Shown one piece after another: positions 1-55,754 of a stretch of DNA of 55,754 nt (the first letter of the stretch is position 1; each line of letters begins with the position of its first letter). Made by a program: the position numbers and the translations under genes. Source of the DNA: Bacteroidales bacterium (lineage in GTDB: Bacteria; Bacteroidota; Bacteroidia; Bacteroidales; Bacteroidaceae); assembly GCA_022784065.1 (NCBI GenBank), contig JALFUO010000054.1, positions 1 through 55,754 on the forward strand, read 5' to 3'. Under the pieces are notes generated by a model, which did not search any database, had not been told where the DNA came from, and worked only from the letters and a program-made list of their open reading frames with translations.

Positions 1-23
1 CGTTTTGCAAAACGCCCCTACTG

Positions 24-1592
24 CTAAAATTCATTCGTAAAATGGAAACGGATGTGCTCAAAGTCCTGCTGTGCCATTTGCAGCACGTAGCCCGAGTCAG
101 CGAGGAACACGTCGCGCCCGTCGCGGTCCTTGGCCATGTACTGGTATTTGCGCTTCTTGAAGAGTTCGAGCTGTGCCGCGTCGTCGCTTTCAATCCAGCA
201 GGCCTTGTAAAGGTGGACAGGCTCCCAGCGGCACTTGGCGTTGTATTCGTTCTCAAGGCGATACTGTATCACCTCAAACTGCAATTGGCCTACGGTGCCG
301 ATAATCTTGCGGCCGTTGAACTGATTGACAAACAACTGCGCCACGCCTTCGTCCATCAACTGCTCGATGCCTTTGTTGAGCTGCTTCGTCTTCATCGGGT
401 CGGCGTTTTCGATATACTTGAACATCTCGGGCGAGAATGAAGGCAGGCCTCTGAAATGGATAAGCTCGCCCTCGGTGAGCGTGTCGCCGATTTTGAACGT
501 GCCGTTGTCGGGCAGGCCCACGATGTCGCCCGGCCAAGCCTCGTCGATTGTGCTCTTGCGCTGTGCCATAAACTGTGTGGCGGCAGAGAAGCGGAGCGTC
601 TTGCCTTGGCGCACGTGCAGATAGGGCGCGTTGCGGCGGAAACGGCCTGAGCATACCTTGCAGAAAGCGATGCAGGAGCGGTGGTTGGGGTCGATATTGG
701 CTGTAATCTTGAAGATAAAACCCGTGAACTTTTCTTCCTCGGGACGCACCTCGCGCTCCTCGGCCTGCGTGGGGCGAGGGTAGGGGGCAATCTTCACAAA
801 GCAGTCGAGCAATTCCTGCACGCCGAAGTTGTTGAGCGCAGAGCCGAAGAATACGGGCGCAACCTTGGCATCGAGATAATCTTCTACGTTGAACGCCGGA
901 TAAACGCCGTCGACGAGTTCAAGGTCTTCGCGCAGTTTTGCCGCGTCCTGCTCGCCCACGCGCGCTTCCAGTTCTTCGCTGCCGATATCGACGGACACGT
1001 GCTCCGTGACTTTCTGCTTGTCGGGCGTGAAGAGGTTGAGATTTTGCTCATATATATTATATACGCCCTTAAATCTTGTGCCTTGGTTGATGGGCCACGA
1101 GAGCGGGCGCACGGAGATTTGCAACTCTTGCTCCAACTCGTCGAGGAGGTCGAAGGGGTCGCGCCCCTCGCGGTCGAGTTTATTGATGAACACGATGACC
1201 GGCGTCTTGCGCATACGGCACACCGTCATCAGTTTGCGCGTCTGCGCTTCCACGCCCTTCGCTCCGTCCACCACGATGATGGCGGAATCAACGGCCGTGA
1301 GCGTGCGAAAGGTGTCCTCGGCAAAGTCTTGGTGGCCCGGCGTGTCGAGAATGTTGATTTTATATCCGTCGTAGTCGAACTCCATCACGGAGGTCGTTAC
1401 CGAGATGCCGCGCTGCTTTTCGATTTCCATCCAGTCGCTGGTCGCGGTCTTCTTAATTTTGTTGTTCTTTACGGCGCCTGCCACTTGGATTTGCCCGCCG
1501 AAGAGCAGCAACTTTTCGGTCAGCGTGGTCTTACCGGCGTCGGGGTGAGAGATAATGGCAAAGGTGCGGCGGCGTTCTATTTCTTGGTTCAT
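24..1592 (-). CDS. prfC: peptide chain release factor 3 (RF3)
   Basis: Translation has GTPase motifs [23 protein letters not shown] and NKLD, with full-length RF3 architecture (522 aa). Confidence 0.97.
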
Positions 1593-1622
1593 TGGCGTGG
1601 GGATATCAGAAAACGATTTTTT

Positions 1623-2483
1623 TTACAATAACTCTTTGAGGCATTTCTTCAAAGAGTCTTTCCACCAAGGGATTTCGATACCGTAGGTCTGCTTGATTTT
1701 CGTCTTGTCTAGCACAGAGTAGTGCGGACGTGCGGCAGGCGTGGGGTATTCCTCGGTGTGGAGCGGGCGGACATGGCATTTGTCGGAAAGACCGGCAAGT
1801 TCGTGAATGGCACGCGTGAAGTCGTACCACGAGCAAACGCCCTCGTCGGTAAAGTGATACACGCCGGGGCGCACGCCCTTATCGACGGCCGTCATGATAG
1901 CCTCCGCAAGGTCGCGGGCATAGGTCGGCGTGCCGATTTGGTCGAAAATCACGCCCAGTTCCTCGCGCTCCTTTCCGAGGCGCAGCATCGTCTTGACGAA
2001 GTTGTTGCCGAAGGTGGAGTAGAGCCACGCCGTGCGGATAACCATCGACCCCGGGCAGTTGCGGATCACAGCTTCCTCGCCGGCGAGCTTCGTGCGGCCG
2101 TAAACGGAGTTGGGGCAGGTGTCGTCGGTCTCGGTATAGGGGCGGCAGGCCGTGCCGTCGAATACGTAGTCAGTCGAAACCTGTATCATCGTTGCGCCGA
2201 CAGCCTCGGCAGCATCGGCGAGATATTCGGGCGCCGTATGGTTGAGCAGTTCGCAGAGTTCCGGCTCGCTCTCGGCCTTATCTACTGCGGTGAATGCGGC
2301 GCAGTTGATAATATGGCTGATGCCGTTCATTTCAACAAAAGAAAGCACGGCCTGACGGTCGGTGATGTCGAGTTCTTCCTTGTCGGTAAAGAAAAACTTG
2401 CAGGTATCTGCATATTGCGGCGCAAGCACTTGCAGCTCGTTGCCGAGCTGTCCTTTGCAACCTGTTACAAGAATGTGTTTCAT
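1623..2483 (-). CDS. rfbD: dTDP-4-dehydrorhamnose reductase
   Basis: N-terminal ILVTGCKGQLGNEL Rossmann motif, STDYVFDG, YGRTKLAGE; RmlD family. Confidence 0.95.
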   Translation of the reverse strand: MKHILVTGCKGQLGNELQVLAPQYADTCKFFFTDKEELDITDRQAVLSFVEMNGISHIINCAAFTAVDKAESEPELCELLNHTAPEYLADAAEAVGATMIQVSTDYVFDGTACRPYTETDDTCPNSVYGRTKLAGEEAVIRNCPGSMVIRTAWLYSTFGNNFVKTMLRLGKEREELGVIFDQIGTPTYARDLAEAIMTAVDKGVRPGVYHFTDEGVCSWYDFTRAIHELAGLSDKCHVRPLHTEEYPTPAARPHYSVLDKTKIKQTYGIEIPWWKDSLKKCLKELL

Positions 2484-2514
2484 TGCGTGTATATATATAA
2501 TATTGTATGTTCTC

Positions 2515-3060
2515 TTAAAACTCCAAAGGTTCTTCCTTGTCTTTGAAATAATAGTCAGACAGGCGGGCGAGCAGCGCAGATATATCGGCGGCGGCCGTTG
2601 CCGTTTCGGGCGAGACGGGCCGCTTTTGCAGACGGAGCATCATCACGCCGTAGAGCAACTCGAAGCAAGTTTGCAATTCGGGCGTTTCGCTTTCGGCGTT
2701 CTTCTTGCGCAGTTCCACGATATAGGGCAGCACTTTCAGGTAAAGCGCCTGGTAGGAGGGAAACTTGGGACTATTGGTCAGCGCGGCGTGCAGTTCGCAG
2801 AGTTGTTGCAGCACGTTGCGGCTGATGGGCAGGTGCCCCTGCTTGCGCAGGCCTTCGGATTTCATAATGCTGCAAAAGTCGGCATACCAGTTTTCGGCGG
2901 CCTGCTTCTCAGCATCGTCTTTGAACGTGAAGCGGCTAAGATATTCCTTGCCGATACGCTCCGCATCGCAATCGTAGGCCCGCAGCAAGTCCTCCACCTG
3001 CCAGAGGTAGAGCAGATATTCGGCGCGGTTGCTTTTGCTAAGTTTTTCTGCAATAATCAT
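2515..3060 (-). CDS. DUF4924-family protein (Bacteroidales-conserved hypothetical)
   Basis: Internal start MIIAEKLSKSNRAEYLLYLWQVEDLLRAY at 3060; the longer listed ORF (to 3480) runs antisense-like through the next gene and is not favoured. Confidence 0.8.
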   Translation of the reverse strand: MIIAEKLSKSNRAEYLLYLWQVEDLLRAYDCDAERIGKEYLSRFTFKDDAEKQAAENWYADFCSIMKSEGLRKQGHLPISRNVLQQLCELHAALTNSPKFPSYQALYLKVLPYIVELRKKNAESETPELQTCFELLYGVMMLRLQKRPVSPETATAAADISALLARLSDYYFKDKEEPLEF

Positions 3061-3062
3061 AC

Positions 3063-3731
3063 TCAATAGATAGATAAGTGGAACAGCGTCATCACGGCGT
3101 AAACCACGGAAGCCAGGAGCACGATGGTGCCGATGGTGCGGTTGAGGCGCAAGATGCCGCGCACGCCGAAGTTTTGCTTCATGCGGTTGATCACGTAAGT
3201 CAGTCCGAGCCACCAGAGCATCGCGCCGCCCACAATGGAAATGTAGCCCACGCACTGCCCGAGGAAATTGCCGGGTATGACAAAGGTGAGCATGTTGTAG
3301 AGGGCGATGAAGAGGAAGATAATCAGCGGGTTGGAGAGCGTGACAAGAAACGCTGTCGAGAAGTTGTGCAGCAGCGTGCCCTTTTTCGTGGACACGGGGC
3401 GCAGGCACTTGCGCGGGTCGGTGCGGAAGAGATACAGACCGAAGATGAAGAGCATGATGCTGCCGATGAGTTTCAGCCAAAAGAGGTTGCGCTCATTGTC
3501 GATAAAGTCCATCACGAACGACATGCCGAGGCCCGTGACGAGGGCGTAGATGAAATCGCTCAATGCCGCGCCCGCGCCGGTGACGAGACCGTAGTTGCGC
3601 CCCTTTTGCATGGTGCGCTGTATGCACAGAATGCCCACGGGACCCATGGGGGCGGAGGCGATAATTCCTACTAACATGCCTTTGAAGGCGAGGAGGGGTA
3701 AACTGGCAAATTCCGCAAATATATTATTCAT
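3063..3731 (-). CDS. LysE family translocator
   Basis: Multi-TM protein with GIIASAPMGPVGILCIQRTMQKGRNYGLVTGAGAALSD, characteristic of LysE/RhtB. Confidence 0.9.
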   Translation of the reverse strand: MNNIFAEFASLPLLAFKGMLVGIIASAPMGPVGILCIQRTMQKGRNYGLVTGAGAALSDFIYALVTGLGMSFVMDFIDNERNLFWLKLIGSIMLFIFGLYLFRTDPRKCLRPVSTKKGTLLHNFSTAFLVTLSNPLIIFLFIALYNMLTFVIPGNFLGQCVGYISIVGGAMLWWLGLTYVINRMKQNFGVRGILRLNRTIGTIVLLASVVYAVMTLFHLSIY

Positions 3732-3761
3732 CTTCTTATCGTTTGTATAAAATGTCCTGTT

Positions 3762-4817
3762 CTAATTTGTTGTTTGGCAACGCTCCCGCAGCAGTTTCCG
3801 TGCGGTTTCGATGATGGTGTCGCGGTTGCGGGCATAGTCTTCGGAGGTAATGTCTGCGTGTACGTCGGGTTCGATGCCGCTTTCGGTGCAAACCATGTTG
3901 ATGTCGTACATCGGGCACGCCGAGAAGCGCAGCGACCAGCCGTTGGGCAGTTCCGAGGAGAAGGGCAAGCCTGCGCCGCCGCCGGTCTTGTCGCCCACGA
4001 TGGTCACCTGCGGCAAATGCTTCACGAACATCACGAACGAGTTGGCCGCGCTGTATGTGCTGCGGTTGGTGAGCACAGCCACGGGCTTCTGCCAGCGCAG
4101 TCCCGGGAACGGATCAAGTGTCACGGCCTCCGGGGAAGAGAGGTCGGCGTGACCCGTGCCCGTCTTGTGGCTCATGTAGGCGATGGTCGTCGTGCTGTTG
4201 ATGAATATCGAGGCCAATTGCTGCGCGGTCGTCAGCAGTCCCCCGCCGTTGTTGCGCAGGTCCACTATAAGTGCGTCGCAGAGTGATAGTTCCCGCATCA
4301 CCTCGTTGAGGTTGCCGTCGCCGATGGCCGTGTTGAAGGATACGCAGCGTATGTAGCCGATGTTGTCGTCGAGCGTGCGGTATTTCAGTCCGCAGGTGTA
4401 GCGATAGTCTTCCGTGCGGCCGAGATAGACGCGCTCCAAGGAGTCGGAATAGTTCATTGGATAGTCGTCGAACCATTTGCCATAGCGTGCCACGTCGAAC
4501 GGAGCATAGAGATTGGTGTGCCCGTCGCGCAGTTCCGCAAGCATCTTTCCGTAAATCTCGAACTGCTGGCGGTCGGTCAGCCCGTTGTTCACGGCGGCAG
4601 AGTAACGCGCGTAGACTTCGTTCCAATCAAGCCCGTATTCGCTTTGCTTTTCCGCAAAGAAGCAGTAATGCTCGTCCACGATGCGCCAAAGCGCGTCGAA
4701 GTTGCCGCGTGCCGTGTTCTCTGCCACGTCCTCTTTGATGCAGCCCGCGCACAGCAGGCAAGCCGTTGCAAGGAGCGGCAGGAGGCGGAGCGATATGGAG
4801 CGAAGCAGGCGAGGCAT
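3762..4817 (-). CDS. S41 family peptidase (lipoprotein)
   Basis: Lipobox LLCAGC; ALIVDLRNNGGG and NRSTYSAANSFVMFVK S41 motifs. Confidence 0.92.
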   Translation of the reverse strand: MPRLLRSISLRLLPLLATACLLCAGCIKEDVAENTARGNFDALWRIVDEHYCFFAEKQSEYGLDWNEVYARYSAAVNNGLTDRQQFEIYGKMLAELRDGHTNLYAPFDVARYGKWFDDYPMNYSDSLERVYLGRTEDYRYTCGLKYRTLDDNIGYIRCVSFNTAIGDGNLNEVMRELSLCDALIVDLRNNGGGLLTTAQQLASIFINSTTTIAYMSHKTGTGHADLSSPEAVTLDPFPGLRWQKPVAVLTNRSTYSAANSFVMFVKHLPQVTIVGDKTGGGAGLPFSSELPNGWSLRFSACPMYDINMVCTESGIEPDVHADITSEDYARNRDTIIETARKLLRERCQTTN

Positions 4818-4877
4818 GGGTTTGATGAAAACTATGGTATCTATAAAATCTATGGCGACTATATATATAAATATTGT

Positions 4878-5747
4878 CTATTTCTTCTTGGGACGGAAGA
4901 TTGCGACGCGGCGCACGTAGCCGATGACAAACTCATTGCGCCAAGCGTGGCGTTTGAGGTCGTTCACGTGGCTTTGCCTCACGTCAGCGAGATAGCCGAA
5001 CGTAAGTACCGAGCCGCCCAAGGGTATGTCCAAGGTAGCCGTCAGGCGCACCGAGGGCGCGTTGACGGGATAGGTGAAGCAGATGTTGTGGTCGCGATGA
5101 CCGAGCGAAAAGAGTTCGTAATACGACTGCCCGTAAGCAGGCGAGAACATCAGTCCTGCGAGCGGCACGTCTGCTCCGAGGCGGGCGCGCCATTCTCCGC
5201 GCTTCACGCGAAAGGAATATTCCGCGAAAGCAGATGCGGCGAGGTCGATGGCGGCGCGTCCCTGCGCGGGATTGTTGCCGTTGCGCGTGTTGTAGGTGAA
5301 ACCGCCCGTGAACTCTGCCAGTCCGCCCAAGGCGATGCGCCAATGCTTGGAGGGACGGAAATTGTAGTGCCAGCCGCCGGCGGCTGTGAAGTCGGCATCA
5401 AGTTCTTTCCCGTCGTCGGTGGGCGAGGAAGGGTAGTCCGCCTGTACGGAAAATAAGGCCATAGTGCTCACCTTGCCTTTGCCCCAGCGAGCCAGGCGGT
5501 CGCTGCGGTGCGTCAGGGAGAGCGCGGGACCGGTGTACTCGAGCGGCGAGAGGTACGTGTCGAGCACGTTTGCCTTGCCGAAGCCGAAGAGCCACGTGTG
5601 CTCGGTGATGCTCGGCGCGGTGCTTTCCGCGGTGCAAGGGGCAGGGGCTTTCGTGCTGTCGCTTGCGGCAACAGCGTGCGGCGTTGTTTCTGCCAAAGCG
5701 GCGCAAGGCAGCAGACACAAAATATATGTGAGCAGGCGGCGCGTCAC
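4878..5747 (-). CDS. DUF3316-like outer membrane protein
   Basis: Signal peptide plus beta-rich sequence; ends FVIGYVRRVAIFRPKKK. Confidence 0.65.
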   Translation of the reverse strand: MTRRLLTYILCLLPCAALAETTPHAVAASDSTKAPAPCTAESTAPSITEHTWLFGFGKANVLDTYLSPLEYTGPALSLTHRSDRLARWGKGKVSTMALFSVQADYPSSPTDDGKELDADFTAAGGWHYNFRPSKHWRIALGGLAEFTGGFTYNTRNGNNPAQGRAAIDLAASAFAEYSFRVKRGEWRARLGADVPLAGLMFSPAYGQSYYELFSLGHRDHNICFTYPVNAPSVRLTATLDIPLGGSVLTFGYLADVRQSHVNDLKRHAWRNEFVIGYVRRVAIFRPKKK

Positions 5748-6379
5748 TTTTTCAGTCCTTTGTATATCAGCACGCCAATCACGGCGGCCACGATGATAAG
5801 GATGGCGTAGCCTATTTCATGGCTGTATGTCGAGGCGAGTAGGTAAACGTCCTCCGTGGTCTTTAAGTCGGTGTAGCGGTAAATGCCGTAGCCCATCAGT
5901 GCCAGCACCGTGTTCCAGAGCCCTGCGCCGAGCGTGGTGTAAAGCAAGAACGGCGCAATCTTCATGCCCGACAGGCCGGCGGGGATACTGATGAGTTGGC
6001 GCACGGCAGGCACGAGCCGCCCGAAGAACGTGGAGGCTGCGCCGTGGCGGCGGAAATACTCCTCGGCATTCTTCACCTTCTCCTCATCTATGAGGCATAT
6101 ATGCCCCAAGCGGCTGTTGGCGAATTTGTACACGATGGGACGGCCGAGCCAGCGCGAAAGGCCGTAGTTGACCAATGCGCCGAGGTCGGCGCCGACGGTG
6201 GCAAACACGATGACGAGGAAAATATTGAGGCTGTCGTCCGCCATGGCTTTCCACGCGGCGGGCGGCACTACCACCTCCGAGGGAAAGGGAATAAATGAAC
6301 TTTCGATGGCCATGAACAGGGTGACCACCCAATAGTTGAGGTTTTCAAGCACCCAACGAAACAGTTCTGCTGTATCCAT
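5744..6379 (-). CDS. DedA family membrane protein
   Basis: ESSFIPFPSEVVVPPA and FGRLVPAVRQLISIPAG DedA/SNARE-associated motifs. Confidence 0.95.
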   Translation of the reverse strand: MDTAELFRWVLENLNYWVVTLFMAIESSFIPFPSEVVVPPAAWKAMADDSLNIFLVIVFATVGADLGALVNYGLSRWLGRPIVYKFANSRLGHICLIDEEKVKNAEEYFRRHGAASTFFGRLVPAVRQLISIPAGLSGMKIAPFLLYTTLGAGLWNTVLALMGYGIYRYTDLKTTEDVYLLASTYSHEIGYAILIIVAAVIGVLIYKGLKK

Positions 6380-6397
6380 ATTATAATATTGTATATA

Positions 6398-7852
6398 TCA
6401 ACCTACCGAGCCTTCCAGCGAAACGCTCAGCAACTTTTGCGCTTCAACGGCAAACTCCATCGGAAGTTTGTTGATGACTTCCTTTGCATAGCCGCCCACA
6501 ATCAGTCCCACGGCATCTTCGGTGCTGATGCCGCGCTGGTTGCAGTAGAATAACTGATCTTCTGAAATTTTCGACGTTGTGGCTTCGTGCTCCACTATGG
6601 CATTGTTGTTGGCCACGTCGATGTAAGGGAACGTGTGCGCGCCGCATTTGCTGCCGAGCAGCAGCGAGTCGCACGAGGAATAGTTGCGGGCGTCAGTTGC
6701 CTTGCTGCCCACCTTCACCAGTCCGCGGTAAGAGTTTTGGCTGTGCCCTGCCGAGATGCCTTTCGATATGATGGTGGAGCGCGTGTTCTTGCCGAGGTGA
6801 ATCATCTTCGTGCCCGTGTCGGCCTCTTGGTAATGGTTCGTCACGGCCACGCTGTAAAATTCTGCCTGAGAGTTGTCGCCCGAAAGGATGCACGAGGGAT
6901 ATTTCCATGTAATGGCGGAGCCGGTTTCCACCTGCGTCCAAGAGAGTTTCGCACCCTTGCCGCGCAGATGCCCGCGCTTTGTCACGAGGTTGTACACGCC
7001 GCCGCGTCCCTGCTCATCGCCTGGATACCAGTTTTGCACGGTGGAATATTTTACCTCAGCATCTTCCATCACGACAATCTCCACTATGGCGGCGTGCAGC
7101 TGGTTCTCGTCGCGCATCGGCGCGGTGCAGCCTTCGAGATAACTCACGTACGCCCCGTCGTCGCACACGATGAGCGTGCGCTCAAACTGCCCCGTCTCGC
7201 GGGCATTGATGCGGAAATAGGTGGAAAGTTCCATGGGGCAGCGTACGCCCTTGGGGATATACACGAAGGAGCCGTCGGAGAACACGGCGGAGTTGAGCGC
7301 GGCGAAATAATTGTCGCGGTAGGGCACCACCGTACCGAGATACTTGCGCACCAAGTCGGGGTTTTCGCGCACGGCCTCGCTGATAGAACTAAAAATGATG
7401 CCTTTCTCTTGCAGCGTTTCCTTGAAAGTGGTCTTCACCGACACGGAGTCCATCACGGCGTCTACCGCCACGCCCGCCAAAGCCATGCGTTCTTCGAGGG
7501 GAATACCGAGTTTGTCGAACGTTTTCATCAGTTCGGGGTCGATTTCCTTTTCCCCGTCCTTATTCTTTGACTTCTGCGTGGGGTCGGCATAGTAAGAAAT
7601 GGCTTGGTAGTCTATTTCGGGCAGATGCACGTGCCCCCAAGTCGGCTGCTCCAAGGTTTGCCAGTAGCGGAAGGCTTTCAACCGAAAATCGAGCAGCCAT
7701 TCCGGCTCTCCTTTCTTTTGGGAGATGAGCCGGATAACGTCTTCGTTCAGACCTTTGTCAATGATTTCGGTCTGCACGTCGGTGGTAAAACCGTATTCGT
7801 ATTTTTTCTCGGCGGCTTCGCGCACGAGTTTGTTTTTTTCTTCCATAAGCAA
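6398..7852 (-). CDS. sufB: Fe-S cluster assembly protein SufB
   Basis: Full-length SufB sequence ([61 protein letters not shown]). Confidence 0.98.
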
Positions 7853-7882
7853 AAATGCCTTGCTGGCTGTTGCCAGCGACAG

Positions 7883-8386
7883 TTATCGGTCAAACCGCAC
7901 CCACGTGGTGTCGGCTTTTTCTTCTTCAACTTCATCGTTGTTGAAAAAGGCTTTCACGATGCCGGCCGTAGGTTTGTAGAGTTTCGACTCTGCCGCTTTC
8001 TGCTTGTTCATGATATGGAGCGCGTCCATGGCGTTGAACACGCAACTAATGAGCAGCGCGTATTTCAAGATGCCCACTAATGCGCCGAGAATGCTGTTGG
8101 GCATACCCAGCTTTATGCCCTTCATTGCCTTTGTCAGCAGATTGGCAACGAAGCCGAGGGCAATGGGCACGATGATCCAAAGAATGAAAAACGCCACGAT
8201 GCTCGTGAACATATTGGTCTCCGTGCCGTCTACGCTGAGGTATTTGCCCAAAGTGGCGTAGCACGTGGCGGCAACGAACAGGCCGATCAGGAAACCGGCA
8301 GACGAGATTATTTCTTTGAGAAACCCGTTGCGCCAGCCGCTGAACGCCGCCCATAGAACGAGAATGATTACAAAGAGGTCAATCAT
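7883..8386 (-). CDS. CvpA family protein
   Basis: MIDLFVIILVLWAAFSGWRNGFLKEIISSAGFLIGLF; position next to sufB. Confidence 0.92.
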   Translation of the reverse strand: MIDLFVIILVLWAAFSGWRNGFLKEIISSAGFLIGLFVAATCYATLGKYLSVDGTETNMFTSIVAFFILWIIVPIALGFVANLLTKAMKGIKLGMPNSILGALVGILKYALLISCVFNAMDALHIMNKQKAAESKLYKPTAGIVKAFFNNDEVEEEKADTTWVRFDR

Positions 8387-8450
8387 AGGGGAGGAGGATC
8401 GTTTCTATATAATATTATATAGTCTCAATGCGTTGGTTGCATTAAGTGTT

Positions 8451-8673
8451 AAGTGCCTGGAAGGCACTACTGAGCGAAGCGATGGTAACCGGGCACGAAG
8501 TGCTCGGAAAGAGTGGCAAGGGTGATGTGCCTGGAAGGCACTACGCCACAGGACATGCTCTTTAAACATTGCCACAGGCGTACTGCCTTCCAGGCAGAAT
8601 CATTGCAATAGCCTACACCGAGGACTTCGTCCCCGGTTACCATCGCTACGCTCTGTACTGCCTTCCAGGCAGT
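8451..8673. repeat. Nested inverted-repeat element built on AGTGCCTGGAAGGCACT palindromes
   Basis: GTGCCTGGAAGGCACTACTGAGCGAAGCGATGGTAACCGGGCACGAAGTGCTCGG at 8452 is the imperfect reverse complement of CCGAGGACTTCGTCCCCGGTTACCATCGCTACGCTCTGTACTGCCTTCCAGGCAG ending about 8672; an inner pair uses the same palindrome. Confidence 0.85.
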
Positions 8674-8794
8674 TAATTCCTTAATCATATTGCTTATTAT
8701 TCAACCAACGGGTTAGTGGATATATTCGATAAATCAAACCGGCAGGCAAGCAATCGGGCACACCCGCTTGCCTGTCTGCCGAGAGAGATGTTGC

Positions 8795-11701
8795 TTATGC
8801 GTTGAGCTTCTGCTTGACTTCTACTTCCTGGAAGGTTTCGATGATGTCGCCTTCCTTGATGTCGTTGCAGTTGGTCAGGCTGATACCGCACTCGAAGTTG
8901 GTGTTCACTTCCTTCACGTCGTCTTTGAAGCGTTTGAGCGCGTTGATTTCGCCCGTGAAGATTACGATGCCGTCGCGGATGAGGCGTGCCTTGTCGCTGC
9001 GCTTCACCTTGCCGTCTATCACGTAAGCACCGGCCACGTAACCCACCTTGGAGATGTGGTACACCTGACGCACTTCGATGTTGGCGGTAAGTTCTTCCTT
9101 GATGACGGGTTCGAGCATGCCTTCCATGGCTTCCTTAACGTCCTCGATAGCGTCGTAGATGACGGAGTACTGTCGGATTTCCACGCCGTCGCGGTCGGCC
9201 AGTTTCTTAGCCTGTTGCGAGGGACGCACTTGGAAACCTACAATCACGGCATCGGAAGCGGCGGCCAGCGTAACGTCGTTTTCGCTGATCTGGCCCACGC
9301 CCTTGTAAATCACCTTCACCACGATATTCTCCGTAGAGAGCTTGATGAACGAGTCGGCGAGTGCTTCCACCGAGCCGTCCACATCGGCCTTGACGATGAT
9401 ATTGAGTTCGTGGTAAGAGCCCATTTTGAGGCGCTTGCCAATCTTTTCGAGCGTGAGCACCTCTCGCGTGCGGAGGTCTTGCTCGCGTTGCAGCTGTTCG
9501 CGGCGGTTGGCAATCTCGCGTGCCTCCTGCTCCGTTTCCATCACGTGGAACTGGTCGCCGGCCTGCGGTGCGCCGTTGAAGCCGAGCAGCGTGGCGGCCA
9601 TGGCGGGTCCCACTTCGTTCACGCGCTGGTTGCGCTCGTTGAAAAGCGCCTTCACGCGGCCGAAGTTCGTGCCGGCCAGCACCACGTCGCCCTGCTTGAG
9701 CGTACCGTTGCTCACAAGCACCGTGGCCACGTAGCCGCGCCCCTTGTCGAGCGACGACTCGATGACCGTGCCCGTAGCCTTGCGGTTGGGGTTGGCTTTG
9801 AGTTCGAGCATGTCGGCTTCGAGCAGCACTTTCTCCAAAAGGTCGGAAACGCCGATGCCCTTTTTGGCGGAGATGTCCTGGCTCTGATACTTGCCGCCCC
9901 ATTCTTCCACGAGGAAGTTCATAGCGGCCAGTCCCTCCTTAATCTTGTCGGGGTTGGCGTGGGGTTTATCTATCTTGTTGATGGCGAAGACGATGGGCAC
10001 GTTGGCAGCCACGGCGTGGCTGATGGCTTCCTTCGTCTGCGGCATGATGTCGTCGTCGGCGGCGATGATGATGATGGCGATGTCCGTCACCTGTGCGCCG
10101 CGGGCACGCATGGCGGTAAATGCTTCGTGCCCCGGGGTGTCGAGGAAGGTGATGTGGCGGCCGCTCTCGAGCGTCACGTTGTACGCGCCGATGTGCTGCG
10201 TGATGCCGCCAGCTTCGCCGGCGATGACGTTCGACTTGCGGATATAGTCGAGCAAGGAGGTCTTACCGTGGTCCACGTGACCCATCACCGTAACGATCGG
10301 GGCGCGGGGTTCGAGGTCTTCCTCGTTGTCTGCCTCCTCGGCAATGGCTTCCTGCACGTCGGCGCTGACAAATTCGGTCTTAAAGCCAAACTCCTCTGCC
10401 ACGAGGTCGATGGTCTCGGCGTCCATGCGCTGGTTGATGCTCACCATGATGCCGATGCTCATGCACGTGCCGATGACCTTCGTCACAGGCACCTGCATCA
10501 TGTTGGCCAGTTCGTTGGCGGTTACAAACTCCGTGAGCTTGAGTATCTTACTCTCGGCCTTAGCTTCGAGACGCTCTTCCTCCTGCTGGGCACGCGCCTG
10601 TTCGCGCTTCTCTTTGCGGAACTTGGCACCCTTGTTGCCCTTCTGCTTGTTGGTGAGGCGTGCCAGGGTTTCCTTCACCTGCTTGGCTACGTCCTCTTCC
10701 GTCACTTCGGCCTTCACTTCCTTGGCCTTGCGGTTGCGCTCGCGCTGCTTCTTGCCGCTTTCCTTGCCGGCTGCGGCGGAGGCTGCTTTCTCGCCTTGGC
10801 GTTTGCGGTTGCCGCCTGTGCCAGCGGCAGCGGCCTGGTTGGCAGCAGCGTTCACGTCTACGCGCTCCTTGCCGATGCGCTGGCGTTTCTTCTTCTCGCC
10901 GGTGGCCTGTCCGTTCTTGGCTTCGCGCTCCTTGCGGCGCTCTTCTTTCGATTTCTTCTTAGGACGCGTGGTGGCGTTGATGCTGCTCAGGTCGATGGTG
11001 CCGAGCACCTTGGGTGCGGTGATTTCAGCCTGCGTGTGCAGTTTGAACACACCGTCGCTCTCTTCGCCGATGGCCTTTGCGCGTTCTTCCACAGAGGGGC
11101 GCGGCTTGCGCTCCTTGTGCGGCTTGGCAGTTTCGGCAGTTTCGGGCTGTGCCGGTGTGGTGGGCTTGGCGGGCGTTTCGGCGGGTTTCGGCTGCTCGGG
11201 AGCGGGAGCGGCGGGTTCTTCTGCCGGCTCTTCCTTGGCGGCAGGCTGCTCGGGGGCTTTCGGCTCTTCGGGTTGCTGCGGGGCAAGGGCTGCCTGCTCA
11301 GCGGCGGGTTCGGACTTGGCCGCGGGCTCGGACTTGGCAGCCGGCTCTTCCTTGGCGGCAGGTTGCGGGTTGCCGCCGAGATTGTCGAGGTCAATCTTGC
11401 CTTTCGTCACAATCTGCGGTTTCAGTTCTTCGGGCACGGTGGTTTCCACTACCTGCGGCTCGGGCTTCTGCTCCTTCACGGCCGGACGCTTGTCCTTCTG
11501 GCGGTTTTGCAGCAGTTCCTCGGCCTTGTTGCGCAGCATCTTGTCTGCGCCGAACTCCTCCTTGAGCAGTTCGTATTGCCTGTCGTCAATCTTTTCGCTG
11601 GGCACGGCGTTGATTTTGTGGCCCTTCTTGGCGAGGAAATCGACAATCGTTTGCAGACCGACGTTGAATTCTTTAATTGCTTTGTTTAATCTGATACTCA
11701 T
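8795..11701 (-). CDS. infB: translation initiation factor IF-2
   Basis: [47 protein letters not shown]; charged Ala/Pro/Glu-rich N-terminal region. Confidence 0.98.
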
Positions 11702-11714
11702 TTCGTATGTCAGT

Positions 11715-11820
11715 AGACGAGTTTACAAGTAAACAAGTATACGAGACAAGAATGTCTTGCCAAATATTTTTACATGAGTAACTTGTCTTGTTTACTCGTT
11801 TACTCGTTTACTTGTTTACT
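11715..11820. repeat. Inverted repeats of GTTTACTTGTTTAC type between infB and nusA
   Basis: gtttacaagtaaacaagtatacgagacaag versus cttgtcttgtttactcgtttactcgtttacttgtttac; a related string at 33086-33118. Confidence 0.7.
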
Positions 11821-11844
11821 AAAATTGTTTGCTTTTTCTAATCA

Positions 11845-13119
11845 CTATTCACTCTTATCGTCGTCTTCAAACTCGGCTCGGAGGATATTGAGCAGTTCGT
11901 CCACGGTGTCTTCTTCGAGGTCTGCCTTTTCGATGAGCATTTCGCGGGGAGCGTTGAGCACTTCCTTAGCCGTGGTGAGCCCAATCGCCTTGATGGCGTC
12001 GATGACCCACTGGTCCACCTCGTCGCTAAACTCATCGAGATAGATGTCTTCGGTCTCTTCGTTGTCTTCCACTTCGCGGAACACGTCGATGGTGTATTCC
12101 GTCAGCATGGAGGCGAGCTTGATGTTCATGCCGCCCTTGCCGATGGCGAGGCTCACCTCTTCGGGACGCAGGTACACCTCTGCCTTGTGCTCCTCTTCGT
12201 TGAGCGTGATGCTGGAAATCTGCGCGGGGTTGAGGGCGCGCTGAATGAAGAGCGAGGGATTGGCGGTGTAGTTGATCACGTCGATATTTTCATTGTGCAG
12301 CTCGCGCACGATGCCGTGGATACGGCTGCCCTTTACGCCCACGCAGGCACCTACGGGGTCGATGCGGTCGTCGTAGCTCTCAACGGCAATCTTGGCGCGC
12401 TCGCCCGGGATGCGAGCGATGCGGCAGAGGCGGATGAGGCCGTCGGCAATTTCGGGAATTTCCGTTTCCAGCAGGCGTTGCAGGAACATGGGAGAGGTGC
12501 GCGAGAGGTAAATCTTCGGGTTGCCGTTGGCATTGTCCACGCGGTCGATGACGGCGCGCACCGTGTCGCCCTTGTGGAAGAAGTCGCGGGGAATCTGCTG
12601 CGACTTCGGCAGGTAAAGCTCGTTGCCCTCGTCGTCCATGAGGAGCGTTTCGCTCTTCCATGTTTGGTACACCTCGGCAGCGATGATTTCGCCCACGCGA
12701 TCCTTATATTTATTGTATAAAGCGTCGTGTTCGAGTTCGAGGATTTTGCTGGCGAGCGTCTGGCGCAGCGTCAGGATGGCGCGGCGGCCGAAGTCGGCAA
12801 ACTGAATGGGTTCGCTCACGTCTTCGCCCTCTTCGTAGTCGGCGTCAATTTCGCGTGCCTCGCTCAGGGAGATTTCCTTGTTCTCGTCGGTCACCTCGCC
12901 GTCGGGCACCACCACGCGGTTGCGGTAGATTTCGCAGTCGCCCTTGTCGGGGTTCACGATTACGTCGAAGTTCTCGTCCGAGCCGAACAGCTTGGCGATC
13001 ACGCTGCGGAAACTCTCTTCGAGCACGCCCACCATCGTGGTACGGTCGATGTTTTTGGTCTCCTTAAATTCGGCAAAAGTTTCAATCAGGCTGATGCTCT
13101 CGTTCTTTTTTCTTGCCAT
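11845..13119 (-). CDS. nusA: transcription termination/antitermination factor NusA
   Basis: S1/KH architecture, DPVGACVGVKGSRIHGIVRELHNENIDVI, EEVSLAIGKGGMNIKLAS. Confidence 0.98.
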   Translation of the reverse strand: MARKKNESISLIETFAEFKETKNIDRTTMVGVLEESFRSVIAKLFGSDENFDVIVNPDKGDCEIYRNRVVVPDGEVTDENKEISLSEAREIDADYEEGEDVSEPIQFADFGRRAILTLRQTLASKILELEHDALYNKYKDRVGEIIAAEVYQTWKSETLLMDDEGNELYLPKSQQIPRDFFHKGDTVRAVIDRVDNANGNPKIYLSRTSPMFLQRLLETEIPEIADGLIRLCRIARIPGERAKIAVESYDDRIDPVGACVGVKGSRIHGIVRELHNENIDVINYTANPSLFIQRALNPAQISSITLNEEEHKAEVYLRPEEVSLAIGKGGMNIKLASMLTEYTIDVFREVEDNEETEDIYLDEFSDEVDQWVIDAIKAIGLTTAKEVLNAPREMLIEKADLEEDTVDELLNILRAEFEDDDKSE

Positions 13120-13276
13120 TGGAATGATAGAGTTTTTTAGAATTGCGGCAGCGGCGGCGCGGCCAACTGCGCAACTTGCTTATTTATATTATTGTGATTT
13201 ATTTCTAAAACAACACCAACCCGGCATTTTCTTTTCAGATGCTATTCGGGTTGGCGGTATGGGGCATTGACGATGG

Positions 13277-13744
13277 CTATTTGAAGTCGATGTAATATTT
13301 CGTCCACTTCACGTCGGCAAAGTTAAGGACTACGTCGCGTTCCTTCATTACGGGGCGCTTCTTGCCTTCTTCCTTTACCTTTTCAGTTACGGTGACGGTG
13401 AACGATTCGGGCTGCACGCCTGTGAGCGTGCCGATGAGTTTCTTGCCCTCTGCGGTAAGCACCTCCACGGTGTCGCCCTGATGGATTTCGTACTGCTTAT
13501 GCACCTTGAAGGGCTGCCCGATGCCCGCGCTTCCCACTTCCAGTTCAAAATCTTCTTCGTCGCGGTTGAGACCGTCCTCGATGAAGCGGCTCAGCGCCAC
13601 GCAGTCTTCAATCCACACGCCGTCCTTATGGTCGATTTCCACCACGATGCGGTCGTCGGTGCTAATGGTGAGGTCGGTCAGGAAGTAGTCTTTCCCTTCG
13701 AGCCACGTGTTTACCAATTTTTCTACAACGTTCTTATCAATCAT
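13277..13744 (-). CDS. rimP: ribosome maturation factor RimP
   Basis: CVALSRFIEDGLNRDEEDFELEVGSAGIGQPFK; conserved order rimP-nusA-infB. Confidence 0.95.
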   Translation of the reverse strand: MIDKNVVEKLVNTWLEGKDYFLTDLTISTDDRIVVEIDHKDGVWIEDCVALSRFIEDGLNRDEEDFELEVGSAGIGQPFKVHKQYEIHQGDTVEVLTAEGKKLIGTLTGVQPESFTVTVTEKVKEEGKKRPVMKERDVVLNFADVKWTKYYIDFK

Positions 13745-13902
13745 TGCTGTTATATTTAACGAGAAGTGAGGAACTTTTGAAAGCCCCTCACTTCATCTGC
13801 CTGCAAAGTTACGAACAAATCTTTGCTTTGCAAACTTTTTCGCGCTTTTTATATAAGAAAAGCGCTGTTTTCAGCCATAAAATGGTTTTGTCCCTGCATG
13901 AC

Positions 13903-14245
13903 GAACGTTTTATTTGCCCACGAATTTCACGAATTTTCGTGCAAGCGAGTGCAGAGGGCAAGTTTACTTGGACTATGCCGAGCGCAGCCGAAAATGTCAA
14001 GAAATATACACGAATAAAAAAGCGTTGAGATAATGGCGACCTTGTAGGTCGCACGAATTTTCACTAATTCAATATTTTCGGCTGCGCTCGGCAGTAGGGG
14101 CGTTCTGCAGAACGCCCGCCCAAGTTCGGCTCTGCGCTCGCTTGCGCGAAAATTCGTGAGATTAGTGCGACCGACCAGGTCGCTATTCTACCCGTTGAAA
14201 GAGATTAGTGTAAATTCGTGAAATTCGTGGGCAAATAAAACGTTC
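13903..14245. repeat. 343-bp element with 34-bp perfect terminal inverted repeats and internal nested palindromes
   Basis: GAACGTTTTATTTGCCCACGAATTTCACGAATTT at 13903-13936 and its exact reverse complement at 14212-14245; an internal GCGACC-N5-GGTCGC pair is also inverted. Confidence 0.9.
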
Positions 14246-14313
14246 TAAAATTCCGTTTCTGCGTTTTATTTTCCGCCTTTTCGTGTACTCTCTGCGCACG
14301 GAAAGGCGTTTTT

Positions 14314-14345
14314 TTTGCTTTTCACGTAGGAAACTTGTAACTTTG
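14314..14345 (+). promoter_or_regulatory. Bacteroidetes sigma-ABfr-type promoter for the amidase gene
   Basis: TTTG (14314-14317), N20, TAACTTTG (14338-14345); implies translation starts at ATG 14364, not 14283. Confidence 0.7.
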
Positions 14346-14363
14346 CCCGAGTTTAGAGATAAA

Positions 14364-15650
14364 ATGTACAAGTCTTTCCGCACATATCTGCTGCTGCTCT
14401 GTGCTTGCCTCGCCACCTCGCTCTTTGCAAACGGCGGCGGCGAGAAAAAGAAGTTCACGCTCGTCATCGACGCGGGTCACGGCGGGCACGACGCCGGCGC
14501 CTGCGGCAAGTACGGCAAGGAAAAGAATATCAACCTGAATGTCGCGCTCGCTTTCGGCAAACTCGTAGAAGCGAACTGCCCCGACGTGAAAGTGGTGTAC
14601 ACGCGCAAGAAGGATGTCTTCATTCCTTTGCAGCGCCGCGCCGACATCGCCAACAGCAACAAGGCCGACCTCTTCATTTCCATACACACCAACGCCCTGC
14701 CCAGCGGCAAGATCGCCTATGGCTCCGAGACCTACACGCTCGGTATCGCCCGCGCGGCCGCCAACCTCGAAGTAGCGAAACGAGAAAACTCGGTCATCAC
14801 CTACGAAAGCGACTATAAAACCACCTACGAGGGCTTCGACCCGAGCAAAGCCGAGAGTTACGTGATTTTCGAGTTTATGCAGGACCGCTACATGAAGCAG
14901 AGCGTGGAACTGGCGCGGCAAATCCAGAAGAACTACGCCGCAGCCGGAAGGCAGAACAAGGGCGTGCATCAGGCAGGCTTCCTCGTGCTGCGCAACACCA
15001 CGATGCCCGCCGTGCTCACCGAACTCGGTTTTATCAGCACGCCGCAAGAAGAGAACTACCTGACTTCCGACCGGGGCGTGCGCGAACTGAGCCGCAGCAT
15101 CTACAACGGCTTTATCGCCTACCGCAAGCAGCACGACAAGGCGGCCGCGCCCATGGCCCCTCTGCCCGCAGAACCCAAAGAGACCGCGCCGGTACGCGCC
15201 GAGGAAACGCCAAAACCAGCCGAACCAATAGCGCACCCCGTGCCCGCGCAGCCCGAAACCAAGCCTGCCGAAACGCCCGGCGCAACCCCTGCGCCGCAAG
15301 ACGGCGAACCGCAAGGGCAAACGTCCGAATCGGCTCCCGACACTGCGGCAACGCCTGCAAGCAACCCGGGAAGAGCCGCCGAGAACCGCCCCGTCTTCAA
15401 GGTGCAAATCCTCGTGTCGAGCACGAAAATACCCGCCGCCTCGCCGCGCTTCAAGAAGCAATCGCCGATAGACTGCTACCGCGACGGCACTCTATATAAA
15501 TACACCTGCGGCAGTTCCGCCAGCTATGCCGAGATGCGCAGCAAGCAAAAGGAACTCGCCACGCTCTTCCCCGGCTGCTTCATCGTGGCGTTCCTGGGTG
15601 GCGAGCGCATCGACCTCAACGCCGCACGAAACATGGCGAAAGGGAAATAA
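14364..15650 (+). CDS. N-acetylmuramoyl-L-alanine amidase (AmiC-like) with Pro-rich linker and SPOR-like C-terminus
   Basis: Signal peptide MYKSFRTYLLLLCACLATSLFANGG; VIDAGHGGHDAGACG, SIHTNALP, AVLTELGFISTPQEENYL. Confidence 0.93.
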   Translation: MYKSFRTYLLLLCACLATSLFANGGGEKKKFTLVIDAGHGGHDAGACGKYGKEKNINLNVALAFGKLVEANCPDVKVVYTRKKDVFIPLQRRADIANSNKADLFISIHTNALPSGKIAYGSETYTLGIARAAANLEVAKRENSVITYESDYKTTYEGFDPSKAESYVIFEFMQDRYMKQSVELARQIQKNYAAAGRQNKGVHQAGFLVLRNTTMPAVLTELGFISTPQEENYLTSDRGVRELSRSIYNGFIAYRKQHDKAAAPMAPLPAEPKETAPVRAEETPKPAEPIAHPVPAQPETKPAETPGATPAPQDGEPQGQTSESAPDTAATPASNPGRAAENRPVFKVQILVSSTKIPAASPRFKKQSPIDCYRDGTLYKYTCGSSASYAEMRSKQKELATLFPGCFIVAFLGGERIDLNAARNMAKGK

Positions 15651-15680
15651 CACAACAACAGCAACTCAATTTTGCAGATT

Positions 15681-16586
15681 ATGAAATACTTTACCAAAGA
15701 GGTGAAAATAGCCCTCACGGCCATCGTGGCAATCATTTTGCTCTTCATCGGCCTGAACTTCCTGAAAGGCATCAACGTGTTCCAAAGCACGCAGACCTAC
15801 TTCGTGAAGTTTAAGGACATCAATGGCCTCGTAGTGTCGAACTCCGTGTTTGCCAACGGCTATCCCGTGGGCATCGTGCGCACCATCGACTACGACTACG
15901 AGCGCGGCGAGCACGTGGTGGTGGGCATCGAGGTGGACGATGACATGCACATTCCCAACGGCACCCGCGCCGAGCTGGAAGCGGAACTGATGGGCGGCGT
16001 GCGCATGAACCTCGTGCTCGGTCCTAACCCCACGGACAACCTCACGCCCGGCGACACAATCAGCGGTGCCTTCAAGCAGGGACTGATGGCGAAGGCCGAA
16101 GACCTGCTGCCCGTCGTTGAGAAAATGCTGCCGAAGCTTGACTCCATCATGGACAACCTCAACCGCCTGACGGGCGACCCCGCTTTGCAGCACACACTCG
16201 CCAACGCCGAAGCCATGACGGGCGACCTGCGCAAAACGGCTGCGCGTCTCGACCAGATGATGCAGGGTGACATTCCGCAAATGCTCGGACGCTTCAACCG
16301 CGCCAGCGCGAACCTCGAAACGCTGTCTGCACGTCTGGCCGACGTAGACGTAGCAGCAACGATGAGCAGCGTGAACCAGACGCTTGACAGTGCACAGCAA
16401 CTCATCGGCAAGCTCGACACGAAGATGAGCAGCAAGGACAACACGCTCGGTCTCTTCCTCAACGACCGCAGCGTCTACGAAAATCTCGACGCCACCCTTG
16501 CCCACGCCGATTCTCTGATGATTGACCTCAAAGCGCACCCCAAGCGCTACGTTCATTTCTCCGTATTCGGGAAAAAGGATAAGTAA
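15681..16586 (+). CDS. MlaD/MCE family protein
   Basis: MKYFTKEVKIALTAIVAIILLFIGLNFLKG, then MCE domain (KFKDINGLVVSNSVFANGYPVGIV). Confidence 0.92.
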   Translation: MKYFTKEVKIALTAIVAIILLFIGLNFLKGINVFQSTQTYFVKFKDINGLVVSNSVFANGYPVGIVRTIDYDYERGEHVVVGIEVDDDMHIPNGTRAELEAELMGGVRMNLVLGPNPTDNLTPGDTISGAFKQGLMAKAEDLLPVVEKMLPKLDSIMDNLNRLTGDPALQHTLANAEAMTGDLRKTAARLDQMMQGDIPQMLGRFNRASANLETLSARLADVDVAATMSSVNQTLDSAQQLIGKLDTKMSSKDNTLGLFLNDRSVYENLDATLAHADSLMIDLKAHPKRYVHFSVFGKKDK

Positions 16587-16683
16587 GAAAATTTTGTCAA
16601 AACACATTAGCGGGCATTTGCAACGCGTGCCCCTACCCCATTTCACGAGGGTGTGCCATAATTGGCGCACCCTCGTTTGTTTT

Positions 16684-17007
16684 GGGCGGGCTGTAAGCCC
16701 AATTGTTGCCCTTAGCCCGGGGCAACGCCCCGGGGTTAGTATGCCGAGGACTATACATTTGGCATTTTTGCGCATGCAAAAATGCCACGCGCCTAAAGCG
16801 CGTAACCCTAAAACGCGACACGGGGCGTTGCCCCTCATAAAGCAGACTGCTCTTTTCATAATGTCGGCTGCACTCGGTGATTTCAAGCAAGCTTGATTAC
16901 CCTCGTTTGCACGACATTTCAGAGCGTGACACTTTTATCAATGCAACATCGTCCCCCCAGGGCGTTGCCCTGGGCTATGGGCAGCAATTGGGCTTTCAGC
17001 CCGCCCC
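16684..17007. repeat. Giant nested palindrome family Y, copy A
   Basis: Left end GGGCGGGCTGTAAGCCCAATTGTTGCCC is the near reverse complement of the right end GGGCAGCAATTGGGCTTTCAGCCCGCCC; inner hairpins shared with copies B and C in opposite orientation. Confidence 0.9.
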
Positions 17008-17063
17008 TAACCTGCTAACCACACTTATAGCAAGGTTCTTCATGTATTCTATCCAGCCTTCAT

Positions 17064-17231
17064 TTTCACCAAGATATTTTTTATTTCCTCCGAGAAAATT
17101 TTTCCTATCCGCCTTATATTTTTCACTGTCTGCGCAGAAAAAGTTTGTTACAAAGTTTGTAATATGTATTACAAAGTTTCTAACATGTGTTACAAAGTTT
17201 GTAACGCTTGTTACAAACTTTGTAACAAAAA
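17064..17231. repeat. 21-bp-periodic array, copy A, including 4 TTACAAAGTTTGTAA palindromes
   Basis: TTACAAA starts at 17148, 17169, 17190 and 17211 (exact 21-bp steps); degenerate in-phase units upstream at about 17064, 17085, 17106 and 17127. Confidence 0.88.
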
Positions 17232-17389
17232 CTTTCTTATAGGATAATGAAAACTTTCAAGGAGAAAGGAAAAAATAGCTCCTTGAAAGCAAAAAATTGC
17301 TACTTTGAAATTTTCCGTATATGCGCATTTAATTGGAACAAAATTGTATATTTGCATTTCCATAACCAAGACAACCATCATCTAATACC

Positions 17390-17875
17390 ATGAGCAAACG
17401 AAACCAACGCTTAGAGCTGTTGCGCGTCATACTGGAAAATCAGGCATTGGCCGGTCAGGAGGAGATCTTGGCAGAACTCCGCAAGCACGGCGTCGAAGTG
17501 ACGCAGGCCACCCTCTCGCGAGATTTGACCAAACTCCATGCCGTGAAGACGCTCGACCGCAACGGTTACCGCTATGTGCTGCCGCAGAGCACGCTTTATA
17601 GCCATGTAGTGGAGCCGAAAATCATTCCCGAATTCCTGCGCAACAGCGGATTTACGCAAATCACCTTTTCAGGCTCGCTCGCCGTGCTCCACACGCGATC
17701 GGGCTATGCAGCCGGCCTTGCCTCCGACATCGACAGCCACCATTTGCCCAGTGTGGCGGGCACCATTGCCGGCGACGACACCATTCTGCTCGTAACCTCC
17801 GAGGGCAGCACCCGCCAGCAACTCATCGACGAACTGGCCACGATTATCCCCGCCGTCAAGAGCGTTTTGCTATAA
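17390..17875 (+). CDS. argR: arginine repressor ArgR
   Basis: ArgR HTH ([31 protein letters not shown]) and C-terminal [12 protein letters not shown]. Confidence 0.94.
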
Positions 17876-17892
17876 ACCAAAAAATAACTACC

Positions 17893-18096
17893 ATGACCGT
17901 TCAGAAAAGACTTTACCGCAGCGCAACCGACCGCAAGATCTTCGGGATTTGCGGCGGAGTGGCAGAATATTTCGACATCGACCCAACCATTGTGCGCCTC
18001 GCGCTGGTGCTGCTCTGCTTCATCACGGCCTTTATCCCCGTGACGCTGGGGTATGTCATCTCCGCCCTAATCGTGCCCGATGCGCCCCGCAGCTAA
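17893..18096 (+). CDS. PspC domain-containing protein
   Basis: KRLYRSATDRKIFGICGGVAEYFDIDPTIVRLALVLLCF. Confidence 0.93.
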   Translation: MTVQKRLYRSATDRKIFGICGGVAEYFDIDPTIVRLALVLLCFITAFIPVTLGYVISALIVPDAPRS

Positions 18097-18161
18097 CGGA
18101 GCAGGAATAGAAGGAAAAACTGCTTTTGTGCGAGGAATTTCTAAAAAAATCGCAGAAAGGC

Positions 18162-18192
18162 TTTGCTGTTTCAGAAAACTGCCGTAAATTTG
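18162..18192 (+). promoter_or_regulatory. Bacteroidetes promoter for tRNA-Gln
   Basis: TTTG (18162-18165), N19, TAAATTTG (18185-18192). Confidence 0.75.
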
Positions 18193-18239
18193 CAGTCGAA
18201 AATCAGAACGGGGTGCGTTCTGATAGAAATTTGAAAGTT

Positions 18240-18311
18240 TGGGGTATGGTGTAATTGGCAACACTACAGATTCTGGTCCTGTCTTTCCTGGTTCGAGTCC
18301 GGGTACCCCAA
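18240..18311 (+). tRNA. tRNA-Gln (anticodon CTG)
   Basis: Acceptor TGGGGTA/TACCCCA, D-arm GTGTAATTGGCAACAC, anticodon loop TTCTGGT, T-arm CTGGTTCGAGTCCGG. Confidence 0.93.
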
Positions 18312-18313
18312 CA

Positions 18314-18354
18314 AGAAAAAGGTTTGCAACTTTCGGTGCAAACCTTTTTCTTTT
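18314..18354. terminator. Intrinsic (probably bidirectional) terminator between tRNA-Gln and dnaA
   Basis: AAAAAGGTTTGCA-ACTTTCGG-TGCAAACCTTTTT hairpin with A/T tails. Confidence 0.85.
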
Positions 18355-18374
18355 ATCTATGTCCGAGAGAGCGT

Positions 18375-19742
18375 CTATCGCTTCAGTTTTGCCTCAATTT
18401 CTTCCAAGGTTCGGCGATAGTCCTTCACGGTAGAGAGGTCCTTGGTCACTTGATTGCAAGAATAAATAATGGTGGAATGGTCGCGCCCGCCAAACCGTTG
18501 CCCGATTTGCAGGTAGGGCATGTCGGTATATTTGTGGCAAAGGAAAATGGCCAGCTGGCGGGCGCGCACAATCGCCTGCTTGCGGCTCTTGGAGATAAGG
18601 TCCTTCGCTTTGAGCGAGAAGTGCTGCGCCACGGTCTGTATGATGTCGTCGGCCGTAAGCTGCTTCTTTTCCAGATTGACGGCTCGTGCCACCACCCGCT
18701 CGGCTAAGGCGAGGTCTATGTCGCAGTTGTCCACCACGGAATAGGCCATGATGGAATTGACGATGCCTTCCAGTTCGCGCACGCTGCTCTCCACATTCTT
18801 GGCAATGAACGAAACCACGTTTTCGGGGAAAGTCAGTCCGTCGCGCTTGATTTTGGAGCGCAAGATGTCGCGGCGCAACTTCACGTCGGGGCGTTCCATC
18901 TCTGCCACCATGCCCCATTTGAAACGTGTGAGCATACGCTCCTCGATGCCCTCGAAGAGCACGGGCGGGCGGTCGCAGGTGATGACGATTTGCCGGCTGT
19001 TCTGCTGCAAATGGTTGAAGATGTGGAAAAATGCGAGCTGCGTCTTGGCCGTCGTGATTTCCTGAATGTCGTCGATAATCAAGACATCGATGGTCTGATA
19101 GAAGTTGATGAAATCGTTTTGCGTGTTTTTGCGCACCGACTCCGTGTATTGCGTCTTGAACACGTGCGCCGAGACGAAGAGCACGCGCATTTCGGGGTGC
19201 AGCTGCTTGGTGCGCACGCCTATGGCGTTGGCGAGGTGTGTCTTTCCCACGCCCGAAGGTCCGTAAAGGAAGAAGGGGTTGAAGCTGCCGCGGCCGGGAT
19301 TGTCTGAAATATTAAGCCCCACGGAGCGAGAAAGGCGGTTGGCCTCGCCTTCAAGGAAGTTGTCGAACGTGTAAGAGGGGTTGAGGTTCGGGTCGAGGGG
19401 CAGTACGCGGCGCGTCTGCGGCGTGATGACCTCCTGCTTATTTTCTCGCGCTTGCAGTTCACGTTCGCGTTCGGAGTTGCCGCCGGCTTCGGGGTTCACA
19501 ACTTGATAGTGCAGCCGCGCCGACGGGCCGTAAGCCTGCGCCAAGGCGCTTTTTAACTCGCGAGCAAAGCGCTGTTCTATAATTTCAGGGAAGAAGCGAT
19601 TAGGCACACCGACAAACAGTTCGCCATTGGCGAACCGTATCATCTTCAAAACGCTGAACCAAGTGCTGAAATCTTGCGGCGACACTTGGTTGCGTAGGCA
19701 GTCCAGAAACAGCTGCCATGTAGGATCGGGTGTGTCGGCCAT
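18375..19742 (-). CDS. dnaA: chromosomal replication initiator DnaA
   Basis: LYGPSGVGKTHLANAIG, DVLIIDDIQEI, FGGRDHSTIIYSCNQV. Confidence 0.98.
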   Translation of the reverse strand: MADTPDPTWQLFLDCLRNQVSPQDFSTWFSVLKMIRFANGELFVGVPNRFFPEIIEQRFARELKSALAQAYGPSARLHYQVVNPEAGGNSERERELQARENKQEVITPQTRRVLPLDPNLNPSYTFDNFLEGEANRLSRSVGLNISDNPGRGSFNPFFLYGPSGVGKTHLANAIGVRTKQLHPEMRVLFVSAHVFKTQYTESVRKNTQNDFINFYQTIDVLIIDDIQEITTAKTQLAFFHIFNHLQQNSRQIVITCDRPPVLFEGIEERMLTRFKWGMVAEMERPDVKLRRDILRSKIKRDGLTFPENVVSFIAKNVESSVRELEGIVNSIMAYSVVDNCDIDLALAERVVARAVNLEKKQLTADDIIQTVAQHFSLKAKDLISKSRKQAIVRARQLAIFLCHKYTDMPYLQIGQRFGGRDHSTIIYSCNQVTKDLSTVKDYRRTLEEIEAKLKR

Positions 19743-20016
19743 CGAAAAATATTATAGGTTAACTGCAAAGAGTGTGTGCTATTGGGAATGCAAATTTCCA
19801 TTTTTTTTTTGATATTTCCAATATTTGCAGTTCCAAAATCTGCCCCTTTCTTAGCAGCAAATAGGCGAAACGGACAGGAAAGCCCTTTCAACGCTCACGG
19901 GATGAGGAGATTGTAAAAAGGATTTTTATTAAAATATTTTTTGAGTTCCGAGCGGTCCCCATAGAAACGGATGGCGGGCGAAAACGGCGTGTTTCACATA
20001 AGACGCGCCGCCCGCG

Positions 20017-20048
20017 TTTGGGCATTTGAGGCGTAATTATTAAATTTG
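20017..20048 (+). promoter_or_regulatory. Bacteroidetes promoter for the DUF1573 gene
   Basis: TTTG (20017-20020), N20, TAAATTTG (20041-20048). Confidence 0.65.
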
Positions 20049-20067
20049 CACCTAAGATAATGATATT

Positions 20068-21198
20068 ATGCCATTCTGCAAAAGATACAATCCCATGCGA
20101 AGCTTCATCATATTCCTTTCAGCCTTCCTTTGCTCCACATTATATATATATGCGCAACCGCAAGTGGAGTTCGCTCCAGGCACGCGGCAGGAACTCGGCA
20201 CGCTGCTCTGGCACACGCCGCGCGAGGCCGTGTTCACGCTGACCAACAAGAGCACGCGCCCGCTCGTCATCACCGATGTTCACCCCGACTGCGGCTGCAC
20301 CGACGCGCAGTGGACAACATCGACCATCAACCCCGGCGCGACGGGCACGATTACCCTGCGTTATGACGCGGAACTCCTGGGCCATTTCAACAAAAACGTG
20401 GCCGTCACGGCGCGCTTCGCCGAGGCAGGCGAAGAGCCCGGCGCCGACGAAATGGAGCGGACGTATTACGTGACCATTGGCGGAGAGGTATCGATGACCA
20501 AAGGCGCAGACGTTTCGGCAGACTATCCTTACCAGATAGGAGATATTTACCTGAGCACCGACGATGTAGAGTTCGACGACGTGCATCGCGGCGAGTTACC
20601 CGAGAAGACACTTTACGTGTATAACAACAGCAAAAAATCGTACGCCCCCTCCCTGATGCACCTGCCGCGCTACCTCATCGCCGAAGCATCGCCGCAAGTG
20701 ATACGCCCCGGGCGCACGGGACGCGTGGTGCTGAAACTCAACAGCGACTTGCTGCCCGCCATGGGACTGACGCAAACCAGCATCTACCTCTCGCTATTTC
20801 CCGGCGACCGCGTAAAGCGCGAAAACGAAATCAACGTAAGCGCCACGTTGTTGCCCGAGTTTATCGACACGCCCTCCTCCGGGAAACTTGCGCCCGTATG
20901 CCGTTTAGACTCTACGCACATCACGCTGCCGCCCTTGGGCAAGAAGAAACGCGTGACGGGACAGCTCACCCTGCGCAACGACGGCAAGACCCCGCTGCTT
21001 ATCAGTGCCCTGCAAGTATATAATCCGGGATTGAGCGTGAGCCTTGGCAAGCAGAAAATCATGCCGGGCGAAAGCGAGAAACTCAAAATCACGGTAAATG
21101 CCAACAGCCACTACTTCAAGGGTCGCCGCCGCGTGCTCCTCATTACGAACGACCCCGCGCAACCCAAAACCGTGATAGACGTGATTGTCGGCAAATGA
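20068..21198 (+). CDS. DUF1573 domain-containing secreted protein
   Basis: Two DUF1573 modules (FTLTNKSTRPLVITDVHPDCGCTDAQW; LTLRNDGKTPLLISALQV); signal peptide if the start is ATG 20095. Confidence 0.88.
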   Translation: MPFCKRYNPMRSFIIFLSAFLCSTLYIYAQPQVEFAPGTRQELGTLLWHTPREAVFTLTNKSTRPLVITDVHPDCGCTDAQWTTSTINPGATGTITLRYDAELLGHFNKNVAVTARFAEAGEEPGADEMERTYYVTIGGEVSMTKGADVSADYPYQIGDIYLSTDDVEFDDVHRGELPEKTLYVYNNSKKSYAPSLMHLPRYLIAEASPQVIRPGRTGRVVLKLNSDLLPAMGLTQTSIYLSLFPGDRVKRENEINVSATLLPEFIDTPSSGKLAPVCRLDSTHITLPPLGKKKRVTGQLTLRNDGKTPLLISALQVYNPGLSVSLGKQKIMPGESEKLKITVNANSHYFKGRRRVLLITNDPAQPKTVIDVIVGK

Positions 21199-21214
21199 AA
21201 TTTCTGCGCTTATA

Positions 21215-21246
21215 TTTGGCAAGAAAAGAAAAAAGAAGTAATTTTG
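21215..21246 (+). promoter_or_regulatory. Bacteroidetes promoter for tRNA-Pro
   Basis: TTTG (21215-21218), N20, TAATTTTG (21239-21246). Confidence 0.65.
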
Positions 21247-21321
21247 CAGCGCAAAAGCAAAGGTCTCACGAGTAGAGGCGTTATGCAAAACGCCCGCCAC
21301 AGGAGATTTTGCTATATTTAT

Positions 21322-21394
21322 CGGAAAGTAGCGCAGTTGGTAGCGCACTACGTTCGGGACGTAGGGGTCGGGCGTTCGAGTCGCCTCTTTCCGA
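21322..21394 (+). tRNA. tRNA-Pro (anticodon CGG)
   Basis: Acceptor CGGAAAG/CTTTCCG, anticodon arm CTACG-TTCGGGA-CGTAG, T-arm GGCGTTCGAGTCGCC. Confidence 0.95.
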
Positions 21395-21395
21395 C

Positions 21396-21438
21396 AAGCC
21401 GGTCGATAGACAGTAATGTTTATCGACCGGCTTTTTTT
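21396..21438 (+). terminator. Intrinsic terminator of tRNA-Pro
   Basis: AAGCCGGTCGATA...TATCGACCGGCTTTTTTT. Confidence 0.9.
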
Positions 21439-21538
21439 GTGTTGACAGTAGGGGCGTTTTGCAAAACGCCAGGAAAAAGGTTGATTGCTTTATTCTTGCT
21501 CCTTTCGGTGCACACGACGGGCGTTTTGCAAAACGCCC

Positions 21539-22714
21539 CTACTTGCATTCCCGCCACCACGCCGTGCCGCCCGCCGTGCTGCAAAGCATATAAGGCACGG
21601 CAATCACAGGCACTGGGCGAGCAGAAGCATCGGCAGGCACATCTTTCGCATCGTAAAGGTTAAAACTCAGATACGGCACGCCATAGTCGTTAAACTTCCC
21701 CACGATGCGAGCGGCTTCGCTTTCAGAGAAATATGCCGTACCGTGTTTCTCGGGACACACATAGACCAAAGGCCCCACCTGCAAAGCCACCTCGCCGCGC
21801 TGTGCCTTGCCTTTGGCATCGAGGCGGCGCAGCAGCTGCACATCAAGCGGGAAATCCACAAACACCTCGTCGCCGCTGCGCCATTCGCGCTCAATCACCA
21901 AATATCCGCGCTCAATCGTCGGTTGCTCCCACTCATGCCCGTTTACGTAGACCGTAGGGGCGGGGCGCTCCTTCCCCACGTAGCAAAAATTCAGTCCGTC
22001 GCCTGGCCGGCGCGTTGCCCACATAGGCATACGCAAGCGGAACTTAAACGGCAAATGCTTCTTGCTAAGTCCGAGGAAACGGAATTTCACGCGTTCGCCG
22101 TAGGGCATCTCCGTGTTTTGATCCACAATCATACTGAACTGATCGGTAACGATGCGCGTTGTGCTATTCAGAAAGAAGTTGGCGTAGATGCCTTCCTTGT
22201 CAGTGCAGTACATCATGCCCGGCGCAGAGAGCAAAGCCTCGCTGGCCATACGCCTGTCCTGCGTGCCGCGCGGGTGAATGGTGTCGGCCACGGTGTGCAG
22301 CAGGGCGTTGAACACGAGGCGTTCCATATCGTCGGCACGGCGGGCGTCGCCGGTCATGAGCAGCAACGAGGCATTCTGGTAAAGCGCCACGGCAGCTGCC
22401 GCCCCCTGCGGAATGGCAAAGGGGTCGTCTGCGCCGCCCACGATGTTGAAACGTTTGGCCGCCGTTTCCTTAAAATTATTCACAGCCACATCGAAATTCT
22501 TCCATTGCGACTTAGTCGCCTCTACCGTTCTCGGCGTAGCATCAACGAGCATCGACATGGCAGCGCCGCGCAGGTTGGTGAGGTCTTGCCCCCAAATCAC
22601 CACGCTGTCGGGCGACACGAAATGCAGCGGCGCTTTCAGCCGCGTCTGCGTCAAAGCACATTGCGGCATGGAGGCGAGGAGGAAAAGCAAAAAGAGGATA
22701 AAGCGGATTGGCAT
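21539..22714 (-). CDS. GH127/DUF1680-like protein, shortened and probably non-canonical
   Basis: ADDMERLVFNALL resembles the GH127 ERxLYNAxL signature; C-terminal RLRMPMWA, VYVNGHEWEQPTIERGYLVIEREWRSGDEVFVDFPLDVQ is typical of GH127; only 391 aa. Confidence 0.7.
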   Translation of the reverse strand: MPIRFILFLLFLLASMPQCALTQTRLKAPLHFVSPDSVVIWGQDLTNLRGAAMSMLVDATPRTVEATKSQWKNFDVAVNNFKETAAKRFNIVGGADDPFAIPQGAAAAVALYQNASLLLMTGDARRADDMERLVFNALLHTVADTIHPRGTQDRRMASEALLSAPGMMYCTDKEGIYANFFLNSTTRIVTDQFSMIVDQNTEMPYGERVKFRFLGLSKKHLPFKFRLRMPMWATRRPGDGLNFCYVGKERPAPTVYVNGHEWEQPTIERGYLVIEREWRSGDEVFVDFPLDVQLLRRLDAKGKAQRGEVALQVGPLVYVCPEKHGTAYFSESEAARIVGKFNDYGVPYLSFNLYDAKDVPADASARPVPVIAVPYMLCSTAGGTAWWRECK

Positions 22715-22952
22715 AGCGGCAATAGTAATATGTTATTGCTGCAAAATTATAGAAATATGCGGTATGCGCAGCGTTTGCAGGCAATATATTATATAGCAGG
22801 CAAGAAAATCAGGAGGCTTATAAAGCAAAAGAATGGGCAAACGCCCCGTCTTTCCATGTAGTTTTGCAAAAATAGCTCCGTAGCGCCGGGTGTGCGCTGC
22901 GGAGCTTGCTGTTTAATTAAAGGTATATGATGAAGTATAGTTGGGAAATGGA

Positions 22953-25331
22953 TTAGTTCTTTTTGCTGCCCGAGGAGAGGCGCTGTATCTCGCCGCTGCC
23001 TGCGCCCTGTCCGCGATAGCGGCTGTGGGAGGCGTTAAATCGCCATTGCAGGGTTACGCCCAGCATGCGGCCTTCGCTGATGGTGGACTGGTTCATTTGC
23101 GTGAGATTGGTATAAATCGTGTTATCCCATTGGTTTTTGTTGAGCAAGTTGTAGCCGCGCACGGTGAGCGTGAGCTGATCCTTGAGCCACGACTTGCGCA
23201 GGCCGAGGCTCAGTTGGAAGTGGTCGCGGCGGGTGAGGCGGGCGTTCTGATAGTTACCGGCTGAGGAGTAGCTCATGTCGAGCATCACGGTGTACTTTTT
23301 CGGCAACTCGAAGCTGTTGCTCCATGAACCGTTGAATATGGGGTTTTTCGACTTCACCGTGCCCAGTCCGTCCATCGACATCTCAAACCACTGCTTCATG
23401 AGGTAGAGCGTCCACGTGGGGTGCCATATTTTCTTGATGACGGGCGATGCCGAAACGGAGGCGCTCAGCGTGGGAAAGGACTTGTTGATGTTGGAAATCT
23501 TTACCGCAGAACTGTTGCCCGGCACACGCTCAGCCCACATGATGACAGCATCTTTCACCTGCTGGAACGTGACGTTTGCTTGCAGGAACTTCCACACCGA
23601 CACCGCCGAGACGCTGTGCGTGAACGAGGGGCGCAGATAGGGATTGCCGCCCTGCATCACGTAGCGGTTGGCATAGGTCACGTTGTTCGAGAGGTCGTTG
23701 TAAGACGGACGCTGGGTGGTGGAACTATACGAAAGCATGAGCTGTGTTTTCCCCACAGGGCCGGCGAGGCTTAGTTTCGGGAAGAAATTGTCGTAGGTGC
23801 GGCACTGTCCGGGCTGCTTCACGTTGTTGGCGAAATAGTCGAACGACACGTGCTCGAAGCGCAGTCCTGCCGAGAAGTTCCACTTCTTGATGTTGCGGGC
23901 GTATTCGGCATAGCCTGCCACGGCCTGCTGGCGCAGTTCCGTGCTGGAGCTTTGCACGCCCCACGCTGCTGTTTCTTCCGTGGCGTTTTTCACGATGTAG
24001 TCGTCCGTGCGGTCAGTGAGGCTCGCCTGCACGCCTACGCCGAACTTGCCTCCGCCAAGCGGTACGCCGTAATGGATTTTGGCTGCGCCCGTTATGCTTT
24101 TGATGGGGTTGTCGGTATCAACCTTGCGGTCGTCGGCAGTTTGGCTCTGCTCGTCGCTCGTTTGCGACTGGTTGGCGCGCTGCATGTAGAAGTCGGCGTC
24201 GATGTTGAGTTCCTGCTTGCCAAACTTGCCGTAGTAGTAGGCATTGAGTTGATGCGTGGGCTCTGCTTCGTGGTTCATCAATATTTCAGAGCGCAGCACG
24301 TCGCTCGCCGCTCCGTCCTCGAACACCTGGCTGTTCAGGCTGCCCGAAGCCTTAAAGGGCAACTGGCGGTCGTAAGCGTAGCGCATGCCGAGCGAGCTTT
24401 CGCCTTTGAGGTCGAGGTTGAAGCCGGCGGTAGCATTCACGCGCTTATAGTCGAAGGAGATGCGCTGCGTGAAGTCCTGTTGCCATGTGTGGTCGCTGAA
24501 AATCGTTTGCACCGTCTGGGAGGTCGATTTCATTTTCCACTGCGTGAAATTTCCCTCAGCGAAGAGTTCCAGCCCTTTATGGCGATAGCGCATATTGAGC
24601 TGTCCCGACTCTTTGGGGTAGAAAGCCTGATAGAAATTGGCGATGGCATCTACTCCGAAGCCGTCGCCGGCTCGTTTCACGGTGCGAATGCGAACCACCG
24701 CGCCGACGCTCGAGTCGTAGCGCGCTCCGGGGTTTTGGATCACCTCTACGCTCTTGATGTCCTCCGAGCGCAGGCGTTCCAGTTCCTTCGGGTCGCGCAT
24801 TTCGCGCCCGTTGATGTAGAAGAGCGGCGTGCCTTTGCCGAGTACCTCGATGTTGTCGTCGCTCGTCTTGTTGAGGCCGGGCACTCGCGAAAGCAAATCT
24901 TTTGCGTTTCCCGACTTAGAGAGCACGGTGTTCTCGACCGTCGTGATGATAGCGCCCGCTTCGAGGCGCGAGATGGGGCGGCGTGCCGATACCACGGCTT
25001 CGCCCAGCAGCGAGTCGGTGCTTTCGAGCAGCAGGCGCGGGCTGTGGAGCAGCGTGTCGGCGGGCAGCGTGAGCGTGCGGTAGCCCAGGGAGGTGAGGCG
25101 CACGAGGCATGGCTTTTGGGGCAGGCTGATGCTGAATGTGCCGTCCTCTTTGGCAGTTACGCCGGTGATGATGGTGGAGTCGGCCTTTGTGAGGAGCACG
25201 ATGTTGGCAAAGGCTATGGGTTGGTCCTTTATGTCGGCCACGGTGCCGCCGCCCGTCTTTTGGGCAAAGGCTGCCGCTGCCGGGAGGAGCAAGAGACAGT
25301 GTGCCGCGAGTTTTTTCAGAAATAAGTTCAT
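22953..25331 (-). CDS. TonB-dependent receptor (outer membrane beta-barrel family)
   Basis: N-terminal carboxypeptidase-regulatory-like domain, plug (NTVLSKSGNAKDLLSRVPGL), long beta-barrel C-terminus. Confidence 0.9.
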   Translation of the reverse strand: MNLFLKKLAAHCLLLLPAAAAFAQKTGGGTVADIKDQPIAFANIVLLTKADSTIITGVTAKEDGTFSISLPQKPCLVRLTSLGYRTLTLPADTLLHSPRLLLESTDSLLGEAVVSARRPISRLEAGAIITTVENTVLSKSGNAKDLLSRVPGLNKTSDDNIEVLGKGTPLFYINGREMRDPKELERLRSEDIKSVEVIQNPGARYDSSVGAVVRIRTVKRAGDGFGVDAIANFYQAFYPKESGQLNMRYRHKGLELFAEGNFTQWKMKSTSQTVQTIFSDHTWQQDFTQRISFDYKRVNATAGFNLDLKGESSLGMRYAYDRQLPFKASGSLNSQVFEDGAASDVLRSEILMNHEAEPTHQLNAYYYGKFGKQELNIDADFYMQRANQSQTSDEQSQTADDRKVDTDNPIKSITGAAKIHYGVPLGGGKFGVGVQASLTDRTDDYIVKNATEETAAWGVQSSSTELRQQAVAGYAEYARNIKKWNFSAGLRFEHVSFDYFANNVKQPGQCRTYDNFFPKLSLAGPVGKTQLMLSYSSTTQRPSYNDLSNNVTYANRYVMQGGNPYLRPSFTHSVSAVSVWKFLQANVTFQQVKDAVIMWAERVPGNSSAVKISNINKSFPTLSASVSASPVIKKIWHPTWTLYLMKQWFEMSMDGLGTVKSKNPIFNGSWSNSFELPKKYTVMLDMSYSSAGNYQNARLTRRDHFQLSLGLRKSWLKDQLTLTVRGYNLLNKNQWDNTIYTNLTQMNQSTISEGRMLGVTLQWRFNASHSRYRGQGAGSGEIQRLSSGSKKN

Positions 25332-25390
25332 AGGGATATTATAGATTGTTATTGGTGAATTTGCGTTGGGGCAAATTGGTCGTTGGATTT

Positions 25391-25762
25391 GACAAAAACA
25401 TCCAAAACCGCTTGCGCCGTTTGAAGCCCGAGGGCACGCCGCCGGTCTTAACGCCGAGCCTGTGAGCCTCGCGGCTCACGCTCGTCCTTAATCCCTGCGG
25501 CTGCGGTCGGTTCCCGCCCGCTTCAAAAGCCGCAAGCAAAAAACAGAAAAAAGTGGACGTCTACTTTTTTGCTGTAATAGTAAAGAATATATGCTTTACT
25601 TTATTCTGTTTTTTGCTTGTCCTGTGTGGGCGGGCGGGAACCGACCGCAGCCTTAGCAGATTAAGTAACAGACAAAAGTCGGCAGACTTTTAGGCTGGGG
25701 CTTAATCGGATAAGGCGAGTCGTTAGGCCCACACAGGGCAAGCGGTTTTGACTGTTTTTGTC
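25391..25762. repeat. Element X copy 1: TIR-bounded pair of inverted multi-stem modules
   Basis: TIRs GACAAAAACATCCAAAACCGCTTGC / GCAAGCGGTTTTGACTGTTTTTGTC; modules at 25410-25537 and 25615-25743 in inverted orientation share GGCTGCGGTCGGTTCCCGCCCGC. Confidence 0.92.
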
Positions 25763-25806
25763 TCATTTGAACCAACTTATAAAAGGTTGAGGCTTGAATT
25801 TTGTTG

Positions 25807-26169
25807 CTATTCCGCCCCGCATTGGCGCATTGCTTCAGCTACGTCTGCTACTTTGACGCGCAAAAGCTGCATTTGCTTCACGAGTTCTGGAATTTTTTTC
25901 TGCAAAAGTTCGTCGCGGCGTTCTTCGAGGATGTGCTGCGCCGCCCCTTCGCTCACAAAATAGCCCATGCCGCGCTTCATCAGCAGCACGCCGCGCGAGG
26001 AGAGCAGGTCGTAGGCTTTCACCGTAGTGTTCACGTTTACCTCGAGCAGCACGGAATATTCCCTTACGCTTGGCACGCGCTCGCCTTCTGCGTAGTTGCC
26101 GGCCAGTATCTCGTCGGAAAGCCGCTCGGCTATCTGTACAAATATCGGTATGTTTTCTGAAAATATCAT
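25807..26169 (-). CDS. GntR family transcriptional regulator (YtrA-like)
   Basis: GERVPSVREYSVLLEVNVNTTVKAYDLLSSRGVLLMKRGMGYFV. Confidence 0.93.
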   Translation of the reverse strand: MIFSENIPIFVQIAERLSDEILAGNYAEGERVPSVREYSVLLEVNVNTTVKAYDLLSSRGVLLMKRGMGYFVSEGAAQHILEERRDELLQKKIPELVKQMQLLRVKVADVAEAMRQCGAE

Positions 26170-26972
26170 TTTCCAAAAAGTTTAGGTACAACAACTTGCA
26201 TGCGGCAGAAGAGTTTGTAGGAGGCAAATACGAGGCCTGCCGCGCCGGCAAACATCAGAACGATGAAGAGGATACCTGTAAAGTCTTCGCCAATCTTTAA
26301 TTGGAATTCGCGCGTGCCGACGCTGAGCAATATGTATCCGCTCAGTATGTTAGCAGCGAAGAGCACCACGCTCGTGAGAATGAACGCCCGCTTGCGGAAC
26401 ACAGCGCTGCCGAAAATGTAGACGGCATAGGTGAGCGTACTGGTGGCGATGATGGACCACAGCACGTAATAGGCCCTATCGCCGATTTGGATGGACGTGC
26501 TGTTGAGGAAGTCGCCGATGTCGGTCAGTTCCTGCCACAGTACGGGCGCGATCCACTGCCCATTGCCGCCAATCACCTCGGTTGTGAGCATTTGCGCCGC
26601 GTCGGCCGCGAGGAACACGGGGACGTAGAGCACCCAGTAGACGGGCAGGCAGAGCGTGAGGCGCACGAGGAATTTCTCCAAGTTGGTGGCGGGCAGCATC
26701 AGGGCGGTGATACGGGCGGTCTTGGAGTCGAGGTGGCCCAGGACCGCGCTACCGAAAACCAGGCAGCCCAGTATGAACACGCAGAAGGTTAGGGCCACGC
26801 CGTTTTGCGTATAATCTTGCAACGGGTTGAAGCGCGTGCCGATGCTTATGCACATAAAGGTGAGGAACAAGCCGAGAAACACGCCGGCGTAGGAGGTAAG
26901 GAAGCGCTTGCGGCCCTGAATGACGTTTTGCTTGAGTACGAGCCAATATCTTTTGCAATTAAAGTTTTTCAT
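26166..26972 (-). CDS. ABC transporter permease-like membrane protein
   Basis: Multi-TM; overlaps the GntR start (ATGA), next to an ABC ATPase. Confidence 0.75.
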   Translation of the reverse strand: MKNFNCKRYWLVLKQNVIQGRKRFLTSYAGVFLGLFLTFMCISIGTRFNPLQDYTQNGVALTFCVFILGCLVFGSAVLGHLDSKTARITALMLPATNLEKFLVRLTLCLPVYWVLYVPVFLAADAAQMLTTEVIGGNGQWIAPVLWQELTDIGDFLNSTSIQIGDRAYYVLWSIIATSTLTYAVYIFGSAVFRKRAFILTSVVLFAANILSGYILLSVGTREFQLKIGEDFTGILFIVLMFAGAAGLVFASYKLFCRMQVVVPKLFGK

Positions 26973-26996
26973 AATTCGGCTATGTTTTGAGGTTGT

Positions 26997-27854
26997 TTAT
27001 TTATTATTGCCATTTCCTCCCATCAGTTTTTCCGCCGGCACGGTCTGCAAGGCGTTGAACAGGAGTTCGAGGTCGATGGGCGTTTCGTCGTTGCCGCTGT
27101 TCGGGCAGATAAGTTCGATGCCGCGCATGGTCTGCTGCACGAACAGCGCGTCGGAGAGGTCGGAGCCTACGGCACGCTGCTCGAAGCGCAAGCGGGTTTC
27201 TATTTCGGCCGTCGAGGTGTTGAGCAGCACCGTGCCCTCGTTCACGATGACCACGTGGTCGATGAGTTGCTCCACGTCGCGCACTTGGTGGGTAGAGATA
27301 ATCATCACGCGCTCCTCTGTCATTTCGCGGGCAATCACCTCTCGAAACACCTTCTTCGAAGGAATGTCCAGCCCGTTGGTCGGCTCGTCCATGAGGAGGT
27401 ACTTTGTGCCGGCGGCGAGGGCGAAACTGATATACACCTTCTTTTTCTGTCCCATAGAAAGGCGACCGATGTTGAGGTCGTCGCCCAGTTCGAAACTTTT
27501 CAGGCAGCGCGCGAGAATGTCCTCGCGGAAAGTGGGGTAGAAAGGCGCATTAAGTTGCACGTAGGTGCGCAGCGACACTTCGGGAAGGTCGAACTCCTCG
27601 GGCACGAGAAATAGCTCGCGCAGCGTTTCCGGGCGGCGGCTTTGCGTGGGCACGCCCTCCGCCGTCACGTTGCCGCCTTTGGGGCGCAGCATTCCGGCGG
27701 CGAGATAGAGCATCGTGGACTTGCCGGTGCCGTTCTTGCCCAAAATTCCATAGATGCCGTTTTCCTCGAAATCGAGGCTGAGGCCGCTGAGCACTTCCTT
27801 GCCCCGGCGACCGTAGGTGAATGATACATTGCTGAATGATAACATGGCTTTCAA
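26997..27854 (-). CDS. ABC transporter ATP-binding protein
   Basis: Walker A GILGKNGTGKST, signature LSMGQKKK, Walker B YLLMDEPTNGLD. Confidence 0.95.
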   Translation of the reverse strand: MKAMLSFSNVSFTYGRRGKEVLSGLSLDFEENGIYGILGKNGTGKSTMLYLAAGMLRPKGGNVTAEGVPTQSRRPETLRELFLVPEEFDLPEVSLRTYVQLNAPFYPTFREDILARCLKSFELGDDLNIGRLSMGQKKKVYISFALAAGTKYLLMDEPTNGLDIPSKKVFREVIAREMTEERVMIISTHQVRDVEQLIDHVVIVNEGTVLLNTSTAEIETRLRFEQRAVGSDLSDALFVQQTMRGIELICPNSGNDETPIDLELLFNALQTVPAEKLMGGNGNNK

Positions 27855-28002
27855 AATTTAGGTTCAACCCGCTCTGCTGCGTGACCGGTATGGAGTTTCG
27901 CGGGCTTTGTTTTAGTGTAATAGTGTACTATGACACCGCAAATATAAGGCGGAAAATTGAAACGCCAAAATTTTCAGGCATTTTTTTATAGGAAAAAACA
28001 AT

Positions 28003-28044
28003 CCGGCGCACATCAATCGGTTTTTCCTGATTGGTGTGCGCCGG
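28003..28044 (-). terminator. Intrinsic terminator of the ABC exporter operon
   Basis: On the minus strand: CCGGCGCACACCAATC...GATTGATGTGCGCCGG followed by ATTGTTTTTTCC. Confidence 0.8.
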
Positions 28045-28063
28045 TTAAGCGTCATATAAAACC

Positions 28064-29215
28064 TTATCTTTTCCTGTAACTCCCCACTGCCCAAAGCCCG
28101 AGCAGGCAGCCGGCGGCAAGGAGGGCGGCGAAGTGGGGCAGGAGGTCTGCGAGGCGGCTGCCTTTGAGGAAAATCATGCGTGCGGCCTCTACGAAATAGC
28201 GCAGGGGATTGGCCAGCGAGAGTGCCTGAGCCCACTCGGGCATGCTGCGCACCGGCGTGAGCAGCCCCGACATCAGAATGAAGATTACGAGGAAGAAGAA
28301 CATCGTGAGCGCGGCCTGGCGCGTGGTGTCCGAGTAGTTCGACACGATAAGCCCTCCCGCCGACATCACGGCGATAAAAGGCACCGCTATCAGCAGCAAG
28401 TGCCACACGCTGCCCGCCGGCGCAAAGCCGTAAACAAGGCGCACCAGTGCCAGGGAGTAGAAAATCAGCGCGATGCCCACCGTCCAATAGGGTAGGAGCT
28501 TGGCAAAGATGAGGGGATACTTGCCAACGGGCGTCACGTTCATTTGTTCTATCGTGCCGTGCTCCTTTTCGAGCACGATGTTGAGGGCGGGCAGAAATCC
28601 CACGGTGAGAATGAGCAGCATGCCGATGAGTGCGGGAATCATGTAGCGCTTGTAGTCGAGCGTGGCGTTGAAGAGGTAGCGTTCGTTGATGCTTGCGCCC
28701 GGCCGCGCCGTGGCTGTGCCGCCGCTTTCGGCAGTGAGTTCTTCGGCAAATGCCATTGCGATTTGCGTGAGATAGTTTGTGCCGAGCGTTCCCTTGATGC
28801 CATTCACGGCGTTGCCGCGCACGCTGATGTTGGCCTGCGCGTTCCGTTGCAGGTCTTTGGCGAAGCCGCGCGGAATTTCAAGTATCACGTCGGCCCTTCC
28901 TGCTTCAATCATCGCCATGGCCTCGTCGTCGTCGGCTGCCAGTGTGGCGAGGTGGAAGCAGTCGGCGGCTGCGGTTTTCTCAATGAGGCGGCGGGAGAGC
29001 GCGGAGCGGTCGTTGTCGATGGCGCAAAAGTTGAGGTTGCTGATTTCCTGCGTTGCCACGAGCGGCACCACGAGGGTGAGCACGATGGGTAAGATGATAA
29101 ACACGCGGGGCAGGAGCCTGTTGCGCATCATCTGCCTGAACTCCTTTTCCAGCAAGAAGCGGAAAGCGTGCAGGCCCGGCATGGCGACTATATTATTATA
29201 TGTATCCCTTTTCAT
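28064..29215 (-). CDS. ABC-2 type transporter permease
   Basis: FRFLLEKEFRQMMRNRLLPRVFIILPIVLTLVVPLV; start 29215 overlaps the upstream stop (ATGA); the longer listed ORF to 30010 runs out of frame through the next gene. Confidence 0.9.
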   Translation of the reverse strand: MKRDTYNNIVAMPGLHAFRFLLEKEFRQMMRNRLLPRVFIILPIVLTLVVPLVATQEISNLNFCAIDNDRSALSRRLIEKTAAADCFHLATLAADDDEAMAMIEAGRADVILEIPRGFAKDLQRNAQANISVRGNAVNGIKGTLGTNYLTQIAMAFAEELTAESGGTATARPGASINERYLFNATLDYKRYMIPALIGMLLILTVGFLPALNIVLEKEHGTIEQMNVTPVGKYPLIFAKLLPYWTVGIALIFYSLALVRLVYGFAPAGSVWHLLLIAVPFIAVMSAGGLIVSNYSDTTRQAALTMFFFLVIFILMSGLLTPVRSMPEWAQALSLANPLRYFVEAARMIFLKGSRLADLLPHFAALLAAGCLLGLWAVGSYRKR

Positions 29216-30339
29216 TCCAGTCTTCTTTTGAATTTCACCAGGGAGAGAGCGAGCAGCACCGCCGCCATAAGGGCGAGTATCAGCGTTTCCCTCACCACGA
29301 AACCGGGCGCGACGCCCTGTATCATCAGTTTGCGCGCCGCCTCCACGAACCACCGCGCCGGCACGATGCCCGAGATGTATTGCAGCACCGTGGGCATGGA
29401 TTCTATCGGGAAGGCCAGTCCTGAAAAATAGATGGAAGGCACGATGAGCAGCAGGGAAATGAGCATTGCCGCCAACTGAGTGGCCGCCACGGTGGACACG
29501 AGCAGGCCGAGCAGCAGGCACACGAAGATGTAGAGCAGCGAAATGCCCAGGAACACCGCCAGGCTGCCGGCCATCGGCAAGCCCAGGAGAAAAGTGGACA
29601 GCGAGAGGACGGTGAGGAGGTTGATGATGGAAATCAGCAGGTAGGGCATGAGCTTTGCTCCCACGATGGCGGCTGGCGGCACGGGCGATGCGAGGAGCAC
29701 CTCCATTGTGCCGAGTTCTTTTTCGCGTACAATGCTGATGCTCGTCATCATGGCGCAGATGAGCATAAAGATGAGGCCCATCACGCCCGGCACAAAGTTG
29801 TATTCGCTCTTTTGCGCGGGGTTGTAGAGCAGGCGCACGCTGGGCGTCACGGCATAGCGTTGGACCGGGGCCGTGGCAGCGGCTTGCATCGCGGCGGCAT
29901 CGGGGCTTGCCAGCAGGCTCTTGATGAGCGTGGCGGCGTAGGCGGTGCGCACGGACGCTTGGTTGGGCTCCGAGCCGTCGGCGAGCAGTTGCACCGTCGC
30001 GCCGCCGCATCGGCGCAGGCGGTCGGAAAAGCCATTTTCCAGCACGATGGCCATGTCAGCCTTGCCGCTACGCATCATTTCCTCCGCTTCGACTGCCGTG
30101 TGGGTTATTTTTACCACCGTGAAATAGCGGTTGGCGTTGAACGCCTCTTGCCAGTGCGGCACGCAGGCATCGCCGCCTTCGTCGACGATGACGAGCGCCG
30201 TGCCGCGCACCTCCGTGGTCACGGCGTAACCGAAGAGCACGATGAGCACGATGGGCATCACGAGCAGGATGAGCACCGTGCGGCTATCGCGGAAAATCTG
30301 TAAAAACTCTTTCTTTACGAATGATAGAAACGTGTGCAT
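29212..30339 (-). CDS. ABC-2 type transporter permease
   Basis: FVKKEFLQIFRDSRTVLILLVMPIVLIVLFGYAVTTEV. Confidence 0.93.
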   Translation of the reverse strand: MHTFLSFVKKEFLQIFRDSRTVLILLVMPIVLIVLFGYAVTTEVRGTALVIVDEGGDACVPHWQEAFNANRYFTVVKITHTAVEAEEMMRSGKADMAIVLENGFSDRLRRCGGATVQLLADGSEPNQASVRTAYAATLIKSLLASPDAAAMQAAATAPVQRYAVTPSVRLLYNPAQKSEYNFVPGVMGLIFMLICAMMTSISIVREKELGTMEVLLASPVPPAAIVGAKLMPYLLISIINLLTVLSLSTFLLGLPMAGSLAVFLGISLLYIFVCLLLGLLVSTVAATQLAAMLISLLLIVPSIYFSGLAFPIESMPTVLQYISGIVPARWFVEAARKLMIQGVAPGFVVRETLILALMAAVLLALSLVKFKRRLE

Positions 30340-30341
30340 GG

Positions 30342-31091
30342 CTAACTTCTTTTTGCGGTGCGGGCCAAGGCGTGGAACACGTCGTACATGCTTGCTCCGC
30401 CAAACTGCCTGCGGAGCGCGGCGGGCGTGTCGAGGGCGCGTATCTGCCCGTCAACCATGATGCTCACGCGGTTGCAATATTCTGCCTCGTCCATATAATG
30501 CGTCGTCACGAACACAGTGATGCCTCTGTCGGCCGCCTGGTATATTAGTTCCCAGAAGCGTCGCCGCGTAACGGGGTCGACGCCGCCTGTCGGCTCGTCG
30601 AGAAACACGATCTCGGGCTCATGGAAGATGCTCAGCGAGAAAGCCAGCTTTTGCTTCCAGCCAAGGGGCAGGCGTTCCACGATGGTGCGGCGTTCGTTCT
30701 CGAACCCCAGTTGGGCGAGCAGCGTGCGCGTCTTTTGCTCGATGTCGCTCGCCGCCATGCCGTAGATGCCGCCGAAGAGGCGCAGGTTTTCGCCCACGGT
30801 AAGGTCGTTGTAGAGGGCGAAGCGCTGGCTCATGTAGCCGATGTGCCTTTTCACGTCGTCGGGGTGGGCGGCCACGTCGAAGCCTGCTACCTCGGCGCGT
30901 CCTGAGGTCGGCGTGGAGAGTCCGCAGAGTATCTTCATCGCCGTTGTCTTGCCTGCGCCGTTTGCGCCGAGAAAGCCGAAGATTTCTCCTCGCCGCACCG
31001 CAAAGCTGATGCCGTCCACGGCGGTGAAGTCGCCGAAGCGTTTCGTGAGGCGTTCGGCAAGGATAACGGTCTCGTTGTTGGGGGAGGGCAT
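30342..31091 (-). CDS. ABC transporter ATP-binding protein
   Basis: GFLGANGAGKTTAMKIL, IVFLDEPTGGVDPVTRRRFW. Confidence 0.95.
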   Translation of the reverse strand: MPSPNNETVILAERLTKRFGDFTAVDGISFAVRRGEIFGFLGANGAGKTTAMKILCGLSTPTSGRAEVAGFDVAAHPDDVKRHIGYMSQRFALYNDLTVGENLRLFGGIYGMAASDIEQKTRTLLAQLGFENERRTIVERLPLGWKQKLAFSLSIFHEPEIVFLDEPTGGVDPVTRRRFWELIYQAADRGITVFVTTHYMDEAEYCNRVSIMVDGQIRALDTPAALRRQFGGASMYDVFHALARTAKRS

Positions 31092-31153
31092 AATCGTGAG
31101 GGGATTTGTGGGAGATAGATACTATGGATGCAATAATTCTATTTTAGAAAAAA

Positions 31154-32107
31154 TCATTTAGCGGCGAGCGCCATGAAGCAGTCTTCGATGTCGGGCTTGG
31201 CGGCTTGCGCCTCGGCGTCTGCGTAGCCGAGGCTGCGCAGTGCTTGCTGCAGGGCGGCGGCATCGGTGTCGGGGCTGATGCGCACGTGGTGGGTGCTGCC
31301 GAAGGCAAAAGCCGACTTCACGCCGGGCAGACCGCGCACGTCGCGCAGCAGCCCGTGCATGTCGCTGCCGCTCACGGCTACATAGGCATCGGGGCAGGAA
31401 CTGACGATGCCTTGCGGCGTGTCGGTGAGCAGCACGCGCCCGTCGTCCATCAGCGCGATGCGGTCGCAGCAACTTGCCTCGTCCATATAGGGCGTAGATA
31501 CCAGTATCGTCTGGCCGCCTTCTGCGCGCAGGTTTTGCAGCATGCCCCAGAACTCTTTGCGGCTCACGGGGTCAACGCCCGTGGTCGGCTCGTCGAGCAG
31601 CAGTACCTGCGGCTTGTGGATAAGGGCGCAGCAGAGCGCGAGCTTTTGCTTCATACCGCCCGAGAGCGCGCCGGCACGGCGGTCTTCGAAGCGGGCTATC
31701 TGGCAATAAATGTCTTCTACAAGATGCCTGTTTGCTTCAAAGGCGGTGCCGAAGGCCGCGGCGAAGAAGTTCAGGTTCTCCCGCACCGTTAGGTCGGCGT
31801 AGAGCGAGAAGCGGCCGGGCATATAGCCGATGAGTCGGCGCACTTTGCGGTAGTCGCGTGTCACGTCGAGCCCGCACAGCCTCACCTGCCCGGCGAATGG
31901 GAGCAGCAGGGAAGCGATGAGCCGGAAGAGCGTCGTCTTGCCTGCGCCGTCGGGGCCGATGAGCCCGAAGATTTCTCCGGGCCTTACCTGCAGGCTCACG
32001 TCGCGCAGCGCCTCGACTTTGCCGAAACGCTTGCATACGCCGGCGGCTTCGAGCGCGAAAGTTTCAGAAATCAACGTCGCCATACATTCCGCGCTTAATG
32101 AACCCAT
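31154..32107 (-). CDS. ABC transporter ATP-binding protein
   Basis: GLIGPDGAGKTTLFRL, ALSGGMKQKLALCCAL, VLLLDEPTTGVDPVSRKEFW; true start may be the internal MATLISE. Confidence 0.93.
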   Translation of the reverse strand: MGSLSAECMATLISETFALEAAGVCKRFGKVEALRDVSLQVRPGEIFGLIGPDGAGKTTLFRLIASLLLPFAGQVRLCGLDVTRDYRKVRRLIGYMPGRFSLYADLTVRENLNFFAAAFGTAFEANRHLVEDIYCQIARFEDRRAGALSGGMKQKLALCCALIHKPQVLLLDEPTTGVDPVSRKEFWGMLQNLRAEGGQTILVSTPYMDEASCCDRIALMDDGRVLLTDTPQGIVSSCPDAYVAVSGSDMHGLLRDVRGLPGVKSAFAFGSTHHVRISPDTDAAALQQALRSLGYADAEAQAAKPDIEDCFMALAAK

Positions 32108-32957
32108 CGTTTGCCACGGCTATCTTCACGGCATACACAAGGTTGGCGCGCTCGTCCTTGGTCTGAATGGTTTTTGGCGTAAATTCCGCCTTGTCTGAAA
32201 TCCATTCCACGCGTCCTTCGTACTGGCGTTCCGCCTCGCCGCCGCAGTCGGAAACCACGCGCACCTTTTGTCCTATTTTGAGGTTGGCGAATTGCTCCGC
32301 CGTGACGTAGGCCCGCAGTTTCATCTGCCGCAGGTCGGCGATTTTGAAGAGCGGCCGTCCCGGCGTGACGTATTCTCCCGCTTCGACATACTTTTCTAAA
32401 ACCGTGCCGCCCGTGGGGGCGATGATGCGGCTTTGGGCAATCTGCTCCTCCACTTGCGCCAACTGGGCGAGGATTGCGCTCTCGCGCTCCGTGGCGCTCC
32501 TGTTGGCCGATGCGATTTTCTCTTCCGTGGCTGCGAGCTGGCTTGTCAGCACGTCGAGCTGGCTTTGCCATTGATCGGCCTGCTGCCTGGTGCCGGCTTT
32601 GGCGGCTGTCAGTTGCTGCGCTCTCGCGAGTTCCTGCTGCGCATGCTCTATTTGCCGGCGCAGGTGTGCCGACTGGCGGCTCACGTCGAGCACGGTGCTG
32701 GCGGCGCTGCCGGCGGAGGCTTTCAGTTCGCTGCGGCGCAGGCTGAGCAGCACGGTGTCCACGCTGCCCACTTCTGCTCCGCCTTTCAAGTCGGTGCCTT
32801 CCTCTGCATTGAAGGCGGTAAGCAGTCCGGCGGTGCGTGCCGACACTACGGTTTCGGTCGTTTCAAACACGCCGGAGGCCGCGTGCCCGTCGCCCTTGCC
32901 AGAGCAGGCGGCCAGGAGCGCGGGGCAAAGAATTACGGATAAGGTTTTGATATTCAT
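32064..32957 (-). CDS. HlyD-family efflux periplasmic adaptor (lipoprotein)
   Basis: MNIKTLSVILCPALLAACSG lipobox; biotinyl-lipoyl-like and coiled-coil segments; APTGGTVLEKYVEAGEYVTPGRPLFKIAD. Confidence 0.92.
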   Translation of the reverse strand: MNIKTLSVILCPALLAACSGKGDGHAASGVFETTETVVSARTAGLLTAFNAEEGTDLKGGAEVGSVDTVLLSLRRSELKASAGSAASTVLDVSRQSAHLRRQIEHAQQELARAQQLTAAKAGTRQQADQWQSQLDVLTSQLAATEEKIASANRSATERESAILAQLAQVEEQIAQSRIIAPTGGTVLEKYVEAGEYVTPGRPLFKIADLRQMKLRAYVTAEQFANLKIGQKVRVVSDCGGEAERQYEGRVEWISDKAEFTPKTIQTKDERANLVYAVKIAVANDGFIKRGMYGDVDF

Positions 32958-33123
32958 TGCGGGGTGAGATTTTCTTAATTTGACGACCACTTGAACAACT
33001 TCCCGACATTTGCATTTGCCGTTCTGAGCGGTAGGCGTACATAATACGCCCCGTTGGCTTTTGTTGTCTCTGTTGTCGTTTTTTGTTTTACTCGTCTACT
33101 TGTAAACTTGTTTGCTAAGATAA

Positions 33124-34395
33124 TTATTGATTTCGGGTATATTTCAGATTATATATGGTTTGCAGGAGTTGCAGCTCGTGGTATGCCTTTTCGAGCCTTG
33201 CAGCCTGTTCGTCGTTCATGTCGCGCATAAGGTCGGTTGCCGTGGCAGCGCCGAGCTCGAGCTTGTCGGCGCGTGCCTTCGTGAGGTCGGCGCGGAGGCG
33301 GATAATGCGGTCGTCGTAAGTGATTTGGTCGGAAATGCGCTTCATTGCGCTTCGGTGGTTTGCTGCGTCGATGTCATTGTTGAGCAGGAAGGTTTCTCGG
33401 TCGGCAGCCACGTTCTCGCGCTGTATTTCGAGCAGGCGGCGGTCGGTTCGGCGTGTGTAAAGCGGCGAGAAGTTCCACGTGAGGCGTGCGCCTATCACGC
33501 CGTAAAATCCGAAGTCGCGCTCAAAGATGTTTAGCCCCGGCCTGCCGTAACTTCCCGAGGCGAAGAGGCCGAGCTTGGGGCGCAACGCCGTGTCGAGCTG
33601 CTTTTGCCGCACGTCGATGTGCGCCTCGCGGGCCTGGAAGAGCGAGAGTTCAGGGCGGAAGTTGCCTGCCGTTTCTGAGAAGTCCGCTTTCGGGCGTGCC
33701 AGTTCCGCTTCCGCGCCCAGGGCCTTGCCGATGAGCAGCGAGAGCATCTGCATGTAGGCCGCCCTCCTGCCTTTCAGTTCCACTTGCGTGCGCTCCGCCG
33801 AGGCTTGCTCCGCTTCCACCGCCCACGCGTCGCTTTCCACCGCCGTGCCGTGCTGCACGCAGGCGGCGATGCGCTCGGCAGCCAGCCTCAGGTTGTCCAT
33901 ATAATAATGATGGAGCCGCAACCTTTCGTCAACGAGCAGGATGCTGAAGAAAAGTTCGTTGACCCTTCCGCGCAGCGCGTAGAGATTGACTTCCGTCTCC
34001 CCGCGTTCCACGTCGGCCTGCTTTCCCGCGAGGTCCTTGCTGCTGCTAATGGCGCCGCCGTCGTAGATGGTTTGGTTGAGATCGAGGCTCAGGGCATACT
34101 GTTCCTTGTTGGGCGTGGGTATGTCTATGTTGCCCAGCCCGAGTTGCTTGAAGTCGAATGGCAGTTGCGTCACGTCGCTTTGCACCTGCGCCTTGCCCGT
34201 GAGCGCGAGTTGCGGCAGCCAGCCTTTTGCGGCGTTGGCGAGGTTGCAGTCGCGGGTGCGTTCTATGAGTTGCAGTCGGCGCACTTGCGGAAAATTGGCA
34301 CGCGCCAGCTCATAGCATTCTTCCAGCGTCAGCGTCTGTGCCTGCCCTAAGGCGCACAGTGCAGAGAGGAGCGTGATCAGAATGGATTTTTTCAT
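33124..34395 (-). CDS. TolC family outer membrane efflux protein
   Basis: QTLTLEECYELARANFPQVRRLQL and a second OEP repeat. Confidence 0.93.
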   Translation of the reverse strand: MKKSILITLLSALCALGQAQTLTLEECYELARANFPQVRRLQLIERTRDCNLANAAKGWLPQLALTGKAQVQSDVTQLPFDFKQLGLGNIDIPTPNKEQYALSLDLNQTIYDGGAISSSKDLAGKQADVERGETEVNLYALRGRVNELFFSILLVDERLRLHHYYMDNLRLAAERIAACVQHGTAVESDAWAVEAEQASAERTQVELKGRRAAYMQMLSLLIGKALGAEAELARPKADFSETAGNFRPELSLFQAREAHIDVRQKQLDTALRPKLGLFASGSYGRPGLNIFERDFGFYGVIGARLTWNFSPLYTRRTDRRLLEIQRENVAADRETFLLNNDIDAANHRSAMKRISDQITYDDRIIRLRADLTKARADKLELGAATATDLMRDMNDEQAARLEKAYHELQLLQTIYNLKYTRNQ

Positions 34396-34453
34396 TGAGC
34401 GTATATATATAATATTGTATGGTATAATATTATATGGTAGGGAATGGGAGCGA

Positions 34454-35278
34454 TTACGGTCTTAGCCTGCGGCGCAGCGTTTCGGCGATTTCCTGCTTGC
34501 GCCGTTCGAGAAAACTTTCGGGCGTTGTGGCGTACAGTTCTTTCAACGTCTCGGCGGCGGGCTTTATGAGGAAGGCAAACACGTTGAGCGAGGCAATGTC
34601 GAGAAGGAGGTCGGTGATTTTTACGCTTGCTATTTCTCCACGCTCCGCCAATTCGTCTGCCTGTTGCTGCAGGTCGCTGACTGTACTGCTGTAAAATTGT
34701 TTGAAGTACATTCCTATCATTGCCGAGCGCAAGGGGTGTCCCAAAATGTCGCGCATCACAAACGCAGGCAGCCTCGGGTTCTCTTTCAAGAAGTCGAAGT
34801 GACGCTGCGCTCCGCTCACGATGCGCTCTACGAAGGGCAGATTGCTGTTGCCGAAAGCGTTTTGCAGCGAGGCAATCAACTCTGCCAATTTCTGCTGAAA
34901 AATGTGTTTGAAAAGATTTTCCTTAGTGTTGAAATAATAGTGCAGCATGGCGTGCGTCACGCCCGCGCTCTTGGCAATGGCGGAAGTGGTGGCGGCGGCA
35001 AACCCGTCGCGCAGGAACACCTCTTCAGCGGCTTTCAGAATGAGTTGGGCGGTGGAACTGGCATTTCCCTTACCGCCGACAGCAAAATCAGAGGAACTTT
35101 GTTCCACTTTACTGGTAGAAACGACCAGTTTTTCCTTGGGAAAAATTGACTTTTCCTTATGCGAAACGCGCTTTTTCGGTTCAAAATCATCATTTGCCGC
35201 CTTTCCGAAAATCAGTTCCTTGAATAGTTCAACTTTCTCATTATAAGAAAGTTCATCTTTGCTTATTTCGTTCGGCAT
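34454..35278 (-). CDS. TetR/AcrR family transcriptional regulator
   Basis: ILKAAEEVFLRDGFAAATTSAIAKSAGVTHAMLHYYFNTKENLFKHIF; unusual ~65-aa basic N-terminal extension. Confidence 0.93.
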   Translation of the reverse strand: MPNEISKDELSYNEKVELFKELIFGKAANDDFEPKKRVSHKEKSIFPKEKLVVSTSKVEQSSSDFAVGGKGNASSTAQLILKAAEEVFLRDGFAAATTSAIAKSAGVTHAMLHYYFNTKENLFKHIFQQKLAELIASLQNAFGNSNLPFVERIVSGAQRHFDFLKENPRLPAFVMRDILGHPLRSAMIGMYFKQFYSSTVSDLQQQADELAERGEIASVKITDLLLDIASLNVFAFLIKPAAETLKELYATTPESFLERRKQEIAETLRRRLRP

Positions 35279-35331
35279 AGGCGTTTAACTGCTTTGTTAA
35301 TTACAAAGTAAGAAAATTCTTTTGAAAGCGC

Positions 35332-35413
35332 AAAATGTCGTGCAAACGAGCGCAAAGCCGAACTCGGGCGGGCGTTTTGCAAAACGCCCCTACTGCCGAG
35401 TGCCGCCATTATG
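35332..35413. repeat. P-like hairpin module with nested GGGCGTTTTGCAAAACGCCC palindrome
   Basis: AAATGTCGTGCAAACGAG...CCGAGTGCCGCCATTATG outer arms as in P modules; the inner part is replaced by the dispersed palindrome. Confidence 0.8.
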
Positions 35414-35440
35414 TAAATATCGGATTCTGGTTGAAGGCAG

Positions 35441-35470
35441 CAAAAACTCCCCGCCAAACGGCGGGGAGTT
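35441..35470 (-). terminator. Intrinsic terminator downstream of 35497..36234
   Basis: Minus strand: AACTCCCCGCC-GTTT-GGCGGGGAGTTTTTG. Confidence 0.88.
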
Positions 35471-35496
35471 GAGGGACAGCGCGTTCCGAAACGCCG

Positions 35497-36234
35497 TCAG
35501 AAAATATCGAACTTCAAGCCTAATGCCAGCGAGAGCACGTCGCCGGGTTTCACGCGCTTGTTGGGGATCGACGAGATGATGTAAAGGTCGGTAGTGCCCA
35601 GTTCGTAGAAGGCCGTGACTGCCTTGGCGCGGCGGCGCAGGCGGCTCGGGATATCATAGCGAAGGCGGCCGCCGAGCCAGATGCCGATGCGCACGCGCGA
35701 GGAAAAGCCATAGTAGTTTTTCGGATACTTGTCCGGCTGCTTTCGCCAGAAGTCCTCGCCCGATATTGTGTTGAAATAGATGCCCGTCTGCAAGGGCTCG
35801 ATTACCCAGCGGCTACTCACGCGTAGGTGAAACGGCACATAGCGTTCCTTAACCGTGGCGGTGAACTTGGCGCACTCCGAGTTGTATTTCGGCACAAAGC
35901 CAAAGAGCACGTCCGTCTCCCAGGAGTCGCGCTTGCCGTAGTGCCAGCCGAAGCCCACGCTTGCCAGCCCGATGCTGCCAGCGTATTGGAAGGTGAACTG
36001 GTTGGGAATCAGTTTCGCCCATCGCCGCTGCCGCTTCTCGAGCGTGCGCTCATAGTATTCGCTCCCATAGTGCTTGCGCTTTGTCTTGACGGTTGCAGCC
36101 GTGTCGGGCGGCAGGCTGTCGGCGGGCAGCGCGTAGGCGGGCGGCACCGTGTCGGCAGCGAGGATTTCCGTGGCCGCCCCCATTGCGGGCAGCGCCGCGA
36201 ATAGGGCAAAAAGGCTAATATTCCACCACTTCAT
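35497..36234 (-). CDS. putative outer membrane beta-barrel protein
   Basis: Signal peptide; aromatic/alternating beta strands; C-terminal LSLALGLKFDIF. Confidence 0.65.
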   Translation of the reverse strand: MKWWNISLFALFAALPAMGAATEILAADTVPPAYALPADSLPPDTAATVKTKRKHYGSEYYERTLEKRQRRWAKLIPNQFTFQYAGSIGLASVGFGWHYGKRDSWETDVLFGFVPKYNSECAKFTATVKERYVPFHLRVSSRWVIEPLQTGIYFNTISGEDFWRKQPDKYPKNYYGFSSRVRIGIWLGGRLRYDIPSRLRRRAKAVTAFYELGTTDLYIISSIPNKRVKPGDVLSLALGLKFDIF

Positions 36235-37036
36235 AGCTGTATCCTCCGTCGTCGTTAAGGGTAAACACTACGTATTCTCTGAATTTCGCGCTGCCGCATT
36301 CGTAATAAAGCACGCCGTCGCCGTAGAGGTCGTTCGCCTGCGTGTGATGGCCGTGGCCGCACATACAGAAGGCGAGGCCCGGAAACAGTTTGATTTTTTC
36401 CTGGAACACGTCCGACACGTTATTGTTAAACTGTTCCGACGTGGGCTGCGCGTGCATCGCCACGATGGTGCGGCGCACCGTGGAGGGCAGCGCGGCGAGG
36501 TCGGTCTTGATAAAGTTGAAATCGGGCACCGCCACCGAGTAGTCGTACTCGAAGGCGTTGGTGTTGAGGCAGAGAAAGTGCGTGTCGCCGGCGTTGAACG
36601 AGAAGTCCGGCAGGCCATACATCTTGCGAAACACGTCCGCGCCCGTGCCGAGGCAGTCGTGGTTGCCGAGCAGGCATACGTAGGGCATAGTGAGGCGTTC
36701 CAGCTCGTCCCGCATCCATTCAAACTCTTTCGTTGCGCCGAAGTCCGTGAGGTCGCCGCAGTGCACCACGAAATCCACGTCGCCCCGCGCGTTGATGGCA
36801 TCGACGCAGGCATGCGTCTCGTCGTACCACCGCTGCGTGTCGCTAATCAGCACGAAACGCAGGCTCGTGCGCCCTGCACAGTTCGCCTCTATCCGGGCCA
36901 CGTTGCGCGCATTGATGCCGGTCGCGCCGTCGAAGCGCGTGTCGTAGGGGTGGTAATCTATGACGCTGCACCCCGAGAGCAACAGTGCGAGGCCGATGGC
37001 CGTGGCCGTCATGATAAGCTTTCGGATTGTCTTCAT
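36215..37036 (-). CDS. calcineurin-like metallophosphoesterase (lipoprotein)
   Basis: Lipobox LLLSGC; ISDTQ, HCGDLTD, LGNHD, MHAQP, CGHGHH. Confidence 0.9.
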   Translation of the reverse strand: MKTIRKLIMTATAIGLALLLSGCSVIDYHPYDTRFDGATGINARNVARIEANCAGRTSLRFVLISDTQRWYDETHACVDAINARGDVDFVVHCGDLTDFGATKEFEWMRDELERLTMPYVCLLGNHDCLGTGADVFRKMYGLPDFSFNAGDTHFLCLNTNAFEYDYSVAVPDFNFIKTDLAALPSTVRRTIVAMHAQPTSEQFNNNVSDVFQEKIKLFPGLAFCMCGHGHHTQANDLYGDGVLYYECGSAKFREYVVFTLNDDGGYSYEVVEY

Positions 37037-37197
37037 TTTGATAGAGGGCGCGAGCGTGCGCCCGCGCGAAAAGTAAAGTTGCGTTTAGAATGTGATGGCA
37101 AAATTAGATATATGGAAAATATTGTGAGGAACGCTTTTCACGCATAAAGTTGCCATTTTTGCGCAAATGTCGCGGCAGCCGTCCGCGTTCCCGCCGC

Positions 37198-37521
37198 GTC
37201 TGCTTCCATTTACGGCCGTGTCTGCTTCCATTTCCCGCCGTGCGCATAGCGATTATCCCCGAGAAGTTTTTCCCTGTCTGCGCAGATAATTGTTAGGAGC
37301 TTGCTGATATTTTTTCCTTTCCTATAAGATGGTTTTTATTACAAAGTTTGTAACGCGCGTTACAAACTTTGTAACATGTATTAGAAACTTTGTAATATGC
37401 GTTACAAACTTTGTAATAAACTTTTTCTGCGCAGAGAGTGAAAACTTTCAAGGGGAAAGGAAAAAATGTCTGCGCAGATAGTGAAAACTTTCAAGGAGAA
37501 AGGAAAAAATGTCTGCGCAGA
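37198..37521. repeat. 21-bp-periodic array, copy B, with 4 TTACAAASTTTGTAA palindromes, then 43-bp direct repeats containing TCTGCGCAGA
   Basis: TTA(C/G)AAA starts at 37339, 37360, 37381 and 37402 (exact 21-bp steps); TCTGCGCAGA at 37277, 37426, 37469 and 37512 (43-bp spacing for the last three). Confidence 0.88.
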
Positions 37522-37560
37522 GCGGTAAAAATAATTCATATAAAACCAACGTTTGTGCAA

Positions 37561-37600
37561 GGCTCGGCAGAGTCCAAGCGAGCTTGGACTCTGCCGAGCC
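37561..37600. repeat. Perfect 18-bp-stem hairpin
   Basis: GGCTCGGCAGAGTCCAAG-CGAG-CTTGGACTCTGCCGAGCC, no mismatches. Confidence 0.95.
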
Positions 37601-37707
37601 GCCGCCAAAGGTGCATTTTATATAGACCAATTGGTTGAATTGTGCGTTAAGTGCCTATTGCAAAAGGCGGTACATGCGCCGTGTTCACTGTGCTGGTTGC
37701 ACAAGTG

Positions 37708-38106
37708 GGGCGGGCTGAAATGCCGTGCAAACGAGGGCAATAGAGCTTGCTCGTATTGCCGAGTGCAGCCGACATTATGCAAAGCCCAAATGTTGCACAT
37801 AGCCCCGGGCAACGCCCGGGGGAGCGATGTTGCATTGATTAAAGTGTTGCGCTCTGTAAGAGCAGCCTGCATTATGAGGGGCAACGCCCCGTGTGGCGTT
37901 AAGGGCATTAATGGGTTACGCGCTTTCGGCGCGTGGCATTTTTGTGCCGTCGGCGCAAAAATGCCGATTGTATCAATCGCTGCCTTCGTTTCCCCAGGGC
38001 GTTGCCCTGGGCTATTGGCAACAACTGGGCTTTTCATAATGTCGGCTGCACTCGGCAATTTGAGCAAGCTCAATTGCCCTCGTTTGCACGACATTTCAGC
38101 CCGCCT
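37708..38106. repeat. Giant nested palindrome family Y, copy B (399 bp, P modules in both arms)
   Basis: GGGCGGGCTGAAATGCCGTGCAAACGAGGGCAAT... mirrors ...ATTGCCCTCGTTTGCACGACATTTCAGCCCGCC; about 115-bp arms. Confidence 0.93.
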
Positions 38107-38198
38107 CAATTAAAGTCCCTGCGGCACACCCTAGCCGTGCAGTCTGATTATCTGCGCCCCTACTCGTGGGACCTTATTTTTTTGAACTTTCACACATT

Positions 38199-38237
38199 GA
38201 AAGCCCCAACGCAGAGGCAAATTGCGTTGGGGCTTTC
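38199..38237. terminator. Strong hairpin downstream of the small ORF (possible terminator)
   Basis: GAAAGCCCCAACGCA...TGCGTTGGGGCTTTC, 15-bp perfect stem. Confidence 0.7.
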
Positions 38238-38269
38238 TTCCACTTTTAAAAATCTACCGGGCTGTGGCT

Positions 38270-38440
38270 TTATTCCCAGTAGCCGTCTGGTTCGTTCCAA
38301 TCGGAGCCGCTCCATTCTTTTTCGTTAGAGAGTTGCTCGCTGCCGGACTCTGTTCCGATTTGAAGAGAATCGGCTATCATCCCTTCTGTTTCGACATGCA
38401 CAACGGTCATGTCGGGAGAAATATATTTTTTCTTGTTCAT
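38270..38440 (-). CDS. small hypothetical protein, 56 aa (not in the supplied ORF track)
   Basis: Reverse-strand translation MNKKKYISPDMTVVHVETEGMIADSLQIGTESGSEQLSNEKEWSGSDWNEPDGYWE*; resembles short Bacteroidales peptides beginning MKKKYI.P...V..E. Confidence 0.75.
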   Translation of the reverse strand: MNKKKYISPDMTVVHVETEGMIADSLQIGTESGSEQLSNEKEWSGSDWNEPDGYWE

Positions 38441-38476
38441 ACTGTTCTATTGTTAGCTGATGATTAGTCGATTGGT

Positions 38477-41368
38477 TTATTTCAAGATGACTTTCTTGCC
38501 GTTCACGATGTAAAGGCCCTTCTGTGCCTTGTTCACGCGACGGCCGCTGAGGTCGTAGATCGCCTGCGTTCCCGGCGTTTCGGTTTCGAGCGCATTGATT
38601 CCGGTCGTGGTGCCGTCTTCTTCAAAGAGGAAGCCGCGCACGGGGTTCGTGCCCGTAGTCATGTAAGCCTTGAAGCCGTTGAGGTTCGTGCCGTTGTAAG
38701 GATAGAAACCGATACCCGTTGCGGGGTTGTTTTGCAGCGTGTAGGGGTTGGTTATGCCGGAGGCAACCACGGTGTTCACCTGGCCAGAGAGCGCATTGAC
38801 TTCAATGGGATCCACGTCGGCGGCGGTGGCGAAGCTAAGGCTGCCTGCCGTTTTCACGGCATCGGTATATTTCAGTACCACAGCCGTGCCGGCGGGTATC
38901 GTGCCGCTCACGGGGTTGAGGTGGAGATATTCGCCGTTGATAGTGCCCGTATAAACATCCACGCCTTCAGCGGGAACGGCAAGGGCAACGGGCGTGAAGA
39001 GCGTGCCGTAGTTCACGGCGGAGCTAACGTTTACGGGCAGGGAGGTCACTTCCTCGATTTCCCAGTCGTAGCCTGTGTCACCTACTGCGGGTGCAGAACC
39101 GCCGGCATCGAGTTTGCTTTCACCATTTTCACCATAGATATAGCGCGAACCGCAGCTGATGTGATAGCGGGGAGCGGGAGCGCCCTGACCATCGGTAAAT
39201 GCCACAGTATTGCCTGTGCCGCCCACAGCTTGGAAGCCGTAATTTCCAGCGCCGCTGAAGTTTTGGGTAAAGAGACCATTGGAGTAAGCCACGAGCTTGC
39301 TCTCATTGTCAAGGTAGAAAATCGTAGTGGCGTCAGTGCCTTCGGTCGACATCGTCATTCTGTGGTCGGTGCCCGTGGTTGTGTTCAGCGTGGAGCACAG
39401 ATACTTTGTGCCATTCTTGAAACGATAGAACTTGTCGCGCGCGGGCTGGTTGATAGTAAAGGTGGCCGCGTTTAAAGCAGTTGCAATATCTTTATTTTCA
39501 TTGATGGTTTGCACAGCGGTTTCGTTCGTGATTCCGTTATAGAAAGTGTTAAGGTCATTCACCGAGGTAACATACCCTTCAATGTTTGCAGAGTACTTGT
39601 TCAAACCCTCTCCTACGTATTCAAAGCCATTGTTCAGAACTGCCAATTTTTCTTTCAGAGCGATAGTCGCTTCTGCAAAATCCTTGACTGCGTCGGCATC
39701 TGCGAAATCGCCGGCTTCCTCAATCTGCAGCCGGTTGCCGTCGTCGGCGTTGTTCCAACCCGTCACGGCATTACCCGTGCTCACGTTGTTGTTTTCTTCA
39801 TCTAAATAGCCCGTCGAGATGTTGAGCATTTCCGAGCCCTTGAATTTGATAAAGAAATATCCCTCAATATCTGATTTTTCGACTGTCACGTAATCGGTAG
39901 GCTTATGCACAGGTGCAGCTTTATAGGAAGTCGATTCTGTGATAAATTTCCGCAGTCCCACGCTGTACAAATAAGTATTGCCGTTGCTGAGGGTGACGAA
40001 GGCAAACTGCTGGGCAGTGTTGTTGGGGTCGATTGCGATGTCCTTGTGCACGGCGTTGCCGAGTGTGCCGCCGCACGCGTCGAGGAAGTCCACACCGGTG
40101 GGAGCGTAGAGTGCGCCGCGGGCAACTTCCTTAGGCTTGACCGTGTAAACCTTGGTTGCGAGTATTGGCAGTTCTTCGGGCGTGGACTCTACATAAGTAA
40201 AGACTATTGTCGATCCGTCGTCACCAACCGATGATGAGCTATTCCAAAAACCGAGTTTGCTGCTTCGACTATTCATGTACCACGTGCCCGTGTTGCCTTG
40301 GCGCAGCCAAAAGCCTGTGGTGGGGTGAGCACCGATAGACCATTTGCCATTAGGAGAAGCCTCGGTGGGAATGGGGTCGGTATCGGAGCTTACAGGGTTA
40401 TTGTCATAAACCACTTTTCCGGCACCGACAGCCTTATTATATATATTCAGGCCTTCAAGTACAGGGTCGCCCGTAAAGGCGAAAAGATATGGGGCAGAAT
40501 TGTCGGACGACGCTGCCGATGCATCAAAATAATCATTGGCGCTGTTGTAAGCGGCAAATTTTGTCTTAAGCGTAAACTTATACCACTTTGTGCCCGCAAC
40601 AAACTTTCCTCCCGAAATCGCACCCGGCACAATGGGGAAACTGGACGACAGAGCGACATTAACGTCAAAGGTTTCGGCAGCCGAAACTGTGCCTGTGGGG
40701 AAATCGAAATCAAGCAGCGAGGGGTCTACGTAGGAAGAGAGCAGGCTGCCGACAGGCTTTGTTTGTGGATAGCTGTCACCGACGGCGAGGTTGAACGTTT
40801 CCGAGCCGATTTGAGTATCGTTGTATTTGTAGTTATAGGTAATCGCCACAGTGGAGATTACTTCGATATTGGCCTCGTAAATATGCATTGTGCGGGAACC
40901 TGAAACTCCGCCGCTCCATGTGCAGAGGCTTTTGCCAGACCAACCTGCGTCGATATACTGGTTAGATGCGTTTTTTAAGCCCACGCCCGTGCCCGACACG
41001 TCGAGCGTAATACTTGTGCCTGCATCGGTGAGCGTTACTCTACCGTCGTTGCCTGTGCTTTCAAACGTCAACTGCTTGTTTGTCTTGGCATTGGTGATTT
41101 TCCACTTATCGCCTTCTTGCGTGAAGAGCCACACGAACCTCATGCCGTCAGCGCCAGTGGTGTAAGCAGTCTCGGCCGAAGCCGCCCCTGTTGCGCTGGC
41201 GCATAAATAAGCATTTTGACTGGCCTGCCCTTGGGTCTTGATTACATACTTGCTTCCACTCACGGGTGAAGTGATGGCCGTAGACCCTATGCCTGAAAGC
41301 GTTTCGGTCTGCGCCGCTCCTCCCAGCACGCCGCAAAGCGCGCATAAAAAGAGAAAGAACTTTTTCAT
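38477..41368 (-). CDS. large secreted/surface protein with T9SS-like C-terminal sorting domain
   Basis: Signal peptide MKKFFLFLCALCGVLGGAAQ; C-term TQAIYDLSGRRVNKAQKGLYIVNGKKVILK. Confidence 0.88.
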   Translation of the reverse strand: MKKFFLFLCALCGVLGGAAQTETLSGIGSTAITSPVSGSKYVIKTQGQASQNAYLCASATGAASAETAYTTGADGMRFVWLFTQEGDKWKITNAKTNKQLTFESTGNDGRVTLTDAGTSITLDVSGTGVGLKNASNQYIDAGWSGKSLCTWSGGVSGSRTMHIYEANIEVISTVAITYNYKYNDTQIGSETFNLAVGDSYPQTKPVGSLLSSYVDPSLLDFDFPTGTVSAAETFDVNVALSSSFPIVPGAISGGKFVAGTKWYKFTLKTKFAAYNSANDYFDASAASSDNSAPYLFAFTGDPVLEGLNIYNKAVGAGKVVYDNNPVSSDTDPIPTEASPNGKWSIGAHPTTGFWLRQGNTGTWYMNSRSSKLGFWNSSSSVGDDGSTIVFTYVESTPEELPILATKVYTVKPKEVARGALYAPTGVDFLDACGGTLGNAVHKDIAIDPNNTAQQFAFVTLSNGNTYLYSVGLRKFITESTSYKAAPVHKPTDYVTVEKSDIEGYFFIKFKGSEMLNISTGYLDEENNNVSTGNAVTGWNNADDGNRLQIEEAGDFADADAVKDFAEATIALKEKLAVLNNGFEYVGEGLNKYSANIEGYVTSVNDLNTFYNGITNETAVQTINENKDIATALNAATFTINQPARDKFYRFKNGTKYLCSTLNTTTGTDHRMTMSTEGTDATTIFYLDNESKLVAYSNGLFTQNFSGAGNYGFQAVGGTGNTVAFTDGQGAPAPRYHISCGSRYIYGENGESKLDAGGSAPAVGDTGYDWEIEEVTSLPVNVSSAVNYGTLFTPVALAVPAEGVDVYTGTINGEYLHLNPVSGTIPAGTAVVLKYTDAVKTAGSLSFATAADVDPIEVNALSGQVNTVVASGITNPYTLQNNPATGIGFYPYNGTNLNGFKAYMTTGTNPVRGFLFEEDGTTTGINALETETPGTQAIYDLSGRRVNKAQKGLYIVNGKKVILK

Positions 41369-41424
41369 GGTTTTTGATGAAATGATTTAAAGATATAAAG
41401 AATGTTATAACAATTATTACGGGG

Positions 41425-41456
41425 CAAAAGTACAACTTAAATAAGAAACTGGCAAA
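41425..41456 (-). promoter_or_regulatory. Bacteroidetes promoter for 38477..41368
   Basis: Minus strand TTTG (41456-41453), N20, TACTTTTG (41432-41425). Confidence 0.65.
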
Positions 41457-41843
41457 AATTATTGGCAAAATTATAATGCAACCCAATTTATTCCACTATT
41501 GACAAAAGAAAAATTATGCAGGCAGATGGACGCAACTAACTTATATAATGGTTGGGGCGGGCTTGGTGTGGGTTAGGGCGTACATGATTTTGACAAGTTC
41601 GCGTGCTCTTTCCACAGTAATGTATGATTGCGTTAGGCCGCGCCTTGGGTAAGACCGAAATATGTTTCCTCGCGCGCGCGTTACGCATTATTTTCCCCGA
41701 AAAACCATTCAACCCAGCACTAATTCGCATAACCTCCTGTAATCAAATGGGTTGCAAGTGTATGGTTTGCACCTCAAACCCGTCACTTATGACGGGTTTT
41801 TCTTGTACATGCGCCGTGTTCACTGTGCTGGCTGCACAAGTGT

Positions 41844-42174
41844 GGCGGGCTGAAAGCCCAATTGCTGCACTCAGCCCAGGGCAGCGCCCTGGGTCAACGA
41901 TGTTGCATTGATTAAAGTGTCGCGCTCTGTAAGAGCAACCTGCTTTATGAGGGGCAACGCCCCGTGTGGCGTTAAGGGCGTAATGGGTTACGCGCTTTCG
42001 GCGCGTGGCATTTTTGCGCCGATGCAAAAATGCCGAATGTATCAATCGCGGCCTACGTTCCCCCAGGGCGCTGCCCTGGGCTATGGGCAACATTTGGGCT
42101 TTGCATAATGTCGGCTGCACTCGGCAATACGAGCAAGCTCAATTGCCCTCGTTTGCACGGCATTTCAGCCCGCC
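41844..42174. repeat. Giant nested palindrome family Y, copy C
   Basis: GGCGGGCTGAAAGCCCAATTGCTGC...CCCAGGGCAGCGCCCTGGG arms; P module only in the right-arm loop; 35-bp left flank TACATGCGCCGTGTTCACTGTGCTGG(C/T)TGCACAAGTG shared with copy B. Confidence 0.93.
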
Positions 42175-42284
42175 CCAATCATTTACCGGGCGTTTGTGCA
42201 AATTTGTTCGTATACATGCTCCTTTTCTTGACATTTTCTTTGACATTTTCGGATGCGCTCGGCATAGCCCGTTCCAAGCATCAC

Positions 42285-42367
42285 TATCCGCAAGATAATT
42301 TTCATTATCCGCAAGATATTTTTCATTATCCGCAAGATAATTTTCATTATCCGCAAGATAATTTTTC
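42285..42367. repeat. 4 x 21-bp direct repeats TATCCGCAAGATAATTTTCAT
   Basis: Unit starts at 42285, 42306, 42327 and 42348. Confidence 0.95.
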
Positions 42368-42389
42368 CGCTCATATAAGGTAGTTTTTG

Positions 42390-42470
42390 TTACAAACTTT
42401 GTAACATATATTACAAACTTGCTAACATGCGTTACAAAGTTTGTAACATGTATTAGAAACTTTGTAACAA
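42390..42470. repeat. 21-bp-periodic array, copy C: 4 TTACAAASTTTGTAA palindromes
   Basis: Unit starts at 42390, 42411, 42432 and 42453; in phase (42 bp) with the preceding 21-bp direct repeats. Confidence 0.92.
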
Positions 42471-42728
42471 ACTTTCTCTGCGCAGATGGTGAAAAATAGT
42501 CAGGAGCAAATAAAAAATATCTCCGTGAAAGGAAATTATTTCACGGAGATAATGCGAACGGTGTGCTATGAAAATTGAACGAAAATGGAGGCGTTTTCAA
42601 AACGCCCATACTCGGATGAGCAGGGGCGTTAAGTGCCTTCCAGGCACTTGACACTAATGCATAAGTTATTGTTCGGTAGTGTCAAGTGCCTGGTTTACTT
42701 GTTTACTGGACCATTATTATCATCACTA

Positions 42729-45700
42729 CTACTTCCGCAACACCTTGCGGGTGGCGTTGCCGGTCTTCTCGATATAGACGCCGGGAGGCAGGGAGTTATC
42801 TGCCGCGTCTTGTAGATTTCCTCTTAGGTCGTACACTTTTGGAGTGCCCTGCGCTATTTGCAGGGTCTTTTTTTTTATGTCCGAGCCTGTGTCCTTGGCG
42901 AAGTTGGCGGTAAAGGTGCCAGTCTCGACAGGGATGAAGGAGTAGTTGGCCTCGCGGCTGACGATGCGGCCGTACTGGTCGGTCCAAGTATCGAGGCGAT
43001 AGCCGTCGTTGGGCTGAGCCTGCAAGATGATGCGCTCGCCGGGGCGCACGGTGGCGGGGTTGTCGAGGCCGCTAATCGCTACCGTACCCATGGCTGCATC
43101 GCTGCTCACAACGGTAACGGTGGGCGCAAGGGCGGGGAGCTCGGTGACGTTCACCACAACGTCGTAGACTGGGCGTCCTGCCTCAGCGGTGGCGGGCTTG
43201 GCATCGGTGACGGAGTCCCAGCCGCCGCTCCATGCGCCGTCGAAGCGCAGGCGCACGTGGGTGATGCCGAGCGGCATGTCGTAGGGCAATACGATTTGCA
43301 GCGTGCCGACAGAAACTGTGGCGTTGCCTGCCTGATTCTTATTGCCGCGCACTTCAAGGAACTCGCCCTCGTCGGTGAAGTCGCCGTCGGCATTGAGGTC
43401 GATGTAGGCCGAGAGGCGGCAGTATGACAGTCCTCGGCGGTCGCTGTCGCTCCACGAAAGGGTGAAGCTCGAGCCACGCGGGGCGTTGACGGCCGCCGGC
43501 ACCACGTTGAAGAGCGTTTCGGGCATCTGCGCGGTGGAATAAATCTGCACGGGCGAGCCGCCGTTTTGCGAGACAGACATCTGCACGAGGTACTGCTCAT
43601 AGTTTTGAATGTCGTTGCGGTCGGCCCAGTTCTCGGTCACGGTGCCCCACTTGTTGACCGCAAAGTGCGCGGTGAACTGCGCCGCCTCCTTGCCGTAGTA
43701 AGTATAGGGGTTTTGCGAGGTGACGACATTGCCTGCGGCATCTGTCCATTGCAGGAAGTCGTAGCCCGTGGCCGGCGTGGCCTTGATGGTGACGGCATCG
43801 GCGGAGTTTACGGTCAGTTCCGATGCGCCCTCAATGGCAACCGTGCCTTGGGCGACATCGGCCGTGGCAACGGACACTTGGCGCGGGGCGGTGATGTCGT
43901 CGCGCAGGAGAAGGGCGAGGGTGAGCTGCGTGCCGTCGGTCAGCGCGATTTGCGCTTTCACCGCGCCCGTGGCAGAGGCGGCGGGAATGTCGAAGGCGGC
44001 AGAAGCAACGGTTTCGTCGGCGGCTATCATGCCGTCGCCGTTGAGGTCGATGCCGAAGGAAGCGATTTGCGCGGCGATGTTTTCAGAGAAAACGGGGGCG
44101 AAGCGCTCGCCTCGGTAGGCCGTGAGGGTGGTTTCGGAAGAAAGGTCGGTGGCAAGCCCGAGCGGCAAGTGGAAGACAGTGCCTGCGGCATCGGCAATCG
44201 TGCCGAAATATTTTGCAAAGAGTTCGGGAGCCACGGCGAGGGCATCGCCTTCCGGCTCGGCGGCATACTGCTGCGCATAGTTTTCGGTCCATGCTTCCTC
44301 AAAGGCAAACCATTCGGAGGCGGAGGGCACTGCCTTGCCTGCAACGAGGGCATCGAAGAACTTTTGCCAGCGTGCATAATGGAAGTCTTTGAGCAGGCCG
44401 GCCCACTCGCGGTTGGAGTAGTCGTGCAGGCCGCCCCAGTTGGCAGCGGCTTCCGTGCCCCAAACGGTAATCTGCGTGCGGGCGTTCCATTCCATCCAGT
44501 TGCAATCGGCTGCCGCGCTCCCCTGCCCTGCTTCGGCGGGCACGCGGCGTGCCATCTGCGTCCAGCGGCCGAGACGGAAGCCGCTATCAGTAGCAAGCAG
44601 GCGGTCTTGGTCGAGGATAAGGTTGAGGAAGAGGTCTTTCAGACGCGTGAAGCGTTCGGTGTCCTTAGCGTCGTAGGCGCTGCGGATTTGCTTGAGGAGG
44701 AGGTTGGCCACGTCGGTGAGGCTCTGGCGCGTCACGTCCACGAGGTCGTAGCGCAGATTGTCCGCGCCGGCGGCATTGCTGCCTAATTCTGAGGAAGCGG
44801 CGATGAGCGCGGCGGCGGCGCGGCGCACGTCGTACACATTATAATATATAGCACTCGTGCTCCACGTGGAAACGGAATTGACGGTGAGCGCGGGGCGGGC
44901 GCAAATCACGGGTTCGGAAGTGCCCTGCTGCGAGGTGGGACAGTCGTAGACCGACTGCGCTAACTTTTGCCACGCCTCGGCGGCATCGGCATTGGCTGCG
45001 CCGTAACGCGCTGTGGCATAGCCGTTGAGCCACTCGGCCGAAGAAGCCACCGTGGTCCAAGGCAGTTCAAAGAGCGCGTCGTAAAGCATGGGGTTGGTCT
45101 CGATGCCCTCGGGCGTTGCGCCCACGCCTTTGAGGTTTTGCGGATAGAGGCGCAGGGCATCGTAGTAACCTTGCGTCATCGTCTTCAAACGTCCGTGCAG
45201 GCCTACGCGTCCGCCGAAGTTGTGGAGCATGCAGTAGACCATTTCGTGGCCTCCGTAGCCGTTCCAGTCTTTCCAGCGGGGCACGGCCTCGGAGAAGAGG
45301 TCGAGCACCACGAGCTTGCCTTTCTTGATCGTGTTGAGACATTCCGAGCGCGGGTTCTCGTTCCAACTCTGAATGACCCACTTGGCATCGGGATTTACCT
45401 TATCCATAGCCGTCTGTATGGCGGTGTAGGCGGCAGGCAAGTCCACGCCGCTCGTGTTGCCGCCCTCGTGGAAGGGGTCCATGCTGTAATAAATAGACGT
45501 GCCCATCACCTTCTCAAGCTCTTGATAGTAGAGCGCGGCCATTTCGGCGAAATGGCTGTCGGTGGGGAGCAGGAAGCCGGGGCGTTGGAACTGGCACCAG
45601 CGACCGGGGTCGGCAATGGTCCAGCCTTTCTTGGCGGTGATGTCGTGGGGCACCATGCCGCTGTAACCGGGCAGCACGGGCGTCATGCCTAGTTCGCGCA

Positions 45701-46385
45701 TACGGGCGAGGATATTCTTGGAAAGCGTTTCCTGCCGCGTGTACCACCAGTCTTTGTTCGGTCCGCCCCAACCTTCGAGGTTGTTCATCAGCCACCAGGC
45801 CTGGAAGCCCGGGCCGGCGATGAAGGCATTGATTTCAGAGAGGGAGTAGCCGAGTTTTTCGAGCACGTTTTTCCACACCACGTCGGCTCCGACAAGGGCG
45901 AGCGGCATGTTGATGCCGTGGAGCGCCATCCAGTCAATTTCTTGCTGCCAGCGTTCCCACGTCCAAAAGGCCATGGAATAAGAGAATGTGCAGTAGTTGA
46001 GGTAATAGCGGTAGTCGGCCGTGCAGGCGTGCCGCTCTTCTGCACCAGGCACGGGGAGCGTAGCGGCGGAGAGGTCGGCCGTGAGTCGGTTCCAGGCGAG
46101 ATTGACGTGGGCATAATGGTTGAGATACCAGTTGATGCCGGTTGTAACGGCCGAGATGCTATTGCCCTGAATGCAGGGCTTGCCGTCGCGGGCGGTAATC
46201 ACGAATACGTCTTTGCCGTCGGCAGAAAGCGCAGCGTCGACTTCGGTCACGAAGCGTGCCGACGTGCCTGCGCCGCCGATGCGGTCGAGCAGCGCGCTGA
46301 CGGCTGCTGGATTGATTTCTTTGGCAGATGCCGCAAAGAGGGCGCAAAGCCAAAAGGCGAAGAGGAAAAGGATTTTTGCTTTCAT
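42729..46385 (-). CDS. alpha-N-acetylglucosaminidase (GH89, NAGLU) with GEVED-like domain and T9SS C-terminal signal
   Basis: WQQEIDWMALHGINMPLALVGADVVWKNVL, YSGMVPHDITAKKGW, YYSMDPFHEGGNTSGVDLPAAY; AYIDLNADGDFTDEGEFLEV; C-term KVYDLRGNLQ...PPGVYIEKTGNATRKVLRK. Confidence 0.94.
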   Translation of the reverse strand: MKAKILFLFAFWLCALFAASAKEINPAAVSALLDRIGGAGTSARFVTEVDAALSADGKDVFVITARDGKPCIQGNSISAVTTGINWYLNHYAHVNLAWNRLTADLSAATLPVPGAEERHACTADYRYYLNYCTFSYSMAFWTWERWQQEIDWMALHGINMPLALVGADVVWKNVLEKLGYSLSEINAFIAGPGFQAWWLMNNLEGWGGPNKDWWYTRQETLSKNILARMRELGMTPVLPGYSGMVPHDITAKKGWTIADPGRWCQFQRPGFLLPTDSHFAEMAALYYQELEKVMGTSIYYSMDPFHEGGNTSGVDLPAAYTAIQTAMDKVNPDAKWVIQSWNENPRSECLNTIKKGKLVVLDLFSEAVPRWKDWNGYGGHEMVYCMLHNFGGRVGLHGRLKTMTQGYYDALRLYPQNLKGVGATPEGIETNPMLYDALFELPWTTVASSAEWLNGYATARYGAANADAAEAWQKLAQSVYDCPTSQQGTSEPVICARPALTVNSVSTWSTSAIYYNVYDVRRAAAALIAASSELGSNAAGADNLRYDLVDVTRQSLTDVANLLLKQIRSAYDAKDTERFTRLKDLFLNLILDQDRLLATDSGFRLGRWTQMARRVPAEAGQGSAAADCNWMEWNARTQITVWGTEAAANWGGLHDYSNREWAGLLKDFHYARWQKFFDALVAGKAVPSASEWFAFEEAWTENYAQQYAAEPEGDALAVAPELFAKYFGTIADAAGTVFHLPLGLATDLSSETTLTAYRGERFAPVFSENIAAQIASFGIDLNGDGMIAADETVASAAFDIPAASATGAVKAQIALTDGTQLTLALLLRDDITAPRQVSVATADVAQGTVAIEGASELTVNSADAVTIKATPATGYDFLQWTDAAGNVVTSQNPYTYYGKEAAQFTAHFAVNKWGTVTENWADRNDIQNYEQYLVQMSVSQNGGSPVQIYSTAQMPETLFNVVPAAVNAPRGSSFTLSWSDSDRRGLSYCRLSAYIDLNADGDFTDEGEFLEVRGNKNQAGNATVSVGTLQIVLPYDMPLGITHVRLRFDGAWSGGWDSVTDAKPATAEAGRPVYDVVVNVTELPALAPTVTVVSSDAAMGTVAISGLDNPATVRPGERIILQAQPNDGYRLDTWTDQYGRIVSREANYSFIPVETGTFTANFAKDTGSDIKKKTLQIAQGTPKVYDLRGNLQDAADNSLPPGVYIEKTGNATRKVLRK

Positions 46386-46391
46386 AGTATC

Positions 46392-47027
46392 TTAATGTTC
46401 AGTTGTTTTCTCTACTAAGTTGGACACAAGGAAGTCGGCGGAGTGGACAATGCTGACGAGCGGCGACTTATCTACGGCGGCGCGGAAGGAGAAACTCATG
46501 CTCGACCCGTTGCCCGCCATGTCGAACATGCCCATGTGCCAGCGAATGGCTAAGAGTTCCTCGGGCTCGAGGCGCATGTACCAGCTCACCATGAGGCAGG
46601 ACTTTTCGCCGTGGCCGAAGGGGAAGGCGTCTTTCACCTCGTAGCCGGGATAAGTGACCCAACGCCCGGTCTCGTCTTTCTTGAAGCGCTGCGTCTCGTG
46701 GTAGAAGTTGATTTTGCAAAGGTCGTGGAAGAGCGTGGCGATGGCAATGCTCTCGCGCGAAATCTCGTGGGTAAAGGGAGAATTGCCGGACTTGATTTGC
46801 GGCAGATAGATGTGGTCGTAAATATTGCAGGCCGCCTCGAACACGTTGAGCGAATGGCGGCAAAGGCCGCCCGCCTCGTTGAGGTGGAAATTCGAAGAAC
46901 TGGGTGCGATGAAGAAATCCGACTTTTCGAGATAGTCTAAAAGGCGTTCCAGTCCGTCGCGGTGTATCTCGCGGCGGCAAGTATCGAGATAGAGTTGCTT
47001 GTTCTGTTCTAATTCTGCGGCGTTCAT
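46392..47027 (-). CDS. HD domain-containing hydrolase
   Basis: HSLNVFEAACNIY, IATLFHDLCKINFY. Confidence 0.85.
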   Translation of the reverse strand: MNAAELEQNKQLYLDTCRREIHRDGLERLLDYLEKSDFFIAPSSSNFHLNEAGGLCRHSLNVFEAACNIYDHIYLPQIKSGNSPFTHEISRESIAIATLFHDLCKINFYHETQRFKKDETGRWVTYPGYEVKDAFPFGHGEKSCLMVSWYMRLEPEELLAIRWHMGMFDMAGNGSSMSFSFRAAVDKSPLVSIVHSADFLVSNLVEKTTEH

Positions 47028-47067
47028 AGTATCTTAAAGATTAAAGGGATTTGGGTATTTATATTTG

Positions 47068-47455
47068 GATAAAAACCTTAAAAAACAGCTTGCGTGTCAA
47101 AGCCCTCTCGGGTTCGCCGCAGGTATTAACGCCGAGCATTAAAGCCTTGCGGCTTATGCTCGTCCTTAATCCCTTCGGCTACGGCCGTTTAGCAACGGCC
47201 GCTTTGACCCACAAGGTAAAAACCAAGAAAAACCCGTGAGACCTTAATTGCTGCCCAAGAGTAATAATCATTGGTTTTCATTGCAATGTGTTTTTATTGG
47301 TTTTTCCCTTGTTCTGTGTGGGGCGGTCGGTTTCCGACCGCAGCCTTATCGGATAAAGCACGAGACAAAAGCCGACAGGCTTTCAGGCTCGGGGTTTATG
47401 CGATAAGGCGAGCCGACAGGCCACACAGAACAAGCGGTTTTTACTGGTTTTTATC
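47068..47455. repeat. Element X copy 2: TIR-bounded pair of inverted multi-stem modules
   Basis: Modules at 47088-47216 and 47308-47434; closing stem CTTGTTCTGTGTGG/CCACACAGAACAAG perfect; TIRs GATAAAAACC...CAGCTTG / CAAGCGG...GGTTTTTATC. Confidence 0.92.
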
Positions 47456-48919
47456 AGACTCTTTTACTATCGTATTATCGGCAGGCGTTTGCGGCGTTTC
47501 CAGTCCCATTTCTTTGGCTTTATTCAAGACGAACTGCCAGGCGGCATCGCGCTCATTTGGCACAACGCCGTCTAGGATGGCATCTTTGAGCGCGGTTTTC
47601 AACACGCCGATTTCGCGACAGGGCGGCAGGTGGAAGACCTGCATGATGTCGTCGCCGGTGACGGGCGGCTGGAAGTTGCGGATACGGTCTTTTTCCTCGA
47701 TATCAACGAGTTTCTGGCGCACGATTTTGAAGTTTTGCAGGAAATTCTTCTTGCGCTGCTCGTTCTTGCTCGTGATATCGGCCTCGCAAAGGAGCATCAG
47801 GTCGTCGATGTCGTCGCCCGCCTCGAAGAGCAGGCGGCGCACCGCGCTGTCGGTCACCTCGTCGTCGGCAATGGCAATGGGGCGCATGTGCAGCCCCACG
47901 AGTTTCTTGACGTACTTCATGCGTTCGTCGAGCGGCAGTTTCAGCCGCTTGAACAGCGCGGGAATCATCTTTTCACCCAAATAGTTATGATTGTGGAACG
48001 TCCAGCCCACGGCAGCGTCCCACTGCTTGCTGCGCGGCTTGCCGATGTCGTGCAAAAGCGCCGCCCAGCGCAGATAAAGGTTGTCGCTCTTGGCCGCCAC
48101 GTTGTCGAGCACTTCGAGCGTGTGGTAGAAGTTGTTCTTATGCGCCCGCCCGTTGCGCGTTTCTACGCAGTCGAGGGCTGCCAGTTCGGGCAGGATTACG
48201 GAAAGCAGTCCGCTGCGATGCAGTTCGACGAAGCCGTAAGAGGGCGCGGCGGTCTCCATTATCTTATTAAGTTCCACGATGATACGCTCCGCGCTGACGA
48301 TGCGCAGCCGCTCGGCATTGCGCCCGAGTGCGTCGAAGGTTTCTTCTTCGATTACGAAGCGCAACTGCGCGGCGAAGCGGACGCAGCGCATCATGCGCAG
48401 GGGGTCGTCGCTGAAGGTGATATCGGGGTCGAGCGGCGTGCGGATAATGCCGTCTTCAAGGTCGAGCACTCCCTCAAAGGGGTCTACCAGTTCGCCGAGC
48501 CGGGCGGCATTGAGGCAGACGGCCATGGCGTTGATTGTAAAGTCGCGGCGGTTTTGGTCGTCCTCCAACGTGCCGTCTTCAACGATTGGCTTGCGGGAAT
48601 CGTGGGAATAACTTTCGCGGCGCGCCCCCACAAATTCCACTTCGTGGCTGTGCCATTTCACCTGCGCCGTGCCGAAATTGGCAAACACGCTGACCGCCGC
48701 CTTGCCTTTGAGCCGCGCCGCGAATGCCTTTGCCATTGCAATGCCGCTGCCCACGACAACAACGTCGATGTCGTTGGTGGGGCGCTGGAGGAAAAGGTCA
48801 CGCACGTAGCCGCCCACGAGGTAGCACTCCATTCCCAGGTCGTCGGCGGTGGCCGTAAGGGCGTGGAACAGAGGGCTGTCGATCTTCTGCCTTATTTCTT
48901 CTGTGGTAAGGATTTTCAT
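47441..48919 (-). CDS. cca: CCA-adding tRNA nucleotidyltransferase with HD domain
   Basis: YLVGGYVRDLFLQRPTNDIDVVVVGSG, RRDFTINAMAV, DPLRMMRCVRFAAQL, LLHDIGK. Confidence 0.95.
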   Translation of the reverse strand: MKILTTEEIRQKIDSPLFHALTATADDLGMECYLVGGYVRDLFLQRPTNDIDVVVVGSGIAMAKAFAARLKGKAAVSVFANFGTAQVKWHSHEVEFVGARRESYSHDSRKPIVEDGTLEDDQNRRDFTINAMAVCLNAARLGELVDPFEGVLDLEDGIIRTPLDPDITFSDDPLRMMRCVRFAAQLRFVIEEETFDALGRNAERLRIVSAERIIVELNKIMETAAPSYGFVELHRSGLLSVILPELAALDCVETRNGRAHKNNFYHTLEVLDNVAAKSDNLYLRWAALLHDIGKPRSKQWDAAVGWTFHNHNYLGEKMIPALFKRLKLPLDERMKYVKKLVGLHMRPIAIADDEVTDSAVRRLLFEAGDDIDDLMLLCEADITSKNEQRKKNFLQNFKIVRQKLVDIEEKDRIRNFQPPVTGDDIMQVFHLPPCREIGVLKTALKDAILDGVVPNERDAAWQFVLNKAKEMGLETPQTPADNTIVKESDKNQ

Positions 48920-48922
48920 TAT

Positions 48923-49225
48923 CTATCTGATATAATGGCGCAAGGTGATGAGGGGGTGATACAGCAACATTCTCGGGCCGCACCAGCGCATCACGCGGCG
49001 CATCTGCTCGCGCATATCTTTGCGGTAGCAATGCACGGGACAACGCTTGCAGGTAGGCTTTTCCTCGCCGAAGCGGCAGCGGGCAAGCCTTTGCCGCGCG
49101 TATGCCAACAGGTCTTCGCACTCGGGCGTGAGGCAACTGGCATGGAGTTTCTTGCGGCAATAGAGCCTTATCATGATTTCAATAATCTGTTGCTCCTTTT
49201 CTATGCGTGTCATCGCGCACGCCAT
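48923..49225 (-). CDS. nitrous oxide-stimulated promoter family (YgbA_NO-like) Cys-rich protein
   Basis: MTRIEKEQQIIEIMIRLYCRKKLHASCLTPECEDLLAYARQRLARCRFGEEKPTCKRCPVHCYRKDMREQMRRVMRWCGPRML. Confidence 0.85.
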   Translation of the reverse strand: MACAMTRIEKEQQIIEIMIRLYCRKKLHASCLTPECEDLLAYARQRLARCRFGEEKPTCKRCPVHCYRKDMREQMRRVMRWCGPRMLLYHPLITLRHYIR

Positions 49226-49236
49226 TTTGTTTATAT

Positions 49237-50313
49237 TTACTCCATCCACGCAATCTCGCCCGAACCGTAGCATTTGTGGTGGTCTTCGTCGTAAACCACG
49301 CAGAATTGCCCCGGCGCCACGCCGTGGATTGGTGCGGAGGAATGTATCATGTATGCGCCGCCGCCCAAAGGTTCGGCGGTCGCCGTGTGTATCTCGGGCG
49401 TGTGGCGTATTTTGAAGGTGATGCGCTCCGGCAACTCGGGGAGCGTGAGGAAATGGAAATCGTGGACGGGAAAGTCCTGGCGATAAGCATTCTCGGGGTT
49501 GTAGCCATTGGCAACGAAGAGGACGTTACGCTTGACGTCTTTCTTGACCACAAACCACGGGCCGCCGCCAAAGCCCAAGCCTTTGCGCTGGCCGATGGTG
49601 TAGAACCAATGTCCGCGATGGCTGCCGATGCGCTTGCCGGTGCCCACTTCGATAACGTCGCCGGGCTGGTCGCCGAGATAGCGGCGCAGATAGTCGTTGT
49701 AGTTGATTTGGCCGAGGAAGCAGATGCCTTGCGAGTCTTTACGCTTCGCGTTAATCAGGTGCTCCTGCTCGGCGATGCGGCGCACCTCGTCCTTGTGCAT
49801 GCCGCCGATGGGGAAGATGGCTTTCTGCAACTGCCAGTCATAGATTTGCGCCAGGAAGTCCGTTTGGTCTTTCACGGGGTCGGGGCTGGTGGTGAGCCAT
49901 TTGCGTCCATCGATAATTTCGGTCTGCGCATAGTGGCCCGTGGCGATGAGGTCGTAGTCGCGGCCGCGCTTTTCGTGAAATGCGCCAAACTTGATCAGGC
50001 GGTTGCACATCACGTCGGGATTTGGCGTAAAGCCGGCCCGCACCTTGTCCATCGTGTATTTGGTGACTTGCTCCCAATATTCCTTGTGGCAGTCGATTAC
50101 TTCGAGGCGGCAGCCGTAGCGGCGCGACACGGCGGTGGCCATTTCGAGGTCCTCCTCCGACGTGCAGTTCCACTCCTCGGTTTCTTCCGGACCAATCTTA
50201 ATGTAAAAGCAATCGGGCTTAAGTCCCTGCTGCACAAGTTGATAAAGCACGACAGAGCTGTCAACGCCGCCGGAGAGCAAAACCGCAATATTTCTATTTC
50301 GAAGTTCTTCCAT
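49237..50313 (-). CDS. mnmA: tRNA 2-thiouridine(34) synthase MnmA
   Basis: IAVLLSGGVDSSVVLYQL, NPDVMCNRLIKFG, DSQGICFLGQI, GQRKGLGFGGGPWFV. Confidence 0.97.
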   Translation of the reverse strand: MEELRNRNIAVLLSGGVDSSVVLYQLVQQGLKPDCFYIKIGPEETEEWNCTSEEDLEMATAVSRRYGCRLEVIDCHKEYWEQVTKYTMDKVRAGFTPNPDVMCNRLIKFGAFHEKRGRDYDLIATGHYAQTEIIDGRKWLTTSPDPVKDQTDFLAQIYDWQLQKAIFPIGGMHKDEVRRIAEQEHLINAKRKDSQGICFLGQINYNDYLRRYLGDQPGDVIEVGTGKRIGSHRGHWFYTIGQRKGLGFGGGPWFVVKKDVKRNVLFVANGYNPENAYRQDFPVHDFHFLTLPELPERITFKIRHTPEIHTATAEPLGGGAYMIHSSAPIHGVAPGQFCVVYDEDHHKCYGSGEIAWME

Positions 50314-50343
50314 TGTCAAAAAATTGTTGTGCCTTTTAATCAC

Positions 50344-50883
50344 TTACTGCGCAGCAACGCCGTAAACACGGCGATAAATCTCTTTACAAACCGCCTCGTG
50401 GTTGGCGCAAAGCCAATCGCCCCGCGTACTCATCAGATTTAGCGCAATGGCAGCACCCTCGGGGCGATAAGGCGGCTGCATATATGAAAGGGGCGAAAGC
50501 ACGAAACCCTGACGCTCGTAGAAGGCAATGCGGCGGTCGGCCATCGGCGTTGCGCCTCTCGGCTCAACTTCAAGGACCACAGGCACTTGCGCATTTTCTA
50601 AGAACTTCTGCAAAGCCCGTGCGCCCAATCCGCCGCCGCGCATTTCGGGCGAAACGGCAAAATGCTCCACATAGGCAAACTCTCCGAACTGCCACACCGT
50701 GAGCATACCCGCCGCCACGCCGTCTGCCTCAATCACGTTCAGGCAAAAGGCCGCGTCGCGCCCGGGCATTTCCAGCCAGTCGCGCGTCGGGCGGCGCTCT
50801 TCTTCGGGAAAAGAGTGCTCGTAAAGGTCGATGAGGAAAGGCTTATCGGAAGGGAGAAAAGGGCGGAGGGCGAGAGAGGTCAT
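50344..50883 (-). CDS. GNAT family N-acetyltransferase
   Basis: VEHFAVSPEMRGGGLGARALQKFL acetyl-CoA motif. Confidence 0.92.
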   Translation of the reverse strand: MTSLALRPFLPSDKPFLIDLYEHSFPEEERRPTRDWLEMPGRDAAFCLNVIEADGVAAGMLTVWQFGEFAYVEHFAVSPEMRGGGLGARALQKFLENAQVPVVLEVEPRGATPMADRRIAFYERQGFVLSPLSYMQPPYRPEGAAIALNLMSTRGDWLCANHEAVCKEIYRRVYGVAAQ

Positions 50884-51506
50884 CAGTCGTCGGATTTAAT
50901 AAATTTCAAAGAAAGGATTTGCGCGAGCCTCGTGCGCAGGGCTGCTTCGCCGGTGAGGCGGATGCTGATGGCGGCGATAAGGCCCTTGTCGGTATAGTTG
51001 CGCTCCACGATGTCGGCATCGGCCTCTTTCACGAAACGCTGCATCACGTCGGCATCGGCGTAGGGCACTTCCACCTGAAACCGCGCCTTGACGATGCACT
51101 CCTTCACGGTGGCGGCGGCAAGGGCATCGGCGGCGGCGGTCTTGTAGGCAACCGCCAGTCCGCCCGTTCCGAGCTTCACGCCGCCGAAGTAGCGCACCAC
51201 GATGACAAGCGCGTAAGTGAGCCCGGCTGCACGCAGCCTGCCGAGAATGGGCACGCCTGCCGAACCCGAGGGCTCGCCGTCGTCGTTGGAGCGGGTGCGC
51301 TCGCCGTGGTCGCCGATGACGTAGGCGTAGCACACATGGCGCGCATCGTAATACTTCTTCTTGTATTGCGCCACCACGGCCTTGGCTTCCTCCTCGCTGT
51401 CCACGTGCATGGCAAAAGCGGGGAAGCGGCTGCGCTTCTCCGTGAGGTAACCCTCGCCGGGCTGGTCGAGCGTCAAGTAAGTGTCGGTCGGTAAAGCCTC
51501 CGGCAT
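50883..51506 (-). CDS. YigZ/IMPACT family protein
   Basis: EKRSRFPAFAMHVDSEEEA, DDGEPSGSAGVPILGRL, VVRYFGGVKLGTGGL. Confidence 0.95.
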   Translation of the reverse strand: MPEALPTDTYLTLDQPGEGYLTEKRSRFPAFAMHVDSEEEAKAVVAQYKKKYYDARHVCYAYVIGDHGERTRSNDDGEPSGSAGVPILGRLRAAGLTYALVIVVRYFGGVKLGTGGLAVAYKTAAADALAAATVKECIVKARFQVEVPYADADVMQRFVKEADADIVERNYTDKGLIAAISIRLTGEAALRTRLAQILSLKFIKSDD

Positions 51507-51513
51507 TTACAGA

Positions 51514-51975
51514 TTAGTTGAAATGATACAGGAAGGTGGCGATGCCCGTGAGCGCCGGCTTGCGCTGGTCCTTGATTTCGATGGTAAAGTCGATCTCGGC
51601 CTTGCAGATACCGCGCAGGTTGGCGATGCTCTTCATCTTCGTGACGAGGCGCACGCTCTGACCGCTCAGTACGGCCTGTCCGAAGCGCATCTTATCCATA
51701 CCGTAGTTCACCATCATCTTGAGGTTGTTCACCTGAATGATTTGGTTCCACATGTGCGGCAGGAGCGAGAGCGTGAGGTAGCCGTGGGCGATGGTCTGCC
51801 CGAAGGGACCGGCGGCGGCGCGCTCCTGGTCAACATGGATCCACTGATGGTCGAGCGTGGCATCGGCAAACATATTGATGCGCTCTTGCGGCACTTCGAC
51901 CCATTCGGACGTGCCGATTACTTTGCCTTCAAAGGCGGCGAACTCTTCGTAAGAATTGACAATTACTTTTTCCAT
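51514..51975 (-). CDS. MaoC-like dehydratase
   Basis: INMFADATLDHQWIHVD hot-dog motif, IAHGYLTLSLLP. Confidence 0.93.
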   Translation of the reverse strand: MEKVIVNSYEEFAAFEGKVIGTSEWVEVPQERINMFADATLDHQWIHVDQERAAAGPFGQTIAHGYLTLSLLPHMWNQIIQVNNLKMMVNYGMDKMRFGQAVLSGQSVRLVTKMKSIANLRGICKAEIDFTIEIKDQRKPALTGIATFLYHFN

Positions 51976-52005
51976 AATGTATAGACAATATTATAATATG
52001 TATCC

Positions 52006-52905
52006 TCATCTCCTCGACACCTCTTCGAGCGTGAGCGAGGTGATGAGCAGGTTTTTGTCAAGCACGGCGGTGGCGCGGTACGAGCCGAAGGTCTTGCCCT
52101 CGTTGTCGCGCTGAATGTTCTGATCTACGGAGAAGCGGGCGGTGTAGACAGGGTCGGGCCCGGTGCTGCGCGTGATTTCAAAGTCGCGGTTGAGGGTGAA
52201 GGTGCAGCTTTCGATATGCTCGTTGAACATGCCGTTGATGATTTGCATCACGTCGGCCTTCGTTGCCTTTTGCTTGGTGAGGAAGCGATCCATGACGGTG
52301 GGGATATTCTGGCACACGCGGTCGAAATCGCGTTCGGCAAAACCCGCGAAAAACTCCTCGCAAGCATGCTGGATAAGCGCCTGCATCTCTGCGGGCACCT
52401 CGCTGTCGCGCAGGGTGCCCTGCGCCACGGAAGCCTCTGAGGCATAAGTGCCCTCGGGGTGTTCGGCGAGATAACGCTCGTAGGCCTCGGCCGTGTTTTC
52501 GCGCTGTGCTGCTATCCAGTCGAGCGAGTCGAGCTTCAAGTCGCAGAGTTTGGCGTAATTAGCATTGGCATACATCTCCTTGAAGCGCAAGAAGTCGGCC
52601 TTGTTGCCGCTATTGGCGATATTGCTCCAGTCGAAGAGCATCTGGTTGAGGAGTTTCAGTCGTTTCTGCACCTCGAAAGCGTAAGCACTGTTGGGATAAT
52701 CGGCGAGAAACTGCTCGTAATCGGCAGGATTATCGTTGTCCTCCAAAAGCGCGTAAGCAGTTTCCTCCTCGCCCTTGTTGCCAGTAAGCATCAATGCGCC
52801 ACCCACTGCGCCGCCCACGACAAGCAGGGCAATAATAATGCCGATGATGAGTCTTTTCTTCGATTTCGTGGCCTGCGGCTCGTTTTGTACGTTGTTTTCT
52901 GTCAT
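52006..52905 (-). CDS. single-TM hypothetical protein with repetitive TPR-like/DUF4878-like periplasmic region
   Basis: KKRLIIGIIIALLVVGGAVGGALML TM; YEQFLADYPNSAYAFEVQKRL and YERYLAEHPEGTYASEA repeats. Confidence 0.6.
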   Translation of the reverse strand: MTENNVQNEPQATKSKKRLIIGIIIALLVVGGAVGGALMLTGNKGEEETAYALLEDNDNPADYEQFLADYPNSAYAFEVQKRLKLLNQMLFDWSNIANSGNKADFLRFKEMYANANYAKLCDLKLDSLDWIAAQRENTAEAYERYLAEHPEGTYASEASVAQGTLRDSEVPAEMQALIQHACEEFFAGFAERDFDRVCQNIPTVMDRFLTKQKATKADVMQIINGMFNEHIESCTFTLNRDFEITRSTGPDPVYTARFSVDQNIQRDNEGKTFGSYRATAVLDKNLLITSLTLEEVSRR

Positions 52906-53060
52906 AAAAAAATGTGATTATTGCAATTATCTTACTGCAAAGTTACGCTTTTTTATGTAAAGTCAGAACAAAGCAGGCGCAATATGATAGAATGATTGCG
53001 CCCCGCGCCGGCTTCGCGCCGCCACGCTCCTTGACAGCCGGCGGCACAGTATGGCAGATT

Positions 53061-53135
53061 TTTGGGGAAAGGGATAAAAGGCTTATCTTTGCACAAGCAG
53101 GAAGAGGAAGGGCGCAAGCGCTTCCTCTTTTCGTG
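53061..53135 (+). ncRNA. candidate short RNA: promoter followed immediately by a terminator
   Basis: TTTG (53061-53064), N19, TATCTTTG (53084-53091), then AAGAGGAAG...CTTCCTCTT hairpin and T-rich tail; no ORF downstream. Confidence 0.4.
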
Positions 53136-53150
53136 TTTTTTGGGGCAAAC

Positions 53151-53230
53151 TATCCTATATGAACGGAAAAATTATCTTATATGACCGTGAAAATTATAAG
53201 CAAGACCGTAAAAATTTGCTCCTTGATAAT
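53151..53230. repeat. Degenerate 21/22-bp tandem array
   Basis: TATCCTATATGAACGGAAAAAT (53151), TATCTTATATGACCGTGAAAAT (53173), TATAAGCAAGACCGTAAAAAT (53195). Confidence 0.7.
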
Positions 53231-53531
53231 TTACACTAAGTGCTTTATCCGAGAAATCTTCTTCAAAATCGTCAGAATGATTACGGAGCAAATTTCCTTT
53301 TTCTTAATTATCCCTAAAATTTTGTCCGGAATGGTCTTAACGATTGCAAACGCCAAAAGTAAGTCTCTGCGCAGGACGGAGCTCGGCATTAACAAGTTTT
53401 TGTTATCTATTTCGGAAACCACGAAACGTCTCATCATGCTCTTCAACGCGCGGGGGTGCAGCTGTTGGAAACGTACTATTTCCCGATTCGGCCAATGCAT
53501 ATAATATATCACAAGGACACCGGGCAAAGGG

Positions 53532-54458
53532 TCAAATCCTTTGCTCGGTGTTGTTCATTTTAAGCATTTCCTGGGGCACCGCCTTTCGCACGCTCTCGGC
53601 TAGGAGGCTGCGCAGGGCATAACGGACAAAGCCGGGTGCCGTGAGCAGCTGGATTTCGCGGGTGGGGATAGGTATGGCGAAGGGACGGACAAGCTGACGC
53701 TGGTCGGCAGTGAGCTGCAGCAATGCCAGTTCGGGGATAAACGTGACGCCCTGACCGCTCTCAACCATGCGCATAAAGGTTTCGATGCTGCCGAGGGTGT
53801 AGGCGCGCTTGCTCTGCCGGGCGGACTTGAGGTTGCAAAACTTGACGAGCTGGTCGCGGAAGCAGTGTCCCTCGTCCAAGAGCCACAGAGGCTCGTCCAC
53901 GAGGTCGGACGTCTTGATGCTGCTATGGTCGAAAAGCTGGTCGCCGCGCGAAACGTACGCCATGAACTGCTCGTAATAGAGCGTTTCGGCATCGAAGCCG
54001 GCGAGGTCGCCCGTTGCCACGAGTATGGCGGCATCGATTTTATGGCCAGCAAGGGCTTCTTTGAGCTGGACGGTTTTTAGTTCCGTGACACGCAGGTCGA
54101 GTTCGGGGTGGGTGGCGCAGAGTTTCGGGAAGAAGCGCGGCAACAGGTAAGGGGCAATAGTGGGAAGGATGCCCAGGCGGAACGTACCGCCCATTTCGCT
54201 GCGCTCCTCTGCCACGATGTGCCTGATGCTATCGGCGGCTAAAAGCGTTTCGCGCGCTTTGGCCACGATTTTCTTCCCCAGCTCGGTCGTGCTGACGGCG
54301 TGGGCGGTGCGCTCGAAAATCTTTGCGCCCAATTCCGTTTCGAGTTTCTGCACCATGGCACTGAGCGTAGGCTGCGACACGCGGCACTCGTCGGCCGCGC
54401 GCCCGAAGTGCTTGCATCTATCCACGGCAAGCACGTATTCAAGTTGCTGTAAAGTCAT
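53532..54458 (-). CDS. oxyR: LysR-type hydrogen peroxide sensor OxyR
   Basis: LysR HTH; GHCFRDQLVKFC matches the OxyR redox Cys pair (GHCLRDQxxxxC). Confidence 0.93.
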   Translation of the reverse strand: MTLQQLEYVLAVDRCKHFGRAADECRVSQPTLSAMVQKLETELGAKIFERTAHAVSTTELGKKIVAKARETLLAADSIRHIVAEERSEMGGTFRLGILPTIAPYLLPRFFPKLCATHPELDLRVTELKTVQLKEALAGHKIDAAILVATGDLAGFDAETLYYEQFMAYVSRGDQLFDHSSIKTSDLVDEPLWLLDEGHCFRDQLVKFCNLKSARQSKRAYTLGSIETFMRMVESGQGVTFIPELALLQLTADQRQLVRPFAIPIPTREIQLLTAPGFVRYALRSLLAESVRKAVPQEMLKMNNTEQRI

Positions 54459-54554
54459 ATATTATCTGTATCAACTTTGGCAAAGTTAGGCATTATCTTA
54501 TAAGCAAGACAAACGTATTATTGAAAATATCTATCATGGCATATAATTTTTCTG

Positions 54555-54585
54555 TTGTAAGACAATTAAAGGATAAATATCTTTG
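54555..54585 (+). promoter_or_regulatory. Bacteroidetes promoter for 54637..55203
   Basis: TTG, N20, TATCTTTG (54578-54585). Confidence 0.65.
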
Positions 54586-54636
54586 CATCGGAAAAGAACA
54601 AAAGCAAGTTATTAACCCCTCAAAAAAACAACAGAC

Positions 54637-55203
54637 ATGAGAAGCATCACAACATTCGACATCCAGTACGCCCACCGCTTTTACGGCTTTAAGGGCGAAG
54701 CGCAGTACCTGCACGGACACACGGGCGTGCTGACGCTTGAAGTGGAAGACAGCGTAGAACCTGGCGTGAACATGGTTTACCCCTGCAACGAAATCCAAAA
54801 GGTGGCTTGGAGCGTGCTCAAAAACTTTGACCACGCGCTCGTGCTCCGCCAAGACGACCCGCTGCTGCCCGCAATCCTCGACGTTTACGAGAAGCAAGGC
54901 ATCAAGAACGGACACCCGCAGAACACGATGAAAGGCGAGGCTTTCAAAACAGAGCTTTGCACGGCTTATCCCGACTGCCGCCTTGTGGTGACTAAGGAAA
55001 CGATGACGGTGGAAGGCATGATAAAGATGGTTTACGACCTTCTGAAAGACAAACTCAACATCGCCAAGATTACGTTTACGAGCGGCGTGAACGCTGCCAC
55101 GGCAGAATTCCCCGTAACCAAGAGTATCGATCGCTGCCCGCTCTGCGGCATCGCCCTCAACGAAGACGGCGTTTGCCCGAAATGCGGTTACAAAAAGCAC
55201 TAA
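54637..55203 (+). CDS. 6-pyruvoyl-tetrahydropterin synthase/QueD-like protein with C-terminal zinc ribbon
   Basis: FDIQYAHRFYGF, YLHGHTGVLTLEVE, FDHALVLRQDDP, CPLCGIALNEDGVCPKCG. Confidence 0.85.
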   Translation: MRSITTFDIQYAHRFYGFKGEAQYLHGHTGVLTLEVEDSVEPGVNMVYPCNEIQKVAWSVLKNFDHALVLRQDDPLLPAILDVYEKQGIKNGHPQNTMKGEAFKTELCTAYPDCRLVVTKETMTVEGMIKMVYDLLKDKLNIAKITFTSGVNAATAEFPVTKSIDRCPLCGIALNEDGVCPKCGYKKH

Positions 55204-55222
55204 TCGCAACGACTTGCAAACT

Positions 55223-55251
55223 TATGGGATGCTCCAAACGGGCATCCCATA
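55223..55251 (+). terminator. Hairpin downstream of the QueD-like gene
   Basis: TATGGGATGC-N9-GCATCCCATA. Confidence 0.6.
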
Positions 55252-55302
55252 TTTATAATAGTGGATTTTCTTACGAGATAAATCAAAAAACAGCCCGCAA
55301 AA

Positions 55303-55334
55303 GTTGAGTTTCTCCCTAATGTTGCATAATTTTG
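55303..55334 (+). promoter_or_regulatory. Bacteroidetes promoter for nagA
   Basis: GTTG, N20, TAATTTTG (55327-55334). Confidence 0.6.
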
Positions 55335-55374
55335 CAGTAAATGCACTTTGCACGTAAACTTCAAACTAAATACT

Positions 55375-55754
55375 ATGTTCAAACAAATCATCAATGGCCG
55401 CATTCTCACGCCCCAAGGTTGGCTTGAAGGCGGCTCGGTTATCGTGGAAGACGGCAAAATCGCCGAAGTTAGCAACAATAACTTCGCTATCGAGGGAGCA
55501 GAAATCATTGACGCAAAAGGCTGCGACATCGTGCCGGGCGGCATCGAAATGCACGTGCACGGCGGCGGCGGACGCGACTTTATGGAAGGCGAAGAAGAGG
55601 CTTTCCGCGTAGCAGTAGATGCGCACATGCAATACGGCACGACGAGCATCTTCCCCACCCTCTCTTCCTCCACAGTGCCTATGATTGAGAAGGCTTGCGA
55701 AACCTGCACGAAACTGATGGCAGAGCCTAACAGCCCTATACTCGGTCTGCACCT
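55375..55754 (+). CDS. nagA: N-acetylglucosamine-6-phosphate deacetylase (5' part; runs off the window)
   Basis: INGRILTPQGWLEGGSVIVEDGKI, DIVPGGIEMHVHGGGGRDFM. Confidence 0.92.
   Translation, partial: MFKQIINGRILTPQGWLEGGSVIVEDGKIAEVSNNNFAIEGAEIIDAKGCDIVPGGIEMHVHGGGGRDFMEGEEEAFRVAVDAHMQYGTTSIFPTLSSSTVPMIEKACETCTKLMAEPNSPILGLH

Follow-up and report, generated by a model that had tools for sequence, protein, structure and literature searches.

Anatomy of element X

The analysed DNA (the window; 55,754 nucleotides) carries a non-coding palindrome between two minus-strand genes, an outer-membrane beta-barrel gene (22953-25331) and a GntR-family gene (25807-26169). We call this palindrome element X, copy 1. 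It comprises the following features:

25391..25762, no strand: element X copy 1, subfamily A, non-coding palindrome of ~370 bp
25391..25414, plus strand: left terminal inverted repeat (TIR), GACAAAAACATCCAAAACCGCTTG
25411..25536, plus strand: module alpha (closing stem, TTAA-anchored inner stem, apical hairpin, GGTCGG side hairpin); covariation in 27 copies
25533..25548, plus strand: inner inverted repeat, left arm, CAAGCAAAAAACAGAA
25604..25619, plus strand: inner inverted repeat, right arm, TTCTGTTTTTTGCTTG
25616..25742, minus strand: module beta, inverted; covariation in 24 copies
25739..25762, minus strand: right TIR, GACAAAAACAGTCAAAACCGCTTG (as read on the minus strand)

A preliminary description of this DNA, made from its letters, had named TIRs, two inverted homologous modules, a TTAA-anchored inner stem and a 4-nt apical loop, all of which were found in copy 1. 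The perfect 16-bp inner stem that it placed between the modules is formed by 25533-25548 and 25604-25619, and its statement that there is no ORF agrees with an interior devoid of ORFs of at least 80 aa. The modules are a homologous inverted pair, as described; the account of them had to be refined in that alpha and beta are distinct, each being separately conserved, and that their borders, set by aligning copy 1 to the other copies, are 25411-25536 and 25616-25742 (minus strand). The interval between the arms of the inner repeat corresponds to the position of a GxxExxY ORF in a coding copy described below. Folded as single-stranded DNA, copy 1 reaches -118.7 kcal/mol (z = -13.8; z = -16.2 for the opposite strand), and none of 100 shuffles equalled its fold stability.

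Copies of X in the genome

The source genome is a draft of 2.23 Mb in 103 contigs, estimated to be 85% complete. Comparison of copy 1 with this genome by BLAST gave 91 matches, and pairing of their ends yielded at least 27 complete, non-coding copies of ~336-397 bp. These form two subfamilies: A, with 14 copies and the TIR GACAAAAAC....AAAACCGCTTG, and B, with 13 copies and the TIR GATAAAAACC.... One member of subfamily B lies in the window, overlapping at its right TIR with the stop-codon end of a minus-strand gene (47441-48919):

47068..47455, no strand: element X copy 2, subfamily B, GATAAAAACC termini

All copies have the layout TIR, module alpha, inner stem and spacer, inverted module beta, TIR. 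In every complete copy a single alpha is paired with a single inverted beta, and the unit as a whole may point either way with respect to the genes. With at most 2 mismatches allowed, the genome has 58 occurrences of the TIR pattern and 1 of the reversed control; the additional TIR ends come from truncated or rebuilt copies or from contig ends. Thus, as is characteristic of MITEs, X is short, non-coding, bounded by TIRs and present in many copies (27 complete ones).

Since the flanks outside the TIRs are similar in many copies, the outer-end coordinates of X are approximate. A GTTGGTTGAAT motif is found outside many X ends, and ~30 bp to the left of the TIR are also alike in two coding elements from other loci (L199 and L202, see below); judging from these alignments, the element may extend past the TIR core. 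Inspection by eye of the flanks of aligned copies revealed no convincing target-site duplication, the conserved outer motif blurring the ends.

Five X copies in this genome (C5:23079, C60:5481, C9:16961, C44:7861 and C1:20; loci L037, L039, L040, L042 and L053) have the interior swapped for GTAGGGGCG...CGCCCCTAC REP-like double units. At C44:9771 (L142) there is a 56-bp mini-derivative, in which a piece of the alpha-end TIR is flanked by inverted GTTGGTTGAAT motifs.

Placement of the copies and distribution among relatives

According to simple ORF calling, both neighbours could be assigned for 24 copies, and these neighbours are co-directional in 21 cases, convergent in 3 and divergent in none. 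The distance is mostly no more than ~65 bp to the stop codon upstream and ~100 bp to the start downstream, and X shows no clear orientation preference relative to transcription. A search for X DNA in 100 relatives returned, outside its own genome, only two short matches (27-33 bp) of marginal E-value, and no X copies were detected in the 20 listed genomes of the same genus.

The intergenic position, palindromic shape and G+C-rich stems of X, together with its regular spacing from stop codons, would suit a binding site of a nucleoid protein or gyrase, or a terminator, that spreads by recombination or gene conversion and is kept for host benefit. This is the least probable of the readings weighed here, and a very improbable one: the copies are TIR-bounded units that include a coding version, and the lack of detected copies in the 20 same-genus genomes favours recent lineage-specific spread over a conserved host function.

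Conservation of the stems

Modules alpha and beta share a common plan of a long closing stem, an inner stem of the TTAA/CTTAAT type, an apical hairpin and a GGTCGG side hairpin. In the alignment of 27 alpha modules, 11 of 45 pairs changed on both sides and 97.2% of the cells are paired; the corresponding values for 24 beta modules are 11 of 40 and 97.4%. The observed covariation was reached by none of 500 shuffles for either module, and the paired fraction fell to 32-47% in slid controls. Each control has its own weakness: related sequences can exceed shuffles without any structure, and slid controls are biased toward a structure taken from the same alignment. We argue that the consensus structure is real because both controls agree and because many cells are fully compensated.

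The preliminary description had proposed covariation and Rfam searches as checks. The copies do covary, and no Rfam family matches X, only two tRNAs in the window reaching gathering scores. Constraint on an RNA made from one strand is expected to leave G.U intermediates more often than A.C on that strand. In X, the half-way states are divided 15:15 between G.T and A.C, two pairs that are normally G.T being left out of the count, and full compensation is seen in 89 cells; there is thus no preference for either strand. Because this strand was used to derive the fold, any resulting bias would favour G.U. This symmetry argument is indirect, and it is the best discriminator at hand; it points to stems kept as DNA structure, or to mutation and repair templated by a DNA hairpin, rather than to a one-strand RNA.

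Structured RNA was dropped as the main reading after this count. A cis-regulatory or intergenic processing element in operons would fit the strong covarying stems and the prevalence of copies between co-directional genes, with none between divergent ones. We nevertheless regard it as very unlikely, given the 15:15 ratio, the occurrence of X in both orientations relative to genes, the lack of an Rfam match and modules that differ wholly between species while the termini are retained (see below).

A coding copy of X contains a GxxExxY gene

A coding copy of X was found in the same genome at C80:3041-4004 (locus L041; 964 bp). Its X termini enclose a module of the beta type and, after an ORF, one of the alpha type; the ORF lies between the inner repeats in place of the short spacer of X. 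Its identity to non-coding X is up to 88% over 318 aligned columns, with an alignment score of 326 compared with 17 for shuffled sequence. This is the sole X-type TIR pair seen with coding content, that is, one coding copy in a draft that is 85% complete.

The C80 ORF belongs to PF13366 PDDEXK_3 (85 bits, cut-off 22; 6.5e-24) and to TIGR04256 GxxExxY (83.9 bits, cut-off 35; 1.1e-23). The putative active-site residues D87, E97 and K99 are intact and are followed by Q111-x3-Y115; all five residues are invariant in ten diverse members. A sequence search of solved structures with the GxxExxY protein gave no significant match. The AlphaFold2 model (eleven clade members) has a pLDDT of 94.6 and a pTM of 0.88, and its nearest PDB structures according to Foldseek are SSO0001, which we take to be a Cas4 protein, and lambda-type exonucleases, with a weak best E-value of 1.1e-3. 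The protein is therefore a predicted PD-(D/E)XK nuclease with a Cas4/lambda-exonuclease-like fold, the structural match being of modest significance. Thus, the relative of X that has the same ends encodes GxxExxY and no known transposase, and to our knowledge no member of the GxxExxY family is known as a transposase.

The closest relative of the C80 protein (61%; L197) is encoded on a contig titled Lachnospiraceae, reflecting either MAG contamination or horizontal transfer.

GxxExxY genes within inverted repeats

GxxExxY proteins are present in 19 of the 41 Bacteroidales genomes searched. We collected 38 GxxExxY genes from the genome of X, Bacteroidales relatives and named MAGs, and scored a gene as enclosed if an inverted repeat with a score of at least 40 spanned it within 500 bp. 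Such repeats surround 23 of the 38 genes but none of 147 control positions from these loci and none of 78 from the window. The counts are not fully independent because some loci are closely related (L203-L205 and L207; L100/L101; L107/L108). The remaining 15 genes fall below the threshold. Because the first controls were not all isolated genes, the control was repeated on small ORFs with gaps on both sides, and 1 of 25 was positive. This one is a PF05635 (23S rRNA IVP) gene, a family of presumably four-helix-bundle proteins, and 8 of 21 PF05635 genes (loci L147-L176 and L200:7859-8257) lie inside inverted repeats.

The genome of X contains two GxxExxY genes, C80 and C91. The second is flanked by copies of a different palindrome, TTGCCCACGAAT..., which is itself dispersed over the genome (~16 places) and has a member in the window:

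13903-14245: member of the TTGCCCACGAAT palindrome family, which encloses C91

Termini follow the clade of the protein

Relatives of the C80 protein were identified with alignment A2, alignment A1 being too diverse for scanning. The C80 clade has a support of 100/99 (members placed in the tree), and 16 of its loci, C80 included, were compared. An inverted pair of AAAAC-N3-6-AAAAC termini, resembling the TIR of X, surrounds the gene in 11 of the 16 loci and is missing from 5; the same pair was found at 0 of 331 other positions in these loci and around none of the 24 GxxExxY genes from other clades. Between the termini and the gene, each lineage has modules of its own, which differ wholly between species while the termini persist.

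At L212, a coding copy stands beside a non-coding copy of the X layout (6624-6992), and further non-coding copies are present in that genome. At L199, a non-coding deletion form lies ~2 kb upstream of the coding element. The elements of L199 and L202 are homologous (76% over 841 bp), and the DNA around them has no other similarity. The search for an empty site through the neighbour gene of L199 returned matches of only 43-50%, too distant to align; for X itself, no empty site, target duplication, polymorphic insertion or movement was found. The MITE-like nature suggested for X in the preliminary description gains from copies dispersed in dozens, from the TIRs, from the coexistence of coding and non-coding forms, and from a two-species homology that ends near the TIRs.

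Proposed mechanism

We propose that X is a non-autonomous, MITE-like palindrome whose full-length form carries the GxxExxY gene and that it is mobilised in trans by the GxxExxY nuclease. That X is a mobile DNA element is very probable; that the nuclease serves it in trans is fairly probable; and the proposal as a whole has slightly better than even chances. The full-length form would consist of TIR, hairpin module, GxxExxY gene, hairpin module and TIR, and X would be the form with the gene swapped for a short spacer. The DNA recognised by the protein might be the AAAAC-N3-6-AAAAC termini, the extruded hairpins or both, and the protein might cut at these sites; such cutting would mobilise copies with and without the gene into intergenic gaps. 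The ends could be joined by host repair that copies the element after the cut, in a homing-like manner, or a hairpin or cruciform intermediate could be released.

The GxxExxY gene could also be a passenger. The main rival is that X is a MITE of an ordinary transposase (DDE or Y1) missing from the assembly, with GxxExxY as cargo or as a gene that settles in palindromes. IS5-type TIRs are known from those MITEs of Porphyromonas gingivalis that have an identified relative (PMC4596501), a precedent for this reading; the assembly is incomplete, and the only Y1_Tnp gene of the genome (C18:31331, L239) does lie in a palindrome family. However, that family is not X, no X-type TIR pair encloses a transposase, and apart from the GxxExxY copy no coding TIR pair was seen. 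An unseen transposase must also explain why the terminus sequence follows the GxxExxY clade across species, which is unexpected for cargo. On balance, we consider this rival unlikely.

Comparison with known systems

X is laid out like MITEs and REP/RAYT systems but differs from them in the enzyme. Like X, the P. gingivalis elements MITE239, PgRS/MITE464 and BrickBuilt are short, multi-copy, TIR-bounded, non-coding and intergenic; the TIRs of X are unrelated to the IS5-type TIRs of those with an identified relative, and the product of its single coding relative is a PD-(D/E)XK protein, not a transposase. REPtrons and TIRtrons combine dispersed palindromic intergenic repeats with a gene flanked by inverted repeat copies (PMC3733652). 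REP/REPIN-RAYT and TIRtron-TIRYT systems thus resemble X in having palindromic intergenic repeats around a flanked gene, which is a Y1 (HUH) tyrosine transposase in these systems and a GxxExxY nuclease in X. In addition, X has no GTAG/CGTC tag, and its unit is ~370 bp compared with 20-40 bp for REP. Identity of X with REP/RAYT was rejected, since the X ends lack GTAG and the palindromes flanking the Y1 gene belong to another family.

The IVS of 23S rRNA genes, with their S23/IVP protein, likewise place a small ORF within an inverted-repeat stem, as coding X does; they differ in lying in rRNA genes and in having a four-helix-bundle protein, whereas X is intergenic and carries GxxExxY. Such an IVS stem enclosing a small obscure ORF is a suspected selfish element (PMC4990558). 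With the Cas4/lambda-exonuclease-like PD-(D/E)XK nucleases, the GxxExxY protein shares the predicted fold and the D, ExK and QxxxY residues; unlike in those systems, element X has no CRISPR or phage recombination context.

In the open-access literature searched, we found no paper tying GxxExxY or PDDEXK_3 to repeats, and a review of prokaryotic MITEs makes no mention of a nuclease or of "Bacteroid". We give even chances to the broader proposal that GxxExxY PD-(D/E)XK proteins, perhaps along with PF05635 IVP proteins, mobilise a widespread, undescribed class of Bacteroidales palindromic elements, in which each clade has its own termini and a non-coding intergenic swarm, forming a nuclease-based counterpart of RAYT/REP. 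If true, this would assign a job to the common GxxExxY family, so far named only after its motif, and the link between GxxExxY and palindromes would explain both the proteins and part of the unannotated repeats in these genomes. It would also mean that a Cas4/lambda-exonuclease-like nuclease is able to drive the spread of DNA palindromes. For any single genome, the proposal predicts that the flanks of a GxxExxY gene often name a dispersed repeat family.

Other palindrome families in the window

The genome itself also contains such an arrangement around a recognised transposase: the Y1_Tnp gene at C18:31331 lies within a palindrome family of its own, by analogy with TIRtrons (PMC3733652). The window contains members of this and of another family:

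16678-17012: TIRtron-like palindrome family flanking the Y1_Tnp gene
37670-38110: same family
41805-42180: same family
8432-8709: CCTGGAAGGCACTAC palindrome family with the GTTGGTTGAAT outer motif

The GTTGGTTGAAT motif occurs outside CACGAATTT copies and REP-like units as well as outside many X copies, and may be a shared terminus or a common target. Repeats of the TTACAAAGTTTGTAA type, with a period of ~21 bp, are located at 17059-17297, 37254-37511 and 42280-42540 of the window.
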